Positions 1-64,000 of a stretch of 64,000 nt of DNA are shown here, piece after piece; position 1 is the first letter of the stretch, and each line of letters opens with the position of its first letter. The stretch spans positions 1 through 64,000 of the forward strand of contig NZ_QVMP01000010.1 in NCBI RefSeq assembly GCF_010501095.1, read 5' to 3'. Source of the DNA: Dysgonomonas sp. 520. GTDB taxonomy: Bacteria; Bacteroidota; Bacteroidia; Bacteroidales; Dysgonomonadaceae. The notes below the pieces were generated by a model. That model saw only the letters and a program-made list of their open reading frames with translations. It made no database searches and was not told where the DNA came from. Position numbers and translations under genes: made by a program.

Positions 1-11
1 GTTGTAAATAA

Positions 12-43
12 TTTGGATTGTGTTGTAAAGTGTTTTACTTTTG
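12..43 (+). promoter_or_regulatory. rRNA operon promoter
   Basis: A Bacteroidota sigma-ABfr-type promoter: TTTG at 12-15 and TACTTTTG at 36-43 (exact TAnnTTTG), with 20 bases between. It lies about 185 bases before the 16S 5' end and points into the rRNA operon. Confidence 0.75.
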
Positions 44-83
44 CACCCGCTTCCTGAGAGAAACGGGGGGTTAAAAAAGAGAG

Positions 84-93
84 CGATCTTTGA
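84..93 (+). promoter_or_regulatory. boxA-like element in the 16S leader
   Basis: CGATCTTTGA in the 16S leader recurs almost exactly before the 23S gene at 2248-2259. Its place and shape match the NusB/NusE-binding boxA antitermination element of rRNA leaders. The function is inferred from repetition and position. Confidence 0.45.
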
Positions 94-228
94 GGAATTG
101 GAAAAGAACGAAAAAAATAAAGCATAGCATTAGACGGGTGGTATTGGAACTTTAAGAGACAATACACTCAGTCAATTCAAAAAAAGGATAGATTGAGCAA
201 AGGAAGACTTGGATATAAAAAAGAATAT

Positions 229-1758
<1,530 letters not shown>

Positions 1759-1929
1759 CTGGAGATCTTTCTAAAAAGTATTGTAGTATTAAAGATTAAG
1801 ATACTACCCGAAGTCTAATGTATATGTAAAAAAAAGTAATAGAAATAAAGTTCAAATTCCAATTTAAGATATAAACGAGAACGAAGGAGCTGAATATAAT
1901 CAGTCTTCGGGTACGATCCAAAACAAGCC

Positions 1930-2003
1930 AGTCCTATAGCTCAGTTGGTTAGAGCGCTACACTGATAATGTAGAGGTCGGCAGTTCAAATCTGCCTGGGA
2001 CTA
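1930..2003 (+). tRNA. tRNA-Ile (GAU)
   Basis: A 74-nt tRNA in the 16S-23S spacer. The acceptor arms AGTCCTA and TGGGACT pair with one G-U. The anticodon loop holds GAT and the T arm is GGCAG-TTCAAAT-CTGCC. No CCA is encoded. The tRNA-Ile/tRNA-Ala spacer pair is usual in bacterial rRNA operons. Confidence 0.97.
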
Positions 2004-2093
2004 CTCTGGAGAAATGAAAAATTAGGGATTAAAGATTAAGAATTAAAATATTTTATTCTTCATTAAGCATTCTTCATTCTTCATTTAAAACAC

Positions 2094-2167
2094 GGGGGAT
2101 TAGCTCAGCTGGCTAGAGCACCTGCCTTGCACGCAGGGGGTCAACGGTTCGAATCCGTTATTCTCCA
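2094..2167 (+). tRNA. tRNA-Ala (UGC)
   Basis: A 74-nt tRNA, second in the 16S-23S spacer. The acceptor GGGGGAT pairs with ATTCTCC through two G-U pairs. The anticodon loop is CTTGCAC with anticodon TGC and the T arm is AACGG-TTCGAAT-CCGTT. No CCA is encoded. Confidence 0.97.
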
Positions 2168-2247
2168 CATTTTCGAGGAAGGAGTTTCGAGGAAGAAGTT
2201 TTAATAAATAATTATAACTTCAGACTTCAGACTTATGACTTGAGAGA

Positions 2248-2259
2248 CGATCTTTGACA
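2248..2259 (+). promoter_or_regulatory. boxA-like element before 23S
   Basis: CGATCTTTGACA, nearly the same as the element in the 16S leader, 80 bases before the 23S gene. A second boxA in the spacer is usual for rRNA operons. Confidence 0.45.
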
Positions 2260-2337
2260 TGATGTAAAACAAGAGCAAGTAGAAAAAAAACGAGATTACG
2301 ATTATCTATCGAACCTTTTAAGAAGGTTAAGAAATAA

Positions 2338-5225
<2,888 letters not shown>

Positions 5226-5351
5226 GTAAAATTATTTCCAACAGTAGGAAGGTTTGCTAGATATGCGTATCAAGTTTTAAGGAATAAGTACAAAGATTTA
5301 AGTAATAACAACTTATCACTTATGACTTTAAACTTATAACTAAATACTATT

Positions 5352-5362
5352 TGCTCTTTACA
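5352..5362 (+). promoter_or_regulatory. boxA-like element before 5S
   Basis: TGCTCTTTACA, very close to the E. coli boxA consensus, lies in the 23S-5S spacer about 100 bases before 5S. The rest of the spacer (5226-5452) is AT-rich with short degenerate direct repeats of AACTTATCACTTA and no other feature. Confidence 0.4.
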
Positions 5363-5452
5363 TCAAGTCTAAAAGTTTTAAGAACAAAGTAAAAAGTTTT
5401 AAGTATAAAAGAAACTTCTAACTGATTACTAATAACTTATCACTTAAAAATA

Positions 5453-5563
<111 letters not shown>

Positions 5564-5574
5564 TTAGATCAAAG

Positions 5575-5617
5575 CCCTCATCATTTAATAAATGGTGAGG
5601 GTTTTTGCTTTTTATAC
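5575..5617 (+). terminator. rRNA operon terminator
   Basis: Hairpin CCCTCATCATTT / AAATGGTGAGGG (one G-U pair), followed by TTTTTGCTTTTT. Placed just after 5S, it ends the rRNA operon and isolates the promoter at 5710-5739. Confidence 0.85.
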
Positions 5618-5709
5618 ACCTGCCACCAAAAGACTCAACTTCAAAAACTAAGATATTAGTATATACAGATAAAAGAGATTGAGGCATAAAAAAAATAGGG
5701 TAAAAAGAG

Positions 5710-5739
5710 TTGTTCAAGAAGAATATTTGTCTACCTTTG
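5710..5739 (+). promoter_or_regulatory. promoter pointing into the regulator cassette, locus 1
   Basis: TTG at 5710-5712, 19 bases, then TACCTTTG at 5732-5739, an exact Bacteroidota promoter. It starts after the rRNA terminator and points right, into the 3' end of the minus-strand regulator gene, so today it makes RNA antisense to that gene. The mirror-image locus has an equivalent -7 box at the same distance from its repeat (14116-14123, minus). Confidence 0.6.
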
Positions 5740-5745
5740 TATCAT

Positions 5746-5800
5746 AAAGTAAGATCATAATCAGGAATCTGTCACTGGGTAAGTGACGGATTTTGTTGTT
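5746..5800 (+). ncRNA. candidate 55-nt RNA, locus 1
   Basis: Predicted from parts: a promoter -7 box ending at 5739, a start about 7 bases later, the inverted repeat at 5768-5790 folding as a 9-bp hairpin with loop GGGTA, then TTTTGTTGTT. The hairpin is perfectly complementary over 23 bases to the 5' UTR of the surface-protein gene at 6997-7791, loop facing loop (GGGTA with TACCC). Existence and function are inference. It also runs antisense to the last codons of the regulator gene. Confidence 0.4.
5768..5790. repeat. 23-bp inverted repeat 1L
   Basis: Left copy of a perfect 23-bp inverted repeat whose partner lies at 6886-6908. Internally it is GTCAC-TGGGTAA-GTGAC, with half-sites shared by the second locus but a different centre. 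It holds the TGA stop and last codons of the regulator gene. No target-site duplication is visible outside the pair. Confidence 0.9.
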
Positions 5801-6632
5801 TAAGGGGGTATTGTTTCACATGATTCGCCCCTTTGTTTTTGCGTCTTATCCGGGACGGGGAATCGCCCAGGTTCTTATGGCAAAACTCATTGAAGTGAGA
5901 CAGTGTTGCGAACTTATTCTCAGTCGAAATTTGCTTCAAACTCTTATTCGTATGATAAAGCTCATAATAAATCATATCTGTCCGCCTTTTTCTAATCCAC
6001 GAGTATGCCGACATGCCGAACGCCTTTCTGAACCTCTTGTTAAATCCTGAATAGCTGTAATTCATCACTTGTGCCAATTGTCTGACATTCATTATATTGT
6101 TGGCTAACCTGTGTACCCGGTCCACGAACCGGAAATCATTAATTTGATATGAGCGGAAGAAATCGCTCAATTGCTCCCGTGAATAGGATAGCTTAAGGAT
6201 TGCCATCAGTTCTTTGGTTTTCAGGACGTGCAGGGAGTGATCAGCTATCCTGCTCTTTTTATATATCTCAAGCGACCGTACATACGCCTGTAATACCCCG
6301 TCCATTTGCAGGCAGTATAGGTTTGATTCATGTTCATGTTCATGTATATTGCTTATACAGAAGTGATCAAAACAGCTTTCATCGGTCGGAGCTACAATCA
6401 GCAGATAGCTTTTTTCCATAACACTGGACGACAGCCTGTCGCCTGCAGGCAGGAAAAATAGTTTTGAGCTGCTAACCTGTATTCCAGAAGACAGGCTTAA
6501 GCGTCCTTCCAGCACTATGACAATCCTGCATTGATCTTCTGCGGTATTCCATTCAGAGTCTTTTTCAAGAGTCAGGAAGCGTATCAAGGGACTTTGCGCC
6601 AACGATTCGTTGTTATCATATTTTACCATCAT
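5772..6632 (-). CDS. AraC-type transcriptional regulator, locus 1
   Basis: A 286-residue protein. The C-terminal third (about 175-265) resembles an AraC-type double helix-turn-helix: YSYSGFNKRFRKAF is the first recognition region and KFATLSHFNEFCHKNLG followed by SPSRIRRKNK the second. The first 110 residues look like a cupin-type sensor (VLEGRLSLSSG, LFFLPAGDRL), with no clear ligand motif. Its closest relative in the window is the gene at 13225-14037, strongly alike through the DNA-binding part. The gene fills a segment flanked by 23-bp inverted repeats and its stop codon lies inside the left one. A secreted protein gene starts divergently 364 bases upstream and is the likely target (inference). 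Confidence 0.85.
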   Translation of the reverse strand: MMVKYDNNESLAQSPLIRFLTLEKDSEWNTAEDQCRIVIVLEGRLSLSSGIQVSSSKLFFLPAGDRLSSSVMEKSYLLIVAPTDESCFDHFCISNIHEHEHESNLYCLQMDGVLQAYVRSLEIYKKSRIADHSLHVLKTKELMAILKLSYSREQLSDFFRSYQINDFRFVDRVHRLANNIMNVRQLAQVMNYSYSGFNKRFRKAFGMSAYSWIRKRRTDMIYYELYHTNKSLKQISTENKFATLSHFNEFCHKNLGDSPSRIRRKNKGANHVKQYPLKQQNPSLTQ

Positions 6633-6802
6633 AAAGTTGTTTAAGTATTAAAAACCAGCGTGTTTAACTAAAAACGCACAAGTCTTATTTTTATCAGTTT
6701 TTTAAAATTGTATGTTTTCTACATATAAATAATTATCAATCAATGTATTACTGAAATAGTAAAACGTTTTATTTCCCCGACAGATAACACACGTTTAACA
6801 AA

Positions 6803-6831
6803 TTGCTTACTTGGTTGTATTATCGCCTTTG
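6803..6831 (+). promoter_or_regulatory. candidate surface-protein promoter, locus 1
   Basis: TTG at 6803-6805, 18 bases, then CGCCTTTG, a degenerate TAnnTTTG. The other locus has TAGCTTTC at the matching place, 55 bases from its repeat against 54 here, and both are followed by ATTAATTAAA. It would give a 5' UTR of about 160 nt with repeat 1R at about +49 to +71. The rest of the 6633-6996 gap is AT-rich with no other gene. Confidence 0.4.
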
Positions 6832-6885
6832 TTCCATTAATTAAAGATCATAATACCAGATGTTTACCCCTTGGTATCTGCATCC

Positions 6886-6908
6886 TCCGTCACTTACCCA
6901 GTGACAGA
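6886..6908. repeat. 23-bp inverted repeat 1R
   Basis: Right copy of the perfect inverted repeat pair, 1095 bp from the left one. It sits in the predicted 5' UTR of the surface-protein gene, 88 bases before its start codon. Unlike the left copy it has no T-run after it, so it can fold but should not terminate. Confidence 0.9.
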
Positions 6909-6996
6909 CGTACAATGATTTAAATATTAGGTAATTAAGAAAAAGCAGACTTAACCAAAACAGATTATCAACACGACAAACAAGAATTAGAAGATT

Positions 6997-7791
6997 ATGA
7001 AAAAAAGTTTATTATTCTTACTGCTGTTTTTAGCGGTAACTACCCTCAAATCGCAGGTTGGGGTGAACACGGAAACTCCTCAGGGGGTCTTTCATATTGA
7101 CGGGCAGCGAAACACAAACGGAAACACGAACGTCGCCGACGATGTGGTTGTCACATCAGCCGGAAACGTGGGCATAGGCACGAACAGTCCCCAGACAAAG
7201 GTCGATATCCGCAGCACGACACAAGGCGGTGGATTTAGGTTGCAGGACGGGAGCCAGGGCAATGGTATGGTCTTGACCAGTGATGCCAGCGGCAATGGCA
7301 AATGGTCTGCGCCGGGATTTAGCTTGTTTACGAGGATTGAACCCAATGAATTACCTGTTTCTCAAGGGACAACGGCAATTTTAAGAAACAGTGATGGTTC
7401 TCCCTACTTTATAGAAGTTCCTTCTTTTGGAACATATTCATTTACGATTGGTGCTATGTTAAAATTAACTAATTTAAATGAGAATACAGTAATCGAGTAT
7501 ATGATTTTACAGGTGGTTCCAGGGGATGATGCTAGTTTGTGGTGGTCACTTCATCGCTTTGAGGGCTCGTATGAGATTTATGGGCAGCAGGCTCGTAGAG
7601 ATTTAGAGACAGATTGGCGTTTTTATCTTAGTGAGAATATCTCACTAAACTCAATTACAGGAAATAGGTTGTATTTTGCGCTACAGATAACAGGAACAAA
7701 TATGCCTAGTCCAATAGAGGGAACTTTCACAATAGGTAGCACCCCTAGTTGCCCACAATGTACCGGCGGCTCCTATGTCCGCATCAATTAA
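6997..7791 (+). CDS. secreted fibre-like surface protein, locus 1
   Basis: 264 residues with a signal peptide (MKKSLLFLLLFLAVTTLKS, cleavage about residue 19). Residues 20-108 match the protein at 12075-12890: QVGVNTETPQGVFHIDG, RNTNGNTN, DDVVV, NVGIGTNSPQTKVDIRS, DGSQGNGMVL. The VGIGT-SPQTKVDI pattern is typical of beta-rich trimeric stems in fibre-like proteins of Bacteroidota and phage tails. Residues 110-264 do not resemble the other copy, so the tip domain differs. Two Cys lie near the C terminus (CPQC). The function is unknown; an adhesin or receptor-binding role is inferred. It is transcribed away from the adjacent AraC-type gene and its upstream region carries inverted repeat 1R. Confidence 0.75.
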   Translation: MKKSLLFLLLFLAVTTLKSQVGVNTETPQGVFHIDGQRNTNGNTNVADDVVVTSAGNVGIGTNSPQTKVDIRSTTQGGGFRLQDGSQGNGMVLTSDASGNGKWSAPGFSLFTRIEPNELPVSQGTTAILRNSDGSPYFIEVPSFGTYSFTIGAMLKLTNLNENTVIEYMILQVVPGDDASLWWSLHRFEGSYEIYGQQARRDLETDWRFYLSENISLNSITGNRLYFALQITGTNMPSPIEGTFTIGSTPSCPQCTGGSYVRIN

Positions 7792-7813
7792 GAATAAATT
7801 TAGTACAACGAAG

Positions 7814-7859
7814 AAGGGAACGCCTATATGCAGAAAGGAGTTCCCTTTTTTTATTTTTT
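7814..7859 (+). terminator. terminator of surface protein 1
   Basis: AAGGGAAC and GTTCCCTT form an 8-bp stem with a loop of about 18 bases, followed by a T-rich run to 7859. It ends the surface-protein transcript before the fur-like gene. Confidence 0.8.
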
Positions 7860-7920
7860 GTTAAAAACAGCTATTTCAGAAATACTTTCATTTGAATTAT
7901 ACTCTTTTCTAAAAAAGCCT

Positions 7921-7928
7921 TATATTTG
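7921..7928 (+). promoter_or_regulatory. promoter of fur-like gene
   Basis: TATATTTG, an exact TAnnTTTG, 25 bases before the ATG at 7954. It shows that the 42 codons of open frame upstream of that ATG are not translated. No clear -33 element was seen. Confidence 0.6.
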
Positions 7929-7953
7929 TCTGTATCTTAGTTTCAGCTTAAGA

Positions 7954-8463
7954 ATGGACAACTCAAAGTTAAAAGAACAAGTTAAGAACGAATTCACTGA
8001 ATATCTGACTCTTCACAAGCACAGAAAAACTCCCGAACGTTTTGCTATACTAGATCATATATATTCTACAAAGGGTCATTTCGATATGGATTCATTGTTC
8101 AATTCGATGAATGAAGGTCCGTTCAGGGTAAGCAGGGCAACACTCTACAATACGATTGAATTATTACTGGACTGTAAATTGGTGGTTAAGCATCAGTTTG
8201 GAGCAAATGTGTCGCAGTATGAGCGGGCGTATGGAAGTGAAAACCATGATCATTTGATTTGCATTAGTTGTGGAGATGTAAAAGAATATAAAAGCGGAAA
8301 TTTATTTTCTCTGGCACAACAAAAGAGGTTCATGAAATTTAAGATAAGCTATTACAGCATGTACATTTATGGAATATGCAGTAAGTGTACACGCAAGAAA
8401 GAATCGCAGAGCAAGAAAAACGAAAATAAAATAACTAAAAATAATACAGACAAAAAGAAATGA
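7954..8463 (+). CDS. Fur-family transcriptional regulator
   Basis: A 169-residue Fur-superfamily metalloregulator. The N-terminal winged helix contains RKTPERFAILDHI and VSRATLYNTIELL, the typical Fur recognition-helix region. The C-terminal dimerisation domain has CISCGD and CSKC, the two CxxC pairs of the structural zinc site. A Lys-rich tail follows. The start at 7954 is chosen because the promoter -7 box lies at 7921-7928 and conserved similarity begins there; the open frame runs back to 7828. The stop overlaps the purA start as ATGA, so the two are translationally coupled. The metal or peroxide signal cannot be told from sequence (Fur, PerR and Zur remain possible). Confidence 0.88.
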   Translation: MDNSKLKEQVKNEFTEYLTLHKHRKTPERFAILDHIYSTKGHFDMDSLFNSMNEGPFRVSRATLYNTIELLLDCKLVVKHQFGANVSQYERAYGSENHDHLICISCGDVKEYKSGNLFSLAQQKRFMKFKISYYSMYIYGICSKCTRKKESQSKKNENKITKNNTDKKK

Positions 8464-9734
8464 ATGCAGACATTCTGTTAGGTTTACAGTGGGGAGACGA
8501 AGGGAAAGGCAAAATAGTAGATGTGCTTACACCCGATTATGAAATTATCGCTCGTTTTCAAGGAGGACCTAATGCCGGGCACACACTCGAATTTGAAGGA
8601 GAAAAATATGTATTACGCTCAGTTCCGTCAGGTATCTTTCAGGGAGATAAATTGAATGTGATCGGAAACGGAGTTGTGCTTGATCCGGCATTGTTTAAAG
8701 GAGAAATAGAGTCGTTGGAAGCATCTGGACATGATCTGACAAAAAGGTTGCTTATTTCGAAAAAGGCTCATCTGATATTGCCTACACACCGATTGCTCGA
8801 CGCTTGTTATGAGGCGGCAAAAGGTGATGCGAAAATAGGCACAACGGGCAAGGGCATAGGACCAACTTATACTGAAAAAGTGGGACGTAACGGCTTGCGT
8901 GTTGGAGACTTGTTGTACGACTTCGAAACAAAATACAATGCAGTGAAAGAACGTCATTTGATGATTCTCGCACAAAACAACTTCGATGTCAGTAGCCTGG
9001 AAGAAATTGAAAAAGAGTGGTTTCAGGGTGTTGAGAAACTAAAACAATTCAACTTTATCGATAGCGAGCATTTTATAAATAAAGCATTGCTCGAGAATAG
9101 AAAAGTTTTGGCTGAAGGAGCTCAGGGAACTATGTTGGACATTGATTTCGGTTCATATCCATTCGTGACGTCCTCCAATACCATAGCGGCGGGAGCCTGT
9201 ACGGGGCTGGGAGTTGCTCCGGGGAAAATAGGAGAAGTTTTCGGTATTTTCAAAGCATACTGCACCAGAGTTGGTAGTGGTCCATTCCCGACAGAATTGT
9301 TTGACGAAACAGGAGACAAATTACGCAAATTCGGGTTCGAATTTGGTTCGGTAACAGGACGTCCTCGTCGTTGTGGCTGGATAGACTTAGTTGCCCTGCG
9401 TTATGCAATCATGCTCAATGGGGTTACTCAACTGATCATGATGAAAAGCGATGTTCTGGATACATTCGAAACCATCAAAGCATGTGTTTCGTATAAAATA
9501 GATGGGCAAGAAACAGAAGACTTTCCATTCGAGGCAGATTGCAATATAGAACCTGTGTATGTTGAACTTGCCGGTTGGCAAACAGATATGACAGGCATGA
9601 AGTCGGAAAATGAATTTCCGGAAGAATTTAATAATTATCTCTCTTTTCTGGAGCAAGAGTTGAATGTTCCTATCAGCATTGTATCTGTTGGGCCGGATAG
9701 AGATCAAACTATATCGCTACTTAATAAATCATAA
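8460..9734 (+). CDS. purA: adenylosuccinate synthetase
   Basis: 424 residues, full length. It makes adenylosuccinate from IMP and aspartate with GTP hydrolysis, the first committed step to AMP, in the cytoplasm. The GTP-binding loop QWGDEGKGK spans residues 10-18 with catalytic Asp13. GGPNAGHT follows with catalytic His41. GTTGKGIGP lies near residue 127 and SVTGRPRRCGW near 300. The start overlaps the fur-like stop by 4 bases. No terminator is evident before the peptidase gene, which has its own promoter-like boxes. Confidence 0.98.
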   Translation: MNADILLGLQWGDEGKGKIVDVLTPDYEIIARFQGGPNAGHTLEFEGEKYVLRSVPSGIFQGDKLNVIGNGVVLDPALFKGEIESLEASGHDLTKRLLISKKAHLILPTHRLLDACYEAAKGDAKIGTTGKGIGPTYTEKVGRNGLRVGDLLYDFETKYNAVKERHLMILAQNNFDVSSLEEIEKEWFQGVEKLKQFNFIDSEHFINKALLENRKVLAEGAQGTMLDIDFGSYPFVTSSNTIAAGACTGLGVAPGKIGEVFGIFKAYCTRVGSGPFPTELFDETGDKLRKFGFEFGSVTGRPRRCGWIDLVALRYAIMLNGVTQLIMMKSDVLDTFETIKACVSYKIDGQETEDFPFEADCNIEPVYVELAGWQTDMTGMKSENEFPEEFNNYLSFLEQELNVPISIVSVGPDRDQTISLLNKS

Positions 9735-9794
9735 GAAGTGACCTAGCTTAATGATTTTTAGTTATTTGACATTTTATTAAACAACAAATCTCAG

Positions 9795-9816
9795 TAATTT
9801 TGTTTGATTAAATTTG
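9795..9816 (+). promoter_or_regulatory. candidate promoter boxes of zinc peptidase gene
   Basis: Two exact TAnnTTTG matches, TAATTTTG at 9795-9802 and TAAATTTG at 9809-9816, lie 40-60 bases before the ATG at 9857. Neither has a well-spaced -33 element, and AT-richness makes one chance match likely. Confidence 0.4.
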
Positions 9817-9856
9817 TTTTTTAATATAAATGGATAATTATTAAAGAGAAAGATAT

Positions 9857-10543
9857 ATGAGTGGATATTGGATTCTTATACTATTAATATTTGCTTTGAG
9901 TTGGTTGGTTTCGACCATGTTGCAAAGCAAATTTAAAAAATATTCGAAGATACCATTGGATAACGGGATGACAGGAAGAGATGTCGCCGAAAAAATGCTT
10001 TATGACAATGGTATTTACGATGTGAAGATAACAGCAACAAAGGGCATGTTGACAGATCACTATAATCCTGTGAATAAGACAGTGAATCTTAGTGAGGCTG
10101 TATATCACAGCAATAGTGTGGCTGCGGCTGCCGTTGCCGCTCACGAGTGTGGTCATGCCGTGCAACATGCGCATGCTTATGGTCCGCTGACTATGAGGTC
10201 GAAACTTGTACCGATGGTTAGTTTTGCTTCTCAGTGGGTGATGTGGATATTGATCGCAGGTATTTTTGCCATTCAGGCTACAGGATCGACAACTGTACTT
10301 TGGGTAGGGATAGGCTTGTTTGCCATGACCACCTTGTTCAGTTTCATTACTCTTCCCGTGGAAATTAATGCCAGCCAAAGGGCATTAACATGGCTCAATT
10401 CGGCAGGGATAACCAATCAGACTAATTACCCTATGGCAAAAGATGCACTGAAATCGGCAGCATACACTTATGTTGTAGCAGCTTTGGGTTCTTTAGCTAC
10501 ATTGGTTTATTACATCTTCATTGCGTTGGGAAGTAGAAGGTAA
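9857..10543 (+). CDS. membrane zinc metallopeptidase (YugP type)
   Basis: 228 residues of the neutral zinc metallopeptidase family that includes B. subtilis YugP. An N-terminal membrane segment (about 3-20) precedes a cytoplasmic catalytic part with HECGH at residues 96-100, the HExxH zinc site. Further membrane segments lie near 125-145, 147-170 and 205-225. ITLPVEINASQRAL is a typical conserved segment after the third membrane helix. The substrate is unknown for the family; a role in membrane protein quality control is only an inference. It stands alone between purA and a terminator. Confidence 0.88.
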   Translation: MSGYWILILLIFALSWLVSTMLQSKFKKYSKIPLDNGMTGRDVAEKMLYDNGIYDVKITATKGMLTDHYNPVNKTVNLSEAVYHSNSVAAAAVAAHECGHAVQHAHAYGPLTMRSKLVPMVSFASQWVMWILIAGIFAIQATGSTTVLWVGIGLFAMTTLFSFITLPVEINASQRALTWLNSAGITNQTNYPMAKDALKSAAYTYVVAALGSLATLVYYIFIALGSRR

Positions 10544-10567
10544 AGTAAAGAAAGACAAATCATAGCG

Positions 10568-10606
10568 AAAGGTGTTTGATAAGATAATCAGGCACCTTTT
10601 TTCTTT
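10568..10606 (+). terminator. terminator after zinc peptidase gene
   Basis: AAGGTG and CACCTT, with an inner GAT/ATC pair, form a hairpin followed by TTTTCTTTTTTC. Confidence 0.75.
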
Positions 10607-10847
10607 TTTCGTCCTTTTTCGGAATTTCCCCCAAACAAATTTGTCAGGGTGCACAGGTCTTACATTGTTAATGTCAGGTATCTGTCTCGCATCGAATTAT
10701 ATGATAAGCAAAGCCGGATGTTAATACTTAATAACAATCATCAGGTGAAAACGAGTCAAAATGGCTATAAATTATTGAAGAGTGTTCCGAATTTATAATA
10801 AATCTAAATGTTAAAGGCAGAAAGAAGGCTACTGCCTTATATTTTTC

Positions 10848-10855
10848 TAAATTTG
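10848..10855 (+). promoter_or_regulatory. promoter of phosphoesterase gene
   Basis: TAAATTTG, an exact TAnnTTTG, 26 bases before the ATG at 10881. A small hairpin GGCAG...CTGCC (10817-10837) lies just upstream. The remaining gap from 10607 shows no gene or repeat. Confidence 0.5.
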
Positions 10856-10880
10856 GGATCGAATAATCAAACGTATAGAC

Positions 10881-12047
10881 ATGAAATTTCTATTCTTTTT
10901 AATTCCGATGATATTAATCTATTTGCTCGGAAATTTTTATGTATTTTACAGGGCTTGGACAGCTATGCCACCTACTCCCGTAGGGCGGGCTATACTTATA
11001 ACAGTTGGTTGCATAGTCACTTTATCGTTAATATTGTCCTTTGTTTTAGGAAACATATTGCCGGCGGGAATAGTATCCATTTTATATAAAATAGGCTCGT
11101 CGTGGATTTTCATCCTTATCTATCTGGTTCTTTTCAATCTGATAAAAGATTTGTTCGGTTTGCTGGTCAGATGGGTAAGTTTTATTCCGAACGATGCCAT
11201 AACCCGCTATACGAAAGAAAATTGGGTGGGTTTTGCTTTTATGGTCGGTTTCATCGCCTTGCTGATGCTTTGCGGTTACCTGAAATACAGGTGGAAAGTG
11301 CGGGTCGATCAGCCTATTTATACCGAAAAAGCGATTTTGAAGTCGGCATCCGATTCTATACCGTCATCCGATTCTCTGAAAATAGTGGCAATTAGCGATT
11401 TACACTTAGGTTATAGCATTGGAGATAAAGAATTCAAGAGTTGGGTTGAACTGATTAATAAAGAAAAGCCTGATTTGGTTCTGATTGCGGGGGATGTGAT
11501 TGACAATAATATAGAACCGGTAAATAAAGGTCGCTTTGCTGAATATTTCAAGCAAATCAATTCAAAATATGGAATTTATGCCTGTCTCGGCAATCATGAA
11601 TATATTAGCGGGTTGAAAGAAAGTACTGAATTTTTCAAAAAATCAGGGATAAATTTACTTCGCGACTCGTATGTTGAAGTAGACAGTAGTTTCTATATCG
11701 TTGGCAGGGATGACCGTTCTAACGAAAACAGAAAACCGCTGAATCAATTGATGGCAGGTATAGATAAATCGAAACCGATAATTCTGCTCGACCATCAACC
11801 CTATCATCTGGAAGAAGCCGAAAGTAGCGGCGTAGATTTTCAATTTTCGGGACATACCCATCGTGGGCAAGTTTGGCCTATTTCGATGATAACGGACATT
11901 ATTTATGAAAAATCTTTCGGTTATCTGAAAAAAGGAAAAACCAACTATTATATCAGTTCGGGAATTGGTCTTTGGGGCGGAAAATTCCGTATAGGAACAC
12001 AGTCTGAATATGTTGTAGTTACAATAAAGCAAGAGACAGCACAATAG
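10881..12047 (+). CDS. membrane-anchored metallophosphoesterase
   Basis: 388 residues. Four hydrophobic segments occupy about residues 1-25, 38-60, 75-97 and 114-132, followed by a calcineurin-like phosphoesterase domain from about 166. The metal-binding motifs appear in order: SDLHLG (about 172), AGDVID (about 203), LGNHEY (about 236) and SGHTHRGQ (about 326). The arrangement matches the YkuE/YaeI-type phosphoesterases, some of which hydrolyse lipid-linked substrates. The substrate here is unknown. The gene is monocistronic and converges with the surface-protein gene of locus 2, sharing a terminator. Confidence 0.88.
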   Translation: MKFLFFLIPMILIYLLGNFYVFYRAWTAMPPTPVGRAILITVGCIVTLSLILSFVLGNILPAGIVSILYKIGSSWIFILIYLVLFNLIKDLFGLLVRWVSFIPNDAITRYTKENWVGFAFMVGFIALLMLCGYLKYRWKVRVDQPIYTEKAILKSASDSIPSSDSLKIVAISDLHLGYSIGDKEFKSWVELINKEKPDLVLIAGDVIDNNIEPVNKGRFAEYFKQINSKYGIYACLGNHEYISGLKESTEFFKKSGINLLRDSYVEVDSSFYIVGRDDRSNENRKPLNQLMAGIDKSKPIILLDHQPYHLEEAESSGVDFQFSGHTHRGQVWPISMITDIIYEKSFGYLKKGKTNYYISSGIGLWGGKFRIGTQSEYVVVTIKQETAQ

Positions 12048-12066
12048 GCTGCCTCTTGTCATTTTT
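12030..12066. terminator. bidirectional terminator
   Basis: CAAGAGACAGC and GCTGCCTCTTG form a stem with one mismatch, followed by TCATTTTT. It overlaps the last codons of the phosphoesterase gene and lies between two convergent genes. Confidence 0.6.
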
Positions 12067-12074
12067 ATCTCAGT

Positions 12075-12890
12075 TTAATTTGTAAGGGCAAAAGCTGCGA
12101 TAGCATTCTCAAGGTTCTGAGCTCTTGCTATCACTAGAGGAAACATTCTGTCTGGAGCAGCAAAACTAGCAGCAGATGCATACAATGCAACTGTTACAGG
12201 AGCAGTGTGGATATTGTCTATAATCAAGAATCCGGTTATCATACTGGCTCCAAAAGGATATACTCTTCCACTTACTAAAGAAGTGTTGGTAGGGTATATT
12301 ATATACGGAGCTTCAGCTGCTACAGCGGCTCGAAAATGAGTTCGTACCCATACATGAGCATAAGGGAGATCTGCATTTGTAGGTCTTGTGTACATATTAT
12401 TAGGCATAGCATGTACAGCTACCATAACAAACCATCTGCCGGGAGGCAAACTCAATCTGCATCCGGTATCATAACTTACACCTCCAGTAGTGGTGAAAGT
12501 AAGTCCATCATTGGCAAATATTGCCCGAGGAGCGGCTACTGTTGTTCCCACATCTTGCCACTCAGCCCTTCCTGTATTATCCATCGCAGTCAATACCCTG
12601 CCTATGGCTTGCGAACCGTCCCGCAAGCTGAAACCCTGCCCTTGTGCACTGCTTCTGATATCTACTTTTGTTTGGGGTGCATTTGTTCCTACACCAACCC
12701 TACCTAGGGTATCTACCACTACATCGTCCGAAATGTTTGTGTTGCCGTTTGTGTTTCGTGCCGCGTCAATGTGAAATACACCTTGCGGACTTTCTGTGTT
12801 TACTCCAACCTGTGCCATTAAAGAAACCGATAGGAAGAATATTTGCACAGTAAAAAAAATCTTCGTTTTCATCATTTTGTTTTTTCTCAT
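12075..12890 (-). CDS. secreted fibre-like surface protein, locus 2
   Basis: 271 residues from the first ATG. The tandem ATG at codons 6-7 (12875/12872) may be the true start, since it leaves a standard signal peptide (MKTKIFF to SLMAQ). Residues 27-120 match the protein at 6997-7791: QVGVNTESPQGVFHID, RNTNGNTN, DDVVVDTLGRVGVGTNAPQTKVDIRS, DGSQAIGRVL. The C-terminal 150 residues are unlike that copy and contain GGVSYDTGCRLSLPPGRWFV, which suggests a beta-sandwich tip of C1q/TNF-like shape (a guess from pattern). An adhesin or receptor-binding function is inferred. The gene diverges from the AraC-type gene at 13225-14037. Confidence 0.75.
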   Translation of the reverse strand: MRKNKMMKTKIFFTVQIFFLSVSLMAQVGVNTESPQGVFHIDAARNTNGNTNISDDVVVDTLGRVGVGTNAPQTKVDIRSSAQGQGFSLRDGSQAIGRVLTAMDNTGRAEWQDVGTTVAAPRAIFANDGLTFTTTGGVSYDTGCRLSLPPGRWFVMVAVHAMPNNMYTRPTNADLPYAHVWVRTHFRAAVAAEAPYIIYPTNTSLVSGRVYPFGASMITGFLIIDNIHTAPVTVALYASAASFAAPDRMFPLVIARAQNLENAIAAFALTN

Positions 12891-12949
12891 ATTAGTTGTT
12901 TTGTGTGTTTATGAAATATTTTAATACCTGATTATTTGCATCGCAATCA

Positions 12950-12972
12950 TCCGTCACTTATAAGGTGACAGA
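12950..12972. repeat. inverted repeat 2L
   Basis: A 23-bp repeat with core GTCAC-TTATAAG-GTGAC, matching the partner at 14066-14088 in inverted orientation at 22 of 23 positions. It lies in the predicted 5' UTR of surface protein 2, the equivalent of repeat 1R. Confidence 0.88.
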
Positions 12973-13027
12973 AATGTTAATGCTTTGTTTGTAAAATGTT
13001 TATATCGTGGTATTTAATTAATCGCAG

Positions 13028-13035
13028 GAAAGCTA
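13028..13035 (-). promoter_or_regulatory. candidate surface-protein promoter, locus 2
   Basis: TAGCTTTC on the minus strand (one base off TAnnTTTG), 55 bases inside repeat 2L. The surrounding ATTAT-GC-TTT and ATTAATTAAA match locus 1. It would give a UTR with the repeat at about +50 to +72. The rest of the 12891-13224 gap is AT-rich without a gene. Confidence 0.4.
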
Positions 13036-13224
13036 TAATTCGATAATGTGAGCTATTTGTTAAACATATTCATCGTCCTATGTATATGAGACGTTTTATG
13101 TTATCACTAATATGCTGATAATATGATATTTCAATGAAATAAATGCAGGCTTTGAAAAATATACACAAAAATAATTTGTGCAATTTTCGTTAAACACGCT
13201 GAATCTTAATGCTTAAACAACAAA

Positions 13225-14037
13225 ATGATGAAAAAACTTGATGTTGAGAAACCGATAGATTTCGTCTGTCTGAAACAAGGGCAGACTTTGTGTTTGGAGG
13301 CAGGAGAAAACAAGATTATCCTGGTTGTGGAGGGAGAGGTATATTGTAGCATCTCTAAGATAACGATACTTGCTTCAAAAATGGCTTTTTATTCTTTCAG
13401 AGAAAAAGTATCGGTTGTGGCTGTGAAAGACTCCCAAATCGTTTTATTCCGGTTTTCGTACGAATCGCATCTTTGTAAAGTCTTGTCTCCTTTGGATGTA
13501 ACGACCGAGCGAATAGACGGCAGAACGATTCTGCTTCCGGTGAAAAGCATCATTATGGACTATCTGCAAACCGTTAAAGTATATAACAGCAGGTTTATAG
13601 TAGATAGTTATTTGTCGGACTTAAAGCTAAGGGAATTCGGGTATATACTCAAGTCCGTTTATAAGGAAAACCAATTACAGGATTTTTTCAGGCTTCTGCC
13701 CTATGATGATATGTTGTTTTTTCAGATGGTATATTCATTTCTTCCCGAAATTCGTTCGGTAGGCCAGTTGGCACAAAAAATGAGTTACAGCTATTCGGGT
13801 TTTAACAAGCGTTTTCGACGGGTTTTCAATACATCGGCATACAATTGGATAAAAGAAAATAAGGCGATACAGGTTTTTAGAGATATCTGCCAAACAAACA
13901 TGAGCCTGAAGCAGATTAGCAACAGCCATAAGTTTGCAACCTTATCTCATTTCAATGAGTTTTGTCATAAGAATCTGGGTAATTCACCGTCACAAATTCG
14001 AAGAAAAAATAAAGCGAAACATATTGTTCAACTTTAA
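13225..14037 (+). CDS. AraC-type transcriptional regulator, locus 2
   Basis: 270 residues, a paralogue of the regulator at 5772-6632. The N-terminal sensor-like region (VVEGEVYCSIS) is strongly diverged. The C-terminal AraC-type DNA-binding part (about 175-262) is closely conserved: MSYSYSGFNKRFRRVF, SLKQIS, KFATLSHFNEFCHKNLG, SPSQIRRKNK. The next ATG (13228) is an alternative start. The gene lies in a segment bounded by inverted repeats 2L and 2R, with 1093 bp between them against 1095 in locus 1. Here the stop is 29 bases before the repeat. The divergent surface-protein gene is the likely target (inference). Confidence 0.85.
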   Translation: MMKKLDVEKPIDFVCLKQGQTLCLEAGENKIILVVEGEVYCSISKITILASKMAFYSFREKVSVVAVKDSQIVLFRFSYESHLCKVLSPLDVTTERIDGRTILLPVKSIIMDYLQTVKVYNSRFIVDSYLSDLKLREFGYILKSVYKENQLQDFFRLLPYDDMLFFQMVYSFLPEIRSVGQLAQKMSYSYSGFNKRFRRVFNTSAYNWIKENKAIQVFRDICQTNMSLKQISNSHKFATLSHFNEFCHKNLGNSPSQIRRKNKAKHIVQL

Positions 14038-14054
14038 GAAAAAGTGAACTCATT

Positions 14055-14109
14055 AAATAAAAAAATCTGTCACCTTATAAGTGACAGATGACTTGATGCC
14101 CTGACTATC
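14055..14109 (-). ncRNA. candidate 55-nt RNA, locus 2
   Basis: Mirror of the candidate at 5746-5800. A minus-strand TACATTTG (14116-14123), a start about 7 bases on, repeat 2R folding as an 8-bp hairpin with a 7-base loop, then a run of seven T and ATTT. The hairpin is complementary to the 5' UTR repeat of surface protein 2, with one G-U pair. The terminator shape is stronger than in locus 1. No expression evidence is available. Confidence 0.42.
14066..14088. repeat. inverted repeat 2R
   Basis: Partner of 2L, core GTCAC-CTTATAA-GTGAC on the plus strand, 29 bases past the regulator stop. On the minus strand it is followed by a T-run, so it can act as a terminator for leftward transcription. 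Confidence 0.88.
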
Positions 14110-14115
14110 AGCGAA

Positions 14116-14123
14116 CAAATGTA
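14116..14123 (-). promoter_or_regulatory. promoter box pointing into the regulator cassette, locus 2
   Basis: TACATTTG on the minus strand, exact TAnnTTTG, 27 bases outside repeat 2R and downstream of the rpoC terminator. The -33 region has no clear TTG, so this is weaker than its counterpart at 5710-5739. Confidence 0.5.
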
Positions 14124-14249
14124 TAAATTTTTTGATAAAATGCATATTTATCTATGTTAAAAAAAATGATAGGAATGAATCTGCAGATTCTTCGAATATT
14201 TTAGTTTAAATCCGGGCAACTGTTTTTATTGATAAGACACAGATAAATA

Positions 14250-14284
14250 AAAACAGGCTGCTAGATTATTTAGCAGCCTGTTTT
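14250..14284 (-). terminator. rpoC operon terminator
   Basis: AAAACAGGCTGCTA and TAGCAGCCTGTTTT make a 14-bp stem with a 7-base loop. On the minus strand it continues with TTTTTATTT. It ends the long ribosomal/RNA polymerase transcript. Confidence 0.9.
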
Positions 14285-14305
14285 CTATAATAAGGTAACG
14301 TAAGA

Positions 14306-17300
14306 TTAATCTACATTGTCAAAATCCACAACTGTTTTTCTGTTGGCTGCAACACGATCGAAATCGTCTTTGTTTCCAACAACAAGTTTTTCGAATTCTC
14401 TCAAACCTGTTCCGGCAGGGATTAGGTGACCACAGATAACGTTTTCTTTCAAACCTTCAAGTCTGTCTACTTTCGCATTGATTGCGGCTTCGTTAAGCAC
14501 CTTAGTTGTTTCCTGGAACGAAGCGGCAGACATAAAGCTGGTAGTTTGAAGAGCCGCACGCGTGATACCTTGCAATATCTGATTAGCTGTTGCAGGAACT
14601 GCATCCCTCACTTCAACAGGGCGGAGGTCGCGACGTTTCAGCATAGAGTTTTCATCTCTCAATTTGCGGGCAGTAACAATCTGTCCGGGTTCGAATGTAG
14701 AAGAATCACCAGCGTCTACCACAACCTTTTTACCCCAGATACGATCATTTTCTTCCATAACATCGTGTTTGTCAACAACCTGCTGCTCTAAGAAACGAGT
14801 GTCTCCCGGATCAACGATTTCAACTTTACGCATCATCTGGCGAACAATAACCTCAAAGTGTTTGTCATTGATTTTCACACCTTGCAGGCGATATACGTCC
14901 TGAACTTCGTTCACGATATATTCCTGAACAGCAGTAGGTCCTTTAATGGCAAGGATATCGGAAGGTGTTGTTGCACCATCAGACAACGGCATACCTGCAC
15001 GTACGAAGTCATTTTCCTGAACCAGTATTTGTTTTGAAAGAGGAACAAGATATTTCTTCGTTTCACCTGTTTTAGATGTTACGATAATTTCCCTGTTACC
15101 ACGTTTGATTTTACCAAATGCAACCTCTCCGTCAATTTCAGATACAACGGCAGGATTGGACGGGTTACGAGCTTCGAATAATTCGGTTACACGAGGAAGA
15201 CCTCCGGTGATATCACCAGCCTTACCAACAGCACGAGGAATCTTAACAAGAACATCTCCCGCTTTCATCATCTCCCCGCTATCTTTCATAACGTGAGCTC
15301 CAAGAGGTAAACTGTATGTTTTGATTATATTGCCTTTTTCGTCAAGAATATTTGCCTCCGGTGCTTTAGTCTTATCACGAGACTCGATGATGATTTTTTC
15401 TTTCAAACCTGTTTGCTCATCCGACTCAACCTTGTATGTAACGTTTTCAATTACGTTGTGGAATTGAATTTTACCGGTTGCTTCGGAAATGATCACGGCG
15501 TTGAATGGGTCCCATTCACAGATCAAATCACCTTTCTTAACAGTGTCTCCTTCATTGAAGAAGAGTTTAGAACCATAAGGTATATTATGAGTAAGCAATA
15601 CAATTTTTGTATTCGGGTCAACTACACGAAGTTCAACCAGACGGCTAACCACGATTTGTGCTTTCTTGCCGGTTTCATCCACAGTTTCAACCACACGTAG
15701 GTCGTCTATTTCAAGAATACCATCGTATTTGGTAACAATGCTGTTTTCAGTTGCAATGTTAGATGCGATACCCCCAACGTGGAACGTACGAAGCGTCAAC
15801 TGTGTACCCGGCTCACCGATTGATTGCGCTGCGATAACACCAACTGCCTCACCTTTCTGAACCATGCGGTTAGTGGCAAGATTACGTCCATAACATTTTG
15901 CACAAACACCTTTCTTCGATTCACATGTCAATACGGAACGGATCTCGACACGTTCGATTGGCGAATCCTGAATAAGTGCAGCTTTATCTTCTGTAATTTC
16001 CTCACCGGAGTGAACAATGATTTCAGCAGTGAGAGGATGTTGTATATCGTGAACAGAAACACGTCCAAGGATTCTTTCGTACAGCGAAGCAACAACCTCT
16101 TCGTTGTTCTTCAATTCGGTACAAACAAGTCCACGAAGTGTTCCACAGTCTTCTTCGTTGATGACAACGTCTTGAGATACGTCAACCAAACGACGAGTCA
16201 GATACCCGGCGTCGGCAGTTTTCAGAGCCGTATCGGCAAGACCCTTACGGGCACCGTGGGTAGAGATAAAGTACTCCAACACAGACAGACCTTCTTTAAA
16301 GTTAGAAAGGATAGGGTTTTCAATAATCTGAGCACCTTCCGCTCCACTTTTCTGAGGTTTAGCCATCAAACCACGCATACCGGACAACTGGCGAATCTGT
16401 TCTCTCGAACCACGGGCTCCGGAATCCAACATCATATATACAGAGTTGAATCCTTGATTGTCTTCCGAAAGTTGTTTCATTAAGATATTTGACAATCTTG
16501 AGTTGACGTGTGTCCAAGTATCAATAATCTGGTTGTAACGCTCGTTATTGGTGATGAATCCCATATTGTAGTTAGCCATAATCTGTTCAACTTCATCATA
16601 ACCTTTCGCTACAAGCTCGTCTTTTTCTACCGGAATGATCACATCTTCAAGGTTGAACGACAAACCTCCACGGAATGCCATCATGTAACCCAAATCCTTA
16701 ATATCGTCAAGGAATTGTGCTGTTTTAGCAACTCCCGCAAGTTTGATCACATTACCGATAATGTCACGAAGCGATTTTTTAGAAAGAATTTCGTTGATAT
16801 ATCCAACTTCGGCCGGAGTATGTTGATTTACAAGAATACGTCCTACTGTTGTTTCTTTCATCACGGTAACAGCATTACCGTTTTCGTCCAAATCTCTTAC
16901 ATATACTTTAACGAGTGCGTGAATGTCAACTTTCTTTTCGTTGTAAGCAATGATTGCTTCTTCCGGTCCGTAGAAAGTAAGACCTTCACCCATTGCTCCC
17001 GGACGAATCTTTGTAATATAATACAATCCAAGAACCATGTCCTGAGATGGTACGGTAATAGGTGCACCATTGGCAGGGTTAAGTATATTGTGTGATGCAA
17101 GCATCAACATTTGAGCTTCAAGTATGGCGTCATTGCCCAAAGGTAAGTGAACAGCCATCTGGTCACCGTCGAAGTCGGCATTGAACGCAGTACACGACAG
17201 TGGGTGCAACTGAATAGCTTTACCACCGATCATTTTCGGTTGGAATGCCTGAATACCCAAACGGTGTAGGGTAGGGGCACGGTTCAGAAGAACAGGGTGT

Positions 17301-18589
17301 CCTTTCATCACATGTTCAAGAATATCCCAAACCACAGGTTCTTTACGGTCTACAATTTTCTTTGCCGATTTCACCGTTTTCACTATTCCGCGCTCGATTA
17401 GTTTACGGATAATGAATGGTTTGTAAAGTTCGGCAGCCATATCTTGTGGAATACCGCACTCGTGCATTTTCAATTCAGGACCAACGACAATTACCGAACG
17501 AGCCGAATAGTCGACACGTTTACCCAAAAGGTTTTGACGGAAACGTCCTTGCTTACCTTTCAAACTGTCGGAAAGAGATTTCAACGGACGGTTAGATTCT
17601 GTTTTGATCGCGCTCGATTTACGAGAGTTGTCGAACAATGAATCCACAGCTTCCTGAAGCATACGTTTTTCGTTACGAAGAATCACGTCAGGAGCTTTTA
17701 TGTCTATCAGTCTTTTCAGACGGTTGTTACGTATAATTACACGACGATACAAGTCGTTCAAGTCGGAAGTTGCGAAACGACCTCCATCAAGAGGCACAAG
17801 CGGACGCAACTCAGGTGGAATTACAGGTACGATTTTAACGATCATCCATTCCGGACGGTTTTTACCTTTCGATCCACGGAATGCTTCAACAACCTGAAGT
17901 TGTTTCAGAGCTTCATTCTTACGTTGCTGAGATGTATCTGTATTTGCCCTGTGACGAAGGTTGTTAGCCAAAGAATCGAGATTGATTCTGGCCAACAGGT
18001 CATACACGGCTTCCGCACCCATTTTTGCGATAAATTTGTTAGGATCGGAATCATCTAACAATTGATTATCTTTAGGCAGAGTATCCAGTATATTCAAATA
18101 TTCTTCTTCAGTAAGAAGATCTCTTTCGGCTATACCTTCTTCTTCCTTGATACCCGGTTGTATTACGACATAACGTTCGTAATAAATAATCATATCAAGT
18201 TTTTTGGTTGGTATTCCCAACAGGTAACCCATTTTGTTCGGAAGAGAACGGAAATACCAGATGTGAGCCACAGGCACAACCAAATGGATATGTCCTGTAC
18301 GTTCGCGACGAACCTTTTTCTCAGTTACTTCAACACCGCAACGGTCGCAGACAATGCCTTTGTAACGGATTCTTTTGTACTTACCGCAGTGACATTCAAA
18401 GTCTTTTACCGGTCCGAAGATACGTTCACAGAAAAGTCCGTCACGTTCTGGTTTATAAGTACGATAGTTGATAGTTTCAGGTTTCAAAACCTCACCGCTC
18501 GAACTTTCCAAAATTTCTTCCGGAGAAGCCAGACTTACGGTAATCTTTGAAAAGCTACTCTTTACTTTACTATCTTTTCTAAAAGCCAT
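14306..18589 (-). CDS. rpoC: RNA polymerase beta' subunit
   Basis: 1427 residues, usual length for Bacteroidota. This is the largest polymerase subunit and carries the catalytic magnesium site [12 protein letters not shown] (about residue 470). The N-terminal zinc ribbon holds CHCGKYKR and CDRCGVEV (about 66-88). The second zinc site is [14 protein letters not shown]. The trigger-loop/bridge-helix region includes [10 protein letters not shown] and [19 protein letters not shown]. No gene-splitting or insert is seen. It is the last gene of the rplK-to-rpoC run, followed by a strong terminator. Confidence 0.99.
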
Positions 18590-18648
18590 ATATTAATTTG
18601 TATAAAGAGTTAAATATTATTTCAATGTGATAATTAGTATAATGAGAT

Positions 18649-18688
18649 AATGTGCCAAACGGGATTTTTATTGCCTTATTGGCACATT
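18649..18688 (-). other. hairpin in rpoB-rpoC spacer
   Basis: ATGTGCCAA and TTGGCACAT form a 9-bp stem around a 22-base loop in the 117-base gap between rpoB and rpoC. There is no T-run after it on the minus strand, so it is more likely an RNA-processing or stabilising element than a terminator. Confidence 0.5.
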
Positions 18689-18706
18689 TTCACATTGTCA
18701 TATTTC

Positions 18707-21700
18707 TTAATCGAATGTTACGCTTAGTCCAAGGCCTCTCATCTCATGCAACAATACATTCAATGATTCAGGTATTCCTGCCTGTGGCATTGGCTCGCCT
18801 TTAACGATTGCTTCATAAGCTTTAGAACGTCCCACCACGTCGTCCGACTTGATTGTAAGGATTTCTTGCAAGATGTGTGCAGCACCAAATGCTTCAAGTG
18901 CCCAAACCTCCATCTCTCCGAAACGTTGACCCCCGAATTGGGCCTTACCTCCAAGTGGTTGCTGAGTAATAAGTGAATAAGGACCGATTGAACGGGCGTG
19001 CATCTTATCTTCAACCATGTGACCAAGTTTCAACATATAGATGATACCTACAGTTGCAGGCTGGTCGAAGATTTCACCTGTTCCACCATCGTAAAGATAA
19101 GCTTTACCATAACGTGGAATTCCAGCTTCATCTGTCCATTTGTTCAAATCGTCAAGGCTTGCTCCGTCAAAAATAGGAGTGGCGAATTTCGTACCAAGTT
19201 CCCTTCCTGCCCAAGCTAGCACAGTTTCGAAAATCTGTCCAAGGTTCATACGAGAAGGCACCCCTAGAGGGTTCAGTACAATATCTACAGGCGATCCGTC
19301 TGCAAGGAACGGCATGTCTTCCTGACGAACGATACGCGACACGATACCTTTGTTACCGTGGCGTCCCGCCATTTTATCACCCACCTGAATCTTACGTTTC
19401 TTGGCAACGTATACTTTCGCAATCTGTACAATACCGGAAGGAAGTTCATCCCCGATTGTCAGGTCGAAACGTTTACGCTTAAGTTCAGCGTCAAGTTCTT
19501 TATACTTACGTAGATAGTTAACTATAACATCACGAATCAGGTCGTTTTTGTGTTCGTCCGTTGTCCAGTTACTAACCTGAACCGATTCGTAATCTATTCC
19601 GTCAAGAGCAGCTTTTGTAAATTTAGCTCCTTTGGCAATAATATCTGAATTCAAGTAATCTTTTACGCCTTGTGAGGCTTTTCCTTCGGTCAGAACCAGA
19701 AGCTTGTCAACCAAAACCATTTTCAGTTTACCCATCTTAACTTCGTATTCCTCGTCAAGTTTAGGTAACAGAGCTTTGCTCGAAAGTTTTGTTTTACCCT
19801 TCTTCGTAGCTTTAGAGAATAAGTTTGTTCCTATAACAACACCTTTCAATGAAGGGGATGCTTTCAAGGATGCGTCTTTAACATCTCCGGCTTTGTCTCC
19901 GAATATTGCACGAAGAAGTTTTTCTTCCGGCGATGGGTCAGACTCTCCTTTAGGAGTAATCTTACCTATAAGGATATCTCCGGGGCCAACACGAGCTCCA
20001 ACACGGATAATTCCTCTTTCATCCAAATCTTTTGTTGCGTCTTCACTAACGTTAGGAATGTCGGAAGTTAATTCTTCCACACCACGTTTAGTGTCACGCA
20101 CTTCAAGCGAAAATTCTTCAACATGCACAGAAGTCAGGATGTCGTCACGAACGATTCTTTCGTTCAAAACGATAGCATCCTCATAGTTGTATCCCTTCCA
20201 AGGCATGAACGCAACTTTCAGGTTTTTACCTATTGCAAGTTCACCACCTTCGGTAGAATATCCTTCTGTCAGGATTTGATCCAATTCAACCCTGTCGCCT
20301 TTTTTACAAATAGGTCTAAGGTCGATTGTAGTATTTTGGTTTGTTTTCCTGAATTTAGGAATTGTATATGTTTTGACAGAGTCGTCGAAGCTAACAAATT
20401 CTTCGTCATTAGTTCTGTCATATTTAATTTTGATAGTGTCGGCATCTACGTAAACCACTTCACCGGCTCCTTCCGCTACAATTTGTGTACGGGAGTCACG
20501 GATAAGTTGTCCTTCAACACCGGTTCCGACAATCGGAGCCTCTGTGCGAAGCAACGGAACTGCCTGACGCATCATGTTCGATCCCATCAAAGCACGGTTG
20601 GCATCGTCATGCTCAAGGAAAGGAATCAGAGATGCAGCGATTGACGCAATCTGAGTTGGCGAAACGTCCATAAGTTCAACTTCGTCCGGAGTGATCACCG
20701 GATAGTCCGCATCCTGACGTGCTTTTACACGTTTCAAGATGAACGTACCGTCATCGTTCAACGGAGCATTACCTTGCGCAATCAGCTTGTCTTCTTCTTC
20801 TTCGGCCGCAAGATAAATGATACCTTTATCAGACAAATCCACTTTTCCGCTCGCTACCTTACGGTAAGGCGTTTCGATGAATCCAAGTTCATTTATTTTA
20901 GCGTATACACAAAGAGACGAAATCAAACCGATGTTCGGTCCTTCAGGAGTTTCGATCGGACAAAGACGTCCGTAGTGAGTGTAGTGAACGTCACGTACCT
21001 CAAATCCGGCTCTTTCACGAGAAAGACCTCCAGGTCCAAGGGCAGACATACGTCGTTTATGTGTAATCTCGGCCAATGGATTTGTTTGATCCATAAACTG
21101 AGACAAGGCGTTTGTCCCGAAGAATGTATTTACGACAGACGAAATAGTCTTCGCATTGATCAGGTCAATAGGTGTAAATACTTCATTGTCACGAACATTC
21201 ATTCTTTCACGAATGATACGAGCCATACGGTTAAGTCCAACTCCAAACTGGTTGTAAAGTTGTTCTCCAACAGTACGCACACGACGATTGCTCAAGTGGT
21301 CGATATCATCAACAATAGCCTTAGAGTTAATAAGTTCTATCAAATATTTGATGATTTCGATTATATCTTCTTTAGTCAAGACACGAGTATCGGAACTTGT
21401 ATTCAATCCAAGTTTTTTGTTGATTCTGTAACGTCCAACATCTCCCAGATCGTAACGTTTTTCAGAGAAGAACAAGCTGTTGATTACTTCACGAGCACTT
21501 GTATCGTCCGCTGGTTCAGCACTACGAAGCTGGCGATAGATATGTCTTACCGCATCAATTTCCGAGTTACTGGGGTCTTTTTGTAATGTATTATATATTA
21601 TTGCAAAGTCTGAAATATTTTGCGAATCTTTGTGTAATAAGATCGAAGAAACACCCGACTCAAGAATCGCGTCGATATGATCTTTTTCAAGAACAGTTTC

Positions 21701-22519
21701 CCTTTCTATAATAACTTCATTACGTTCAATAGATGTAACCTCACCGGTATCTTCGTCAACGAAGTCCTCCATCCACGTTTTCAAGATTCTGGCGGCTAAT
21801 TTACGGCCTTCAACCTTTTTCAGGTTTTGTTTTGTGGCCTTAACTTCTTCTGCTAAGTCGAATATTTCAAGTATATCCCTATCGCTTTCAAATCCGATAG
21901 CTCTGAGCAATGTAGTTACAGGTAATTTTTTCTTACGGTCGATGTAAGCATACATCACATTGTTGATGTCGGTGGCAAATTCAATCCACGACCCTTTGAA
22001 TGGGATGATACGAGCCGAGTACAATTTTGTACCGTTGGCATGCATACTTTGTCCGAAGAATACACCTGGCGAACGGTGAAGCTGCGATACAACCACACGT
22101 TCAGCACCATTAATAACGAATGTACCTTTTTCGGTCATGTAAGGGATAAGACCAAGATAAACATCTTGGATAACCGTGTCAAAATCCTCATGATCAGGGT
22201 CGGTACAGTAAAGTTTTAGTTTTGCTTTTAAAGGAACGCTATATGTAAGACCTCTTTCGATACACTCTTCGATAGTATAGCGTGGAGGATCGATAAAATA
22301 GTCTAAGAATTCCAATACAAAGTTGTTACGAGTGTCTGCTATGGGAAAGTTTTCCATGAAAACCTTGTAAAGACCTTCGTTTGTTCTGTTTTCAGGAGGG
22401 GTATCAAGTTGTAGAAAATCTCGAAAAGACTTAAGTTGCACTTCAAGGAAATCCGGGTAGTTGAGTGGATTTTTAATTGAAGCAAAATTTACTCTTTTGT
22501 TAGTTGTTGTAGAAGGCAT
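18707..22519 (-). CDS. rpoB: RNA polymerase beta subunit
   Basis: 1270 residues, full length. Conserved landmarks include the rifampicin-region segment [23 protein letters not shown], whose Ser, Asp, His and Arg positions look wild type. [34 protein letters not shown] and the C-terminal [37 protein letters not shown] are also present. It forms the catalytic core with beta'. An attenuator-like hairpin lies between it and rplL, as in many bacteria. Confidence 0.99.
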
Positions 22520-22552
22520 AAAATCTTGAATTAATGAACTTATTACTTTTGA

Positions 22553-22594
22553 CGCAAAAAGGTTAAGAACCCTCTTTTACGAAGGTTCCTAACC
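22553..22594 (-). terminator. attenuator between rplL and rpoB
   Basis: On the minus strand GGTTAGGAACC and GGTTCTTAACC form a hairpin (one weak pair) followed by TTTTTGCG. The place matches the partial terminator known between rplL and rpoB in other bacteria, which lowers polymerase-subunit output relative to ribosomal proteins. Confidence 0.6.
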
Positions 22595-22618
22595 AGAATT
22601 CCTGATTACAGGTGTATA

Positions 22619-22996
22619 TTACTTAAGTTCAATTTCAGCTCCAGCTTCTTCTAATTGTTTTTTCAATGCGTCTGCTTCGTCTTTAGTTACACCTTTCTTC
22701 AATTCAGAAGGAGCAGCGTCAACTATATCTTTAGCTTCTTTCAAACCTAATCCTGTAAGTTCTTTAACTGCTTTAACAACAGCAAGTTTGTTTGCTCCAG
22801 CAGCTTTCAAAATAACATCAAATGCTGTTTTTTCTTCAGCAGCTTCAGCAGCACCGGCTGCAGGTCCTGCAGCAACTGCAACTGCAGCAGCAGCTGGTTC
22901 AATACCATATTCAGTTTTAAGGATCTCTGCTAGTTCGCTAACTTCTTTAACTGTTAAATTTACTAGTGTTTCAGCAATAGCTTTAATATCTGCCAT
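22619..22996 (-). CDS. rplL: ribosomal protein bL12 (L7/L12)
   Basis: 125 residues. The N-terminal dimerisation part is followed by an Ala/Gly-rich hinge (about 35-55: [21 protein letters not shown]) and the C-terminal factor-binding domain with [23 protein letters not shown] and [12 protein letters not shown]. It forms the ribosomal stalk with L10 and recruits translation GTPases. It follows rplJ with a 41-base gap in the same transcript. Confidence 0.98.
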
Positions 22997-23037
22997 TTTT
23001 GTATGAATTAAAATTGTTAATTACTTATTTTGTTATA

Positions 23038-23550
23038 TTATTTCTTTGATAGAGTTTCTAAAACTCCATGTATAGTGTTGCCTCCCGATTGAAGAGCCGA
23101 AACAACGTTCTTGATTGGCGATTGTAACAATCCGATAACGTCGCCAAGAAGTTCGGTTTTGCTCTTGATATTTACCAAAGCACTAAGGTTGTTTGCTCCT
23201 ACATAAAAGCTTTCTTGTACGTAAGCAGCTTTTAGCGAGGGAATACCTTCTTTTTTGTATTTATCAATCAGTTTAGCAGGGGCATTTGCCACATTAGAAA
23301 ACATGATGGCTGTATTTCCTTTCAAAACCGGAGTTAATTCAGAAAAGTCTCCTTCTAGTTTTTCCAATGCTTTTTCAAGCAGCGTATTTTTTACTACAAC
23401 CAGTTTTATGTCATTCTTATAACATTCGGCTCTCAGTTGACTTGTTTTTGCTGCATTTAGAGTAGCAATATCAGTCAAATAAAAGTTGTCGTATTCTTTG
23501 ATTGTAGCAGCTAAAGATTCTATGATCGCAATTTTTTCTTCCTGTCTCAT
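23038..23550 (-). CDS. rplJ: ribosomal protein uL10
   Basis: 170 residues, normal length. The N-terminal rRNA-binding domain (KTSQLRAECYKNDIKLVVVKNTLLEKAL) is followed by a C-terminal helix for binding L7/L12 dimers. It anchors the stalk to 23S rRNA. In other bacteria L10 represses its own mRNA leader; here only 16 bases separate it from rplA, leaving little room for a separate leader. Confidence 0.97.
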   Translation of the reverse strand: MRQEEKIAIIESLAATIKEYDNFYLTDIATLNAAKTSQLRAECYKNDIKLVVVKNTLLEKALEKLEGDFSELTPVLKGNTAIMFSNVANAPAKLIDKYKKEGIPSLKAAYVQESFYVGANNLSALVNIKSKTELLGDVIGLLQSPIKNVVSALQSGGNTIHGVLETLSKK

Positions 23551-23566
23551 AATTCCGTAGTTTTAA

Positions 23567-24265
23567 TTAATTTTCATCCACTGATTTAGGGTCAATTTTA
23601 ATACCCGGACTCATTGTGCTTGAAAGAAATATACTTTTCACATAGGTTCCTTTTGCTGAAGTAGGTTTCATTTTGATAAGCGTATTGATAAATTCTTTTG
23701 CATTATCTTTAATCTTATCAGCAGAGAACGATACTTTGCCTATTGATGTGTGAATGATACCTGTTTTATCAACTTTAAAGTCGATTTTACCGGATTTCAC
23801 TTCTGTAACAGCTTTTGCAACATCAACGGTAACAGTTCCGCTTTTAGGGTTAGGCATCAAGCCTCTTGGTCCTAGAACGCGTCCTAAAGCACCGATTTTA
23901 CCCATGATAGCAGGCTGTGTGATGATCACATCTATATCTGTCCATCCTCCTTTGATCTTTTCGATATATTCGTCAAGACCTACATAGTCTGCTCCAGCTT
24001 CTTTTGCAGCAGCTTCGGCGTCAGGAGAACATAATACAAGAACTCTAACTTGTTTACCTGTTCCGTGTGGCAGAGATACTACACCTCTTACCATTTGGTT
24101 AGCTTTACGTGGATCTACACCCAGACGTACGTCAATATCAACAGAGGCATCGAATTTGCTTGTAGTTATTTCTTTTACTAGCTCTGATGCTTCTTTAAGA
24201 GTATATGATTTCCCTGCTTCAATTTTGCTGAAAGCTAACTTTTGATTTTTTGTAAGTTTACCCAT
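23567..24265 (-). CDS. rplA: ribosomal protein uL1
   Basis: 232 residues. Conserved segments are [45 protein letters not shown] and [25 protein letters not shown]. It builds the L1 stalk on domain V of 23S rRNA, helping tRNA leave the E site, and in other bacteria it represses translation of the L11-L1 mRNA. It follows rplK after 14 bases. Confidence 0.98.
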
Positions 24266-24279
24266 TTCTTAATTGAAGA

Positions 24280-24726
24280 TTAATTATTTAACTCAGGGAA
24301 AGCCCCTTTTACTGTGATACCCATACTTCTGGCTGTTCCTGCTACCATTTTCATTGCCGACTCGAGAGTGAAACAGTTTAGGTCGGTCATCTTATCTTCA
24401 GCGATCGCCTTAACTTGATCCCAAGTTATTTCTGCAATTTTTTTACGGTTAGGTTCAGCAGAACCGCTCTTTTGTTTAGCGGCTTCAAGCAATTGAACTG
24501 CCACAGGAGGATTTTTTACGATAAAGTCGAAAGACTTGTCAGCGTAATAAGTAATCACTACTGGTAGCACTTTGCCTGCTTTGTCTTGAGTTCTGGCATT
24601 AAATTGCTTGCAAAAATCCATAATGTTGATTCCTTTCGAACCTAATGCAGGTCCTACAGGAGGGGATGGATTTGCTGCACCGCCTTTAATCTGTAATTTT
24701 AATTGTCCAGCAATTTCTTTAGCCAT
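24280..24726 (-). CDS. rplK: ribosomal protein uL11
   Basis: 148 residues. The N-terminal proline-rich helix [25 protein letters not shown] lies at about 19-43, and the C-terminal rRNA-binding region includes [20 protein letters not shown]. It sits at the GTPase-associated centre. It begins the L11-L1-L10-L12 series downstream of nusG. Confidence 0.98.
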
Positions 24727-24784
24727 TTTTGATTTTGATTTTAGTTCCTAGTTAATAAAAACGTTCGGATAGAGTGCGTAACGA

Positions 24785-25330
24785 TTATTGTTCTTTTTCA
24801 ACTTGCATGTAGTTCAATTCTAACGGAGTTTTACGTCCGAAGATTTTCACCATTACTTTCAGTTTCTTCTTCTCAGAATTAACTTCTTCAATAATACCGG
24901 AAAAGCCAGAGAAAGGACCATTGGTCACTTTCACGTTTTCTCCAACATAGTATTGAACATCCATTTCTTCTTGTTGCTCATCCAACTCGTCCATTGTGCC
25001 AAGTATTCTGTTTACTTCAGATTGGCGCAGTGGTTGAGGGTTAACTGCATCAGGTAAAAAACCTGCTACAAAATTAATGTTGCGCAATTGATGCACAACT
25101 TCTCCTACCAGAGCAGCTTCAATCAAAACGTATCCGGGAAGATAAGCACGTTCTTTCATTACTTTCTTTCCGTTACGAACAATATAAGTCTTCTCTGTTG
25201 GAATGAGAACTTGAGATACATACTTTCCTAAATCGGTTTTTTTCATTTCCAATTCAAGGTATTCTTTAACTTTAGTCTCTTTTCCGCTAACAGCACGCAA
25301 AACGTACCATTTCTTTTCGATTTCAGCCAT
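24785..25330 (-). CDS. nusG: transcription termination/antitermination factor NusG
   Basis: 181 residues with the NusG N-terminal domain (KKWYVLRAVSGKETKVKEYLE) and a C-terminal KOW domain (GPFSGFSGIIEEVN). It binds RNA polymerase and links it to Rho or ribosomal S10. It starts 14 bases after secE, the usual pairing. Confidence 0.97.
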   Translation of the reverse strand: MAEIEKKWYVLRAVSGKETKVKEYLELEMKKTDLGKYVSQVLIPTEKTYIVRNGKKVMKERAYLPGYVLIEAALVGEVVHQLRNINFVAGFLPDAVNPQPLRQSEVNRILGTMDELDEQQEEMDVQYYVGENVKVTNGPFSGFSGIIEEVNSEKKKLKVMVKIFGRKTPLELNYMQVEKEQ

Positions 25331-25344
25331 TATACCTTTTTGAA

Positions 25345-25536
25345 TTAGTTCAATCCGTAGAAAAGTTCTACCAAATTTTTGAAGACAGTGTCTACACCCC
25401 AGATCACTAGTGCCATGATGATGGAAGCTATCATAACAAGGATTGCGCTACTGGTCAACTCTGTTCTGTTTGGCCAAGAAACTTTGTGTACAAGCTCGTT
25501 GTAAGAATCTTTTATGTAATTTGCTATTTTATTCAT
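25345..25536 (-). CDS. secE: preprotein translocase subunit SecE
   Basis: 63 residues, the short single-helix form. The amphipathic NYIKDSYNELVHKVSWPNRTEL is the conserved SecE segment, followed by a membrane helix at about 30-55. It clamps SecY in the inner-membrane translocon. It lies between tRNA-Trp and nusG. Confidence 0.95.
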   Translation of the reverse strand: MNKIANYIKDSYNELVHKVSWPNRTELTSSAILVMIASIIMALVIWGVDTVFKNLVELFYGLN

Positions 25537-25552
25537 CGATACTGTAATTTGG

Positions 25553-25625
25553 CACGGGTTGAGAGACTCGAACTCCCGACACCTGGTTTTGGAGACCAGT
25601 GCTCTACCAACTGAGCTAAACCCGT
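25553..25625 (-). tRNA. tRNA-Trp (CCA)
   Basis: 73 nt. Acceptor ACGGGTT pairs fully with AACCCGT, discriminator G. The anticodon loop is CTCCAAA with anticodon CCA. The T arm is TCGGG-AGTTCGAGT-CTC like. It lies between tuf and secE, the usual bacterial order. Confidence 0.97.
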
Positions 25626-25630
25626 AAATT

Positions 25631-25655
25631 AAGCCGGTCTTGTTCCAACCGGCTT
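25631..25655 (-). other. hairpin between tuf and tRNA-Trp
   Basis: AAGCCGGT and ACCGGCTT form a stem of 8-9 bp with a short loop. No T-run follows on the minus strand, so it is probably an RNA processing or transcript-stabilising element rather than a full terminator. Confidence 0.5.
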
Positions 25656-25674
25656 ATATGTGTTGAATAAAATA

Positions 25675-26862
25675 TTATTCAAGAATTTCTGTAATCTGAC
25701 CAGCACCTACTGTACGTCCACCTTCACGGATAGCGAAACGAAGACCTACGTTACATGCTACTGGGTAGATCAATTCTACCGAGATAGTAATATTGTCACC
25801 AGGCATAACCATATCTGTTCCTTCTGGAAGAGTAATCTCTCCTGTTACATCCAATGTACGGATATAGAACTGAGGACGATATTTGTTATGGAATGGAGTG
25901 TGACGGCCACCTTCTTCTTTTTTCAGGATATAAACCTCTGCTTTAATTTTAGTGTGAGGAGTAATTTTACCTGGGTGAGTGATAACCATACCACGTTTGA
26001 TTTCTTCTTTATCGATACCACGAAGTAGAAGACCTACGTTGTCACCAGCTTGACCTTCGTCAAGAATTTTACGGAACATTTCTACTCCTGTAACAACTGA
26101 TTTTTTAGCTTCTGCTCCAAGACCGATGATTTGAACTTCTTCACCTGTTTTGATGATACCTGTTTCGATACGACCTGTTGCTACTGTACCACGACCTGTG
26201 ATTGAGAACACGTCTTCAACTGGCATCAAGAATGGTTTATCAACGTCACGTGGAGGAAGTGGAATCCAGTTGTCCACATTGTTCATAAGTTCCATTACTT
26301 GTTCTTCCCATTGATCAACACCGTTCAATGCACCAAGTGCAGAACCACGGATAACAGGAGTATTGTCGCCGTCGAACTCATAGAAAGAAAGAAGTTCTCT
26401 CATTTCCAGTTCAACTAGTTCTAACATTTCTTCGTCGTCAACGATATCACATTTGTTCATGAACACAACTAGACGAGGTACGTTTACCTGACGAGCTAGA
26501 AGGATGTGCTCACGTGTTTGAGGCATAGGTCCGTCAGTAGCAGCAACTACGATGATAGCACCGTCCATCTGAGCAGCACCTGTAACCATGTTCTTAACGT
26601 AGTCAGCGTGACCTGGACAGTCTACGTGTGCATAGTGACGGTTAGCTGTTTCGTATTCTACGTGAGAAGTATTGATTGTAATACCGCGTTCTTTTTCTTC
26701 AGGAGCGTTGTCGATAGAATCGAATGAACGCAATTCTGAAAGACCTCTTTTTGCCAACACTGTTGTGATAGCAGCAGTAAGTGTAGTCTTACCGTGGTCA
26801 ACGTGACCAATAGTACCGATGTTAACGTGTGGTTTCGACCGGTTAAAATGTTCTTTTGCCAT
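25675..26862 (-). CDS. tuf: elongation factor Tu
   Basis: 395 residues. It delivers aminoacyl-tRNA to the ribosome with GTP. G1 [10 protein letters not shown] lies at about 19-28, G3 DCPGHADYV at about 80-88, G4 NKCD at about 135-138, and the G5 SAL region follows. Effector residues [12 protein letters not shown] are present. Domains 2 and 3 are complete through [13 protein letters not shown]. Only this tuf copy is in the window. It is flanked by tRNA genes, the usual tuf context. Confidence 0.99.
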
Positions 26863-26947
26863 AATTAAAAAAAGTACTTATTAGTTAATGATTTCTTTGT
26901 TCTTTATAATCAACGCCTGTTGTTATCTCATTGTATTTTTTAAATAG

Positions 26948-27019
<72 letters not shown>

Positions 27020-27037
27020 TTGTGCTTAAGAAAAAAG

Positions 27038-27110
27038 AGCGGAAGACGGGGCTCAAACCCGCGACCCTCAGCTTGGAAGGCTGATGCTCTATCAACTGAG
27101 CTACTTCCGC
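27038..27110 (-). tRNA. tRNA-Gly (UCC)
   Basis: 73 nt. Acceptor GCGGAAG/CTTCCGC is perfect. The anticodon loop CTTCCAA carries TCC. The T arm is CGCGGGTTTGAGCCCCG-like. One of four tandem tRNAs between hpf and tuf. Confidence 0.97.
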
Positions 27111-27127
27111 AATAGTTTTTCATCAAG

Positions 27128-27210
27128 TGGGCAGTGAAGGATTCGAACCTCCGAAGACGAAAGTCAGCTGAGTTACAGTCAGCCCCAGTTGGCCACTTTG
27201 GTAACTGCCC
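27128..27210 (-). tRNA. tRNA-Tyr (GUA)
   Basis: 83 nt with the long variable arm of class II tRNAs. Acceptor GGGCAGT/ACTGCCC is perfect, discriminator A. The anticodon is GTA. Confidence 0.97.
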
Positions 27211-27284
27211 TTTCCACTTGCCAGTTAGCAGTCGTCAGCGTACAACTATTTATTGTTAACTGAAGACTGTTCTCTGTTTTTTTG

Positions 27285-27358
27285 AGCCTCTTGTCGGATT
27301 CGAACCAACGACCCCGAGATTACAAATCACGTGCTCTGGCCAACTGAGCTAAAGAGGC
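27285..27358 (-). tRNA. tRNA-Thr (UGU)
   Basis: 74 nt. Acceptor GCCTCTT/AAGAGGC is perfect, discriminator T. The anticodon loop TTTGTAA carries TGT. First of the tRNA cluster after hpf. Confidence 0.97.
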
Positions 27359-27453
27359 AGGTCTTAAAAAATGAATGTCGCCGAATCTTGGACGGAAACG
27401 GCGACAAAAATAGATATTATTTTTTTTATTTGCAAACCTTTGCTTCGTTATTT

Positions 27454-27753
27454 TTATTTAGCCTGCAATTTTTCTTTACGTTTGATTAATTGTTTTTCTA
27501 AAGCTTCCACATTTAGGTCGATAGCTTCTTCGAAAGAATCTGCCATTTTGCTGGCAAATAGCTCTCCGTTTCGGGTGTTTATTTTTATTGAAGCGTCTTT
27601 GTTATTAGGTGCTTCGGGTTTCACTACTTTCAAGATAACTTCTGCATCAATAATATCGTCGGAGTATTTTCCTAACTTGGTTACTTTTTTGTTGATGAAG
27701 TCTTGTAGTTTTTCTGCTGCATCAAAATGCACTGATTGAATTCTAATGTTCAT
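27454..27753 (-). CDS. hpf: ribosome hibernation-promoting factor, short form
   Basis: 99 residues of the HPF/RaiA (sigma-54 modulation) family: MNIRIQSVHFDAAEKLQDFINKKVTKLGKY and ASIKINTRNGELFASKMADSFEEAID. It binds the 30S decoding region in stationary phase, and short HPF usually supports 100S dimers together with a partner. It follows xerC. A textbook Shine-Dalgarno sequence AAGGAGG lies before the ATG (27756-27765), unlike nearly all other genes here, which suggests special translational control. Confidence 0.93.
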   Translation of the reverse strand: MNIRIQSVHFDAAEKLQDFINKKVTKLGKYSDDIIDAEVILKVVKPEAPNNKDASIKINTRNGELFASKMADSFEEAIDLNVEALEKQLIKRKEKLQAK

Positions 27754-27755
27754 AA

Positions 27756-27765
27756 GTTCCTCCTT
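27756..27765 (-). promoter_or_regulatory. strong Shine-Dalgarno before hpf
   Basis: AAGGAGGAAC on the minus strand, with AGGAGG 5 bases before the ATG. Such sites are rare in Bacteroidota, where bS21 and neighbouring proteins hide the anti-Shine-Dalgarno end of 16S rRNA. Here it fixes the hpf start. Confidence 0.7.
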
Positions 27766-27771
27766 ACTTTT

Positions 27772-28656
27772 TTAGGCTCTTGGATGAGCCTTATTATAAA
27801 TTTTTTTCAATTCCTCAAAAGAGGTATGTGTATAAACTTCCGTCGATGCCAAGCTGGCATGTCCCAGAAGTTCTTTTACTGCATTCAATTCTGCTCCGTT
27901 ATTTAGCATCCCTGTTGCAAACGAGTGCCTCAATATGTGCGGACTCGCCTTTGTTAGTGTTGGTATCCAACTCAGGTTGGATACTACTATCCGGTAAACC
28001 AGCATCGGGTAGAGTTGCTCTCCATTCTTTTTAACAAAGAAGTAATCGGTTTGTTTAGGTACCTCGCTGTTTCTTATATTAAGGTATTCTTGCAGCTTGC
28101 TTTTTGTAGCCGGACTGATTGGAATTAACCTTTGTTTGTTTCGTTTTCCCGTGACGAGGATTTGATCGGACGAAAGGTCTACATCAATATCTTTCAGCCC
28201 TATTAATTCTGCCCTACGCATGCCTGTCATGTAGAATAACTCCATAATGGTTTTGTTGCGTATGGCTTCAAAATCAGTTTCGCCTGTGTCTTCGTCCAAA
28301 ATTTGATTCATTTCGGCGATGTTCACGAACGAAGGTAGCGGCTTTTTTATTTTCGGCCCTGTGATTTTGCGCATAGGATTGACTGGGATTTCCCCGATTT
28401 TGTGCAGATAGCGATAAAAAGATTTCAAAGAACTTAGTTTCCTGTTCACGCTGCGCGCTGATGTTCCGGCGTCCATCAGGAATACTATCCATCTCCTGAT
28501 GATGTCTCCATCTACGGTTTTCAGGCTGACGTCCCCAATGTTGTTGTTGATGTATGTTTCAAACTGGGTGAGGTCGGTAAAATAAGAAATCTCCGTATGA
28601 GTTGAATAATTTTTCTCATAACGGAGATAACTGATATATTTTTCGATCAATGTCAT
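27772..28656 (-). CDS. xerC: tyrosine recombinase XerC-like
   Basis: 294 residues from MTLIEKY, the start chosen because XerC similarity (SYLRYEKNYSTHTEISYFTDLTQFE) begins there; the open frame extends to 28710. The catalytic domain has TGMRRAELIGL (Arg I), HILRHSFATGML (His-x-x-Arg), LLGHASLASTEVYTH with the nucleophilic Tyr. Chromosome-dimer resolution at dif is the known role. The rpsU-xerC-hpf-tRNA-tuf setting marks it as the housekeeping enzyme and not a local invertase. A direct role at the inverted repeats of 5.7 and 14 kb cannot be excluded. Confidence 0.92.
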   Translation of the reverse strand: MTLIEKYISYLRYEKNYSTHTEISYFTDLTQFETYINNNIGDVSLKTVDGDIIRRWIVFLMDAGTSARSVNRKLSSLKSFYRYLHKIGEIPVNPMRKITGPKIKKPLPSFVNIAEMNQILDEDTGETDFEAIRNKTIMELFYMTGMRRAELIGLKDIDVDLSSDQILVTGKRNKQRLIPISPATKSKLQEYLNIRNSEVPKQTDYFFVKKNGEQLYPMLVYRIVVSNLSWIPTLTKASPHILRHSFATGMLNNGAELNAVKELLGHASLASTEVYTHTSFEELKKIYNKAHPRA

Positions 28657-28715
28657 AACTTCAGCCGTATTGTTATGGACGAAGTTAAGCAATAATCTTA
28701 ATAAATGCAATAGGC

Positions 28716-28907
28716 TTACTCTTCTATTTGGCGAAGTTTTTGAACGTAAATTGCATGGATTTTTTGCTTTCTTCCCGCAACTGAAGGCTTTATGAATGCC
28801 TGACGGCGTCTAAGTTCTTTTACTACACCTGTTTTTTCGTATTTTCTTTTAAATTTTTTCAGCGCTTTTTCTATATTTTCGCCTTCTTTAACTGGTACTA
28901 CGATCAT
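28716..28907 (-). CDS. rpsU: ribosomal protein bS21
   Basis: 63 residues, highly basic: MIVVPVKEGENIEKALKKFKRKYEKTG, then RRRQAFIKPS. In Bacteroidota ribosomes bS21 covers the 16S 3' end and blocks Shine-Dalgarno pairing. It heads the xerC-hpf-tRNA-tuf run. A perfect promoter lies at 29080-29109, giving a leader of about 165 nt. No Shine-Dalgarno precedes its own ATG (AAAGACAATTATG). Confidence 0.95.
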   Translation of the reverse strand: MIVVPVKEGENIEKALKKFKRKYEKTGVVKELRRRQAFIKPSVAGRKQKIHAIYVQKLRQIEE

Positions 28908-29030
28908 AATTGTCTTTTATATTTTATTATTTTGTTTTAATTCTTTTTGTTTCGATGAGGTTTTCTCTTGAAGTTATGCTCTCAACATATATTGATTACC
29001 TCAAAATATATACTGAGTAAGTTTTAGTTT

Positions 29031-29069
29031 CTATTTGTTTTCTAAATAATTATCATAACCTCCCTTCAT
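29031..29069 (-). other. 12-codon leader frame in rpsU 5' UTR
   Basis: ATG at 29069 begins a 12-codon frame, MKGGYDNYLENK, ending in TAG at 29031. It starts a few bases after the predicted transcription start and contains the purine-rich GAAGGGAGG (around 29059-29066). It could be a leader peptide or simply a Shine-Dalgarno-like decoy in the leader. Conservation is unknown. Confidence 0.2.
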
Positions 29070-29079
29070 TTTCGGACTG

Positions 29080-29109
29080 CAAAAATAGTATTTATTTATT
29101 TGATTACAA
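29080..29109 (-). promoter_or_regulatory. promoter of the rpsU-tuf-rpoC run
   Basis: On the minus strand TTG (29109-29107), 19 bases, TATTTTTG (29087-29080): a full match to the Bacteroidota promoter. Transcription should start near 29073. The gap 28908-29183 holds this promoter, the rpsU leader and the terminator of the next gene. Confidence 0.65.
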
Positions 29110-29114
29110 TATTT

Positions 29115-29158
29115 TTAAATAAAAAAATAACTCTGCCCGTAAAAAATTGGGCAGAGTT
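29115..29158 (-). terminator. terminator of the SusD-like gene
   Basis: AACTCTGCCC and GGGCAGAGTT form a 10-bp stem with a 10-base loop, followed on the minus strand by ATTTTTTTATTT. Confidence 0.9.
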
Positions 29159-29183
29159 ACACTCTCATTATTGTATGTTTTCT

Positions 29184-31004
29184 TTACCAGCCGGGATTTT
29201 GAGTTATAGAACCGCCTGTTGTGTCTATTTCTCGTTGTGGAATTGGCATAAGGGCATATTTACCCCACGACTGAGCAATGCCCCAACGGGAATTATTTAT
29301 CGTGTTTAAACCAATCTTGTACTGAGGAGTTTTCGTTCTTATTAAAGTTCTTAGTTCATCCGCAGTTGTTGATGATGTTATAGGCGACACTCTGTTTTGC
29401 ACTTCGTAAACTTTGCCGAGTGTCAGGATGGCATCGGCAAGCCTGCCTGTTTCCAGGTATGTTTCAGACAGAAGTAGGTATGTTGATAAAAAGATCCTGT
29501 TGGAATTGTCGTCCGTATTCCATTTCAAGCCTCTGTCGATAATTGACGTGAGATGATTGTTTGCCTTGTCGAACTGTTTTTGTTGCAGATAGATTATAGC
29601 GATATTTAAAGATAATTCATCTTTTTGGTCGGTCGGTATCAAATCATTAGCCTGTTCCAGTTCTGATAGTGAATATTGGAGTACTTCTTGTGCCGAACTT
29701 CGGGTTATTCTAACAGTCTCATCCACGGCTAGAGGTGTAGTTACCAGGGGGACATCGCCAAACATAGAAACTAATTGCAAATAAGACAAAGCTCTGAATT
29801 TCATCGACTGCGCCTTATGTTCGGGTTGTATTGTGGAGGTAGTGCTGAGCAGTCGATTTGCAACTCCTATCGTATAATAGGCTTTCGCCCAAAACTGATA
29901 AGTTTGATAACTGTTCGGGGTGAGCGTTTGACGTTGTTCCTGAGTGTAGAAATCGTTGTCTAAATTTAAGAAGAAATTGTACGACTGTGTGTATTCAACT
30001 GTCAATGCGTTAATAACTTCATCTGTTACTTCTTCTTCGATTGGACTTAGATCGGAGCCGTTGGGATAGAGGTATACTTCCTCAATATCGTTTTCGGTAT
30101 TTAAAAAAGCAGTTTCTACGGTGTCCTCATTGTTGATAATGCCATCGCCATTCATGTCAGCAAGTATTAATCCTCCCAATTTTTTGAGATCTTGAATGGC
30201 TTGTGAATAGTAGGGTATATGGCTGTAATAATCTAGTTGAGCCTGACTTGTAAATACACCTTTTATCAACCAGTGATTGTATAAGTTCTTGTAATCACCT
30301 TTTTCAACTTCGTAGGTGTACGATTTTTTTTCGTCGTAAAACATTGTGGCAGTACCGTCAGAATTAGTTTGCAAGGTTTGGTATAAGTTTCCTTTTTCGT
30401 CAAAAACCTTTATGGTTGCATTTTCGGAAGGGGTACCTGCTTCCGGATTTTCTGCCGACCAGTTTGTGTTACATTCAAAAACTTTGAAAGTAATGTTGCT
30501 TGTTCCGGAGATTTTTTCAGGTATTATTTTATTGATAATGAAAACTATGCTTTTTGATATTTGAGTAGAAGTTCCAAGTTTCACGCCATTTATAAAAACC
30601 AAACCGGATGAATTGACAGTTATATTTAAAAGATCGCCATTGATGCTTTCTATCTGTTTTTTTTCTTTCAGTTTCTCTAATGTGAAAGCGCCTTTTACGA
30701 TGTGTCTCTTTATTGTATTTTGAGAGATTATCGGACTGTTTTCCTTGCTGCTTTTCAGATAAGTTATAGCTTCGTTTTCCAGAGCAAAGATTGTGAATTC
30801 CTCCGATTTCGTATCGTTCAGATTCAAGGCAGAAAGGGCAGCCGAAAATAATCGGGTTTGATTGTTTGAACTGAGTTCCGAGGCAACTTTGTCTACTTCC
30901 TGCTTTGCAGCGCCGTTGTCGGGGTCTTTGTCTTTATCGTTGTCTTCACATGCAAAAAGAAAAAGAATGGGTAGTAGAGTGATAAGTAATTTTATCGTTT
31001 TCAT
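29184..31004 (-). CDS. FAS1-SusD fusion lipoprotein
   Basis: 606 residues. The lipoprotein signal ends at FLFAC (Cys19), followed by an acidic DNDKDKDPDNG linker typical of surface-exported Bacteroidota lipoproteins. Residues about 35-165 look like a fasciclin (FAS1) domain: LFSAALSALNL, FTIFALENEAI, IKRHIVKGAF, INKIIPE. Residues 190-240 look like a small beta domain (ATIKVFDEKGNLYQTLQTNSDGTATM). An EF-hand/dockerin-like loop DMNGDGIINNED lies near 285. The rest (about 330-606) is SusD/RagB-like, rich in TPR helices, and ends in MPIPQREIDTTGGSITQNPGW, the classic SusD tail. No susC partner is adjacent. Binding to a glycan or protein at the cell surface is inferred; the substrate is unknown. 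Confidence 0.82.
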   Translation of the reverse strand: MKTIKLLITLLPILFLFACEDNDKDKDPDNGAAKQEVDKVASELSSNNQTRLFSAALSALNLNDTKSEEFTIFALENEAITYLKSSKENSPIISQNTIKRHIVKGAFTLEKLKEKKQIESINGDLLNITVNSSGLVFINGVKLGTSTQISKSIVFIINKIIPEKISGTSNITFKVFECNTNWSAENPEAGTPSENATIKVFDEKGNLYQTLQTNSDGTATMFYDEKKSYTYEVEKGDYKNLYNHWLIKGVFTSQAQLDYYSHIPYYSQAIQDLKKLGGLILADMNGDGIINNEDTVETAFLNTENDIEEVYLYPNGSDLSPIEEEVTDEVINALTVEYTQSYNFFLNLDNDFYTQEQRQTLTPNSYQTYQFWAKAYYTIGVANRLLSTTSTIQPEHKAQSMKFRALSYLQLVSMFGDVPLVTTPLAVDETVRITRSSAQEVLQYSLSELEQANDLIPTDQKDELSLNIAIIYLQQKQFDKANNHLTSIIDRGLKWNTDDNSNRIFLSTYLLLSETYLETGRLADAILTLGKVYEVQNRVSPITSSTTADELRTLIRTKTPQYKIGLNTINNSRWGIAQSWGKYALMPIPQREIDTTGGSITQNPGW

Positions 31005-31088
31005 AAAAGTTATAGGGTTAGTTTATTTATTTTGAATATGCAAAATTCAACTTGATGGAAAAATCGCTAATTATTGTTTTCCGTTTTT

Positions 31089-31802
31089 TTATTCTAATAA
31101 GAAATTGAAATCATCATTTGATGTCAATTCCACCGTTTTCTTCTCAAATTTAAATATTCTGGCAGGACGGCTCCCGATCAATCTCAGGTTGCCATTCTCA
31201 TAGCTAAGGATGGTCGATTCTCTTAGTCCAACAACATACATTTCCGGATTTTCCGTGACAAACTCCATGATGCGGTCTTCCCGTGTTTCTCCGCCATGAT
31301 TTTGCGGATTATCATCCAAGTAGTGCGGGTTTATCTGAAAAGGAATCAGCCCGATAGTGTCGAACCCTTTCGGGTCGATTATAGGCATGTCGTTTGTTGT
31401 TCGCAAAGTTGGACAAGCCACATTAGACCCTGCACTCCAGCCTACGTAGGGCATTCCTTCCCCTACCTTCTTCCTGATTATGTCCATCAGATTATTATCG
31501 TGCAACATTCTTACGAGCTTCCAGGTATTTCCTCCTCCAACAAATAGAGCATCCGCCTCTTTTATCGCTTCTTGAGGGTTGCCGAACCGATGGATGCTTG
31601 TCACCGATATGCCAACCTCACGCAAGCTGTCGTTAACCTTATTCTCGTATTCGTCGTAACTGAAACGGATAGCCGCATACGGGACAAATACCACTTTAAG
31701 TTGTTTATTGCCCAGAAAGCGCTTGATTTCGTGCTTCGAATAACCCAGATAAGACTCTCCCGGATTGGTTGAGTTGCTCAATAATAAAAGTTTCATAATC
31801 AA
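31089..31802 (-). CDS. pepE: dipeptidase E (alpha-aspartyl dipeptidase)
   Basis: 237 residues of peptidase family S51. The nucleophile elbow is GWSAGSN (Ser about 122), preceded by LFVGGGNTWKLV, with the catalytic His in INPHYLD. It cleaves N-terminal Asp dipeptides in the cytoplasm. The start may be Met3 (MKLLLLSNS), where family similarity begins. It lies 84 bases upstream of the SusD-like gene on the same strand and may be transcribed with it. Confidence 0.93.
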   Translation of the reverse strand: MIMKLLLLSNSTNPGESYLGYSKHEIKRFLGNKQLKVVFVPYAAIRFSYDEYENKVNDSLREVGISVTSIHRFGNPQEAIKEADALFVGGGNTWKLVRMLHDNNLMDIIRKKVGEGMPYVGWSAGSNVACPTLRTTNDMPIIDPKGFDTIGLIPFQINPHYLDDNPQNHGGETREDRIMEFVTENPEMYVVGLRESTILSYENGNLRLIGSRPARIFKFEKKTVELTSNDDFNFLLE

Positions 31803-31949
31803 TATTTTTTTGTAAAAATAGCATAAAAATGAATATGTTTCTTATTTTGTTCTGTTGAAGATAGGGCTTCTATATCTAGTAAACAGGGTACAAGATACGA
31901 GACACTAGTTTTTTTACTCGTTCGTCTACTTGTTGCTCGTCAACTATTT

Positions 31950-32012
31950 AAACAGATCCTTCACTTTGTTCAGAAACAACGTTAGAGAAGCGAAGGCGAC
32001 TCAATGACAAAC
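31950..32012. repeat. dispersed palindromic repeat fragment (GTCATTC family)
   Basis: ACAGATCCTTCACTTTGTTCAG and AGAAGCGAAGGCGACTCAATGACAAA share sequence with the element at 44196-44378 (partly in the other orientation). It has no coding capacity. It sits in the 524-base gap 31803-32326, which also holds the repeat at 32016-32108 and the DUF3332 promoter. Confidence 0.6.
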
Positions 32013-32015
32013 TTT

Positions 32016-32108
32016 CGGGCAGGCCTCTGATCCGCCCGGAAGTAGGGGCGTAAAATTTTACGCCTAAAAAGAAAGATCATATGAGGGCGAATGTTTATTC
32101 GCCCCTAC
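32016..32108. repeat. dispersed repeat with nested palindromes, copy 1
   Basis: A unit of about 93 bp also found at 42897-42991. It contains the perfect 18-bp palindrome GGCGTAAAATTTTACGCC (32047-32064), then a hairpin GGGCGAAT-gttt-ATTCGCCC, and GTAGGGGC/GCCCCTAC as outer inverted ends. It resembles REP or MITE-type intergenic elements. Confidence 0.75.
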
Positions 32109-32165
32109 AAATCACTATTGCTTAATCTAAACCAATATTTTTTTTATAATAAATCCAACTGCTTA

Positions 32166-32251
32166 TTGGCATTATTAAAAATATTCTATCTTTGCTACAT
32201 AAATAGTTATCATAATAAAGAACAAAATATATTTAGAATTGTTATGATAAC
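32166..32251 (+). promoter_or_regulatory. promoter and leader hairpin of the DUF3332 gene
   Basis: TTG (32166-32168), 18 bases, TATCTTTG (32187-32194): a Bacteroidota promoter starting a 5' UTR of about 126 nt. Near the RNA 5' end GTTATCATAA (32206-32215) can pair with TTATGATAAC (32242-32251), a perfect 10-bp stem that could protect or regulate the mRNA. Confidence 0.55.
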
Positions 32252-32326
32252 GTATTAGAGTAAGCACAAAAATACACAAAACAAATATTATTTAATTCAT
32301 TTAATAATTTAAACGTAATATAAATT

Positions 32327-32875
32327 ATGAAAAAAAGATTTATGTCTGTTGCTATGATCGCAGCAATATCCGGTAGTGTACTGTTTACATCTTGTATCGG
32401 ATCTTTCGGTTTGTTCAATAAAGTACTTGCCTGGAACGACTCGGTTACTGAAAGTAAATTTGTTAACGAAGTGCTTTTCATTGCTTTGCACATTGTTCCT
32501 GTTTATGAAATATCAATGCTTGCAGACTATCTTGTTATCAACTCTATCGAATTCTGGACAAGCAAAAATCCGGTTCAGGCAGGAGTTGTGAAAACCGTAC
32601 AAGGTGAGAATGGTATTTATACCGTTGAAACCCTTGAAAACGGTTATCATATAGAAAACCAGGATGGCAACGACATGAACCTTATCTTTGATAAAGCAAC
32701 AAATACATGGAGCGCTGTATCGAATGGCGAAACTGCAAAACTGATCACTATTGAAGACGAAAACAAAGCCATCGTTTATCTTCCTAACGGAGAGCAACAA
32801 AGAGTGGATTTGTCGCACGAAGGAACTTTAGCTCTTAAGCAATCTGTTCAGGGATTCTTCTTGGCAGCTAAATAA
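32327..32875 (+). CDS. DUF3332 family lipoprotein
   Basis: 182 residues. The lipoprotein signal ends at SVLFTSC (Cys about 23), followed by IGSFGLFNKVLAWNDSVTESKFVNEVLFIALHIVPVYEI, which is typical of DUF3332. The C-terminal half is a beta-rich domain (TYTVETLENG-like, LIFDKATNTWSAVSNG, IVYLPNGEQQRVDL). The function of the family is unknown. The gene is monocistronic, with its own promoter, a leader hairpin and a terminator. Confidence 0.85.
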   Translation: MKKRFMSVAMIAAISGSVLFTSCIGSFGLFNKVLAWNDSVTESKFVNEVLFIALHIVPVYEISMLADYLVINSIEFWTSKNPVQAGVVKTVQGENGIYTVETLENGYHIENQDGNDMNLIFDKATNTWSAVSNGETAKLITIEDENKAIVYLPNGEQQRVDLSHEGTLALKQSVQGFFLAAK

Positions 32876-32904
32876 TCCGGTTGTACGAGACAAAAAATAT
32901 TTTC

Positions 32905-32946
32905 GAAGAGGGTTGGTGATTATTACGATTGCCAACCTTCTTTTTT
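32905..32946 (+). terminator. terminator of the DUF3332 gene
   Basis: GGTTGG and CCAACC, extended by GAAG/CTTC, form a hairpin followed by TTTTTT. Confidence 0.75.
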
Positions 32947-33020
32947 ATATATTTGCACAATATAGGATGCGGTTCGGTAGTGGCTGAAAACAAGTTTTCG
33001 TCATTACTCTCACCTTTCAC

Positions 33021-33028
33021 TATATTTG
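33021..33028 (+). promoter_or_regulatory. promoter of Dabb/alkylation-repair pair
   Basis: TATATTTG, an exact TAnnTTTG, 33 bases before the ATG at 33062. No clear -33 element. Confidence 0.5.
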
Positions 33029-33061
33029 CCCCCTACTAAATATTGAAAACATAAAAAAAAC

Positions 33062-33364
33062 ATGATAAAACATATCGTTTTCTGGAAACTGAAAAAAGAA
33101 GCGCAAGGCAACACTGCCGAAAAGAATGCACAGTTGATAAAAGAAAAACTAGAGGCATTGAGTGGAAAAATTGACGGGCTGATTTCCATTGAAGTTGGAA
33201 TCAATTTCTTGGATTCGGCATCCAACTATGATGTAGCTTTATGTTCGGTCCTTGCATCAAGCGAGGCTCTGGACTTTTATCAAAACCATCCATTGCACCA
33301 AGCTCTTCTGCCTTTTATTCGCGACGTTGTGGAAGGACGTGTGGCTGTTGATTATGAGCTATAA
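33062..33364 (+). CDS. Dabb (stress-responsive A/B barrel) protein
   Basis: 100 residues, one dimeric alpha/beta barrel domain: MIKHIVFWKLKKEA, the Gly/Ile-rich middle IDGLISIEVGINF, then DVALCSVLASSEALDFYQNHPLHQ and VVEGRVAVDYEL. This matches the Dabb family, whose members have varied or unknown activities. Its stop is 2 bases before the alkylation-repair-like gene, so the two form an operon. Confidence 0.88.
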   Translation: MIKHIVFWKLKKEAQGNTAEKNAQLIKEKLEALSGKIDGLISIEVGINFLDSASNYDVALCSVLASSEALDFYQNHPLHQALLPFIRDVVEGRVAVDYEL

Positions 33365-33366
33365 TT

Positions 33367-34038
33367 ATGACTATTGAAGATACCATAAAAGATATACGCA
33401 AACAGTGCCGTCTGGCAATGAATGGGGTTGCATCAACCAGTATGCGGAAACAAGGTTTGTCGTATAAGTTGAATTTTGGCGTTTCATTACCGCAAATCAA
33501 GGATATATCGAAGCGATATGAACCGAATGCCGATCTGGCAAATAAACTTTGGGAGGAAGATACCAGAGAATTGAAAATATTGGCCACATTGCTTTATCCG
33601 TTGGACGAATTTTCGGAAAATGACGCAAAAAGATGGCTCGAAGCGATAATCAATCAGGAAATAAGGGAGCAAGTCTGCTTCAATCTTTTTCAGAATTTGC
33701 CTTTTGCTCAAAAGGTTGCTGTGGAGTGGAGCAATTCGGACAAACAAATGTTCCGCACAACAGGGTATTGGCTTTTGGGCAGATTGCTGTTGTTGAAAAG
33801 AACGGAGGGGGAAATTGCGGTCAATCGCTTCTCCCATATCATTTCCGACGTAGAGAGTGACGATTCTTCGCTGCGAAAAGCTGCCATACAGCTATTGAAA
33901 TATATCGGGCGTCAATCAGGATCTGATGCGATTGATATCTTATCTTTATTTAAAGGCTATGAAGGTTCGAAAGACGATCTGAAAAGAGAGATCTACGATA
34001 GCCTTCAGTTCGAATTTGATTTCTACGGACAAGATTGA
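33367..34038 (+). CDS. DNA alkylation repair (AlkD-like) HEAT-repeat protein
   Basis: 223 residues, all helical, resembling the AlkD/AlkC superfamily of HEAT-like glycosylases: FGVSLPQIKDISKRYEPNADLANKLWEEDTRELKILATLL, then MFRTTGYWLLGRLLL and SSLRKAAIQLLKYIGRQ. AlkD excises N3- and N7-alkylpurines. Whether the catalytic Trp and Asp positions are kept cannot be judged without alignment, so glycosylase activity is inferred. Co-transcribed with the Dabb gene. Confidence 0.75.
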   Translation: MTIEDTIKDIRKQCRLAMNGVASTSMRKQGLSYKLNFGVSLPQIKDISKRYEPNADLANKLWEEDTRELKILATLLYPLDEFSENDAKRWLEAIINQEIREQVCFNLFQNLPFAQKVAVEWSNSDKQMFRTTGYWLLGRLLLLKRTEGEIAVNRFSHIISDVESDDSSLRKAAIQLLKYIGRQSGSDAIDILSLFKGYEGSKDDLKREIYDSLQFEFDFYGQD

Positions 34039-34041
34039 TCG

Positions 34042-34734
34042 TTATTTGTTTTCAATACTCTTTACACGAGGGATAATCAGCTCTTCCTCGATGAACGTAT
34101 GTGCCTGTAAGTCGTCCTGACACATATAAAGTTCCATGAGAATATTGGTAATCAGTTTTTGATCTTTCATTCCCGGAACATATTTCATCAGTATATGTTT
34201 CAGGTCTTTCATTTTTTCCTCTATATCGTTATGCCTTTCTTCAAAAACATCAATTGAGTATACAGTCTCCTGTGTTCTGCTCAACAAAGACCGGATGTAG
34301 GGAAATGCTACTTCGTCTTCATATTTCATGTGTTCGTTTACTTCTTTCACATAATTATCGAAGAAATTCATGACAAGGGTTTTCATATCCTGCTCTTGCT
34401 CGGAATATACCATATCCAGTTTTCGGCGGATATTGGGCAACCGGTTTTCCAGAAAATATTCATGCGAGCTGTTCAGGTAATGAAGAAACGGCGACAATGG
34501 CAATTGATTAAATATTTCATGAATATTCGACACCGGCCTGCACGCATGAAAATTTGCAAGGAAAATGAAGCAGTCTGCATCAAAGCCGATTTCTTCGCAA
34601 ACAGCCTCTACGCTTTTCTCGCCAAAACCCAGTCTTATTTTCAGTTTGCTCAGCAACAATAACAACTTGTAGTCTGCATCGATCAAGTCAGACATTTTCA
34701 TTTTTTTGCTGAATACTATTGTTATCTCGTTCAT
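34042..34734 (-). CDS. hemerythrin-domain protein (RIC/YtfE-like)
   Basis: 230 residues. The hemerythrin-type di-iron ligands can be seen in order: HEYF (about 91), NEHMKYEDEVAFPYI (about 134-149), ERHNDIEEK (about 168) and QAHTFIEEELIIPR (about 212-226). The N-terminal 60 residues resemble the DUF542-like part of iron-sulfur cluster repair proteins, but without its Cys motif. It may sense or detoxify NO/oxygen, or donate iron (inference). It follows the LuxR-type gene after 46 bases. Confidence 0.8.
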   Translation of the reverse strand: MNEITIVFSKKMKMSDLIDADYKLLLLLSKLKIRLGFGEKSVEAVCEEIGFDADCFIFLANFHACRPVSNIHEIFNQLPLSPFLHYLNSSHEYFLENRLPNIRRKLDMVYSEQEQDMKTLVMNFFDNYVKEVNEHMKYEDEVAFPYIRSLLSRTQETVYSIDVFEERHNDIEEKMKDLKHILMKYVPGMKDQKLITNILMELYMCQDDLQAHTFIEEELIIPRVKSIENK

Positions 34735-34780
34735 ATCTTTTGTCTTCCGTCTATTAACAAAAAGGGCCTGATGCCTTTAT

Positions 34781-35380
34781 TTAGTATTTTATATCTTCTA
34801 TATTGATAAATTTATTAATAATGGCATAAATTGTAAGCCCCGACACACTGTGTATCTCCAACTTCCGGGCAATATTGCGCCGGTGGGTTATCACCGTATG
34901 GATTGATATGTTGTGATGATCAGCTATTTCTTTGTTGCTCATTCCCTTCACAATGCTCACCAATATCTCCTTTTCCCTGTCGCTCAGTTCGCTCTGGTCT
35001 GATGCCGTTTGAGATTCTTTAGTTAATGCCTTCGTCAGTGTTTCTTCTATCCTTACATTCGAATCATTGATCTGGATGATAGCGTCATAAGAACGGTAAA
35101 ATCTTTCGTCGATCATATTATAAACAAGCGCAATGATAGAAGTTTCATTATCCAGTTTCAGTTGTTGTTTTATATCGTGCTTCGATGTATGCCCCAATAT
35201 CATCGGGTTAATTATGATTGCATCGGGTTTCAAAATATCCAATTGGTAATTTATATTTTCAAATTCCTTTATTTCAACAACTTTTGATACAATCGGCAAT
35301 TGCGACAAAACATGTACCAATCCCTTCCGGATTATGTACGAGGTTTCGGCAACCGCCAATGTTTTCTTTGTATTCGACAT
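34781..35380 (-). CDS. LuxR-type regulator with degenerate receiver domain
   Basis: 199 residues. The C-terminal LuxR helix-turn-helix is standard: LSDREKEILVSIVKGMSNKEIADHHNISIHTVITHRRNIARKLEIHS (about 132-180). The N-terminal half has the length and pattern of a receiver domain, but the acidic pair is AE (VAETSYIIRKGL) and the phospho-acceptor position is Asn in PDAIIINPMIL. It is therefore unlikely to be switched by phosphorylation. It sits upstream of the hemerythrin gene, so its input may be protein or metal state (inference). Confidence 0.82.
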   Translation of the reverse strand: MSNTKKTLAVAETSYIIRKGLVHVLSQLPIVSKVVEIKEFENINYQLDILKPDAIIINPMILGHTSKHDIKQQLKLDNETSIIALVYNMIDERFYRSYDAIIQINDSNVRIEETLTKALTKESQTASDQSELSDREKEILVSIVKGMSNKEIADHHNISIHTVITHRRNIARKLEIHSVSGLTIYAIINKFINIEDIKY

Positions 35381-35519
35381 TTTCTTACTGATGGCTTATC
35401 TGGAATGGTTCTTTATAAGGATACAAATTACGATATAATTATCTTAATATACAAGCATTACCTGTAGTGCATTTATAGCTTTAATGTTAAAGCATTTATA
35501 ATGAGATTTTTATTTAAAC

Positions 35520-35587
35520 TGTCATTCTGAACGAAGTGAAGAATCTGGGCTTTTAGTCTTAGATCCTTCGTTTTACTCAGGATGACA
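35520..35587. repeat. palindromic GTCATTC repeat
   Basis: TGTCATTCTGA (35520-35530) and TCAGGATGACA (35577-35587) are near-perfect inverted arms around CGAAGTGAAGAATCT and AGATCCTTCG. The same core occurs near 44275 and 50450. It lies in the 346-base gap before recF, which otherwise holds only the recF promoter. Confidence 0.7.
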
Positions 35588-35698
35588 AGATGATTATGTA
35601 TTATCTTTCAATCTGTAGCCTTTTATTTTTTAATGCACTACGAGTAAGCATTCTCCGACTCTTTGTCTGCCGATGGCAAATTTTTATCCGGATTGTTG

Positions 35699-35706
35699 TA
35701 TCTTTG
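35699..35706 (+). promoter_or_regulatory. recF promoter
   Basis: TATCTTTG, exact TAnnTTTG. Transcription from here starts near 35713, downstream of the first in-frame ATG at 35673, so translation must begin at the next ATG, 35727. Confidence 0.6.
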
Positions 35707-35726
35707 TTTTACTAATCGGATTGCAG

Positions 35727-36839
35727 ATGATTCTCGAAAGAATAAATATACTCAATTATAAGAACATAGAACAGGCGGAACTGACTTTTTCGCCCAAACT
35801 GAATTGTTTTATCGGAAACAACGGGATGGGAAAAACCAATCTGCTGGATGCTATCTACTACCTCTCGTTCTGTAAGAGCCATACCAATCTGGTCGATTCG
35901 CAGAATATAAAGCACGATGCCGATTTTTCCCTCATCCAGGGTTGGTATTCGCAGCAGAACGGAAAAACCGACGAGTATTTGTGCAGCCTGAAAAGGCGAC
36001 ACAAAAAAATATTCAAAAAAAATAAGAAAGAGTACGATAAATTATCCGAACATATAGGGTCGCTCCCTTTGGTGCTGATTTCACCGTCCGACTCGGATAT
36101 CATCGGGGGAGGAAGCGAAGAAAGGCGTCGCCTGATGGATGTGTCTATTTCTCAATTCGACAAAGAGTATCTGCACCATCTTATTAAATACAACAACTGC
36201 CTGCAACAAAGAAATGCCCTTCTGCGTATGGAACATGCAGCCGACGAAACTCTTTTCGGCTTGTGGGAAGAGCAATTGGCTCAGGAAGGGTTGCATATTT
36301 TTGAAAAAAGGCAGCAGTTTATTAATCGGTTGACACCTCTGTTTCAGCGGTTCTACGATTATGTTTGCCAGTCTAATGAAGTGGTTTCGTTGTCTTATCG
36401 TTCCCAACTCAATCAGGACGACTTTATGACTGTTCTGAAAAACAAGCGGGAAAAAGACAGGATGTTGGGGTATACTTCTTTTGGTGTTCATCGGGACGAT
36501 CTGGAAATGTATCTGGGCGATTATCCGATAAAGAAAGTAGGATCGCAAGGACAAAATAAAACATACCTTATAGCCTTGAAATTGGCTCAGTTTGATTATT
36601 TATCTCATTCCGAACCCATTAAGCCGATATTGTTGCTCGACGACATTTTCGATAAACTCGATACGTCGAGAGTAAAGCAAATTGTACAACTTGTGTCGGG
36701 AGACGATTTTGGTCAGATATTTATCACCGATACCAACAGGGAGCATCTGACAGACCTGCTGGCCGTTACAGATGGTAATTATAAGGTATTCAAAGCCGAA
36801 CAAGGAAGTATATCCGAAGAAATAGTCAATGCTCAATGA
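35727..36839 (+). CDS. recF: DNA replication/repair protein RecF
   Basis: 370 residues from the chosen ATG. SMC-like ATPase that loads RecA at gaps with RecO and RecR. Walker A GNNGMGKTNLLDAIYYL lies at about 31-47; the ABC signature is SQGQNKTYLIALKLAQFDYL and Walker B PILLLDDIFDKLD. The start at 35727 is supported by the promoter and by MILERINILNYKNIEQAEL, the normal RecF N terminus. The stop overlaps the dciA-like gene by 4 bases (ATGA). Confidence 0.97.
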   Translation: MILERINILNYKNIEQAELTFSPKLNCFIGNNGMGKTNLLDAIYYLSFCKSHTNLVDSQNIKHDADFSLIQGWYSQQNGKTDEYLCSLKRRHKKIFKKNKKEYDKLSEHIGSLPLVLISPSDSDIIGGGSEERRRLMDVSISQFDKEYLHHLIKYNNCLQQRNALLRMEHAADETLFGLWEEQLAQEGLHIFEKRQQFINRLTPLFQRFYDYVCQSNEVVSLSYRSQLNQDDFMTVLKNKREKDRMLGYTSFGVHRDDLEMYLGDYPIKKVGSQGQNKTYLIALKLAQFDYLSHSEPIKPILLLDDIFDKLDTSRVKQIVQLVSGDDFGQIFITDTNREHLTDLLAVTDGNYKVFKAEQGSISEEIVNAQ

Positions 36840-37129
36840 GAAAGAAAAATTCAGAAAGTATAGGTGAAGCCATCAGGCAGTATTTCGAAGAAAACCCTTT
36901 CTTCAAAAGAAAGCTGGCCGAAAGTAAAGTGATTTCCGGATGGCATATCATTTTCAGCAAAACGATCAGTTCGTATACATCGGACGTATACCTGAAAAAT
37001 AATATCCTTTATGTGCATCTCACATCATCCGTTCTTCGCTCCGAGCTGTCGATGGCCAAAGAGAAAATGATTGACGATCTGAACAAGCATGTAGGGATGT
37101 ATGTCGTAAAAAATATAATTTTCAGATAA
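36836..37129 (+). CDS. DUF721 (DciA-like) protein
   Basis: 97 residues. The family is represented by DciA, an ancestral replicative-helicase operator. SIGEAIRQYFEENPFFKRKLAESKVISGW is followed by the KH-like beta part YLKNNILYVHLTSSVLRSELSMAKEKMI. The recF-DUF721 pairing with translational overlap fits a replication role, interacting with DnaB. This short form lacks a long tail. Confidence 0.88.
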   Translation: MRKKNSESIGEAIRQYFEENPFFKRKLAESKVISGWHIIFSKTISSYTSDVYLKNNILYVHLTSSVLRSELSMAKEKMIDDLNKHVGMYVVKNIIFR

Positions 37130-37168
37130 ACATCGTTGTTATTTTTCAGAATATTCAACGAATTTCAA

Positions 37169-37208
37169 CGAAAAAAGAGTGTGTTTTCAAAACATGCTCT
37201 TTTGTTCT
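37169..37208 (+). terminator. recF-dciA terminator
   Basis: AAAAAAGAGTGTGTTTT and AAAACATGCTCTTTT form a hairpin with one weak pair, followed by GTTCTTTT. Confidence 0.8.
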
Positions 37209-37268
37209 TTTAGGCAGCCTCAAAAAACATTTTTCGCTATTTAAGTTCAGAACCGACCTGAAACCCTC

Positions 37269-37289
37269 TTGTTTCGATTATCGAAACAA
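37269..37289. promoter_or_regulatory. perfect 21-bp palindrome
   Basis: TTGTTTCGAT-T-ATCGAAACAA, 10-bp perfect arms with one central base, in the 534-base gap 37130-37663 between convergent genes. It looks like a dimer binding site but no promoter or gene start is next to it. The rest of the gap has no gene; a short minus-strand frame at 37342-37530 has no family features. Confidence 0.45.
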
Positions 37290-37599
37290 TCTGCGTTTTT
37301 GCAGGCGAAGATTGTAACAATGCCGTGGCAAGTTTTCACATTTAATTACGAATATAAATTTCACAATATTTAAATTTGCTAATGAAGATTAAGATATTGC
37401 AAAAAAGATTGTTAATAGAAAATATTGTTGTCTCGTAACATAAGGAGTTCTTTTTTTCTCTCATTCTGATAGACTCAGCCCTAGTATTGATACCCATTTT
37501 TAAGTCTTCACCATTTTCGTCTATCACCAAACAGCCATCTTTATCTGGTTATGGTTCGTTTTAATAAAAGTTCTTTGTTACAATATTCAGCAATAGAAG

Positions 37600-37628
37600 A
37601 AAGGCTCTCAAGAAATTGGGAGCCTTTT
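37600..37628. terminator. terminator of helical lipoprotein gene
   Basis: AAAGGCTCTC and GGGAGCCTTT form a 10-bp stem (one G-U) with an 8-base loop. T-rich bases follow on both strands, so it can act in both directions. Confidence 0.7.
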
Positions 37629-37663
37629 CATGTTATTATTGGCGCAATTGATTAATGTTTACA

Positions 37664-38038
37664 CTATTTCAGTTTGTTCTTCACATCCTCCGATGCTTTT
37701 TTTACTTCATCCTTTACGTCTTTCGCACCGGCCTTCACATCTTCTTTCGCATCGTTCAATGCGCTTTTGGCTTTGTCGGCAGTTTTATCCACAGTCTTAC
37801 CGATAGAATCTGCAGCAGCGCCAACTTTTTCCGTCACGTTTTTCTCTGTTTCGCTCCAGGCATCTTTTGTTTTATCCACTCCTTCATCGATTTTGTCGGC
37901 TGTCTTATCCGCAGCATCCTCTACCGACTCTTTCGCATCCTGATAACCCTGTTCGACATCTTTTTTCGTCTTGTCGTTACACGATGCAACAGAGAAAAGC
38001 AAACCCACAACAAACAATACACTAAAAATCTTTTTCAT
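37664..38038 (-). CDS. small helical lipoprotein with Lys/Asp/Ala repeats
   Basis: 124 residues. The lipoprotein signal ends at LLFSVASC (Cys20). The rest is one charged amphipathic helix built from imperfect 11-residue units such as ADKTADKIDEG, DKTKDAWSE, DKTADKAKSAL and DVKAGAKDVKDE. This resembles LEA-like and apolipoprotein-like stress proteins. No catalytic motif exists. A membrane-surface or desiccation/osmotic role is inferred only from composition. Confidence 0.75.
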   Translation of the reverse strand: MKKIFSVLFVVGLLFSVASCNDKTKKDVEQGYQDAKESVEDAADKTADKIDEGVDKTKDAWSETEKNVTEKVGAAADSIGKTVDKTADKAKSALNDAKEDVKAGAKDVKDEVKKASEDVKNKLK

Positions 38039-38208
38039 TTTGTTTTTCTTTTAATAAAAAATTAATCTGCAAAAAATGGCTTCATTACAACACCATCTGT
38101 TAGATAACATTAGCAAATGTTTTTTGTTCAAGGAGTTTTACCGGTCAAAAATTATCATTTTTATTAAAGAAGATAGGGTATTATGTTCATTATGTTATTT
38201 TTTACATG

Positions 38209-38216
38209 TATTTTTG
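38209..38216 (+). promoter_or_regulatory. candidate carB promoter
   Basis: TATTTTTG, exact TAnnTTTG, about 165 bases before carB. No clear -33 element. The 38039-38382 gap has no gene; no PyrR-type or other recognisable leader structure was found. Confidence 0.4.
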
Positions 38217-38382
38217 CAAAAAAATGTTCTTAAGGTCGCAGACCTATTTGTTGTTTTTGTAAGTATAACGGCAAAAGATATTTAATCTTTAAAAGTATAT
38301 CATCGAATACTATCTGTTGCTTACAATTACTGAAATTCAGAAAATACAATACACTATATAAATAATCGACTTCAAGAAATCT

Positions 38383-41300
38383 ATGTCAGTTAACAAGAAA
38401 ATTAAAAAAGTAATCGTACTTGGATCGGGTGCGCTTAAGATCGGACAAGCGGGAGAGTTTGACTATTCAGGATCGCAGGCTCTGAAAGCCTTGAAAGAGG
38501 AAGGTATTTACACTATCCTGATAAACCCGAATATAGCAACCATCCAAACTTCGGAAGGAATTGCCGATCAGGTTTATTTTTTGCCTGTAACGCCCTACTT
38601 TGTTGAGGAAATTATAAAAAAGGAGCAAGCCGATGGCATACTACTTGCATTTGGTGGACAAACCGCATTGAACTGCGGTACGGAAATGTACTTGAACGGC
38701 ACTCTGAAAAAATACGGAGTAGAAGTTTTGGGTACATCTGTCGAAGCCATTATGGCAACCGAAGACCGTGACCTTTTTGTAAAGAAACTGGACGAAATAA
38801 ATATAAAAACACCTGTAAGCGAAGCGGTAGAAACAATGCAAGACGCCATAGCGGCAGCAAACAGAATCGGTTTTCCGGTAATGGTGCGTTCGGCATACGC
38901 TTTGGGTGGATTAGGTAGTGGAATAAGCGACAATCTGGAAGATTTCAAAGCGTTGTGCGAGAGTTCTTTTGCCTATTCGAAACAAATTCTTGTAGAGGAG
39001 TCATTGAAGGGGTGGAAAGAAATTGAGTTTGAGGTGATACGAGACAAAAACGACCACTGCTTCACTGTTGCCAGCATGGAAAACTTCGATCCGCTTGGTA
39101 TTCATACCGGAGAAAGTATAGTTGTGGCTCCAACCTGCTCGCTCGACGATAAAGAGTTGTCTATGTTGCAGGAAATATCGAAAACTGCCATACGCCACAT
39201 CGGAATTGTAGGAGAATGTAATATTCAATACGCTTTCAATTCCGAAACTGACGATTACCGTGTTATTGAAGTGAATGCCCGCTTGAGCCGTTCGTCGGCA
39301 CTGGCATCCAAAGCTACGGGATATCCCTTGGCATTTGTTGCTGCAAAACTAGCCTTAGGATATACCTTAGACCAAATTGGCGAAATGGGCACGCCAAATT
39401 CAGCCTATGTTGCTCCATCCTTAGACTATCTGATATGCAAAATTCCCCGTTGGGATTTAACCAAATTTGCAGGAGTATCCCGTTTGATAGGCTCTAGTAT
39501 GAAGTCTGTCGGAGAAATCATGTCGATCGGTAAAACTTTTGAAGAGATCATTCAAAAAGGGCTTCGCATGATTGGGCAGGGAATGCACGGATTTGTTGGA
39601 AACCATGAACTTGAATTCGGCAACCTTGATGACGAACTCTCAAACCCAACAGACTTGCGTGTATTTGCTATTGCCAAAGCCTTTGAAGAAGGATATACAA
39701 TAGAGAGAATACATGATCTGACTAAGATTGACCCGTGGTTTTTGGGTAAACTGAAAAACATACACGACTACTCTATTACATTGCAACAATATAATAAGGT
39801 GGAAGAAGTTCCGGCAGATGTATTGCTTCAAGCAAAACGGTTGGGATTCTCCGATTTCCAGATTGCCCGTTTTGTAGAAAACCCTGAAGGAAACGTAGAA
39901 AAAGAAACTTTGAAGGTGCGTTCGGCTCGTAAAAAAGCGAATGTTTTGCCTTCGGTTAAGCGAATAAACACCATAGCTTCTGAAAACCCAGAGTTGACAA
40001 ACTATTTGTATATGACTTATGATGGTTCGGATCATGATGTTGCTTACTTCAAAAACGACAAATCGGTTGTTGTACTTGGTTCGGGAGCCTATCGCATAGG
40101 TAGTTCCGTAGAGTTTGACTGGTGTTCTGTAAACGCCGTTCAAACAGCACGTAAACTGGGATATAAGTCTATAATGATAAATTACAATCCGGAAACAGTA
40201 TCAACGGATTATGACATGTGCGACCGCCTCTATTTTGACGAGTTGTCGTTCGAACGTGTTCTGGATGTACTTGATCTGGAAATGCCGAAAGGGGTTATCG
40301 TTTCGGTAGGAGGACAAATACCTAACAACCTTGCAATCAGGCTTCACCGTCAGGATATCCCGATTTTGGGAACATCACCTCTATCTATCGACCGTGCCGA
40401 AAACCGTCATAAGTTTTCGAGTATGCTCGATCAGTTAGACATTGACCAACCGGCTTGGCAAGAGCTTTCGAGCATGGATGAAATCTACGATTTTGTAAAG
40501 AAAGTAGGTTATCCGGTTCTTGTGCGTCCATCTTATGTGCTTTCGGGGGCGGCAATGAATGTCTGCTATAATACCGAAGAATTGGAAACATTCTTGAAGC
40601 TGGCAGCAAAAGTATCGAAAGAATATCCTGTTGTGGTTTCTCAATTCCTTCAAAATGCCAAGGAAATAGAATTTGACGCTGTGGCTCAAAACGGTGAAGT
40701 TGTAGAATATGCCATTTCTGAGCATGTGGAGTTTGCAGGAGTTCACTCCGGAGATGCCACATTGGTATTCCCTGCACAAAAAATTTACTTCGAAACTGCC
40801 CGCCGCATCAAGCGAATAAGTCGTAAGATAGCAAAAGAACTAAACATAAGCGGTCCGTTCAATATTCAATTCTTAGCTAAAAACAATTACGTGAAAGTGA
40901 TTGAGTGTAACCTGCGTGCATCACGTAGTTTCCCATTCGTGTCTAAGGTGTTGAAACGAAATTTCATAGAAACAGCCACACGCATAATGCTTGACGCATC
41001 GTACGAAAAACCAGATAATGCAAATTTCGATATCGACTGGATCGGGGTAAAAGCCTCTCAGTTCTCGTTCTCCCGTTTGCACAATGCAGACCCGGTTCTA
41101 GGAGTAGACATGTCGTCTACCGGAGAAGTGGGATGTATTGGAGACGATTTCAGCGAAGCATTGCTGACCGCCATGATTTCGGTAGGATACAGTATTCCGA
41201 AGAAAAGCGTAATGGTTTCGTCGGGCGACAGCAAATCGAAGGTCGACCTTTTGGATGCTTGCAAAATGCTCCAAGAAAACAATTACGAAATATATGCTAC

Positions 41301-41607
41301 GGCAGGAACAAAACAATTTTTATCGGAAAATGGAGTCAATGCAGCAGTTGTTAGTTGGCCCGATGAAGAAAAAGAGAATAATGTAATGGATATGATCGCA
41401 AATCATAAATTCGATTTGATCGTAAATATTCCAAAAAATCATTCACGTCGCGAGTTGACCAATGGTTATAAAATCCGTCGAGGAGCAATTGATCACAATA
41501 TTCCTCTGATTACCAATTCACGTTTGGCTAGTGCATTCATTCAATCATTCTGCGAAATGAAAGAGGCCGACATTCCAATCAAGAGTTGGCAGGAGTATAA
41601 ACTGTAA
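38383..41607 (+). CDS. carB: carbamoyl-phosphate synthase large subunit
   Basis: 1074 residues. It makes carbamoyl phosphate from bicarbonate, ATP and ammonia from the small subunit, for pyrimidines and arginine. Two homologous ATP-grasp halves are seen: the first opens with [22 protein letters not shown], the second (about residue 560) with [22 protein letters not shown]. The C-terminal regulatory domain (about 940-1074) has the methylglyoxal-synthase-like [13 protein letters not shown] and [10 protein letters not shown]. The small subunit carA is not in the window. It stands alone between a weak promoter and a strong terminator. Confidence 0.98.
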   Translation: [1074 protein letters not shown]

Positions 41608-41641
41608 ACAGGTTTTAATTCTTGTAGACGATAATAAAATG

Positions 41642-41680
41642 ACCCCAAAAAGTTAAATGAAGACTTTTTGGGGTTGTTTC
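41642..41680. terminator. bidirectional terminator carB / tautomerase
   Basis: ACCCCAAAAAGT and ACTTTTTGGGGT form a perfect 12-bp stem followed by TGTTTC on the plus strand and CATTTTATT on the minus strand, between convergent genes. Confidence 0.85.
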
Positions 41681-41703
41681 GTAATTAGCTTTTGGGGAAT
41701 GTT

Positions 41704-41922
41704 TTAGTCGTCCACAGTTCCGTCCCAATCTTTTCCAAACTGAATGGAATGTAAAGTTCCGTTCGAGGCCCAGTTTTCGTGGTCATACTCATCTATCAGG
41801 ATGCTTACCCATTCAGGTTTTATTTTCAATACCTTAACCATCGTATTGGTTATTTCTTTCACCAATTCTTGTTTTTGTTCTTCCGAACGGCCTTTGGCTA
41901 TTTTCAGATTAATGATCGGCAT
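41704..41922 (-). CDS. 4-oxalocrotonate tautomerase-like protein
   Basis: 72 residues. The catalytic Pro follows the initiator Met (MPIINLKIAKGRSEEQKQELVKEIT), and the beta-strand WVSILIDEYDHENWASNG is typical of the tautomerase superfamily. The natural substrate is unknown. It follows the gene at 41941-42546 on the same strand after 18 bases. Confidence 0.88.
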   Translation of the reverse strand: MPIINLKIAKGRSEEQKQELVKEITNTMVKVLKIKPEWVSILIDEYDHENWASNGTLHSIQFGKDWDGTVDD

Positions 41923-41940
41923 AATGTAACAATTATATTT

Positions 41941-42546
41941 TTATTTACTTAGGTTTCTTAAATGTCTCACCAGAATTTCAGTAATCACTGTCAATCTTAG
42001 GTTGATTAAGCTGTATGATAGTTGGAAATCAGGGTTGTCTTCCAATTTTTTATTCCTACGCACAAATTCATCTAAAGGGTCTGTGCCTGAGTAACCGTCA
42101 AAAACAACATCCTTCGCTTTTTTTATTTTCCTGACATTATCAGCAACATCATTCAATTCAGGGATGAGGGCGAAAGTTTCTACTATAATGTCTAAATGCT
42201 TGTGGTCGAGCGAGAATGCCAGATCGTATTCTTTAATTAGGCTTAACCATCCCAATGCGATTCTTATTTTGTCGGGAGTCAACCCATCTATCGGCTTATA
42301 ATTAATGTCATACAAAGCGTCTTTAACGGCTGAGACAGTTCTGTTAAAATCATATTTTTCCTTTTCGTAATGATGGATAGCCATCGCCTCATCGCAATTT
42401 GTCACTAAACAAATTTCTTTTATTGACTTTGCCTTGAACAGATATATACATTTTTCAATATCTCCATCATTTTCGGTCAATAGCCGGGAGGCTTCAGAGA
42501 TGGGAATTGGGATAGTTTTTCTTAGTTCTTTTATTTTTTCGGTCAT
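41941..42546 (-). CDS. uncharacterised protein with UBA/EF-Ts-like N terminus
   Basis: 201 residues, no family recognised with confidence. The start IKELRKTIPIPISEASRLLTENDGDIEKCIYLFKAKSI has the pattern of the EF-Ts N-terminal UBA-like domain (IKELR-x-T-x5-A-x3-L-x4-GDIEKA). A second, weaker copy of the fold may follow (about 40-85: IKEICLVTNCDEAMAIHHYEKEKYDFNRTV). The remaining 110 residues are helical. It may bind an elongation factor or another protein, but this is only an inference. It is upstream of the tautomerase gene. Confidence 0.6.
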   Translation of the reverse strand: MTEKIKELRKTIPIPISEASRLLTENDGDIEKCIYLFKAKSIKEICLVTNCDEAMAIHHYEKEKYDFNRTVSAVKDALYDINYKPIDGLTPDKIRIALGWLSLIKEYDLAFSLDHKHLDIIVETFALIPELNDVADNVRKIKKAKDVVFDGYSGTDPLDEFVRRNKKLEDNPDFQLSYSLINLRLTVITEILVRHLRNLSK

Positions 42547-42581
42547 TTTTTTTTAATACAGCTAAAAGCCTTATTAATTTA

Positions 42582-43035
42582 CGCCAATCGGTAGTTGAAT
42601 ATACCTCTCCTTAACCCTCTCCAAAAGAGAGGGAATACCCCCTTCTTGCTTTAGGGGGAGGATGGGTAGGTAGGGGGATTCAACTACCGATTCTCATTAT
42701 TTATATTGTTTTATTTTCAATTTTAGCCTGTTTTATATTTTAACAAAAATAAGATTTATTAGTTGAACGAAAAACAATTATGAGTAAAAAGCGGATAAAG
42801 TCCCCAAAAAGAATAAATGAGGAGTAGCGGTTTTTGAGTATTGTATTCGGAAATATTTTTCTTTGCCATAAAGAATATAAATAATGCCAAGTCGTTGTAG
42901 GGGCAGGCTTCTAGTTTGCCCGAAAGTTGGGGCGTAAAATTTTACGCCCGAAAAGAAAAATATATACGGGCGAATGTTTATTCGCCCCTACGAAATATCG
43001 AAAATAATCCAACATTTCTCAGCTACCGATTGGCG
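42582..43035. repeat. composite repeat region, possible MITE
   Basis: CGCCAATCGGTAG (42582-42594) and its exact inverse (43023-43035) bound 454 bp without a gene. Inside, AATCGGTAGTTGAAT and ATTCAACTACCGATT (42586-42600 and 42678-42692) make a smaller element rich in CCTCTCC/GGGGGAGG. The other half holds the repeat at 42897-42991. No target duplication was seen. Confidence 0.55.
42897..42991. repeat. dispersed repeat with nested palindromes, copy 2
   Basis: Second copy of the unit at 32016-32108: the same GGGGCGTAAAATTTTACGCC palindrome and GGGCGAAT-gttt-ATTCGCCC hairpin, ends GTAGGGGC and GCCCCTAC. Confidence 0.75.
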
Positions 43036-43126
43036 CAAGTAATTACCAGTTTCTTGCTGATTACCCTTAGAACGGTTGAAATAAAGATACACTGATTGTT
43101 ATTCGCTAGATTCCGTACTTTGCTGT

Positions 43127-43492
43127 TCAAATAAAACTTTTCCTGCTCTCCATTATTTGGGGCATATATTCCGCCGCCCAGTCAACAAGAGCCTGTATGT
43201 GAGGTATCAGTCCCTCTCCTGTCTCGGTCAGAGTATATTCAACGCGTGGCGGAACTTCCGCATATACTTTCCTTGAAACCAAACCGTCTGCCTCCAATGA
43301 TTTTAGAGTTACGGTCAGCATGCGTTGCGAAATGTCCCGTATATTCTTATGTAGATCACTAAAACGAAGGGTGCCTTTCTCACGAAGCATAATTAATACG
43401 AGTATCGACCATTTGTCGCCAAGCCTGCATAAGACATTTCGAACAGGACAATTTTCTAATGTTTGAAATTCTATAATTTTTTTTTCTTTCAT
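43127..43492 (-). CDS. HxlR-family transcriptional regulator
   Basis: 121 residues. A winged-helix repressor with the family Cys near the N terminus (LENCPVRNVL) and the typical GDKWSILVLIMLREKGTLRFSDLHKNIRDISQRMLTVTLKSLEADGLVSRKVY. Proteins of this group (such as YodB and HypR) sense electrophiles or disulfide stress through that Cys. A perfect operator-like palindrome lies at 43514-43531 between it and the divergent DJ-1 gene. Confidence 0.92.
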   Translation of the reverse strand: MKEKKIIEFQTLENCPVRNVLCRLGDKWSILVLIMLREKGTLRFSDLHKNIRDISQRMLTVTLKSLEADGLVSRKVYAEVPPRVEYTLTETGEGLIPHIQALVDWAAEYMPQIMESRKSFI

Positions 43493-43513
43493 ATTCTGTT
43501 GTGTATGAGCAAT

Positions 43514-43531
43514 ACTTACAAAACTGTAAGT
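43514..43531. promoter_or_regulatory. HxlR operator candidate
   Basis: ACTTACA-aaac-TGTAAGT, perfect 7-bp arms. HxlR proteins bind palindromes of the TACTTAC/GTAAGTA kind. The site is 22 bases from the hxlR-like start and about 45 bases upstream of the DJ-1 gene's -7 box. Confidence 0.65.
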
Positions 43532-43552
43532 GCCTGAGTTTTATGTTCGTTC

Positions 43553-43583
43553 TTGTTTTGTTGATGTTGAATGTCTACTTTTG
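43553..43583 (+). promoter_or_regulatory. promoter of DJ-1/PfpI gene
   Basis: TTG (43553-43555), 20 bases, TACTTTTG (43576-43583): full Bacteroidota promoter, 62 bases before the ATG at 43646. Confidence 0.65.
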
Positions 43584-43645
43584 CTATACAAAAATAAGAA
43601 ACTTACTCAAAGTAACTATTGTAAAACATTAAATTATTTAAGATT

Positions 43646-44173
43646 ATGGCAAAAAAAGTAGCGGTTTTGGCAGTGAACCCTGTGAATGGATTTGGCTTGT
43701 TCCAATATTTGGAAGCATTTTTCGAGAATGGCATTTCGTATAAAACCTTTGCGGTGGCAGACACAAAAGAGATTAAAACAAATTCGGGTGTAACTCTTAT
43801 TGTAGATGATGTGATTGCAAGCCTGAAGGGGCATGAGGACGAATACGATGCGTTGGTGTTTGGCTGTGGCGATGCTATCCCTAAATTTGGCGAAAATGCA
43901 GGAGAGCAATATAATCAGGATATGTTGTCGCTAATAAAATCTTTTTCGGAAAAAGGTAAAATATTAATCGGGCACTGTGCGGCAGGAATGATGTTCGACA
44001 GTGTAGGTGCTGTGGATGGCAAAAAAATAGCTGCACACCCATTGGCTAAATCGGCAATAAAAAATGCTGTTGTTTCGGACGAAAAGTTTGAAGTGGACGG
44101 AAACGTTTATACCGCTCAAACGGAAAACACTATCTGGATGATGATGCCGGAAGTTCTGAGTGCGTTGAAATAA
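43646..44173 (+). CDS. DJ-1/PfpI family protein
   Basis: 175 residues. The glutamine-amidotransferase-like fold of DJ-1/PfpI is shown by VAVLAVNPVNGFGL, EYDALVFGCGDAIPKFGE, the nucleophile elbow IGHCAAGMMFD (Cys about 113) and the C-terminal VDGNVYTAQT. Relatives act as chaperones, glyoxalases or redox sensors. Divergent from the HxlR gene with a shared operator, so it is probably induced by electrophile or thiol stress (inference). Confidence 0.88.
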   Translation: MAKKVAVLAVNPVNGFGLFQYLEAFFENGISYKTFAVADTKEIKTNSGVTLIVDDVIASLKGHEDEYDALVFGCGDAIPKFGENAGEQYNQDMLSLIKSFSEKGKILIGHCAAGMMFDSVGAVDGKKIAAHPLAKSAIKNAVVSDEKFEVDGNVYTAQTENTIWMMMPEVLSALK

Positions 44174-44195
44174 AAGCGTAATGTTTAAAAGTAAG

Positions 44196-44378
44196 AGGAG
44201 GTGTCCCAGAAGTAAGATTACACTATCAAAGTGTTACTCATCTTTGTCATTGAGTCGCCTTCGCTCCTCGAACGTTGTCATTCTGAGTGTAACGAAGAAT
44301 CTCTATTCTTAAAAACAGATCCTTCACTCTGTTCAGGATGACAAAAAGATACCAAAATTTACTTTTGGGACACCTCCT
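44196..44378. repeat. MITE-like element with 20-bp terminal inverted repeats
   Basis: 183 bp bounded by AGGAGGTGTCCC-type ends (44196-44215 and 44359-44378, 19 of 20 bases match). The interior carries the GTCATTCTGA/GAAGAATCT core seen at 35520 and 50450. No coding capacity. It lies between convergent DJ-1 and thrC genes and its long foldback may terminate both. No target-site duplication is evident. Confidence 0.7.
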
Positions 44379-44384
44379 TTATGT

Positions 44385-45683
44385 TTACTTCAACAATTCA
44401 GCTTTGAAATCGTCGAAATTCTTACTCAAACCGATGCTTTTCTTTTCGCCTTTCATAAATTCTTTCAACGGCTGAGGAATTTCAATTTCCTTTTTAACGA
44501 TGGATTCCACAGTGTCCAAGAATTTGGTTGGGTGAGCCGTTTCGAGGAATATTCCAACCTCATCGTCCCTCAATCCGTCTTCAAGGGCAGCATACCCACA
44601 TGCTCCATGAGGGTCGAGCAAATAACCCGTACGATCGTAAGTGTAACCAACTATGTTTGTTATGGCTTCATCCATAAAACGATATCCTTCTATGTCTTCT
44701 GTTATAGCTTTATGCGAGTGGTTGTACAAATCCAATATCCGTGCAAAATTGCTGGGATCGCCTACGTCCATAGCATTAGCCAAGGTGTGTACAGATGGAC
44801 GAGGATTGTATTTTCCTGTTTCCAGATATTCAAAGAAAACATCGTTGGCATTGTTGGCAGCAATGAAACGTTCAACAGGCAGTCCCATGCGTTTGGCAAT
44901 CAGTCCGGCAGTCAGGTTGCCGAAGTTACCGCTCGGAACACAAAATACCACATTCTTAGCTTTGCCTTGTTTTTTCAGTTGGGCATAAGCATGGAAGTAG
45001 TAAAATGCCTGAGGCAGAAAACGTGCTATATTGATAGAATTTGCCGATGTCAGGTTCAGTTTCTCGTTCAGTTCTTTATCCAGAAAGGCGGTTTTTACAA
45101 GAGCCTGGCAATCGTCGAATGTTCCGTCAATCTCCAGAGCTGTAATGTTTTGCCCCAATGTTGTAAACTGACATTCCTGAATTTCACTTACTTTTCCTTT
45201 CGGGTAAAGTACATAAACATGAATTCCTTTCACACCGAGAAATCCGTTGGCAACAGCACTGCCTGTGTCTCCGGATGTTGCAACAAGTACCTTGACGTCC
45301 GTTTGTCCTTGTTTCTTAATGAAATAGCCTAACAAACGAGCCATGAATCGCGCTCCTACATCTTTGAAAGCCAGCGTCGGTCCATGATAAAGTTCAAGGC
45401 TGTATATGTTGTCGTTTATATGAACCAGAGGGGTGTCGAAACTAAGTGTATCGTACACAATCTGTTTCAACGTATCGGCTTCAATATCTTCACCGAAGAA
45501 TGCGTCAGCAACCGTATAAGCAATTTCCTGAAAACTAAGTGTATCTATTTTGTCGAAAAAATCTTGAGGCAATTGTTTGATCTTTTCAGGCATGTAAAGA
45601 CCTTTGTCGGGCGCCAATCCTTTCACTACTGCTTCTTGAAGGCTAACGTCCGGTGCTTGTTTGTTTGTACTGTAATATTTCAT
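44385..45683 (-). CDS. thrC: threonine synthase
   Basis: 432 residues. It converts O-phosphohomoserine to threonine with PLP. The PLP lysine lies in HGPTLAFKDVGARFMARLL (about 108-126), the phosphate loop in VATSGDTGSAVANGF, and VPSGNFGNLTAGLIAKRMGLP follows. It is the last gene of the thrA-apgM-thrC series, 11 bases after apgM, and completes threonine synthesis. Confidence 0.97.
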   Translation of the reverse strand: MKYYSTNKQAPDVSLQEAVVKGLAPDKGLYMPEKIKQLPQDFFDKIDTLSFQEIAYTVADAFFGEDIEADTLKQIVYDTLSFDTPLVHINDNIYSLELYHGPTLAFKDVGARFMARLLGYFIKKQGQTDVKVLVATSGDTGSAVANGFLGVKGIHVYVLYPKGKVSEIQECQFTTLGQNITALEIDGTFDDCQALVKTAFLDKELNEKLNLTSANSINIARFLPQAFYYFHAYAQLKKQGKAKNVVFCVPSGNFGNLTAGLIAKRMGLPVERFIAANNANDVFFEYLETGKYNPRPSVHTLANAMDVGDPSNFARILDLYNHSHKAITEDIEGYRFMDEAITNIVGYTYDRTGYLLDPHGACGYAALEDGLRDDEVGIFLETAHPTKFLDTVESIVKKEIEIPQPLKEFMKGEKKSIGLSKNFDDFKAELLK

Positions 45684-45694
45684 ATCTGTAGTTT

Positions 45695-46912
45695 TTATTT
45701 ATTGCTGAACAATGTTTCCATAAACTCACGCCCTTTTATCAGTCCGTATGCACCTTTTTCTGCGGCAAACTCATCGTACACTTGCACGCTATCGGCGTTT
45801 GCTTCGTCGTTTGTGCGATAAATAATGAAAGGTACCGGTTTGCTGGTATGAGTTTTCAGATCGCATGGGGTGGGGTGGTCGGGCAAAATTGCAATCGTTA
45901 CAGGTTCGTCCCAATCCTTTACAGTTTCGTATATCGTTTTCACCACACGATTGTCAAGATATTCTATTGTCTTTATTTTCAGGTCATAATCTCCCTCGTG
46001 ACCGGCTTCGTCGCTGGCTTCGATGTGGAGATATACAAAATTATCCTCTTTCAGTGCATCAATGGCAGCTTGAGCTTTGCCTTCATAGTTGGTGTCGTAC
46101 AACCCTGTTGCACCTTCTACGTGAATAAGTTTCAGTCCTGCATATTTTCCGATTCCCATAATCAAGTCTACGGCCGAAATAACGGAGCCTGATTTTATTC
46201 CGAAAAGTTCTTGTAAACTTTGCATTTGAGGCCTGTAACCGGGCGACCAAGGCCAAATGCTATTGGCAGGGTCTTTTCCCTCGGCAATACGTTTCTTGTT
46301 GACAGGATGATCTTTCAACAGTTCTTGAGATTTCAGTATCAAGTCGTTCAAATAAGCAGCAGTTTCTTCTGCATCCTGAGTTGTCGCTTTTATCAGTACA
46401 TCTTTGAACGGAGTACCCGGAACATCGTGCGGAGCTGTGCAGTCGAGGTTTTTATTGCCGCCTTTCAGTTTCAATAAATGACGATACGAAACTCCCGGAT
46501 AGAAGCTTGCCTTTCCGTCATTCAGTTCCTTATCCAAAAACAAGATAAGTTCTTTTGCTTCTTCGCTCGATATATGTCCTGCCGAGTGGTTTTTTATTTT
46601 TCCGTCTTCCACACAAATCAGGTTGCAGCGCATAGCCATCTCATTCGGTTCTATATCTACATCCATGCTTGCGGCTTCGAGAGATCCACGCCCTTCGAAA
46701 ACCTTGGGCACATCATAGCCCAGAACAGAAAGATTTGCAATCTCGCTTCCCGGCTTAAATCCGGCGGGAATGGTGTCCAAAATCCCGTTCTTGCCTTTTG
46801 CAGCCAGCATATCTATGTATGGCTTGTTTGCCACTTGCAAAGGGGTTTTTCCTCCCAGTGCTTTTATCGGCTCATCTGCCATGCCATCACCTAAAACTAT
46901 TATATATTTCAT
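45695..46912 (-). CDS. ApgM-like phosphoglycerate mutase, proposed homoserine kinase
   Basis: 405 residues of the alkaline-phosphatase-superfamily ApgM group. Metal-binding segments are IVLGDGMAD near the N terminus and HIEASDEAGHEGD, AILPDHPTPCDLKTHTSKPVPF toward the C terminus. In Bacteroidota it sits between thrA and thrC in place of thrB, so the gene has been proposed to supply O-phosphohomoserine. The setting here (149 bases after thrA, 11 before thrC) supports that role. Mutase activity cannot be excluded. Confidence 0.85.
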   Translation of the reverse strand: MKYIIVLGDGMADEPIKALGGKTPLQVANKPYIDMLAAKGKNGILDTIPAGFKPGSEIANLSVLGYDVPKVFEGRGSLEAASMDVDIEPNEMAMRCNLICVEDGKIKNHSAGHISSEEAKELILFLDKELNDGKASFYPGVSYRHLLKLKGGNKNLDCTAPHDVPGTPFKDVLIKATTQDAEETAAYLNDLILKSQELLKDHPVNKKRIAEGKDPANSIWPWSPGYRPQMQSLQELFGIKSGSVISAVDLIMGIGKYAGLKLIHVEGATGLYDTNYEGKAQAAIDALKEDNFVYLHIEASDEAGHEGDYDLKIKTIEYLDNRVVKTIYETVKDWDEPVTIAILPDHPTPCDLKTHTSKPVPFIIYRTNDEANADSVQVYDEFAAEKGAYGLIKGREFMETLFSNK

Positions 46913-47061
46913 TAAATTAAAAAATTAAGAATGAAAAACTAAAAATATGGCACACAGTTTTTTACGTCTGTCGTATCAGTGTTTTCTGTGTGCAAATATC
47001 TTCGAAACACTTGGTTTCCACAATTTTTGTTTTGTATCTCCTCCCCACTCGTAACTGGGAA

Positions 47062-49500
47062 TTATCTCACATTAGCGATACTGATAATATCGGCAAATAC
47101 GCCCGCCGCCGTAACACTGGCTCCTGCTCCGTAGCCTTTTATTATCATCGGATATTCGTTGTATCGTTCTGTCGTTATCTGGATAATATTATTGCTGCCC
47201 TCCAAATCGTAGAAAGGATGTGTAGACGGAATTTCCTGCAAACCGACTTCGCATTTTCCGGCTTCATATTTTGCCACAAAGCGCAATTTTTTATTTTCCG
47301 ATTCCAGCTTTTGACGCAGGGTTTCAAATTCTTCATCCAATTCGTTGATCGTTGCCCAAAACTCTTCTAATGTTCCATCAAAATATTTTGGGGGTACGAA
47401 CAAACGTTTCTCCACATCTTCCTGATTTACTACGTAACCCGCTTCACGAACAAGAATCACCAACTTGCGCACTACATCCGTTCCGCTCAGGTCGATACGT
47501 GGGTCAGGTTCTGCAAAACCTGCTTTCTCTGCCATCATTATAGCTTGGCTGAAAGGTATATCTTTGCTTATTGTATTGAATATGAAGTTTAATGTTCCTG
47601 AAAGAACTGCTTCCAATTTTATGATTTTATCTCCCGAATTTATCAAGGAGTTCATTGTATTTATAATAGGCAATCCCGCACCAACATTTGTCTCGAAAAG
47701 GAATTTTACATTTCTCTCCCTCGAAATCTCTTTCAGTTTAGCATAATTTTCGTAGGCGGAGGATGCTGCCACCTTGTTTGCCGTGACCACAGAAATGTTT
47801 TTAGACAACAAGTCCTCATACAGTCCGGCTATGCTTTCGTTGGCGGTGCAGTCAACAAAAGTAGCATTGAAGATATTCATATCCAGAATGTTGTGCAGCA
47901 ATTTGTCCGGCGAACTGGGAACCCCTTTTTCGTCAAGGTCGTTTTTATAGTTTTCAAGGTTCAAGCCTTCTCTGCAAAATATGGCTTTTCTTCCTCTTGC
48001 AATTCCTACTACATTCAGTTTCAGTGCATATTGTTCTATCAGCTTAGGCTGTTGCTGTCTTATTTGCTCTATCAAATTTCCCCCGACAGTACCGATACCC
48101 ACAATAAACAGGTTAAGTACCTTGTATTGAGACAAAAAGAACGAGTCGTGCAAAGAGTTAAGAGCCTTGCGCAAATGTTGCTTCTTTATTACAAACGAAA
48201 TATTCACTTCCGAAGCTCCCTGCGCACAAGCAACCACACTGATGCCGCTTTTTCCTAGTGTAGAGAACAAGCGTCCCGCTATGCCGGGAGTATACTTCAT
48301 GTTTTCTCCAACAACGGAAACCGTGGCCAGATCTTGCTCCCGCAGCACCCTGTTGATGCTTCCCAGAGAAATATCGTGAGCAAACTCATCTTCCAAAGCC
48401 TTCACGGCCAAATCTGCATCCGCAGTGCGCACCCCGATAGATGTGCTGTTTTCGGAAGAAGCCTGTGATACAAGAAAAACACTTACGCCACAGTTTGCCA
48501 ATGCCCTAAATATGCGATAGTTAACCCCGATTATACCCACCATGCCAAGTCCTTGCAGAGTGAGCAGGCAAGTGTCGTCGATAGAAGAAATGCCGGAAAT
48601 AACCGAGCGTTTTTTTCTGTCCGGATTTTTTTCCTTCGTAATATATGTACCCGGAGCATCCGGATTGAATGTGTTTTTTATATGGATCGGTATATTTTTG
48701 TGATAAACCGGGAAAATTGTTGGCGGATATATGATCTTGGCACCAAAATTACACAATTCGGTAGCCTCCGTGTATGTCAGGTAATCTATTACGTATGCCG
48801 TATTTATGATTTGAGGGTCGGCTGTCATAAAGCCATCCACGTTTGTCCATAGTTCCAGAACATCAGCGTTTAAGGCTGAGGCAAAAATAGCAGCCGTATA
48901 ATCAGACCCTCCACGACCCAGATTTGTGATTTCATCTTTGTGCTTGCAACTCGAAATAAATCCGGGAGCAATCACCTTACCTTCCGAATTTTCGAAAGCA
49001 GACTTTATTAATCTGCTCGATAGTTCCAAATCGGGGATATGTTTGTCGAAAGAGGCTTCTGTTTTAATTAGTTGTGTGGAATCGAGCAATAAAAAATCGT
49101 TGAAAACTTCGCCGACGATGAGGCTCGACAGCCGTTCGCCGTAACTGACAATCTTGTCGGATGTGCGTGGCGACAGGTCGTTGATAAGAAATACACCTTT
49201 AAAGATATTTCCCAATTCTTCGAATAAGGCATCTATCTTTATTTCAAGCTCGTAATTTTTGTCTAAGCCTAGTCCTTCAATTATGTCAAGATGGTATTTT
49301 ACAATAGACTGAAACTCTTCGTTGTAACCCGGGTTTCCTATTGCTGCAAGTTCTGAGGTATGAAGCAACCTGTCCGTTATCCCCTCGAATGCCGATATGA
49401 CCAACACTACCGGGCCGGACTCTTTTTCAACGATGTTTTTTACATTAAGAATGTTTTTTGCGGAACCAAGCGATGTGCCGCCGAACTTCATTACCTTCAT
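47062..49500 (-). CDS. thrA: bifunctional aspartokinase / homoserine dehydrogenase
   Basis: 812 residues. Aspartokinase: MKVMKFGGTSLGSAKNI at the start, NLGRGGSDYTAAIFASAL near 195-215. Two ACT-type regulatory repeats follow at about 305-450. The homoserine dehydrogenase begins near 460 with NLFIVGIGTVGGNLIEQI (NAD(P)-binding) and has VTANKVAAS and FETNVGAGLPIINT. It carries out steps 1 and 3 of the aspartate-to-threonine route and is probably inhibited by threonine. First gene of the operon, with a promoter and a Thr/Ile-rich leader frame upstream. Confidence 0.97.
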   Translation of the reverse strand: MKVMKFGGTSLGSAKNILNVKNIVEKESGPVVLVISAFEGITDRLLHTSELAAIGNPGYNEEFQSIVKYHLDIIEGLGLDKNYELEIKIDALFEELGNIFKGVFLINDLSPRTSDKIVSYGERLSSLIVGEVFNDFLLLDSTQLIKTEASFDKHIPDLELSSRLIKSAFENSEGKVIAPGFISSCKHKDEITNLGRGGSDYTAAIFASALNADVLELWTNVDGFMTADPQIINTAYVIDYLTYTEATELCNFGAKIIYPPTIFPVYHKNIPIHIKNTFNPDAPGTYITKEKNPDRKKRSVISGISSIDDTCLLTLQGLGMVGIIGVNYRIFRALANCGVSVFLVSQASSENSTSIGVRTADADLAVKALEDEFAHDISLGSINRVLREQDLATVSVVGENMKYTPGIAGRLFSTLGKSGISVVACAQGASEVNISFVIKKQHLRKALNSLHDSFFLSQYKVLNLFIVGIGTVGGNLIEQIRQQQPKLIEQYALKLNVVGIARGRKAIFCREGLNLENYKNDLDEKGVPSSPDKLLHNILDMNIFNATFVDCTANESIAGLYEDLLSKNISVVTANKVAASSAYENYAKLKEISRERNVKFLFETNVGAGLPIINTMNSLINSGDKIIKLEAVLSGTLNFIFNTISKDIPFSQAIMMAEKAGFAEPDPRIDLSGTDVVRKLVILVREAGYVVNQEDVEKRLFVPPKYFDGTLEEFWATINELDEEFETLRQKLESENKKLRFVAKYEAGKCEVGLQEIPSTHPFYDLEGSNNIIQITTERYNEYPMIIKGYGAGASVTAAGVFADIISIANVR

Positions 49501-49614
49501 CTATAATAACTGATAAGATTTAATGATGATTTCTATACTATAACTTGCTGAGGCTGTTTTGCTTACCAAAGCAATGAAAAGGTCTGAAACCTTGTCTGTT
49601 TTTTATGAGAATTT

Positions 49615-49674
49615 TCAAAGAATTGCAAAAGTCAATATGTAAGCTGTTTTGTAAATTCGATGAAATATTGTCAT
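49615..49674 (-). other. possible thr leader peptide
   Basis: A 19-codon frame, MTIFHRIYKTAYILTFAIL, begins at or a few bases after the predicted transcription start of thrA. Seven of 19 residues are Thr or Ile. Two small hairpins follow (49579-49593 and 49560-49573). The content suggests a threonine-operon attenuation leader, but no T-run terminator is present, so control would have to be by another route. Confidence 0.3.
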
Positions 49675-49679
49675 TTTCA

Positions 49680-49710
49680 CAAAAGTATAACATTAAAATG
49701 ACACTTACAA
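49680..49710 (-). promoter_or_regulatory. thr operon promoter
   Basis: On the minus strand TTG (49710-49708), 20 bases, TACTTTTG (49687-49680). It overlaps the end of the yciO gene and gives a leader of about 170 nt before thrA. Confidence 0.65.
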
Positions 49711-50313
49711 TATCAATTCGCCTTTTCCTTGTCTTACAATCACAGGTTCGTCTCCCGTGCAGTCTACTATCGTGGAGGCTTCTACCCCTCCATATCCCCC
49801 GTCGACAATAATATTGATAGAGTCTTTATATTTTTCATAAATCAATTCGGGGTCGGTAGAATATTCTATCACCTCATCGTCGTCTTTAAGCGAGGTGGTC
49901 AGGATAGGTGAACCTAAGCTGTTTACCAACTCTCTTATAATATTGTTGTCGGGAACACGAATTCCCACAGATTTTCTGTTTTTGTATATTTTAGGCAATT
50001 CGGAGGTGGTGTTCAGTATGAATGTGAAAGGACCCGGCAAGTTCTTCTTCATCAGCTTGAAAGTGGCATTGTCGACCTTGGCATATTCACTGATGTTGCT
50101 GAGGTCGTAGCAAATGATTGACAAATTATTCTTATCGGGGTTTATGCCTTTTATTTTGCATATTCGCTCCACAGCCTTTACGTTCAGCGCATCACAGCCC
50201 ATGGCGTATACCGTGTCGGTGGGGTAAATAATAAGTCCTCCGTCGTACAGAACATTTACAACTTTATCAATTTCTTTCTGACTGGGATTGTCCGGATATA
50301 TTTTAACTAACAT
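49705..50313 (-). CDS. YciO/Sua5/YrdC-family protein
   Basis: 202 residues from MLVKIYPDNPSQKEIDKVV; the open frame extends to 50343, adding ten residues without similarity. The YrdC-like fold is shown by GGLIIYPTDTVYAMGCDAL, KNLSIICYDL-type NNLSIICYDLSNISEYA, LPGPFTFIL and SVGIRVPDN. The family binds RNA and makes threonylcarbamoyl-adenylate for t6A in tRNA (Sua5/TsaC); YciO members can be weaker. The exact role is therefore left open. It lies upstream of the thr operon. Confidence 0.88.
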   Translation of the reverse strand: MLVKIYPDNPSQKEIDKVVNVLYDGGLIIYPTDTVYAMGCDALNVKAVERICKIKGINPDKNNLSIICYDLSNISEYAKVDNATFKLMKKNLPGPFTFILNTTSELPKIYKNRKSVGIRVPDNNIIRELVNSLGSPILTTSLKDDDEVIEYSTDPELIYEKYKDSINIIVDGGYGGVEASTIVDCTGDEPVIVRQGKGELIL

Positions 50314-50409
50314 GATACTCAACGATTTTAAGATAGATTGCAAATGTAGTGAAGCTAGAGCAAAAAAAGATAAAAAAAGAGATATTTATCGGGATTATTG
50401 ATTTTTTAT

Positions 50410-50556
50410 CTGCGAAGTCATCTAGACTTTTTCGTTTTATTCAATTTTGTCATCCTGAGAGTATCGAAGGATCTGTTTTTTAGATGTTTCACTACGTTCA
50501 ACATGACAAAAACTCAAAAATTAAGTATAATTTAAAAAGTCTAGATGACTTCTGCA
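50410..50556. repeat. MITE-like element
   Basis: GAAGTCATCTAGACTTTTT (50414-50432) and its exact inverse (50534-50552) bound about 139 bp; matching continues weakly outside (TCTGCG / TGCA). The inside carries the GTCATCCTGAG...GAAGGATCTG core shared with 35520 and 44196, but with different ends. It lies in the gap between yciO and the HAD gene; the rest of that gap has no gene. Confidence 0.7.
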
Positions 50557-50729
50557 AAAAAATGACTGAATAAGTAATGATTTCAGACAGTTTTGTCCAT
50601 TTTCGGAAAAAAACGGAAAAATTAATCTGACTCCTTTTTTCGGGCTTCGAAAAAATAATGAGTATCTTCGTAGCCGTAATATTTGAGAGAGTAGGAAAAA
50701 ACAAAGAGAATTCAAACTATTAGCTGGGT

Positions 50730-51350
50730 ATGAAAAATATAAAGAATGTCCTTTTTGACTTTGGTGGTGTAATCATCGGCATAAATAAAGAAAATGCGAT
50801 TAACCGGTTTAAGGAAATCGGTGTGGAAAACATCGAAGACTATTTGAACGAATTTCGTCAGGAAGGAATTTTTCTGGCATTGGAAGAAGGCAAAATTTCT
50901 TTGGATGAATTCAACAACGAAGTCCGGAAACTTGCAGGAAAATATATTTCGGATGAAGATATTGCATCGGGGTGGATGGCATTTTTGACAGGAATACCCG
51001 AGTATAAGTTTCAGTTGCTGAAAGATCTGAGAAAAAAATATAACGTATATCTCATCAGCAACACCAACCCTGTGATTATGGGTTGGGCCGAATCGAAAGA
51101 TTTTTCGCCGACAGGAGAACCCATCACAGCGTTCTTCGACAAATGTTATTATTCTTTTCAAGTGGGATCGGCAAAGCCTGAGAAAATGATATATGAATAT
51201 GTGATACAAGATTCGGGCATCAAGCCGTCCGAAACATTGTTTCTTGACGATGGTCAGGCAAATATAGATATGGGGCGTTTCTTCGGGCTTCAGTCTCGCT
51301 TGACAAATCAGGATGAGGACTTGAGAAAAATATTTGATCTGGATCAATAA
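50730..51350 (+). CDS. HAD-superfamily phosphatase
   Basis: 206 residues, class IA haloacid dehalogenase-like hydrolase. Motif I is LFDFGGVI (Asp nucleophile; the usual second Asp is Gly-Val, i.e. DFGGV as in many YihX-like members), motif II LISNTN, motif III GSAKPEKMIYEYV, motif IV LFLDDGQANID. The substrate is probably a small phosphate ester. Nine bases separate it from ribF, so an FMN- or sugar-phosphate substrate linked to riboflavin metabolism is possible (inference). Confidence 0.88.
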   Translation: MKNIKNVLFDFGGVIIGINKENAINRFKEIGVENIEDYLNEFRQEGIFLALEEGKISLDEFNNEVRKLAGKYISDEDIASGWMAFLTGIPEYKFQLLKDLRKKYNVYLISNTNPVIMGWAESKDFSPTGEPITAFFDKCYYSFQVGSAKPEKMIYEYVIQDSGIKPSETLFLDDGQANIDMGRFFGLQSRLTNQDEDLRKIFDLDQ

Positions 51351-51359
51351 TAATAGTTT

Positions 51360-52298
51360 GTGGAAATTATCAATATTAGTCAAACCTCCAATCGTACGCC
51401 ATTGGTTGCAGCGATCGGTTTTTTTGATGGAGTTCATGTCGGGCATCGTTGCCTCATAGAGCAAATCAAGGAAATTGCACACGAGAAAGGATTGTCGTCT
51501 GCTGTCGTTACTTTTCCCGTTCATCCCCGTCAGGTTCTTCAATCCGACTATCAGCCGGCTTTGCTTTGCGGCTATGAAGAAAAGTTGAGCAGGTTGTCCA
51601 AGACAGGTGTTGACTATTGTGTCAGTTTGGATTTTACGAAAGAAATGTCGTTGTTTTCGGCAAGGGATTTCATCCATAAAGTGCTGAAAGAGCAGTTGAA
51701 TGTAGACACTTTAGTAATCGGTTACGATCATCGCTTTGGACACAATCGGGAAGATGGTTTTGACGAATACCGTAAATATGGACAGGAAGTTGGGATGGAT
51801 GTTGTTCAGGCAACGGAATATAGTTCTTTAGAGCATGTCAGTTCTTCCCGAATCCGCAGATTATTGGGTAACGGAGATGTTCGCAAGGCAGCTCAGTTGT
51901 TGTCGTACAGGTATACTATATCGGGCAAAATTGTAGAAGGCTTTAAGGTTGGACGGACAATAGGTTTTCCGACAGCCAATATACAAATATGGGAAGATTT
52001 TAAAGTCATTCCTGCCTTTGGTGTTTATGCGGTGTATGTACAAATCGAAAATAAACAATACAAAGGAATGCTTTATATCGGAAGGCGTCCTACATTGCAG
52101 AATGGCAATCAGATAAGTCTGGAGGTCAACATCTTCGATTTTGATGAGGATATTTATAATAAGTGGCTGACGGTAGAGTTCGTCGATTTTATTCGTCCGG
52201 ATGAAAAGTTCAATTCTCTGGAAGAACTGAAAGAAAATATAGCGCGAGACAAAGAAAATGTGATTGAAATATTGAACAAGGAAAATCCGGTTTTTTAA
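51360..52298 (+). CDS. ribF: bifunctional riboflavin kinase / FAD synthetase
   Basis: 312 residues, starting with GTG. The N-terminal adenylyltransferase has GFFDGVHVGHRCLIEQ (HxGH type), VIGYDHRFGHNREDGFDEYRKYG and SSSRIRRLL. The C-terminal riboflavin kinase begins near 182 with the GRTIGFPTANI motif and continues through GVYAVYV and GRRPT. It turns riboflavin into FMN and FAD. A decayed, inverted piece of this gene lies just downstream at about 52335-52460. Confidence 0.97.
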   Translation: MEIINISQTSNRTPLVAAIGFFDGVHVGHRCLIEQIKEIAHEKGLSSAVVTFPVHPRQVLQSDYQPALLCGYEEKLSRLSKTGVDYCVSLDFTKEMSLFSARDFIHKVLKEQLNVDTLVIGYDHRFGHNREDGFDEYRKYGQEVGMDVVQATEYSSLEHVSSSRIRRLLGNGDVRKAAQLLSYRYTISGKIVEGFKVGRTIGFPTANIQIWEDFKVIPAFGVYAVYVQIENKQYKGMLYIGRRPTLQNGNQISLEVNIFDFDEDIYNKWLTVEFVDFIRPDEKFNSLEELKENIARDKENVIEILNKENPVF

Positions 52299-52315
52299 GC
52301 CGGATTTTTTCTTTT
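52283..52315 (+). terminator. ribF terminator
   Basis: AATCCGG and CCGGATT form a stem around TTTTTTAAG, followed by TTTTCTTTTCTT. It overlaps the ribF stop. Confidence 0.8.
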
Positions 52316-52334
52316 CTTGACGATTCCTTTTTTC

Positions 52335-52460
52335 TCTCCAAATGTAGTTTCGGAATAATATTCATTCCATCTCCCCGATTGTGTCCAAAGCGATGATCGC
52401 AACCGATAACTAAAAAGACGACATTTCTTTCGTAAAATTCAAATAGGCACAATAATCACC
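52335..52460 (-). pseudogene. inverted, deleted ribF fragment
   Basis: Read on the minus strand, GGTGATTATTGTG through ATTTTACGAAAG, AAATGTCGT and then ATCGCTTTGGACACAATCGG match ribF at 51606-51654 and 51711-51760. About 57 bases of ribF between them are missing. Translation gives VIGCDHRFGHNRGDG against VIGYDHRFGHNREDG in RibF. Beyond this the match decays. It is a remnant of a partial inverted duplication or of a second ribF; it cannot encode an enzyme. A run of eight C (52459-52466) borders it. Confidence 0.75.
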
Positions 52461-52594
52461 CCCCCCGACAAAGTTCAGAACAACCAACACTCCAATCAAT
52501 CTCAAATAATGGGCATAATTTCACATTTTTATAATAATATATTGCTATTTTACAAACTTGTACCATAATGAGACTGTATTCCTTTAATATTTTA

Positions 52595-52602
52595 TATTTT
52601 TG
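52595..52602 (+). promoter_or_regulatory. promoter of ABC importer operon
   Basis: TATTTTTG, exact TAnnTTTG, 30 bases before the ATG at 52632. No TPP, cobalamin or SAM-type leader fits in the short UTR. Confidence 0.5.
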
Positions 52603-52631
52603 CGTTTGATTTTAATAAAAAAGGTTATTCG

Positions 52632-53567
52632 ATGAGAAAATTAATTTTCATATTCCTATTGGGCGCACTGTTTGTCCAGTCTTGCAAAAACAATACGGCA
52701 AAAGATTCTACATCTCAATCTGTTTCGATCGGAGTAATGTCTTCGATGGATTATCTGCCTTTAGCCATAGCTGAACGTGAGGGATACTTCAAAGAAGAAG
52801 GTATTGATGTGAAAATCGAGAAGTTTTATTCGGCAAACGAACGTGACGCAGCTTTCCAGAGTGGCAATATAGACGGAACGGTGATTGACTATACCGGAGC
52901 CGTATTGCAGAAGGCGGGCGGTATTCCCCTGAAACTTGTGTCGAAGTGCGATGCTCCGTTTTACATCGTGGCGTCGAAAGAATCGGGTATAAATGACCTG
53001 TCAGGCCTTCGAGGAAAACAAGTGGCAGTATCTCAGAATACAGTGATCGACTATTGCGTGGATATGGCTTTGAAATCGGTAGGTTTGACAGGAAAGGACA
53101 TAAAAAAAGTAGAAATAAACAAAATCCCCGTTCGCTACGAAATGTTGGTGAATAATAAGATTGATGCCACAGGGTTGCCCAATCCGATAGCGTTGAAAGC
53201 CGAAAACGAAGGAGGTAAGATATTAGTATCAAACGATAGTTTGAAATTTGCCATCACTGGCATTATGTTCAAAGAAGAGGCATTGACGGATAAAGCCGAA
53301 AGTATAAAGAAAATGTATAAAGCATACAATAAAGGGGTGGATTATATTCTGGCTCACAATGTTAACGATTATGCGGACATTTTGAAGAAAGACTTAGGTT
53401 TTACGGATGATATTTTGCCCCGTTTGCAAATGCCGGTTTATACAAAAGCGGTCATGCCGTCGGATCAGGATATACAGTCGGTTGTAGATTGGTTGGTTGA
53501 CAGAGGTCTTGTGAAACCGGACTTTGATAAGTCTTTGCTTATTGATAACCAAATATTGGCTCAATAA
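52632..53567 (+). CDS. ABC importer substrate-binding lipoprotein
   Basis: 311 residues. The lipoprotein signal ends at LFVQSC (Cys18). The mature part belongs to the NMT1/SsuA/TauA-like periplasmic-binding group: SIGVMSSMDYLPLAIAEREGYFKEEGIDVKIEKF, then GTVIDYTGAVLQKAGGIPLKLVSK and LSGLRGKQVAVSQNTVIDYCV. Relatives bind sulfonates, nitrate or thiamine precursors; the substrate here is not deducible. First gene of a four-gene operon with ATPase, permease and a porin. Confidence 0.92.
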   Translation: MRKLIFIFLLGALFVQSCKNNTAKDSTSQSVSIGVMSSMDYLPLAIAEREGYFKEEGIDVKIEKFYSANERDAAFQSGNIDGTVIDYTGAVLQKAGGIPLKLVSKCDAPFYIVASKESGINDLSGLRGKQVAVSQNTVIDYCVDMALKSVGLTGKDIKKVEINKIPVRYEMLVNNKIDATGLPNPIALKAENEGGKILVSNDSLKFAITGIMFKEEALTDKAESIKKMYKAYNKGVDYILAHNVNDYADILKKDLGFTDDILPRLQMPVYTKAVMPSDQDIQSVVDWLVDRGLVKPDFDKSLLIDNQILAQ

Positions 53568-53582
53568 CCAAAATAGTTAAGG

Positions 53583-54284
53583 ATGATCTCGATTCAGAAC
53601 CTCACCGTAAAATATGCACAGAAAACTGTGCTGAAAGATTTTTCATTAGATATGAACCGTGGAGAGATTTATGCGCTGATAGGTCCTTCGGGTTCGGGTA
53701 AATCTACCCTGTTGAAAGCATTGTGTGGGATATTGAAAGGCGAATCGGGCAGAATTATTTATAACTCAGGTGAGGACCTGTCTATTGGTTATGTTCCTCA
53801 ACTTTATGGACTCTTAGATTGGAAAAACGTAAAGGACAACATTTATTTACCCTTGAAACTTAAGGATAGGGAGAAGAATGAAAAGGAAATATCAGATATT
53901 CTACATTCTCTTGAGATAGAAGATATACTGAACCGTTATCCCAAAGAATTGAGTGGAGGGCAACGTCAGCGGGTTGCTTTGGCACGGGCATTTATTCTTC
54001 AACCCGACCTGCTGTTGATGGATGAACCATTTTCAGCTTTGGATGCTTTCACTTCGCAGGTTTCACAAAAATTATTCCTCAAATTGTGGTCAAGATACAA
54101 AGTTACCACCTTGTTTATCACACATAACATTCAGGAGGCGGTAAATTTAGGACAGCATATTCTGATAATGAGTAAGTTGTCGGGTAAGATTGTAGAAAAT
54201 ATAACGAATGATAAAGAACTGGCGAAAGAAACACGTTTTCAGTTTATCAATCAAGTTACAGAATCGTTTGAAAAATTAATCTGA
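53583..54284 (+). CDS. ABC importer ATPase
   Basis: 233 residues. Walker A GPSGSGKSTLLKAL (about 37-50), Q-loop YVPQLYGLLDW, signature LSGGQRQRVALARA, Walker B LLLMDEPFSALDAFTS and the switch His in LFITHNIQEAV. It is of the SsuB/TauB/ThiZ type. It follows the binding protein after 15 bases and precedes the permease by 6. Confidence 0.96.
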   Translation: MISIQNLTVKYAQKTVLKDFSLDMNRGEIYALIGPSGSGKSTLLKALCGILKGESGRIIYNSGEDLSIGYVPQLYGLLDWKNVKDNIYLPLKLKDREKNEKEISDILHSLEIEDILNRYPKELSGGQRQRVALARAFILQPDLLLMDEPFSALDAFTSQVSQKLFLKLWSRYKVTTLFITHNIQEAVNLGQHILIMSKLSGKIVENITNDKELAKETRFQFINQVTESFEKLI

Positions 54285-54290
54285 ACGACT

Positions 54291-55052
54291 TTGGAAAAAA
54301 AACGTAAAAAAATAATCAGCTACATCGGGTTCCTTGTTTTAGGTTTTGTCTTATTCAATCTGGTTTGGTGGATTTGTGCCGAAATATTCCAGATGAAAGC
54401 ATTGCCAAAACCTCCGGATGTGTATGCGGCATACGCTGATGCTCTGGATAATGGAATAGGAGAGCACGCATTAGCCAGTTTAAGGCGTATATGTCTGGGT
54501 ATTTTGATTTCGTTGGCAATAGCCTTGGTTTTAGGGTTGGTAATGGGGCGTAACAAGGTGGTAAATAAAATATTAAGTCCTTTAATCTATTTCACATACC
54601 CTGTTCCAAAATTGGCATTGTTGCCTATCGTAATGGTAATTTTTGGAATCGGGGAAACTTCTAAGATTCTGATAATAGTCCTGATAATAGTATTCCAATT
54701 GACAATCTCGATACGTGATGCCGTGCGGAATATCCCGAAAGAAGATTATGATGTGCTGATCTCGATCAAAGCAAGTAGATGGCAGCAGATGAGGCATATA
54801 ACAATGCCTGCTATTCTGCCGGAAGTTTTTTCTTCTTTGCGAGTATCGTCGGGAATAGCAATTTCTGCACTGTTTTTTACCGAAATTTTTGGCACTGACA
54901 AAGGCTTAGGTTTTTATATCAACGATTCGTGGAATAGGATAGATTATATCCAGATGTATTTCGGGATATTCATGCTGTCGATGGTGGGGTTGCTTATTTT
55001 TTTGCTGCTCGATTTGTTGGATACTTGGATATGTAGATGGAAAAAACTATAG
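54291..55052 (+). CDS. ABC importer permease
   Basis: 253 residues, starting with TTG. About six membrane helices of the BPD_transp_1 type; the coupling motif is seen in EDYDVLISIKASRWQQMRHITMPAILPEVFSSLRVSSGIAISALFFTEIFG. It matches SsuC/TauC-like permeases. The TTG start follows from the frame and short spacing; no upstream ATG in frame is available. Confidence 0.94.
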   Translation: MEKKRKKIISYIGFLVLGFVLFNLVWWICAEIFQMKALPKPPDVYAAYADALDNGIGEHALASLRRICLGILISLAIALVLGLVMGRNKVVNKILSPLIYFTYPVPKLALLPIVMVIFGIGETSKILIIVLIIVFQLTISIRDAVRNIPKEDYDVLISIKASRWQQMRHITMPAILPEVFSSLRVSSGIAISALFFTEIFGTDKGLGFYINDSWNRIDYIQMYFGIFMLSMVGLLIFLLLDLLDTWICRWKKL

Positions 55053-55075
55053 ATAAACAAATAATATTTCAAAAC

Positions 55076-56212
55076 ATGAAAAAGTTGTCAATCCTGATAG
55101 GATTAATCTGTGCGATGAGTTTTAGCATTACGGCTCAAAATTCAAATGATGAACTCTTGAAGAAACTGGTAGAGAAAAATGTGCTCACACAGGTAGAAGC
55201 AGATGAGTTGAAAGAAAAGACAGGGTCGGAGACAAATATCTCAAAATCAGAAAAAATCAGAGAGGCATTTAATACGCCTTACATGAAGTTTGGAGGATAT
55301 GGGTTGTTGATGTATCGGTACGATGACCGGGCAGAAACAAAGCATAAAGCAGACCCTCGTGCCATATTCATATCGATGACAGGTAAGTTTAATAATTTCA
55401 GGTACTTTATTTTGTCTGAGTTTGTAGATCCGATGTTGTACGAATTTTATGGAGAATGGGCGCCTTCGGATGCGTTCAAACTGAAGGGCGGTATGATGAA
55501 AGTGCCATATTCTTTAGAAAACCAGATGTCGCTGACAGAGATAGAAACAATATTTAATACCCGTTCAGTTTCAAATCTGATAGGCATGGGGGGCGATGTG
55601 ATGCAATTGCAAAACGGGAAAAATAATACAGGCCGAGATATTGGTATTCAGGTACATGGAAATTTGTTTCCGAAATCAGGACATGAGCTGATTCAATATT
55701 CAGCCGGAATATTTCAAGGTACGGGTATAAAATTGGAAGAACGTAACGATACCAAAGACTTTTCGGGAGCTTTGTATCTGAAACCAATGAAAGAATTTAG
55801 GATCGGAAGCAGTGTCTATTTTGGTCAGACTAATTATGTGAAAGCAGGAGAAGTTTTGGAAAAAAAGCATGTGCGGAATCGCTGGCTTATAAGTTCCGAT
55901 TATCAAACAGACAAGTTTTATGCTCGTGCCGAATATATAAAAGCAAATGACGGAGGAATCAGAAAAGAAGCCATCTACGGAACAGCCTTATACTATTTGA
56001 TGCCAAATAAGTTGAACATTGTGGGAAAAGTAGATTTTCAGAATGGAAATAGAGATATAAATGCAGAGGTGGTAGATTATACAGCGGCAGTTAATTATTA
56101 TTTCTATCCGGGTTGTAGGTTTCAGTTAAATTACACGTATTCAGACTATAATGATAAGTGGGGAGCAAGAAATAGTAATGCAATAGCTGCCCAGATGCAA
56201 ATAGTTTTTTAA
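55076..56212 (+). CDS. outer-membrane porin linked to the ABC importer
   Basis: 378 residues from MKKLSILIGLICAMSFSITAQNS, a clear signal peptide; the open frame begins earlier at 55037 inside the permease gene. Residues 25-70 form a coiled coil (LLKKLVEKNVLTQVEADELKEKTG), as in OprP/OprO-type porins. The rest is a beta-barrel with alternating strands ending in AIAAQMQIVF with terminal Phe, typical for BAM insertion. Placed 23 bases after the permease, it probably carries the importer's substrate across the outer membrane. Confidence 0.85.
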   Translation: MKKLSILIGLICAMSFSITAQNSNDELLKKLVEKNVLTQVEADELKEKTGSETNISKSEKIREAFNTPYMKFGGYGLLMYRYDDRAETKHKADPRAIFISMTGKFNNFRYFILSEFVDPMLYEFYGEWAPSDAFKLKGGMMKVPYSLENQMSLTEIETIFNTRSVSNLIGMGGDVMQLQNGKNNTGRDIGIQVHGNLFPKSGHELIQYSAGIFQGTGIKLEERNDTKDFSGALYLKPMKEFRIGSSVYFGQTNYVKAGEVLEKKHVRNRWLISSDYQTDKFYARAEYIKANDGGIRKEAIYGTALYYLMPNKLNIVGKVDFQNGNRDINAEVVDYTAAVNYYFYPGCRFQLNYTYSDYNDKWGARNSNAIAAQMQIVF

Positions 56213-56252
56213 ATATTTTGATAGGAAAAGAATGGAAATTGCACATTTTTCG

Positions 56253-56260
56253 TACTTTTG
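56253..56260 (+). promoter_or_regulatory. fabI promoter
   Basis: TACTTTTG, exact TAnnTTTG, 47 bases before the ATG at 56307. No clear -33 element. Confidence 0.55.
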
Positions 56261-56306
56261 TGCCAAAATATTAGGTAATACAAATTATTAATTAAAAATA
56301 AAGACC

Positions 56307-57128
56307 ATGAGTCATAATTTATTAAAAGGAAAAAGAGGTATCATTTTCGGAGCATTGAACTCAAGCTCTATTGCATGGAAAGTTGCGGAAAAAGCTGTGG
56401 AACAAGGTGCTAAAATCACACTTTCGAACACGGCAATGGCATTGAGAATGGGAGAAATCAACGGTTTGTCGGAAAAATTGAATGCTCCTATCATTGCCGC
56501 TGATGCAACAAACGTGGAAGAATTGACACAAGTATTTGAAAAATCACAAGAGTTGCTTGGAGGAAAAATTGATTTTGTTCTTCACTCGATCGGTATGTCG
56601 CCAAATGTTCGTAAAGGTCGTGATTATGACGATCTTGACTACGGATTCTATGACAAAACATTGAATATCTCTGCTATTTCTTTCCACAAAATGATGCAGG
56701 TTGCGAAAAAAATGGATGCTATCGCAGAAGGCGGTTCAATCTTGGCACTTACTCACATAGCAGCACAACGCACATTCACCGGATATAACGATATGGCTGA
56801 TGCGAAGGCATTGCTGGAGTCTATCGGTCGTAGCTTTGGTTATGTATATAGTCGCGACAAGAAAGTACGTGTGAATACAATTTCTCAATCGCCAACGTTG
56901 ACCACTGCCGGACAAGGTATTGGCGGAATGGATGCGTTCTTCGATTTTGCAGAGAAAATGTCTCCACTCGGAAATGCTAGTGCAGAGTCTTGCGCAGACT
57001 ATTGTATCGTAATGTTCTCCGACCTCACTCGCATGGTTACTATGCAAAACCTTTTCCACGATGGCGGTTTCTCAAATATGGGATTAACTAAAGCTGTGGT
57101 TGAGGATTATATCGAGAAGAATAAATAA
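56307..57128 (+). CDS. fabI: enoyl-[acyl-carrier-protein] reductase
   Basis: 273 residues, short-chain dehydrogenase fold. It reduces trans-2-enoyl-ACP with NAD(P)H in fatty-acid elongation. The N-terminal GIIFGALNSSSIAWKVAEKAVEQGAKI is the FabI nucleotide-binding pattern. The catalytic Tyr-x6-Lys is YNDMADAK (about 156-163 in E. coli counting), preceded by LTHIAAQRTF, and followed by VNTISQSPTLTTAGQGIGG. It is the triclosan target family. Monocistronic. Confidence 0.97.
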   Translation: MSHNLLKGKRGIIFGALNSSSIAWKVAEKAVEQGAKITLSNTAMALRMGEINGLSEKLNAPIIAADATNVEELTQVFEKSQELLGGKIDFVLHSIGMSPNVRKGRDYDDLDYGFYDKTLNISAISFHKMMQVAKKMDAIAEGGSILALTHIAAQRTFTGYNDMADAKALLESIGRSFGYVYSRDKKVRVNTISQSPTLTTAGQGIGGMDAFFDFAEKMSPLGNASAESCADYCIVMFSDLTRMVTMQNLFHDGGFSNMGLTKAVVEDYIEKNK

Positions 57129-57150
57129 GAGTAGTTTTTTAGAAATAAAT

Positions 57151-57190
57151 ATCACCCCATGAGTTTTTGATTCATGGGGTGATTTGTGTT
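57151..57190. terminator. bidirectional terminator fabI / lipoprotein
   Basis: ATCACCCCATGA and TCATGGGGTGAT, perfect 12-bp stem with a 9-base loop, T-rich after it on both strands, between convergent genes. Confidence 0.85.
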
Positions 57191-57735
57191 TATTGTACTC
57201 CTGCTCCTCTTTTCCACCAATCCAGTTTTTCTCTGGTGAAATCAAAGGTATATTTTCGATATCCCTTACTGATAATTGAATTTATATTTCTGTCGTAGGA
57301 TAAAATCGGGTTCGACGAAACATTTTCATTAATGCTAGATTCTGTGGGACGCATACGTACACCTTCTGCCTCTATAAACATTCTCAGCAGATTTCCCGGT
57401 TCACAAAGTTCGTTAGGTAAAACAACATCATTTTTAAGCGAAAAACTCATTTCTATTTCGGCTTTATATGGAGCTACGGCAATAAACGACTTTTCCCAAG
57501 GAAGTGTAATACCCTCTTCCGTAACTATTTTTCCACTAGCATCTTTGTATTTCACATTTACATTGAAATGATCTGTAAATTCAACAACAATGCCATCCGG
57601 ACGACTAACGATGTGATTCGGTTTTGCGATCAGATAAGAAATTTTACCTTTGAGTTTATCATCCTCACAACTAGTTAAAAATAACAGGCTAAAAACAAGT
57701 AGAGTTTTTGTAAAAAAATAAAATGTCTTTTTCAT
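57190..57735 (-). CDS. uncharacterised lipoprotein
   Basis: 181 residues. The lipoprotein signal ends at LLFLTSC (Cys23), followed by EDDK, an acidic stretch that in Bacteroidota can direct surface export. The mature part is beta-rich, without a recognised domain: IVVEFTDHFNVNVKYKDASGKI, FIAVAPYKAEIEMSFSL, EGVRMRPTESSINENVSS. It follows the lipoprotein gene at 57788-58495 after 52 bases and is likely co-transcribed. The function is unknown. Confidence 0.7.
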   Translation of the reverse strand: MKKTFYFFTKTLLVFSLLFLTSCEDDKLKGKISYLIAKPNHIVSRPDGIVVEFTDHFNVNVKYKDASGKIVTEEGITLPWEKSFIAVAPYKAEIEMSFSLKNDVVLPNELCEPGNLLRMFIEAEGVRMRPTESSINENVSSNPILSYDRNINSIISKGYRKYTFDFTREKLDWWKRGAGVQ

Positions 57736-57787
57736 AAAATGAAATGTTAATTGATTAATAATTATATAAATTCTTTAGGTTTTATTG

Positions 57788-58495
57788 TTATTCGGTAATC
57801 GTAAAGTCCATAACATCATTGCTTGCCATCATAACAGTGCAATCAATATTTTTTCCTACCAAGTCTTCGTATAGAACCTCCTTGTCGAAAAGTTGTACAA
57901 CTGCTCCACACTCAAGATATAAAGAGGCAAAATCTTTTCTTTCAGCATTTTGAAATCCGGTATAAATAACTGATTTTCCAATTTTAGAATTATATGTGCG
58001 GAATTCGCCCTTATATTTGCTTTCTCGGTTTTTAGCTTTTTTCAGATTTTTCAAATATTCCACGGCTTCGTCGTATTTTTCTATTTCAAAAAAATAAAAG
58101 TTTTTCGATGTTGCATTGCCATTTTCATCTTTGTCTATCAGTGCAGTTATTATATAAGAAGATCCTGCGTATTGTTCAATAGAAATACCACCCGAAAAGA
58201 TAGACATATCATTCGTGTAGATTAATCCTACAGGCTGTCCATCCAGAAGAACGTTCAGGCCTCGATAAGGTCTGCCATTATAAGTAAACCCATTAACTTT
58301 AAACTGTCTGGAAACACCTTCCAATTCTCCGTAAAATGATGTTTGATTATCCCCATACGGCACAAAATAAGGTTTATATTCTCCTTTTGCGTAATCCGGG
58401 ACATCTTTAACGCCATCGCTGCAACTGCTAAAACAAACAACAATTAAGAGTAATGCTGCGATTTGTAAAGATTTAGTAAAAAGAAACTTTGTCAT
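57788..58495 (-). CDS. uncharacterised lipoprotein behind a structured leader
   Basis: 235 residues from MTKFLFTKSLQIAALLL; the open frame runs back to 58618 but the extra part overlaps a structured RNA-like region and has no protein features. The lipoprotein signal ends at VVCFSSC. The mature part is a beta-rich domain with FVPYGDNQTSFYGELEGVSRQFKVNGF, GIYTNDM-like LIYTNDMSIFSGG and YFFEIEKYDEAVEYLKNLKKAK. No known family. It leads a two-gene operon with the next lipoprotein. Confidence 0.68.
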   Translation of the reverse strand: MTKFLFTKSLQIAALLLIVVCFSSCSDGVKDVPDYAKGEYKPYFVPYGDNQTSFYGELEGVSRQFKVNGFTYNGRPYRGLNVLLDGQPVGLIYTNDMSIFSGGISIEQYAGSSYIITALIDKDENGNATSKNFYFFEIEKYDEAVEYLKNLKKAKNRESKYKGEFRTYNSKIGKSVIYTGFQNAERKDFASLYLECGAVVQLFDKEVLYEDLVGKNIDCTVMMASNDVMDFTITE

Positions 58496-58670
58496 AGAAA
58501 AAAGTTTTGTTGCCTCAAGTCCCGATATGGCAGTTATAAAAATGACGAAAGCGTGGGACTTTAACCTTATCTGCACCTGAGGTCTTAGGATACCTTTGCA
58601 ACAAACAAGTAAGCCCACGCCGACTTAAGCCAACGTGAGCGTCGACTACTTACTCTTGTTGCATTTTGAA
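58496..58670 (-). promoter_or_regulatory. structured leader, attenuator-like
   Basis: On the minus strand this region folds into two large hairpins. The first pairs GCAACAA with TTGTTGC and AGTAAG with CTTACT, with CACG arms inside. The second pairs AGTCCC with GGGACT and CCTCA with TGAGG, and could also use the same TTGTTGC with a second GCAACAA next to the start. The latter hairpin is followed by AACTTTTTT directly before the ATG, a terminator shape. Competition for TTGTTGC is what an attenuator or riboswitch would show. No known family was recognised; the rest of the gap to 58918 is plain AT-rich DNA. Confidence 0.45.
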
Positions 58671-58918
58671 ATTTCCTAAGTTTCAGGGTGCAAGAATAAA
58701 AGCTAACGCTTTTCTTTTAATATGTTAAATTAAATTCTTTCTATTCCTATACGATTTGTTTTAAGAGTTTATACTGCAAATATATGGATATTCTTCTATT
58801 AAAAGAACTAAACTAAAGTTATAATGATATCGGTGTATTTCCATACTCGGAAAAAATCTTTTACTTTGCGCTTGTTGATAAGTTACAAAACTACTAATAA
58901 AAGACATACGTTTGAGTT

Positions 58919-59434
58919 ATGAGCATGATCGCAAATTTTTTAAGAGTTAGTCAGGAAGAACTAGACTCTTATTTGAAAGATAGTTCGCTGCTGGAAGACA
59001 GAATATATGACGACGAGCGGGAAGATGAAGACCCTTATTTGTTGGATATTGATAAGGCTTGGGATGGTATTCTTTACTTGCTGACAGGCAAAGGGGTAGA
59101 GGAAATTGATTTCTCTAATTCGGCGGGATTGCATTGCGCTATTTTTAGCGGACAGATGATAGACCCGGAGCAGGATCTGGGTTACGGACCTGCACATTAT
59201 CTTACACCAAATCAGGTGAAAAGCATAAGTAATGCTTTGCTGAAAAAGGATAAGGACGATTTGTATAAAGTCTTTAATCCGGAAGATATGACCGATAAAG
59301 AAATTTATCCTGAAATATGGGAAGACGAAGGAGATGAAGCGTTCGACTACTTATATACGTATTTTCAGCAATTGCAGCAGTTCTATGATCAGGCGGCAAG
59401 CGAAGATCAGGCTGTGATTTCTATTTTGAACTGA
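58919..59434 (+). CDS. DUF1877 (YfbM-like) protein
   Basis: 171 residues. MIANFLRVSQEELDSYLKDSS, DIDKAWDGILYLLTG, and YGPAHYLTPNQVKSISNALL are typical of the YfbM family (DUF1877), small soluble proteins of unknown function. A second ATG two codons on (58925) may be used. It has its own terminator and no operon partner. Confidence 0.9.
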   Translation: MSMIANFLRVSQEELDSYLKDSSLLEDRIYDDEREDEDPYLLDIDKAWDGILYLLTGKGVEEIDFSNSAGLHCAIFSGQMIDPEQDLGYGPAHYLTPNQVKSISNALLKKDKDDLYKVFNPEDMTDKEIYPEIWEDEGDEAFDYLYTYFQQLQQFYDQAASEDQAVISILN

Positions 59435-59441
59435 TAACAGG

Positions 59442-59478
59442 AGAGTCCTGACCATTTTGGCAGGACTCTATCTTTTTT
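59442..59478 (+). terminator. terminator of the DUF1877 gene
   Basis: AGAGTCCTG and CAGGACTCT form a 9-bp stem with a 10-base loop, followed by ATCTTTTTT. Confidence 0.85.
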
Positions 59479-60338
59479 CATTCTATTGGAATGTATATCT
59501 CTGTTTTCAGCTTTTCGGGGGCAGTGTTGTCCGGATTGTTCACATATTTTTCGAAACAAGCCGTGTCTCGTAGCCTTTCGCCACTTTCGGGTAGCCATTT
59601 TTCGTAAATTGTGTCATAAACACTGCTTAAATGATCGTATGAACCCTGATACAAAAACACAGCGTACTTACCTCCCTCAATTTCTTTCACGCCAATCTCG
59701 CCTTTAGGTTCAACAGGTTTCTGCACAACCAAACAAATATCCGTGCGAAGTTTGTCCGACTCGGTGATTTTAGGGTCGTTGTGATAGATGCAGATATGCT
59801 CTATACCAGCCGAAAATAGTTTGTTATCCTTCACATATTGCCACAATCGGCTCCAAGTGCCGCCGAAATCCAGGCTGCTGTATTCTCCAATCAAAGAAAT
59901 ATAAATCGCTTTTTTAGGGTTGAGTTCTACAATTTTTGGCTTTTTGATGTTTAGTTCTTCATTCAATCTTATTGGCTTCATAATTACAAATTTTTTATTG
60001 TTTCTAATTTCCGTAGGCGAGACACCATAAAACAATTTGAATACCTTAGACAACGACGATGGCATATCATACCCAATTTTGTAAGCGATATCTTGTATAG
60101 GCATATCGGTGTAGCGAAGCAGTCGGGCTGCAGTCTCGACTCTTGTCCGCATGATAAATGCGCCTAGCGATTCGCCAAGAAATGCTTTCATAATCCGGTG
60201 AAAATGCCATTGAGACAGGTTCGACTTTTCGGCAAGACTTCCTAAGTCAAGTTCTTCGTCAAGATGTGAGTTTATATACTCAACAATCATGTTTACCCTC
60301 TTCTGATATTCTTCCCGTGTCGAAATCTTTTGTTCCAT
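59478..60338 (-). CDS. AraC-type regulator with GyrI-like effector domain
   Basis: 286 residues. An N-terminal AraC double helix-turn-helix: ELDLGSLAEKSNLSQWHFHRIMKAFLGESLGAFIMRTR and DIAYKIGYDMPSSLSKVFKLFYGVSPTEIR (about 28-110). The C-terminal half (about 135-286) is a GyrI-like small-molecule-binding domain with GGTWSRLWQYV, DICLVVQKP, GGKYAVFLYQGSYDHLSSVYDTIYEKWLPESG and TEIYIPIE at the end. This is the Rob/SoxS-like multidrug-sensing type. It may sense hydrophobic compounds. Unrelated in layout to the AraC genes of the twin loci, where the DNA-binding part is C-terminal. Confidence 0.92.
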   Translation of the reverse strand: MEQKISTREEYQKRVNMIVEYINSHLDEELDLGSLAEKSNLSQWHFHRIMKAFLGESLGAFIMRTRVETAARLLRYTDMPIQDIAYKIGYDMPSSLSKVFKLFYGVSPTEIRNNKKFVIMKPIRLNEELNIKKPKIVELNPKKAIYISLIGEYSSLDFGGTWSRLWQYVKDNKLFSAGIEHICIYHNDPKITESDKLRTDICLVVQKPVEPKGEIGVKEIEGGKYAVFLYQGSYDHLSSVYDTIYEKWLPESGERLRDTACFEKYVNNPDNTAPEKLKTEIYIPIE

Positions 60339-60423
60339 TTTGTTTTATTTTTTTATCTCAATACAAAAATATATACCTCCGAATTGAATGACTTTTCCGA
60401 TCTTGCTAAGATGAATGAAAATA

Positions 60424-60460
60424 AATAAATCCTTGAAAAAGAGTTTCTCAAGGATTTATT
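60424..60460 (-). terminator. recA-side terminator
   Basis: AATAAATCCTTGA and TCAAGGATTTATT, a perfect 13-bp stem with an 11-base loop, T-rich beyond on the minus strand. It ends the bcp-recA transcript. Confidence 0.8.
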
Positions 60461-60479
60461 TTATTGTTGTCAGAAGCAA

Positions 60480-61496
60480 TTACTTTTTGTTTTTCAGAGC
60501 CTCAAAAATTAGTTTCTCAAGTTCTTCCGCCAATTCGGGATTGTCTTTTATGGTTTCTTTTGCCGCTTCACGTCCTTGTCCCAGTTTGGTGTCGTTGTAG
60601 CTGTACCATGAACCACTTTTCTTGATGACACCTAACTCTGCCCCAAGGTCAATGATCTCGCCCGAAAGAGAAATACCTTCGCCATACATAATATCGAACT
60701 CAGCCTTGCGGAAAGGAGGCGCTACTTTGTTCTTCACCACTTTCACACGGGTAGAACTTCCTGCAACATCTTCCCCGTCTTTTATTTGACCTATGCGGCG
60801 AATGTCAAGTCGAACCGAAGCGTAAAATTTCAAAGCATTACCTCCTGTGGTTGTTTCAGGATTGCCAAACATTACGCCAATCTTGTCGCGAAGCTGGTTG
60901 ATAAAGATACAAGTCGTATTTGTTTTGTTTATGGCAGCGGTAAGTTTTCTCAATGCCTGCGACATCAAACGGGCTTGTAATCCCATTTTTGAGTCGCCCA
61001 TGTCGCCTTCAAGCTCTGCTTTCGGAGTAAGTGCGGCAACAGAGTCAATCACCACAATATCAATGGCCGACGAGCGAATCAGTTGCTCTGCAATTTCCAG
61101 AGCCTGTTCTCCACTGTCAGGTTGAGATATATATAAATTGTCAATGTCTACTCCTAGTTTCTCGGCATAAAAACGGTCGAAAGCATGTTCTGCATCGACA
61201 AATGCAGCAATACCTCCTGCCTTTTGTGCTTCGGCTATGGCATGTATTGCCAATGTTGTTTTACCGGACGATTCAGGTCCATAAATTTCAATAACCCGTC
61301 CTCTGGGATAACCGCCAACACCAAGTGCAGCATTCAATCCTATCGACCCGGAAGGGATTACGGGAACTTCCTCTATTTTTTCGTCTCCCATCTTCATGAT
61401 GGAGCCTTTTCCATAACTTTTTTCAATTTTATCCATTGCCGCCTGCAATGCCTTTAGCTTCTCATTTGTTGGAGCCGGATTTTTTTCTTCTGCCAT
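60480..61496 (-). CDS. recA: recombinase RecA
   Basis: 338 residues. It forms the nucleoprotein filament for homologous recombination and the SOS response. Walker [14 protein letters not shown] (about 73-85), Walker [15 protein letters not shown], the L1/L2 DNA-binding region with [17 protein letters not shown] and [37 protein letters not shown]. Usual length. It starts 3 bases after bcp. Confidence 0.98.
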
Positions 61497-61499
61497 TTT

Positions 61500-61991
61500 T
61501 TATTTGTGTTGTTTACTTTTATTCTTTTCAGCAAGCAAATCTAATATCTGATCTGCGTGGTCTTTTGTTTTTATTTCTTTCGGGCCTATGATATCGGTGA
61601 TGATTCCGTTCTCATCTATCAAAAAAGTTGTGCGTAATGTGCCCATGTATTTTTTGCCAGCCAGAGTTTTTTCGGCCCATAACCCGAATTCCTGGACAAG
61701 TCTTTTGTCCGTGTCTGCAATCAGGGGAAAGGGCAACTCTTGTTTTTCGATGAACTTTTTGTGAGACTTTTCGTCGTCGATACTGACACCCAATATGTCG
61801 TAGCCTTCTTTCTTCAGATAGTAAAAATTGTCCCGAAAACTGCATGCCTCGGCCGTACATCCGGGAGTACTGTCTTTTGGATAGAAATACAATACAAACT
61901 TTGTGCCCGCATAGTCGCTGGCTTTCACTGTTATTCCGTCTTGATTTACACCTAAAATTTCAGGTATCTTATCTCCTATATTCCGTGCCAT
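61500..61991 (-). CDS. bcp: thioredoxin-dependent peroxiredoxin (Bcp/PrxQ)
   Basis: 163 residues. Reduces hydrogen peroxide and organic peroxides in the cytoplasm. The peroxidatic Cys lies in DSTPGCTAEACSFRDN (about residues 41-56), with the resolving Cys five residues on, the two-Cys pattern of PrxQ. LYFYPKDSTPGCT and SIDDEKSHKKFIEKQELPFPLIADTDKRL fit the family. First gene of the bcp-recA pair. Confidence 0.95.
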   Translation of the reverse strand: MARNIGDKIPEILGVNQDGITVKASDYAGTKFVLYFYPKDSTPGCTAEACSFRDNFYYLKKEGYDILGVSIDDEKSHKKFIEKQELPFPLIADTDKRLVQEFGLWAEKTLAGKKYMGTLRTTFLIDENGIITDIIGPKEIKTKDHADQILDLLAEKNKSKQHK

Positions 61992-62689
61992 ATCCTGTAT
62001 TTTTAAGTAATAAATAGAATTTTCTTACAATCAAAGATAAGTCATTATTCCATTATCTGAAAATATATTTTACACACTGTTTATAGTTTATAAAACATAT
62101 TAAAGCAAAATCAGTTAGTAATGCCAATCAGTAGTTGACTTTATTATAACAAAAATGTTCTTTTTTATTCTATGTAATATCCTGCGCGCAATCAGATAGA
62201 TTGCTTGCATTCCTTTTGACCAAATCCTCAAAAGGAATCAAAAAGGCTTTTTGTGACTCAGGCTTCTTGCCGACCCACAAACAGCTTATAAGCGGAACAA
62301 AAAATAACTCGCACCAAAAGTCTGTCAAAATCAGAGTGGTCTGGTAATGCTCAAACAGCTTTTTGTTCTGGTCGCTTATCTGCGCTGTGTGGGTACCCCG
62401 TCAATCAGCCAAATGTCACGTTTACACCCGTTAGGCAGAACGGCATTTGCTTCGCAGGCGGGGACACGTTAAGCGAAACAAGGCGTAAAATTGAAAGCTG
62501 TTTGAGCGAAGCGAGTTCTTTCAATTTAGCCAGTGAGCTTGTAACGGGTCGCCGAGAAGCTAAGCCTTGACTTTTTGGTTCGTTTTGTGTCAAGACAAAA
62601 TGAACATTTCAAGTAGCGAGAGCAGAGCCAAGTTTACTTAGGCTATGCCGAGTCACGAGAAATGACTAATGCAATTGAACACTTTTCAA
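61992..62689. other. 698-base gap without a supported gene
   Basis: No gene or tRNA was recognised. The segment near 62120 (GCCAATCAGTAGTTGA) resembles the end of the repeat at 42582. From about 62200 to 62660 the sequence is more GC-rich than its surroundings, with stop codons in all frames except one short minus frame (62405-62593) that lacks protein features. It may be a dispersed intergenic repeat or the decayed end of a former gene. Confidence 0.4.
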
Positions 62690-63277
62690 TTACTGATTCA
62701 TATTAGTAACAAACCACTTATCATTTAGTGGAGGTACATAAGATTTCATTTGCTTGATCAGGTTGTCCGGATTTTCGTTTACGAGTAATAAATCCCGATA
62801 TTCACCCTTTACAAAATTCTGAACGACCATTTCGTCTACAAATTTCAATAAAGTATTGTAAAACCCGTTGGTGTTGAGTATTCCTGTCGGTTTATTGTGC
62901 AAGGACAATTGCGCCCAAGTCAATATCTCGAACAATTCGTCCAATGTGCCGAATCCACCCGGTAGGGCTATGATTCCATCGCAAAGTTCTTCCATTTTCG
63001 CTTTGCGCTGGTGCATTGTGTCAACGATTATCATTTCGGAAAGTCCGGTGTGAGCCAATTCCTTCTTTTGAAGGAATGACGGGATGATTCCTATTACATT
63101 GCCTCCCCATTCCAGCACTCCATCGGCTACAGCCCCCATCAAACCAACATAGGCACCGCCATAAACCAGTTCGATGGAATTTTGTGCTAATATTTGTCCG
63201 AGTTTATAAGCCTGAGCTTTGTATTCCGGATCTGCCCCGTTGTTAGAACCGCAGAAAACGGTTATTCTTTTCATCAT
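62690..63277 (-). CDS. LOG-family nucleoside-5'-monophosphate phosphoribohydrolase
   Basis: 195 residues, TIGR00730/LOG family, often misnamed lysine decarboxylase. The motif ALPGGFGTLDELFEILTWAQL (PGGxGTxxE) is intact, with ITVFCGSNNGADPEY and LVYGGAYVGLMGAVADGVLEWGGNVIGIIP before it. Family members cleave AMP or cytokinin nucleotides. The start overlaps the MATE gene's stop as ATGA. A start at the second Met is possible. Confidence 0.92.
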   Translation of the reverse strand: MMKRITVFCGSNNGADPEYKAQAYKLGQILAQNSIELVYGGAYVGLMGAVADGVLEWGGNVIGIIPSFLQKKELAHTGLSEMIIVDTMHQRKAKMEELCDGIIALPGGFGTLDELFEILTWAQLSLHNKPTGILNTNGFYNTLLKFVDEMVVQNFVKGEYRDLLLVNENPDNLIKQMKSYVPPLNDKWFVTNMNQ

Positions 63278-64000
63278 ATATTTCTTTTTTTCTTTGTCAT
63301 CCGATTATAAATTACCATAAACCATAGAGGCAAAATTATTCCTTTGCATACCGTGGAAATAGCTATCGCCCACCAAACTCCTATGATTCCGAACCGAGAT
63401 GCGAGGTAATATGCCAGAGGTATCCTTAACGCGTTGAATATTATACTGATTATAGCGGGTTCTATGGTTCTGCCTACCCCGTTGAACATTCCTTGTGTTG
63501 TCAACTCCAGCATCATGAAAATCTGGACTAACCCCATTACAAACAGGTATTGTGCCCCCGATTTCATGGCTTCCTGATCGGGAATTATCAGTCCGAATAT
63601 TTGATGCCCGAACAGAACGAACATTATACTGACAAAAACTCCCAGCATCAACATTATTCTTATGGCATAAAGGTATGCCTTTTTGCCTCGTTCCGGCTTG
63701 TTTGCGGCATAGTTTTGTGCCATATAGGCACTGAGCGCAGTAGAGAAACCTTGCGATGTGTTCCACGTTACGCCTTCTATTTGTCCGCCGGTTGTTTGGG
63801 TGAGCATGCCTATATGACCTCCGTAGATGGATGCAACTCTGGCCAGATTCATATTGATGAAGGCATGGATCGAGTTCATAACGGAAACAGGAGTGCCCAG
63901 GAAAAATATGCGTTTAAGGTATTTGGTATCCGGTCTTATGAAGAAGGGGAATTTGCCTAATATATTCCTGTTTGTTTTGAGCAGAAAGGTAAACATCGCA
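63274..64000 (-). CDS. MATE-family efflux transporter, 5' truncated by window edge
   Basis: At least 242 residues of the C-terminal half of a MATE transporter; the frame is open to the right edge, so the true start is outside. Six or seven membrane segments remain. Typical pieces are FFLGTPVSVMNSIHAFINMNLARVASIYGG, ALSAYMAQNYAANKPERGKKAY and MMLELTTQGMFNGVGRT. It likely exports cations or drugs using Na+ or H+. It is translationally coupled to the LOG gene. Confidence 0.92.
   Translation of the reverse strand, partial: AMFTFLLKTNRNILGKFPFFIRPDTKYLKRIFFLGTPVSVMNSIHAFINMNLARVASIYGGHIGMLTQTTGGQIEGVTWNTSQGFSTALSAYMAQNYAANKPERGKKAYLYAIRIMLMLGVFVSIMFVLFGHQIFGLIIPDQEAMKSGAQYLFVMGLVQIFMMLELTTQGMFNGVGRTIEPAIISIIFNALRIPLAYYLASRFGIIGVWWAIAISTVCKGIILPLWFMVIYNRMTKKKRNI

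Follow-up and report, generated by a model that had tools for sequence, protein, structure and literature searches.

A family of putatively invertible AraC-regulator cassettes beside surface protein genes in Dysgonomonas sp. 520

We analysed a stretch of 64,000 nt from Dysgonomonas sp. 520 (assembly GCF_010501095.1, contig NZ_QVMP01000010.1, positions 1-64,000 of the forward strand), referred to below as the window. It carries two loci, A and B, in each of which a pair of inverted 23-bp repeats encloses a gene for an AraC-type regulator and its leader, with a surface protein gene beyond one repeat (R) and a promoter -7 box beyond the other (L) (Table 1). The first-pass annotation had described the repeats of locus A as 23/23 identical and 1095 nt apart, those of locus B as 22/23 identical and 1093 nt apart, and a -7 box 27-28 nt outside each cassette, and all of this is present as described. 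The underlying pattern, GTCAC-N7-GTGAC, occurs four times in the window versus 0.02 expected. The assignment of both central genes to the AraC type also holds, with the HTH_18 (two-HTH) DNA-binding domain of the AraC family above cut-off in each; in locus A the araC stop codon falls within repeat L. Inside both window cassettes we found neither a transposase nor a recombinase gene, the inner gene matching AraC-type domains only. Neither surface protein contained a domain above cut-off (Pfam threshold 5, NCBIfam threshold 1), and structure prediction from the single sequence gave the locus A protein a mean pLDDT of 34.

Table 1. Coordinates of the genes, repeats and predicted signals at the two window loci.
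Locus	Feature	Position	Strand	Remarks
A	Possible -33 box, TTG	5710-5712	+	Upstream of P_ext -7 box
A	P_ext -7 box TACCTTTG	5732-5739	+	TAnnTTTG, 28 nt outside repeat L
A	Predicted intrinsic terminator for P_ext	5764-5801	+	Stem 5764-5794, T-rich tail inside cassette, present orientation
A	Repeat L, araC 3' side	5768-5790		Proposed recombination site TCTGTCAC-TGGGTAA-GTGACGGA; also putative terminator stem
A	AraC-type regulator, 286 aa	5772-6632	-	Pfam HTH_18 2.3e-16, ExsA_N 3.8e-08
A	Cassette leader, araC to repeat R	6633-6885		Leader family with TTAAACA-type motifs
A	Repeat R, surface-gene side	6886-6908		From repeat search
A	Surface protein gene, 264 aa	6997-7791	+	Signal-peptide-like start; N-terminal part common to paralogs
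B	Surface protein gene, 271 aa	12075-12890	-	ORF and paralog comparison
B	Repeat R, surface-gene side	12950-12972		Centre TTATAAG
B	Cassette leader	12973-13224		Between repeat R and araC
B	AraC-type regulator, 270 aa	13225-14037	+	Pfam HTH_18 3.6e-14
B	Predicted intrinsic terminator for P_ext	14055-14089	-	Stem 14089-14065, T-rich tail
B	Repeat L, araC 3' side	14066-14088		Proposed recombination site and terminator stem
B	P_ext -7 box TACATTTG	14116-14123	-	27 nt from repeat L

Across the genome, the same pattern was found at 82 sites, versus 0 for a reversed control pattern, and 81 of these exact sites lie within the 40 loci examined. The genome holds 39 complete cassettes, the two window loci among them; this number derives from 48 matches after leaving out five AraC-like ones that lack two nearby sites (two in L049 and one each in L071, L082 and L083) and four weak matches dropped without their surroundings being fetched. 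The half-sites with a locus-specific centre, noted earlier for the window, proved general: 38 of the 39 cassettes have inverted repeat pairs with an identical 7-nt centre (permuted mean 3.3, maximum 11). Within these matched pairs the centre shows no mismatch at 266 positions and the arms 25 at 608; between loci the centre mismatches at 44% of positions and the arms at 3.4%. A centre that is constant within a pair and most variable between loci is the signature of a strand-exchange overlap. Cassettes with the centres TGGGTAA and TGAGTAA are close paralogs with interiors 89-93% identical, in which the centre has changed at both ends together. In the first cassette of L079 the two centres do not match, and it is expected to be locked. 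Different loci have common flanks outside the cassette on both sides, so the unit seems to have been duplicated together with its promoter and surface gene. Comparison of these flanks placed only L073 and L084 in the flipped state, the other 37 cassettes having the orientation of the window loci.

The candidate recombinase of this genome (C6:55264-56535), in which Arm, SAM-like and integrase domains all pass the cut-off, is the one close homologue here of tyrosine recombinases that adjoin such cassettes in relatives. The genome contains 28 PF00589 and 11 PF00239 matches in total, and neighbourhood together with homology marks this gene as probably the cassette invertase. Across 80 related recombinase loci, perfect inverted repeats of at least 17 nt flank 20 of 22 AraC-like ORFs versus none of 509 other ORFs; these counts are not independent, since several of the loci come from one genome, and 57 of the 80 lack an AraC-like gene within 3 kb. 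The repeat-flanked cassettes of relatives point toward the recombinase in 18 cases and away from it in 3. When L231 is compared with L180, L182 and L187, the recombinase and fibre-like genes align +/+ and the cassette +/-, and the inverted alignment of L231 with L180 spans 1.03 kb and stops at the outer boundary of a repeat. Both orientations thus occur between like flanks, across paralogs as well as relatives. The check on covarying centres that the first-pass annotation had suggested gave matching centres in all 10 site pairs recognised in relatives by the site pattern, four of them with changed arms. Among 101 family genomes a recombinase homologue (E<=1e-40) is present in 28 and the exact pattern TCYGTCACN7GTGACRGA in 5, without one-to-one tracking between the two, and several relatives have variant half-sites. 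The module of a recombinase with an invertible AraC cassette was found in several Bacteroidales groups.

A canonical -7 box TAnnTTTG, a promoter consensus named in the available excerpt of PMC3090145, stands 27-29 nt outside the araC-3' repeat in 36 of 39 cassettes, and 15 of these 36 promoters (P_ext) also have a -33 TTG at a gap of 18-21 from the -7 box. In L073 the box is shifted with one mismatch (TATATCTG), and in L062 it is degenerate. By sequence, the promoter thus lies outside the segment, as in a CwpV-type switch. Each repeat is a hairpin in its own right, with T's on one side: at least 6 T in 10 nt follow inside repeat L in 30 of 39 cassettes and inside repeat R in 4. The outer and inner flanks also pair with each other at their own locus, extending the stem by 5.0 pairs versus 1.6 in permuted combinations (0 of 20,000 permutations), and the modelled fold becomes weaker in 38 of 39 cassettes once the cassette is flipped. 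The prediction is hence an intrinsic terminator at the junction in just one of the two orientations, L074 and L084 being the exceptions. The former lacks a T-run and folds better when flipped; the latter departs from the simple terminator rule because its T-run sits at the araC 5' end, adjoining P_ext as the cassette now stands. In L073 the inner flank can pair with either outer flank. Cassettes of relatives generally lack the T-run: of 21, only 2 have one (at least 6 T in 10) on the side of the recombinase.

From the paired sites with matched centres, the two orientations, the linkage to a recombinase and the terminator signals we infer, with a probability of roughly 0.75, that repeat, araC and repeat form an invertible cassette for phase variation, OFF in the present window orientation and ON when flipped. 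Recombination is favoured because both orientations occur, recombinases are neighbours in relatives and the centre is never mismatched within a matched pair. The 23-bp repeats would be tyrosine recombinase sites consisting of conserved half-sites and a 7-nt overlap; as the overlap must match, a cassette would recombine with itself, although a locus of equal centre could in principle also be its partner. Throughout, P_ext would stay fixed a short way beyond the repeat on the araC 3' side. In the present orientation this repeat and the inner T-run would act together as an intrinsic terminator against P_ext, and with no canonical promoter facing araC or the surface gene the locus would be OFF. 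After inversion the T-run would move to the far end, and P_ext would read through leader, araC and surface gene. The C6 recombinase probably serves the roughly 40 cassettes in trans.

Which orientation is ON bears on the leader. The opposite assignment is rather unlikely but is the most probable of the alternatives: AraC, expressed from a promoter of its own, would bind motifs close to repeat R and activate the surface gene until a flip turns it off. It draws on the 37 of 39 cassettes in the present orientation and on the leaders themselves, which are rich in TTAAACA-type motifs (90 versus 5.4 expected; present at 35 of 39 loci). One cluster of these motifs lies toward repeat R, about 160 nt from araC. 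Against it, the 39 leaders hold no conserved TAnnTTTG on either strand (one on the araC strand and five on the surface strand, about five being expected per strand), and the conserved P_ext and terminator would be left without a role. The surface-gene promoter proposed earlier at 54-55 bases from the second repeat finds no support, since on the surface strand no TAnnTTTG lies within 190 nt of repeat R in any of the 39 cassettes; all five surface-strand boxes are at least 193 nt away. The leaders therefore lack the conserved box expected of a promoter inside the segment, as in switches of the fimS or Mpi type. A weak AraC-dependent promoter near repeat R, or another that is divergent or activator-dependent, may be present.

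Three further explanations were considered and rejected. That the repeats are operators of AraC or another dimer, for example in DNA looping, would suit imperfect palindromes on both sides of a regulator gene, but operators have no need for mutual inversion or a common asymmetric centre, features that 38 of 39 pairs combine; flipped cassettes and recombinase linkage would go unexplained, and TTAAACA is a motif found strongly enriched next to araC. This reading is very improbable. Terminal inverted repeats on some 40 scattered copies recall a transposon-like element that spread with an AraC gene, an idea to which we give hardly any weight given the missing transposase in the window cassettes, the outer flanks common among loci on both sides and the pairing of outside with inside flanks at the same locus. 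Equally implausible is locus-specific silencing by a short P_ext RNA whose hairpin L binds hairpin R of the surface mRNA: the predicted terminator would release such an RNA, and in the present orientation it would carry the complement of R, arm mismatches aside, at 38 of 39 loci, but reversed cassettes and recombinase linkage are not accounted for. RNA-RNA pairing could still occur as a side effect beside inversion. Of the three mechanisms put forward in the first-pass annotation, site-specific recombination is thus strongly supported, and RNA pairing and a dedicated protein dimer are not needed.

If the cassettes invert as proposed, this one genome would hold a large phase-variable set of surface genes, probably under one recombinase; the recombination site would serve a second time to terminate transcription, and the flipping DNA would include a regulator gene. 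A further possibility, which we regard as tentative, is a genome-wide combinatorial switchboard: one tyrosine recombinase would act on about 40 AraC cassettes with sites that also work as terminators, and the AraC protein of an ON locus would act on the other loci, giving a hierarchy or the near-exclusive expression of a single surface protein at any one time. Such cross-action is suggested because the AraC paralogs keep their recognition helices, whose residues are near-invariant across the 39 copies, and because nearly all cassettes carry TTAAACA. The 39 cassettes would offer natural replicates for asking how cells restrict the number of surface proteins that are ON, how core matching prevents recombination between loci, and how such families grow.

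That no described system has this layout, as had been stated, is too strong, with surface-gene inversion in Bacteroidales and the CwpV terminator switch both known. Invertible terminators (CwpV) and Bacteroides invertases have precedents; in the open-access literature searched we found no description of an invertible AraC-type regulator gene in about 40 copies. Work by Weinacht in 2004 reportedly concerned tyrosine recombinase inversions at outer surface proteins of Bacteroides fragilis, and a 2007 paper on a tyrosine recombinase of this species is said, by its title, to deal with action on a distant site. The segments inverted in these cases are promoters and are not known to contain a regulator gene. 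The likeness to our loci would be inversion by tyrosine recombinases of DNA that affects surface proteins in Bacteroidales.

According to the excerpt of PMC12632263, inversion of DNA is a familiar event at surface genes of Bacteroidales. Mpi of B. fragilis is described in the available parts of PMC5903667 and PMC12632263 as the one master invertase of many scattered surface loci; the excerpt of PMC5903667 makes it a serine-type recombinase with at least 13 target regions, and it is promoter regions that invert. A single master invertase for many scattered surface loci is likewise proposed here; unlike in Mpi control, it would be of the tyrosine type and the promoter lies outside the segment. 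The Hin segment of Salmonella is about 1 kb long. It inverts, encodes a DNA-binding protein and governs a surface antigen, as an excerpt of PMC5903667 has it. The proposed cassettes have a gene for a DNA-binding protein and surface antigen control in common with it, but where Hin has its recombinase gene inside, they hold an AraC-type regulator, with the promoter outside. The portion of PMC2784873 on CwpV of Clostridioides difficile describes how a site-specific recombinase, acting at 21-bp inverted repeats, makes this surface protein phase-variable. The promoter lies outside a 195-bp segment, and in the OFF orientation an intrinsic terminator is predicted where repeat and segment meet. Our cassettes resemble it in the outside promoter, the junction terminator predicted for the OFF orientation and the surface protein target. 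In contrast to the single gene-free CwpV segment, they span 1.1 kb, include a regulator gene and exist in 39 complete copies, and the repeat itself is the predicted terminator stem. The own locus in L071, where the starts of the two sites are 394 nt apart and no araC lies between them, comes close to the CwpV plan.

Both AraC loci of the window proved to be as the first-pass annotation described them, with 23-bp repeats matched within each locus and differing in their centres between loci. Each repeat is an imperfect palindrome, whose arms TCYGTCAC and GTGACRGA enclose a 7-nt centre. The host genome (3.91 Mb, 68 contigs) carries 82 exact GTCAC-N7-GTGAC sites and 0 copies of the reversed control pattern, and the AraC protein of locus A has 48 matches in it. 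In the surroundings of these matches we identified 39 complete cassettes of the form repeat-araC-repeat, 1073-1213 bp long; this count does not include five AraC-like matches that lack a pair of sites close by, or four weak matches. At L083, an AraC-like gene with one site lies beside a surface operon, and no second site was found at the expected place with up to 3 mismatches allowed. Contig C67 (L049) has AraC-like fragments close to a surface gene, with no sites nearby, possibly the remains of a decayed cassette.

Coordinates of the loci and genes discussed
Feature	Position	Genome, contig	Description
rRNA operon	window 2339-5562		23S-5S; locus A begins just downstream
Large gene	window 14306-18589		reads as rpoC; its end adjoins locus B
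L071	3695-4111	G000 (window's genome), C54	second version of the segment
L079	3652-8569	G000, C22	two neighbouring cassettes
L083	3657-4880	G000, C5	AraC-like gene with one site
Recombinase homologue	55264-56535	G000, C6	423 aa, near cassette L084
L130	1-486	G067 (relative)	site pair 367 nt apart

The two repeats of a cassette form an inverted match with the same centre in 38 of the 39 pairs (permuted mean 3.3, maximum 11), and within those 38 pairs mismatches occur at 25 of 608 arm positions and at 0 of 266 centre positions. Comparing loci with each other gives 44% differing positions in the centre and 3.4% in the arms; close paralogs have the centre changed at both ends together. Freedom to vary from locus to locus, combined with constancy inside each matched pair, is the pattern of a strand-exchange overlap, as is well known from Int, Cre, Xer and other tyrosine recombinases, and the centre most readily reads as such an overlap. 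The matching of centres extends to relatives, where the annotation had suggested looking for it: ten site pairs found by pattern all have matching centres. The sole hybrid pair belongs to the first cassette of L079, with unmatched centres TTGGTAA and TTGTAGA; judging from sequence, this cassette looks as if it were the product of recombination between the neighbours, and it is predicted to be locked. The L130 repeats extend outward as a 71-nt inverted repeat, and another contig of the same genome ends in a near copy of this site pair (L131).

In 36/39 cassettes, a TAnnTTTG box, marking the external promoter P_ext, lies 27-29 nt beyond the repeat on the 3' side of araC, outside the cassette. 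The promoter-like flank lies on the opposite side in L073 and L084, and leave-one-out comparison of flanks identified these two cassettes, and no others, as flipped. In L073, araC faces the surface gene and the shifted -7 box has one mismatch (TATATCTG). Two loci from relatives of one genus (g7), L231 and L180, align plus/plus over their recombinase and fibre-like genes and plus/minus over 1.03 kb of the cassette, the latter alignment stopping on one side at the outer end of a repeat.

In five loci from four such relatives (L126, L127, L130, L132 and L133), a site is directly adjoined by a gene for a tyrosine recombinase of about 410-430 aa. The window's genome has one close homologue of it, in which Arm, SAM-like and integrase domains score above cut-off. 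H364, R367, H390 and Y399 are invariant and R266 nearly so in an alignment of 10 homologues (A1), and we take these to be the catalytic residues. In a genome_contigs scan, from which the best 80 of 313 relatives were kept, an AraC-like gene lies at most 3 kb from the recombinase in 23 of these 80 loci. Flanking inverted repeats are present at 21 of the 23 genes; of these 21, 18 are directed at the recombinase and 3 face the other way. Under a stricter repeat rule, within the same best 80 of 313, flanking repeats occur at 20/22 AraC-like ORFs versus 0/509 other ORFs. Among the other 57 loci, many carry two short repeats close to the recombinase, resembling ordinary invertible promoters. Five loci from Alistipes, Prevotella-type and Bacteroidaceae genomes carry, immediately downstream of a homologous recombinase, a pair of short inverted repeats separated by 155-310 nt (TCTCTT..AAGAGA type in L215, L230 and L242, GTCACT type in L207 and L214), and these may be ordinary invertible promoters.

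No conserved canonical promoter box was found inside the cassette on either strand. In the present orientation, transcription from P_ext would be stopped at repeat L, on the araC 3' side, probably leaving both araC and the surface gene unexpressed; in the flipped state it would run through araC and then the surface gene. Beyond repeat R, on the surface-gene side, 35 of the 37 unflipped cassettes have an ORF with a signal-peptide-like start, the exceptions being L047 (no such ORF within 450 nt) and L072 (near a contig end).

On average, 6.5 of the first 10 nt inside repeat L are T (6 or more in 30/39), and 3.3 of those inside repeat R (6 or more in 4/39). Outside and inside flanks pair and extend the stem. 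The mean is 5.0 consecutive pairs, versus 1.6 after shuffling the inner flanks between loci; none of 20,000 permutations reaches the observed value, nor does any when the set is reduced to 27 unique pairs. At the modelled flipped junction, the mean predicted folding energy changes from -22.2 to -15.4 kcal/mol, with weakening in 38/39; the modelled flip has the reverse effect in L074, which has no T-run. A consensus scan for terminator-like sites gave 11 entries in the region, with 5.7 expected; both window sites are among them, each facing P_ext. Besides L074, several results run against the proposed switch. The inner flank of L073 can pair with either outside flank, and in L084 the T-run is at the araC 5' end, beside P_ext as now placed; therefore the "flipped" L084 would still be terminated. 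In most relatives the T-run is absent (6 T or more in 2/21). At L071, a second version has no araC between its sites, whose starts are 394 nt apart; it has a promoter box of the same kind, followed by a longer stem (repeat plus flanks) and then T's. It looks like a short invertible segment and is followed by a 695-aa gene that reads as fibre-like, a 449-aa gene that reads as thioredoxin-like and, two genes on from the 695-aa gene, an AraC-like gene.

TTAAACA occurs 90 times in the 39 leaders between araC and repeat R, at 35 loci, against 5.4 expected, and the HTH part of AraC is conserved at 77% versus 48% for the N-terminal part; this enrichment and the conserved HTH part make operators shared between loci, with cross-talk, plausible.

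Earlier reports describe inversions affecting surface proteins in Bacteroidales (PMC12632263), one master invertase acting on many loci (PMC5903667) and, in CwpV, an invertible terminator with the promoter outside (PMC2784873). Searches of the open-access literature turned up neither an invertible AraC gene nor a set of about 40 cassettes like these. DNA inversion of this general kind is already known, and the proposed invertible AraC gene, in about 40 copies, would be a new variant of it.

Follow-up and report, generated by a model that had tools for sequence, protein, structure and literature searches.

What is the perfect 23-bp inverted repeat for that brackets an AraC-family regulator gene next to a surface-type protein gene at locus 1 (Table 1)? 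A sequence-only reading of the window, meaning the whole 64,000-nt stretch of DNA that was analysed, had proposed an answer at the level of RNA, in which a promoter before the left arm makes a short RNA ending in a terminator hairpin, the right arm lies in the 5' UTR of the surface gene, and the two hairpins kiss through their loops and then pair, controlling the surface mRNA. The follow-up reported here points elsewhere. The repeat pair is probably not a small regulatory RNA, and it very likely consists of inversion sites for a tyrosine recombinase, between which a regulator-bearing segment would flip, a fixed promoter and an orientation-dependent terminator setting the OFF and ON states.

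Anatomy of locus 1

The arms are 100% complementary over their 23 bp, as had been claimed, with a spacing of 1,095 nt; in an inversion pair such complementarity comes with the geometry. They delimit a segment of ~1.1 kb encoding a regulator of 286 aa, whose stop codon (5772-5774) falls within site 1 and would survive inversion. The generic stem pattern is found at four places in the window, compared with a mean of 0.12 matches in shuffles. Window positions 12075-14123 contain another such cassette, complete with surface gene, regulator, promoter and both sites; its core is TTATAAG.

Table 1. Features of locus 1 and of the second cassette, in window positions
Feature	Position	Strand	Basis or remark
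Fixed promoter outside the segment	5710..5739	+	TTG 5710-5712; -7 box TACCTTTG (TAnnTTTG) 5732-5739
Predicted aborted OFF-state leader, 55 nt	5746..5800	+	fold; inferred from promoter plus terminator; start inferred
Recombination site 1, regulator side; also OFF-terminator stem	5768..5790	+	core TGGGTAA 5776-5782
AraC-family regulator gene, on invertible segment	5772..6632	-	HTH_18 E 2e-16, ExsA_N E 4e-8
T-rich tract TTTTGTTGTT, inside segment	5791..5800	+	completes terminator in this orientation only
Regulator upstream region, inside segment	6633..6885	.	without TAnnTTTG; candidate operator repeats weak here
Recombination site 2, surface-gene side	6886..6908	+	core TTACCCA 6894-6900, exact inverse of site 1
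Surface-type protein gene	6997..7791	+	signal peptide; first ~103 residues conserved; C-terminal part variable, modelled as a beta-sandwich
Surface-type gene, second cassette	12075..12890	-	paralogue alignment
Second-cassette site, surface-gene side	12950..12972	+	site pattern
AraC-family regulator, second cassette	13225..14037	+	HTH_18 E 4e-14
Second-cassette site, regulator side	14066..14088	+	site pattern
-7 box TACATTTG of second-cassette fixed promoter	14116..14123	-	promoter motif

Several elements described in the sequence-only reading hold. The promoter, assigned by the motif TAnnTTTG and ending 28 nt before site 1, has both its TTG and its -7 box, and recurs at fixed spacing in ~34 other loci. 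Folded as plus-strand RNA, the left arm forms nine pairs with the loop GGGUA (-12.2 kcal/mol, z = -5.2) and is directly followed by the T-rich tract, which is weaker here than in most other loci; the predicted leader as a whole folds at -17.5 kcal/mol (z -4.4). Other elements call for revision. As surface mRNA the right arm has only six stable pairs, because of a C-A mismatch (-6.9 kcal/mol). Locus 1 also has no TAnnTTTG promoter in the stretch from the regulator to the right arm, so that the placement of this arm in the 5' UTR of the surface gene is unsupported in the present orientation.

Paired sites, private cores and a recombinase linked to such sites in relatives

In the 3.9-Mb genome the site pattern TCYGTCACYNNNNNRGTGACRGA occurs 84 times with at most one mismatch and 85 times with at most two, and a reversed-control pattern gave no matches in the same search. 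The exact pattern is found 79 times in this genome versus at most 7 times in any of the other 100 family genomes searched. Most sites are paired at ~1.05-1.19 kb around an AraC-type paralogue beside a surface-type gene; there are 43 matches to such regulator paralogues in the genome, and complete pairs with an AraC gene inside and a surface gene alongside number 36. The core, defined as the 7 nt between GTCAC and GTGAC, takes 16 distinct forms and is identical, as inverse copies, within 35 of these 36 pairs, compared with 3.4 matches on average and 12 at most when the pairing is shuffled. Sixteen cores imply that at least 15 core changes came to be common to the two partner sites. At an outer arm position (Y/R) the partners often disagree. 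Such identity within pairs is the behaviour expected of the overlap region in strand exchange, but core matching alone is not decisive, since a kissing-loop pair would favour matching loops too.

Essentially all sites of this assembly belong to known cassettes, and no extra flipped junctions were found in it. The single mismatched pair (L016 positions 3152 and 4236; G000:C22:198148-199254) has one site with the core of a neighbouring cassette, as if a core had been exchanged between the two, and may be locked. At another place (L038 around 4860; G000:C5:49856) a lone site, flanked by a promoter on one side and two surface genes on the other, has a regulator upstream and looks like a cassette after loss of its segment. 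One 394-bp segment (L033 3698-4108; G000:C54) has matched sites, no regulator, a promoter and terminator that are kept, and a larger adjoining surface gene, and one regulator paralogue (L058 2890-3636; G000:C54:7901) has no flanking site.

A site scan of ~85,000 species genomes yielded 52 stretches outside this genome, and a homologous tyrosine recombinase is encoded in 29 of the 39 Bacteroidota stretches with sites (from Dysgonomonas, Parabacteroides, Bacteroides, Alistipes, Rikenellaceae and Tannerellaceae) versus none of the 13 chance hits in other phyla. Complete strict site pairs in these relatives all have matched cores. The enzyme that recurs beside the sites there is a tyrosine and not a serine recombinase; serine recombinases occur elsewhere in the genome. 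This genome contains one close homologue, at G000:C6:55279-56535, with 47% identity against 31% for the runner-up. It has catalytic (Phage_integrase), SAM-like and arm-binding domains, groups in a tree with the site-adjacent recombinases of Dysgonomonas and lies ~5.7 kb from a cassette on the same contig. It is not adjacent to locus 1, on which it would act in trans, as it probably does on all of the ~40 cassettes. In a cassette near the recombinase (L027 3340-4833; G000:C6) the regulator and surface gene are codirectional and the first site is degenerate (GTGGC), so this cassette may be locked.

Inversion itself is visible in two other assemblies. In Dysgonomonas sp. 25, two contigs contain an identical 344-bp interior in opposite orientations next to the same right flank. 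In Tannerellaceae MI.5_5, the overlap between two contigs measures exactly 55 nt and the break falls directly after TAAAC, the bases common to both possible inner flanks (TAAACG versus TAAACT), a pattern that reads as the signature of a mixed population of orientations. In addition, Dysgonomonas sp. 521 has two homologous cassettes in opposite orientations. One locus of this genome, L017, is found in the flipped state: its regulator faces the surface gene and its T-rich tract is at site 2. Turned back in silico, L017 regains a terminator resembling those seen elsewhere in the family of loci. The remaining 35 of 36 complete loci share one orientation, the proposed OFF state, which suggests that flipping is rare, biased or conditional. 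Locus 1, which the assembly shows in one orientation, would flip as well. Contig ends were also considered as evidence for flipping and set aside: those near sites on C13, C25, C64 and C54 are explicable by near-identical cassette repeats, and the breaks at L059 and L096 are not tied to an orientation branch.

A fixed promoter and a predicted orientation-dependent terminator

An exact TAnnTTTG precedes the regulator-side site in 34 of the 35 unflipped loci, usually 27-29 nt away, and a T-rich run lies just inside site 1 in 34 of 35. The hairpin as found has a mean energy of -22.1 kcal/mol, a stem extension of 4.9 bp and 7.7 T in the best 9, compared with -15.9 kcal/mol, 0.9 bp and 4.8 T after inversion in silico. 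Because the fixed promoter would be terminated as found and free after inversion, the divergent arrangement now present is assigned as OFF, an assignment drawn from promoter and terminator motifs. In the proposed mechanism, a tyrosine site-specific recombinase would invert the segment between the two arms together with its AraC-type regulator gene. In the present orientation, the promoter would read into the terminator formed by site 1 and the T-rich tract and yield a short leader only, with regulator and surface gene lacking a conserved promoter. After inversion, the T-rich tract would have moved away and the promoter would read through the regulator, now pointing at the surface gene, giving expression of both. 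Flipping would thereby change expression.

One rival reading concerns which state is ON. The sites could be inversion sites while the divergent orientation is the active one, the regulator activating itself and the surface gene from the intergenic region and flipping changing or ending activation. The orientation bias fits this alternative, as do the candidate operator repeats TGTTTHAC upstream of the regulator in most loci, and a divergent layout of regulator and target is common among AraC-type activators; transcription in the divergent state could also start from regulator-dependent promoters whose sequence is atypical. However, inner TAnnTTTG motifs towards either gene are not conserved (2 and 4 loci of 35, a background rate), and the fixed promoter, the best conserved promoter of all, would never be useful. 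In addition, an inner promoter that would face the surface gene only once inverted is present in six loci here and in 11 of 19 relatives. We consider a divergent ON state unlikely, and retain the assignment of the divergent state as OFF.

The proposal that each locus makes its own RNA and target, with an RNA starting at 5746 whose loop and then stem pair with the 5' UTR of the surface mRNA and control it, draws support from the short transcript delimited by a promoter and a terminator in ~34 loci, and from loops that are specific to each locus and complementary, as kissing would demand. The comparison with relatives speaks against it. Recombinase-linked sites there often keep a promoter (20-40 nt upstream in 17 of 26), but a T-run is present in only 1 of 26, which indicates that the function common to the sites is recombination, not a terminated RNA; the terminator seems to have been added in this lineage. 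Some site pairs flank only 155-394 bp without a regulator, several of those from the wider scan 155-334 bp, and the stem is constant across genera, a constancy that RNA pairing would not require. The weaker, mismatched hairpin of the surface-mRNA copy, and the missing promoter that would place the right arm of locus 1 in a surface transcript in this orientation, count against it as well. Control by kissing and pairing is thus distinctly improbable, with relatives' sites lying beside a recombinase without regulator or terminator and with inversion visible in the two assemblies above. What stands of the short RNA is its prediction from promoter, hairpin and T-rich tract; what lacks support is the notion that the repeats serve RNA control, given that such sites also flank regulator-less segments beside the recombinase. 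Most likely the 55-nt "sRNA" is the OFF state's aborted leader; as such it is probably made, and it may have some secondary role. One cassette (L012; G000:C1:93148-94297) keeps promoter and sites, has no T-run after site 1 and has more surface genes nearby; from its fixed promoter, transcription would enter the regulator in the antisense direction.

Two further readings are less likely still. Palindromic, conserved arms, together with the strong conservation of the regulators' DNA-binding domains, would suit operators bound by the AraC-type regulators or another protein without recombination, a very improbable reading that leaves unexplained why private cores match within and not between loci, as well as the recombinase linkage and the segments seen in both orientations. 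That the arms are terminal repeats of a transposon-like mobile cassette that spread the regulator is scarcely credible, despite dozens of dispersed copies in one genome, since the segment contains no transposase, no target duplication was seen by eye in the listed flanks, and the outside promoter and surface gene stand at fixed spacing, making the conserved unit larger than the repeat-bounded segment.

The regulator and surface repertoire among known switches

The DNA-binding domains of the regulators are 74% identical on average versus 36% for the N-terminal domains, and direct repeats of the form TGTTTHAC-N3/4-TGTTTHAC lie upstream of most cassette regulator genes (weakly in locus 1), as a candidate operator common to the regulators. 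The two observations together make cross-talk between regulators plausible. The surface proteins share their first ~103 residues and diverge afterwards, in an alignment of 24 paralogues. The structural model of the locus 1 protein (pLDDT 80.6) has a C-terminal beta-sandwich for which C1q/TNF-like domains and fibre heads of bacterial and phage origin are weak matches, a likeness that is suggestive only; no match to this protein was found in Pfam or NCBIfam. A wider picture, in which one recombinase controls ~40 cassettes, private 7-nt cores keep most loci apart and cross-talking regulators let one flip set many surface genes, is offered tentatively, as possible but, taken whole, doubtful.

If the inversion reading is right, the genome would hold an unusually large inversion-controlled surface repertoire, in which inversion turns not a promoter but an entire transcription-factor gene, with an orientation-dependent terminator as its gate. 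The private cores would lend themselves to tests of how loci are isolated by core identity, as a set of recombination sites supplied by nature, and the case illustrates that a recombination site can, as a by-product, give a convincing signature of a small RNA. In the literature searched, mostly outside subscription journals, no paper was found that links phase variation to Dysgonomonas or an invertible transcription terminator to AraC, and none was found that describes ~40 cassettes with private cores in which a whole regulator gene is what inverts.

Known switches share parts of this design. In Clostridioides (C.) difficile cwpV, a recombinase inverts 195 bp between 21-bp repeats, and an intrinsic terminator has been proposed for the OFF state (PMC2784873). 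The likeness extends to a fixed promoter upstream of the repeats, an OFF-orientation terminator (predicted in the present case), a site-specific recombinase (putative in the present case) and a surface protein; by contrast, the cwpV segment contains neither promoter nor reading frame (PMC2784873), whereas here a whole regulator gene would be inverted, at ~40 loci. Bacteroides fragilis Tsr19/BF2766 offers a tyrosine recombinase of the Bacteroidales with a local and a distant site, surface molecules and TAnnTTTG promoters (PMC4747536; Weinacht 2004 via PMC12632263). In the B. fragilis Tsr systems the promoter lies on the inverted DNA (PMC4747536), whereas here the promoter is fixed outside and the regulator gene would move. 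B. fragilis Mpi is one trans-acting invertase serving many surface loci, as is proposed here, but is a serine recombinase acting on seven capsule promoters (PMC12632263, PMC4747536), in contrast to the putative tyrosine recombinase and ~40 regulator cassettes with private cores of the present genome. Finally, the E. coli fimS switch with FimB-FimE combines a tyrosine recombinase, inverted repeats and ON/OFF control of a surface structure, and differs in consisting of a 314-bp invertible promoter at a single locus (PMC9993118; PMC2784873).
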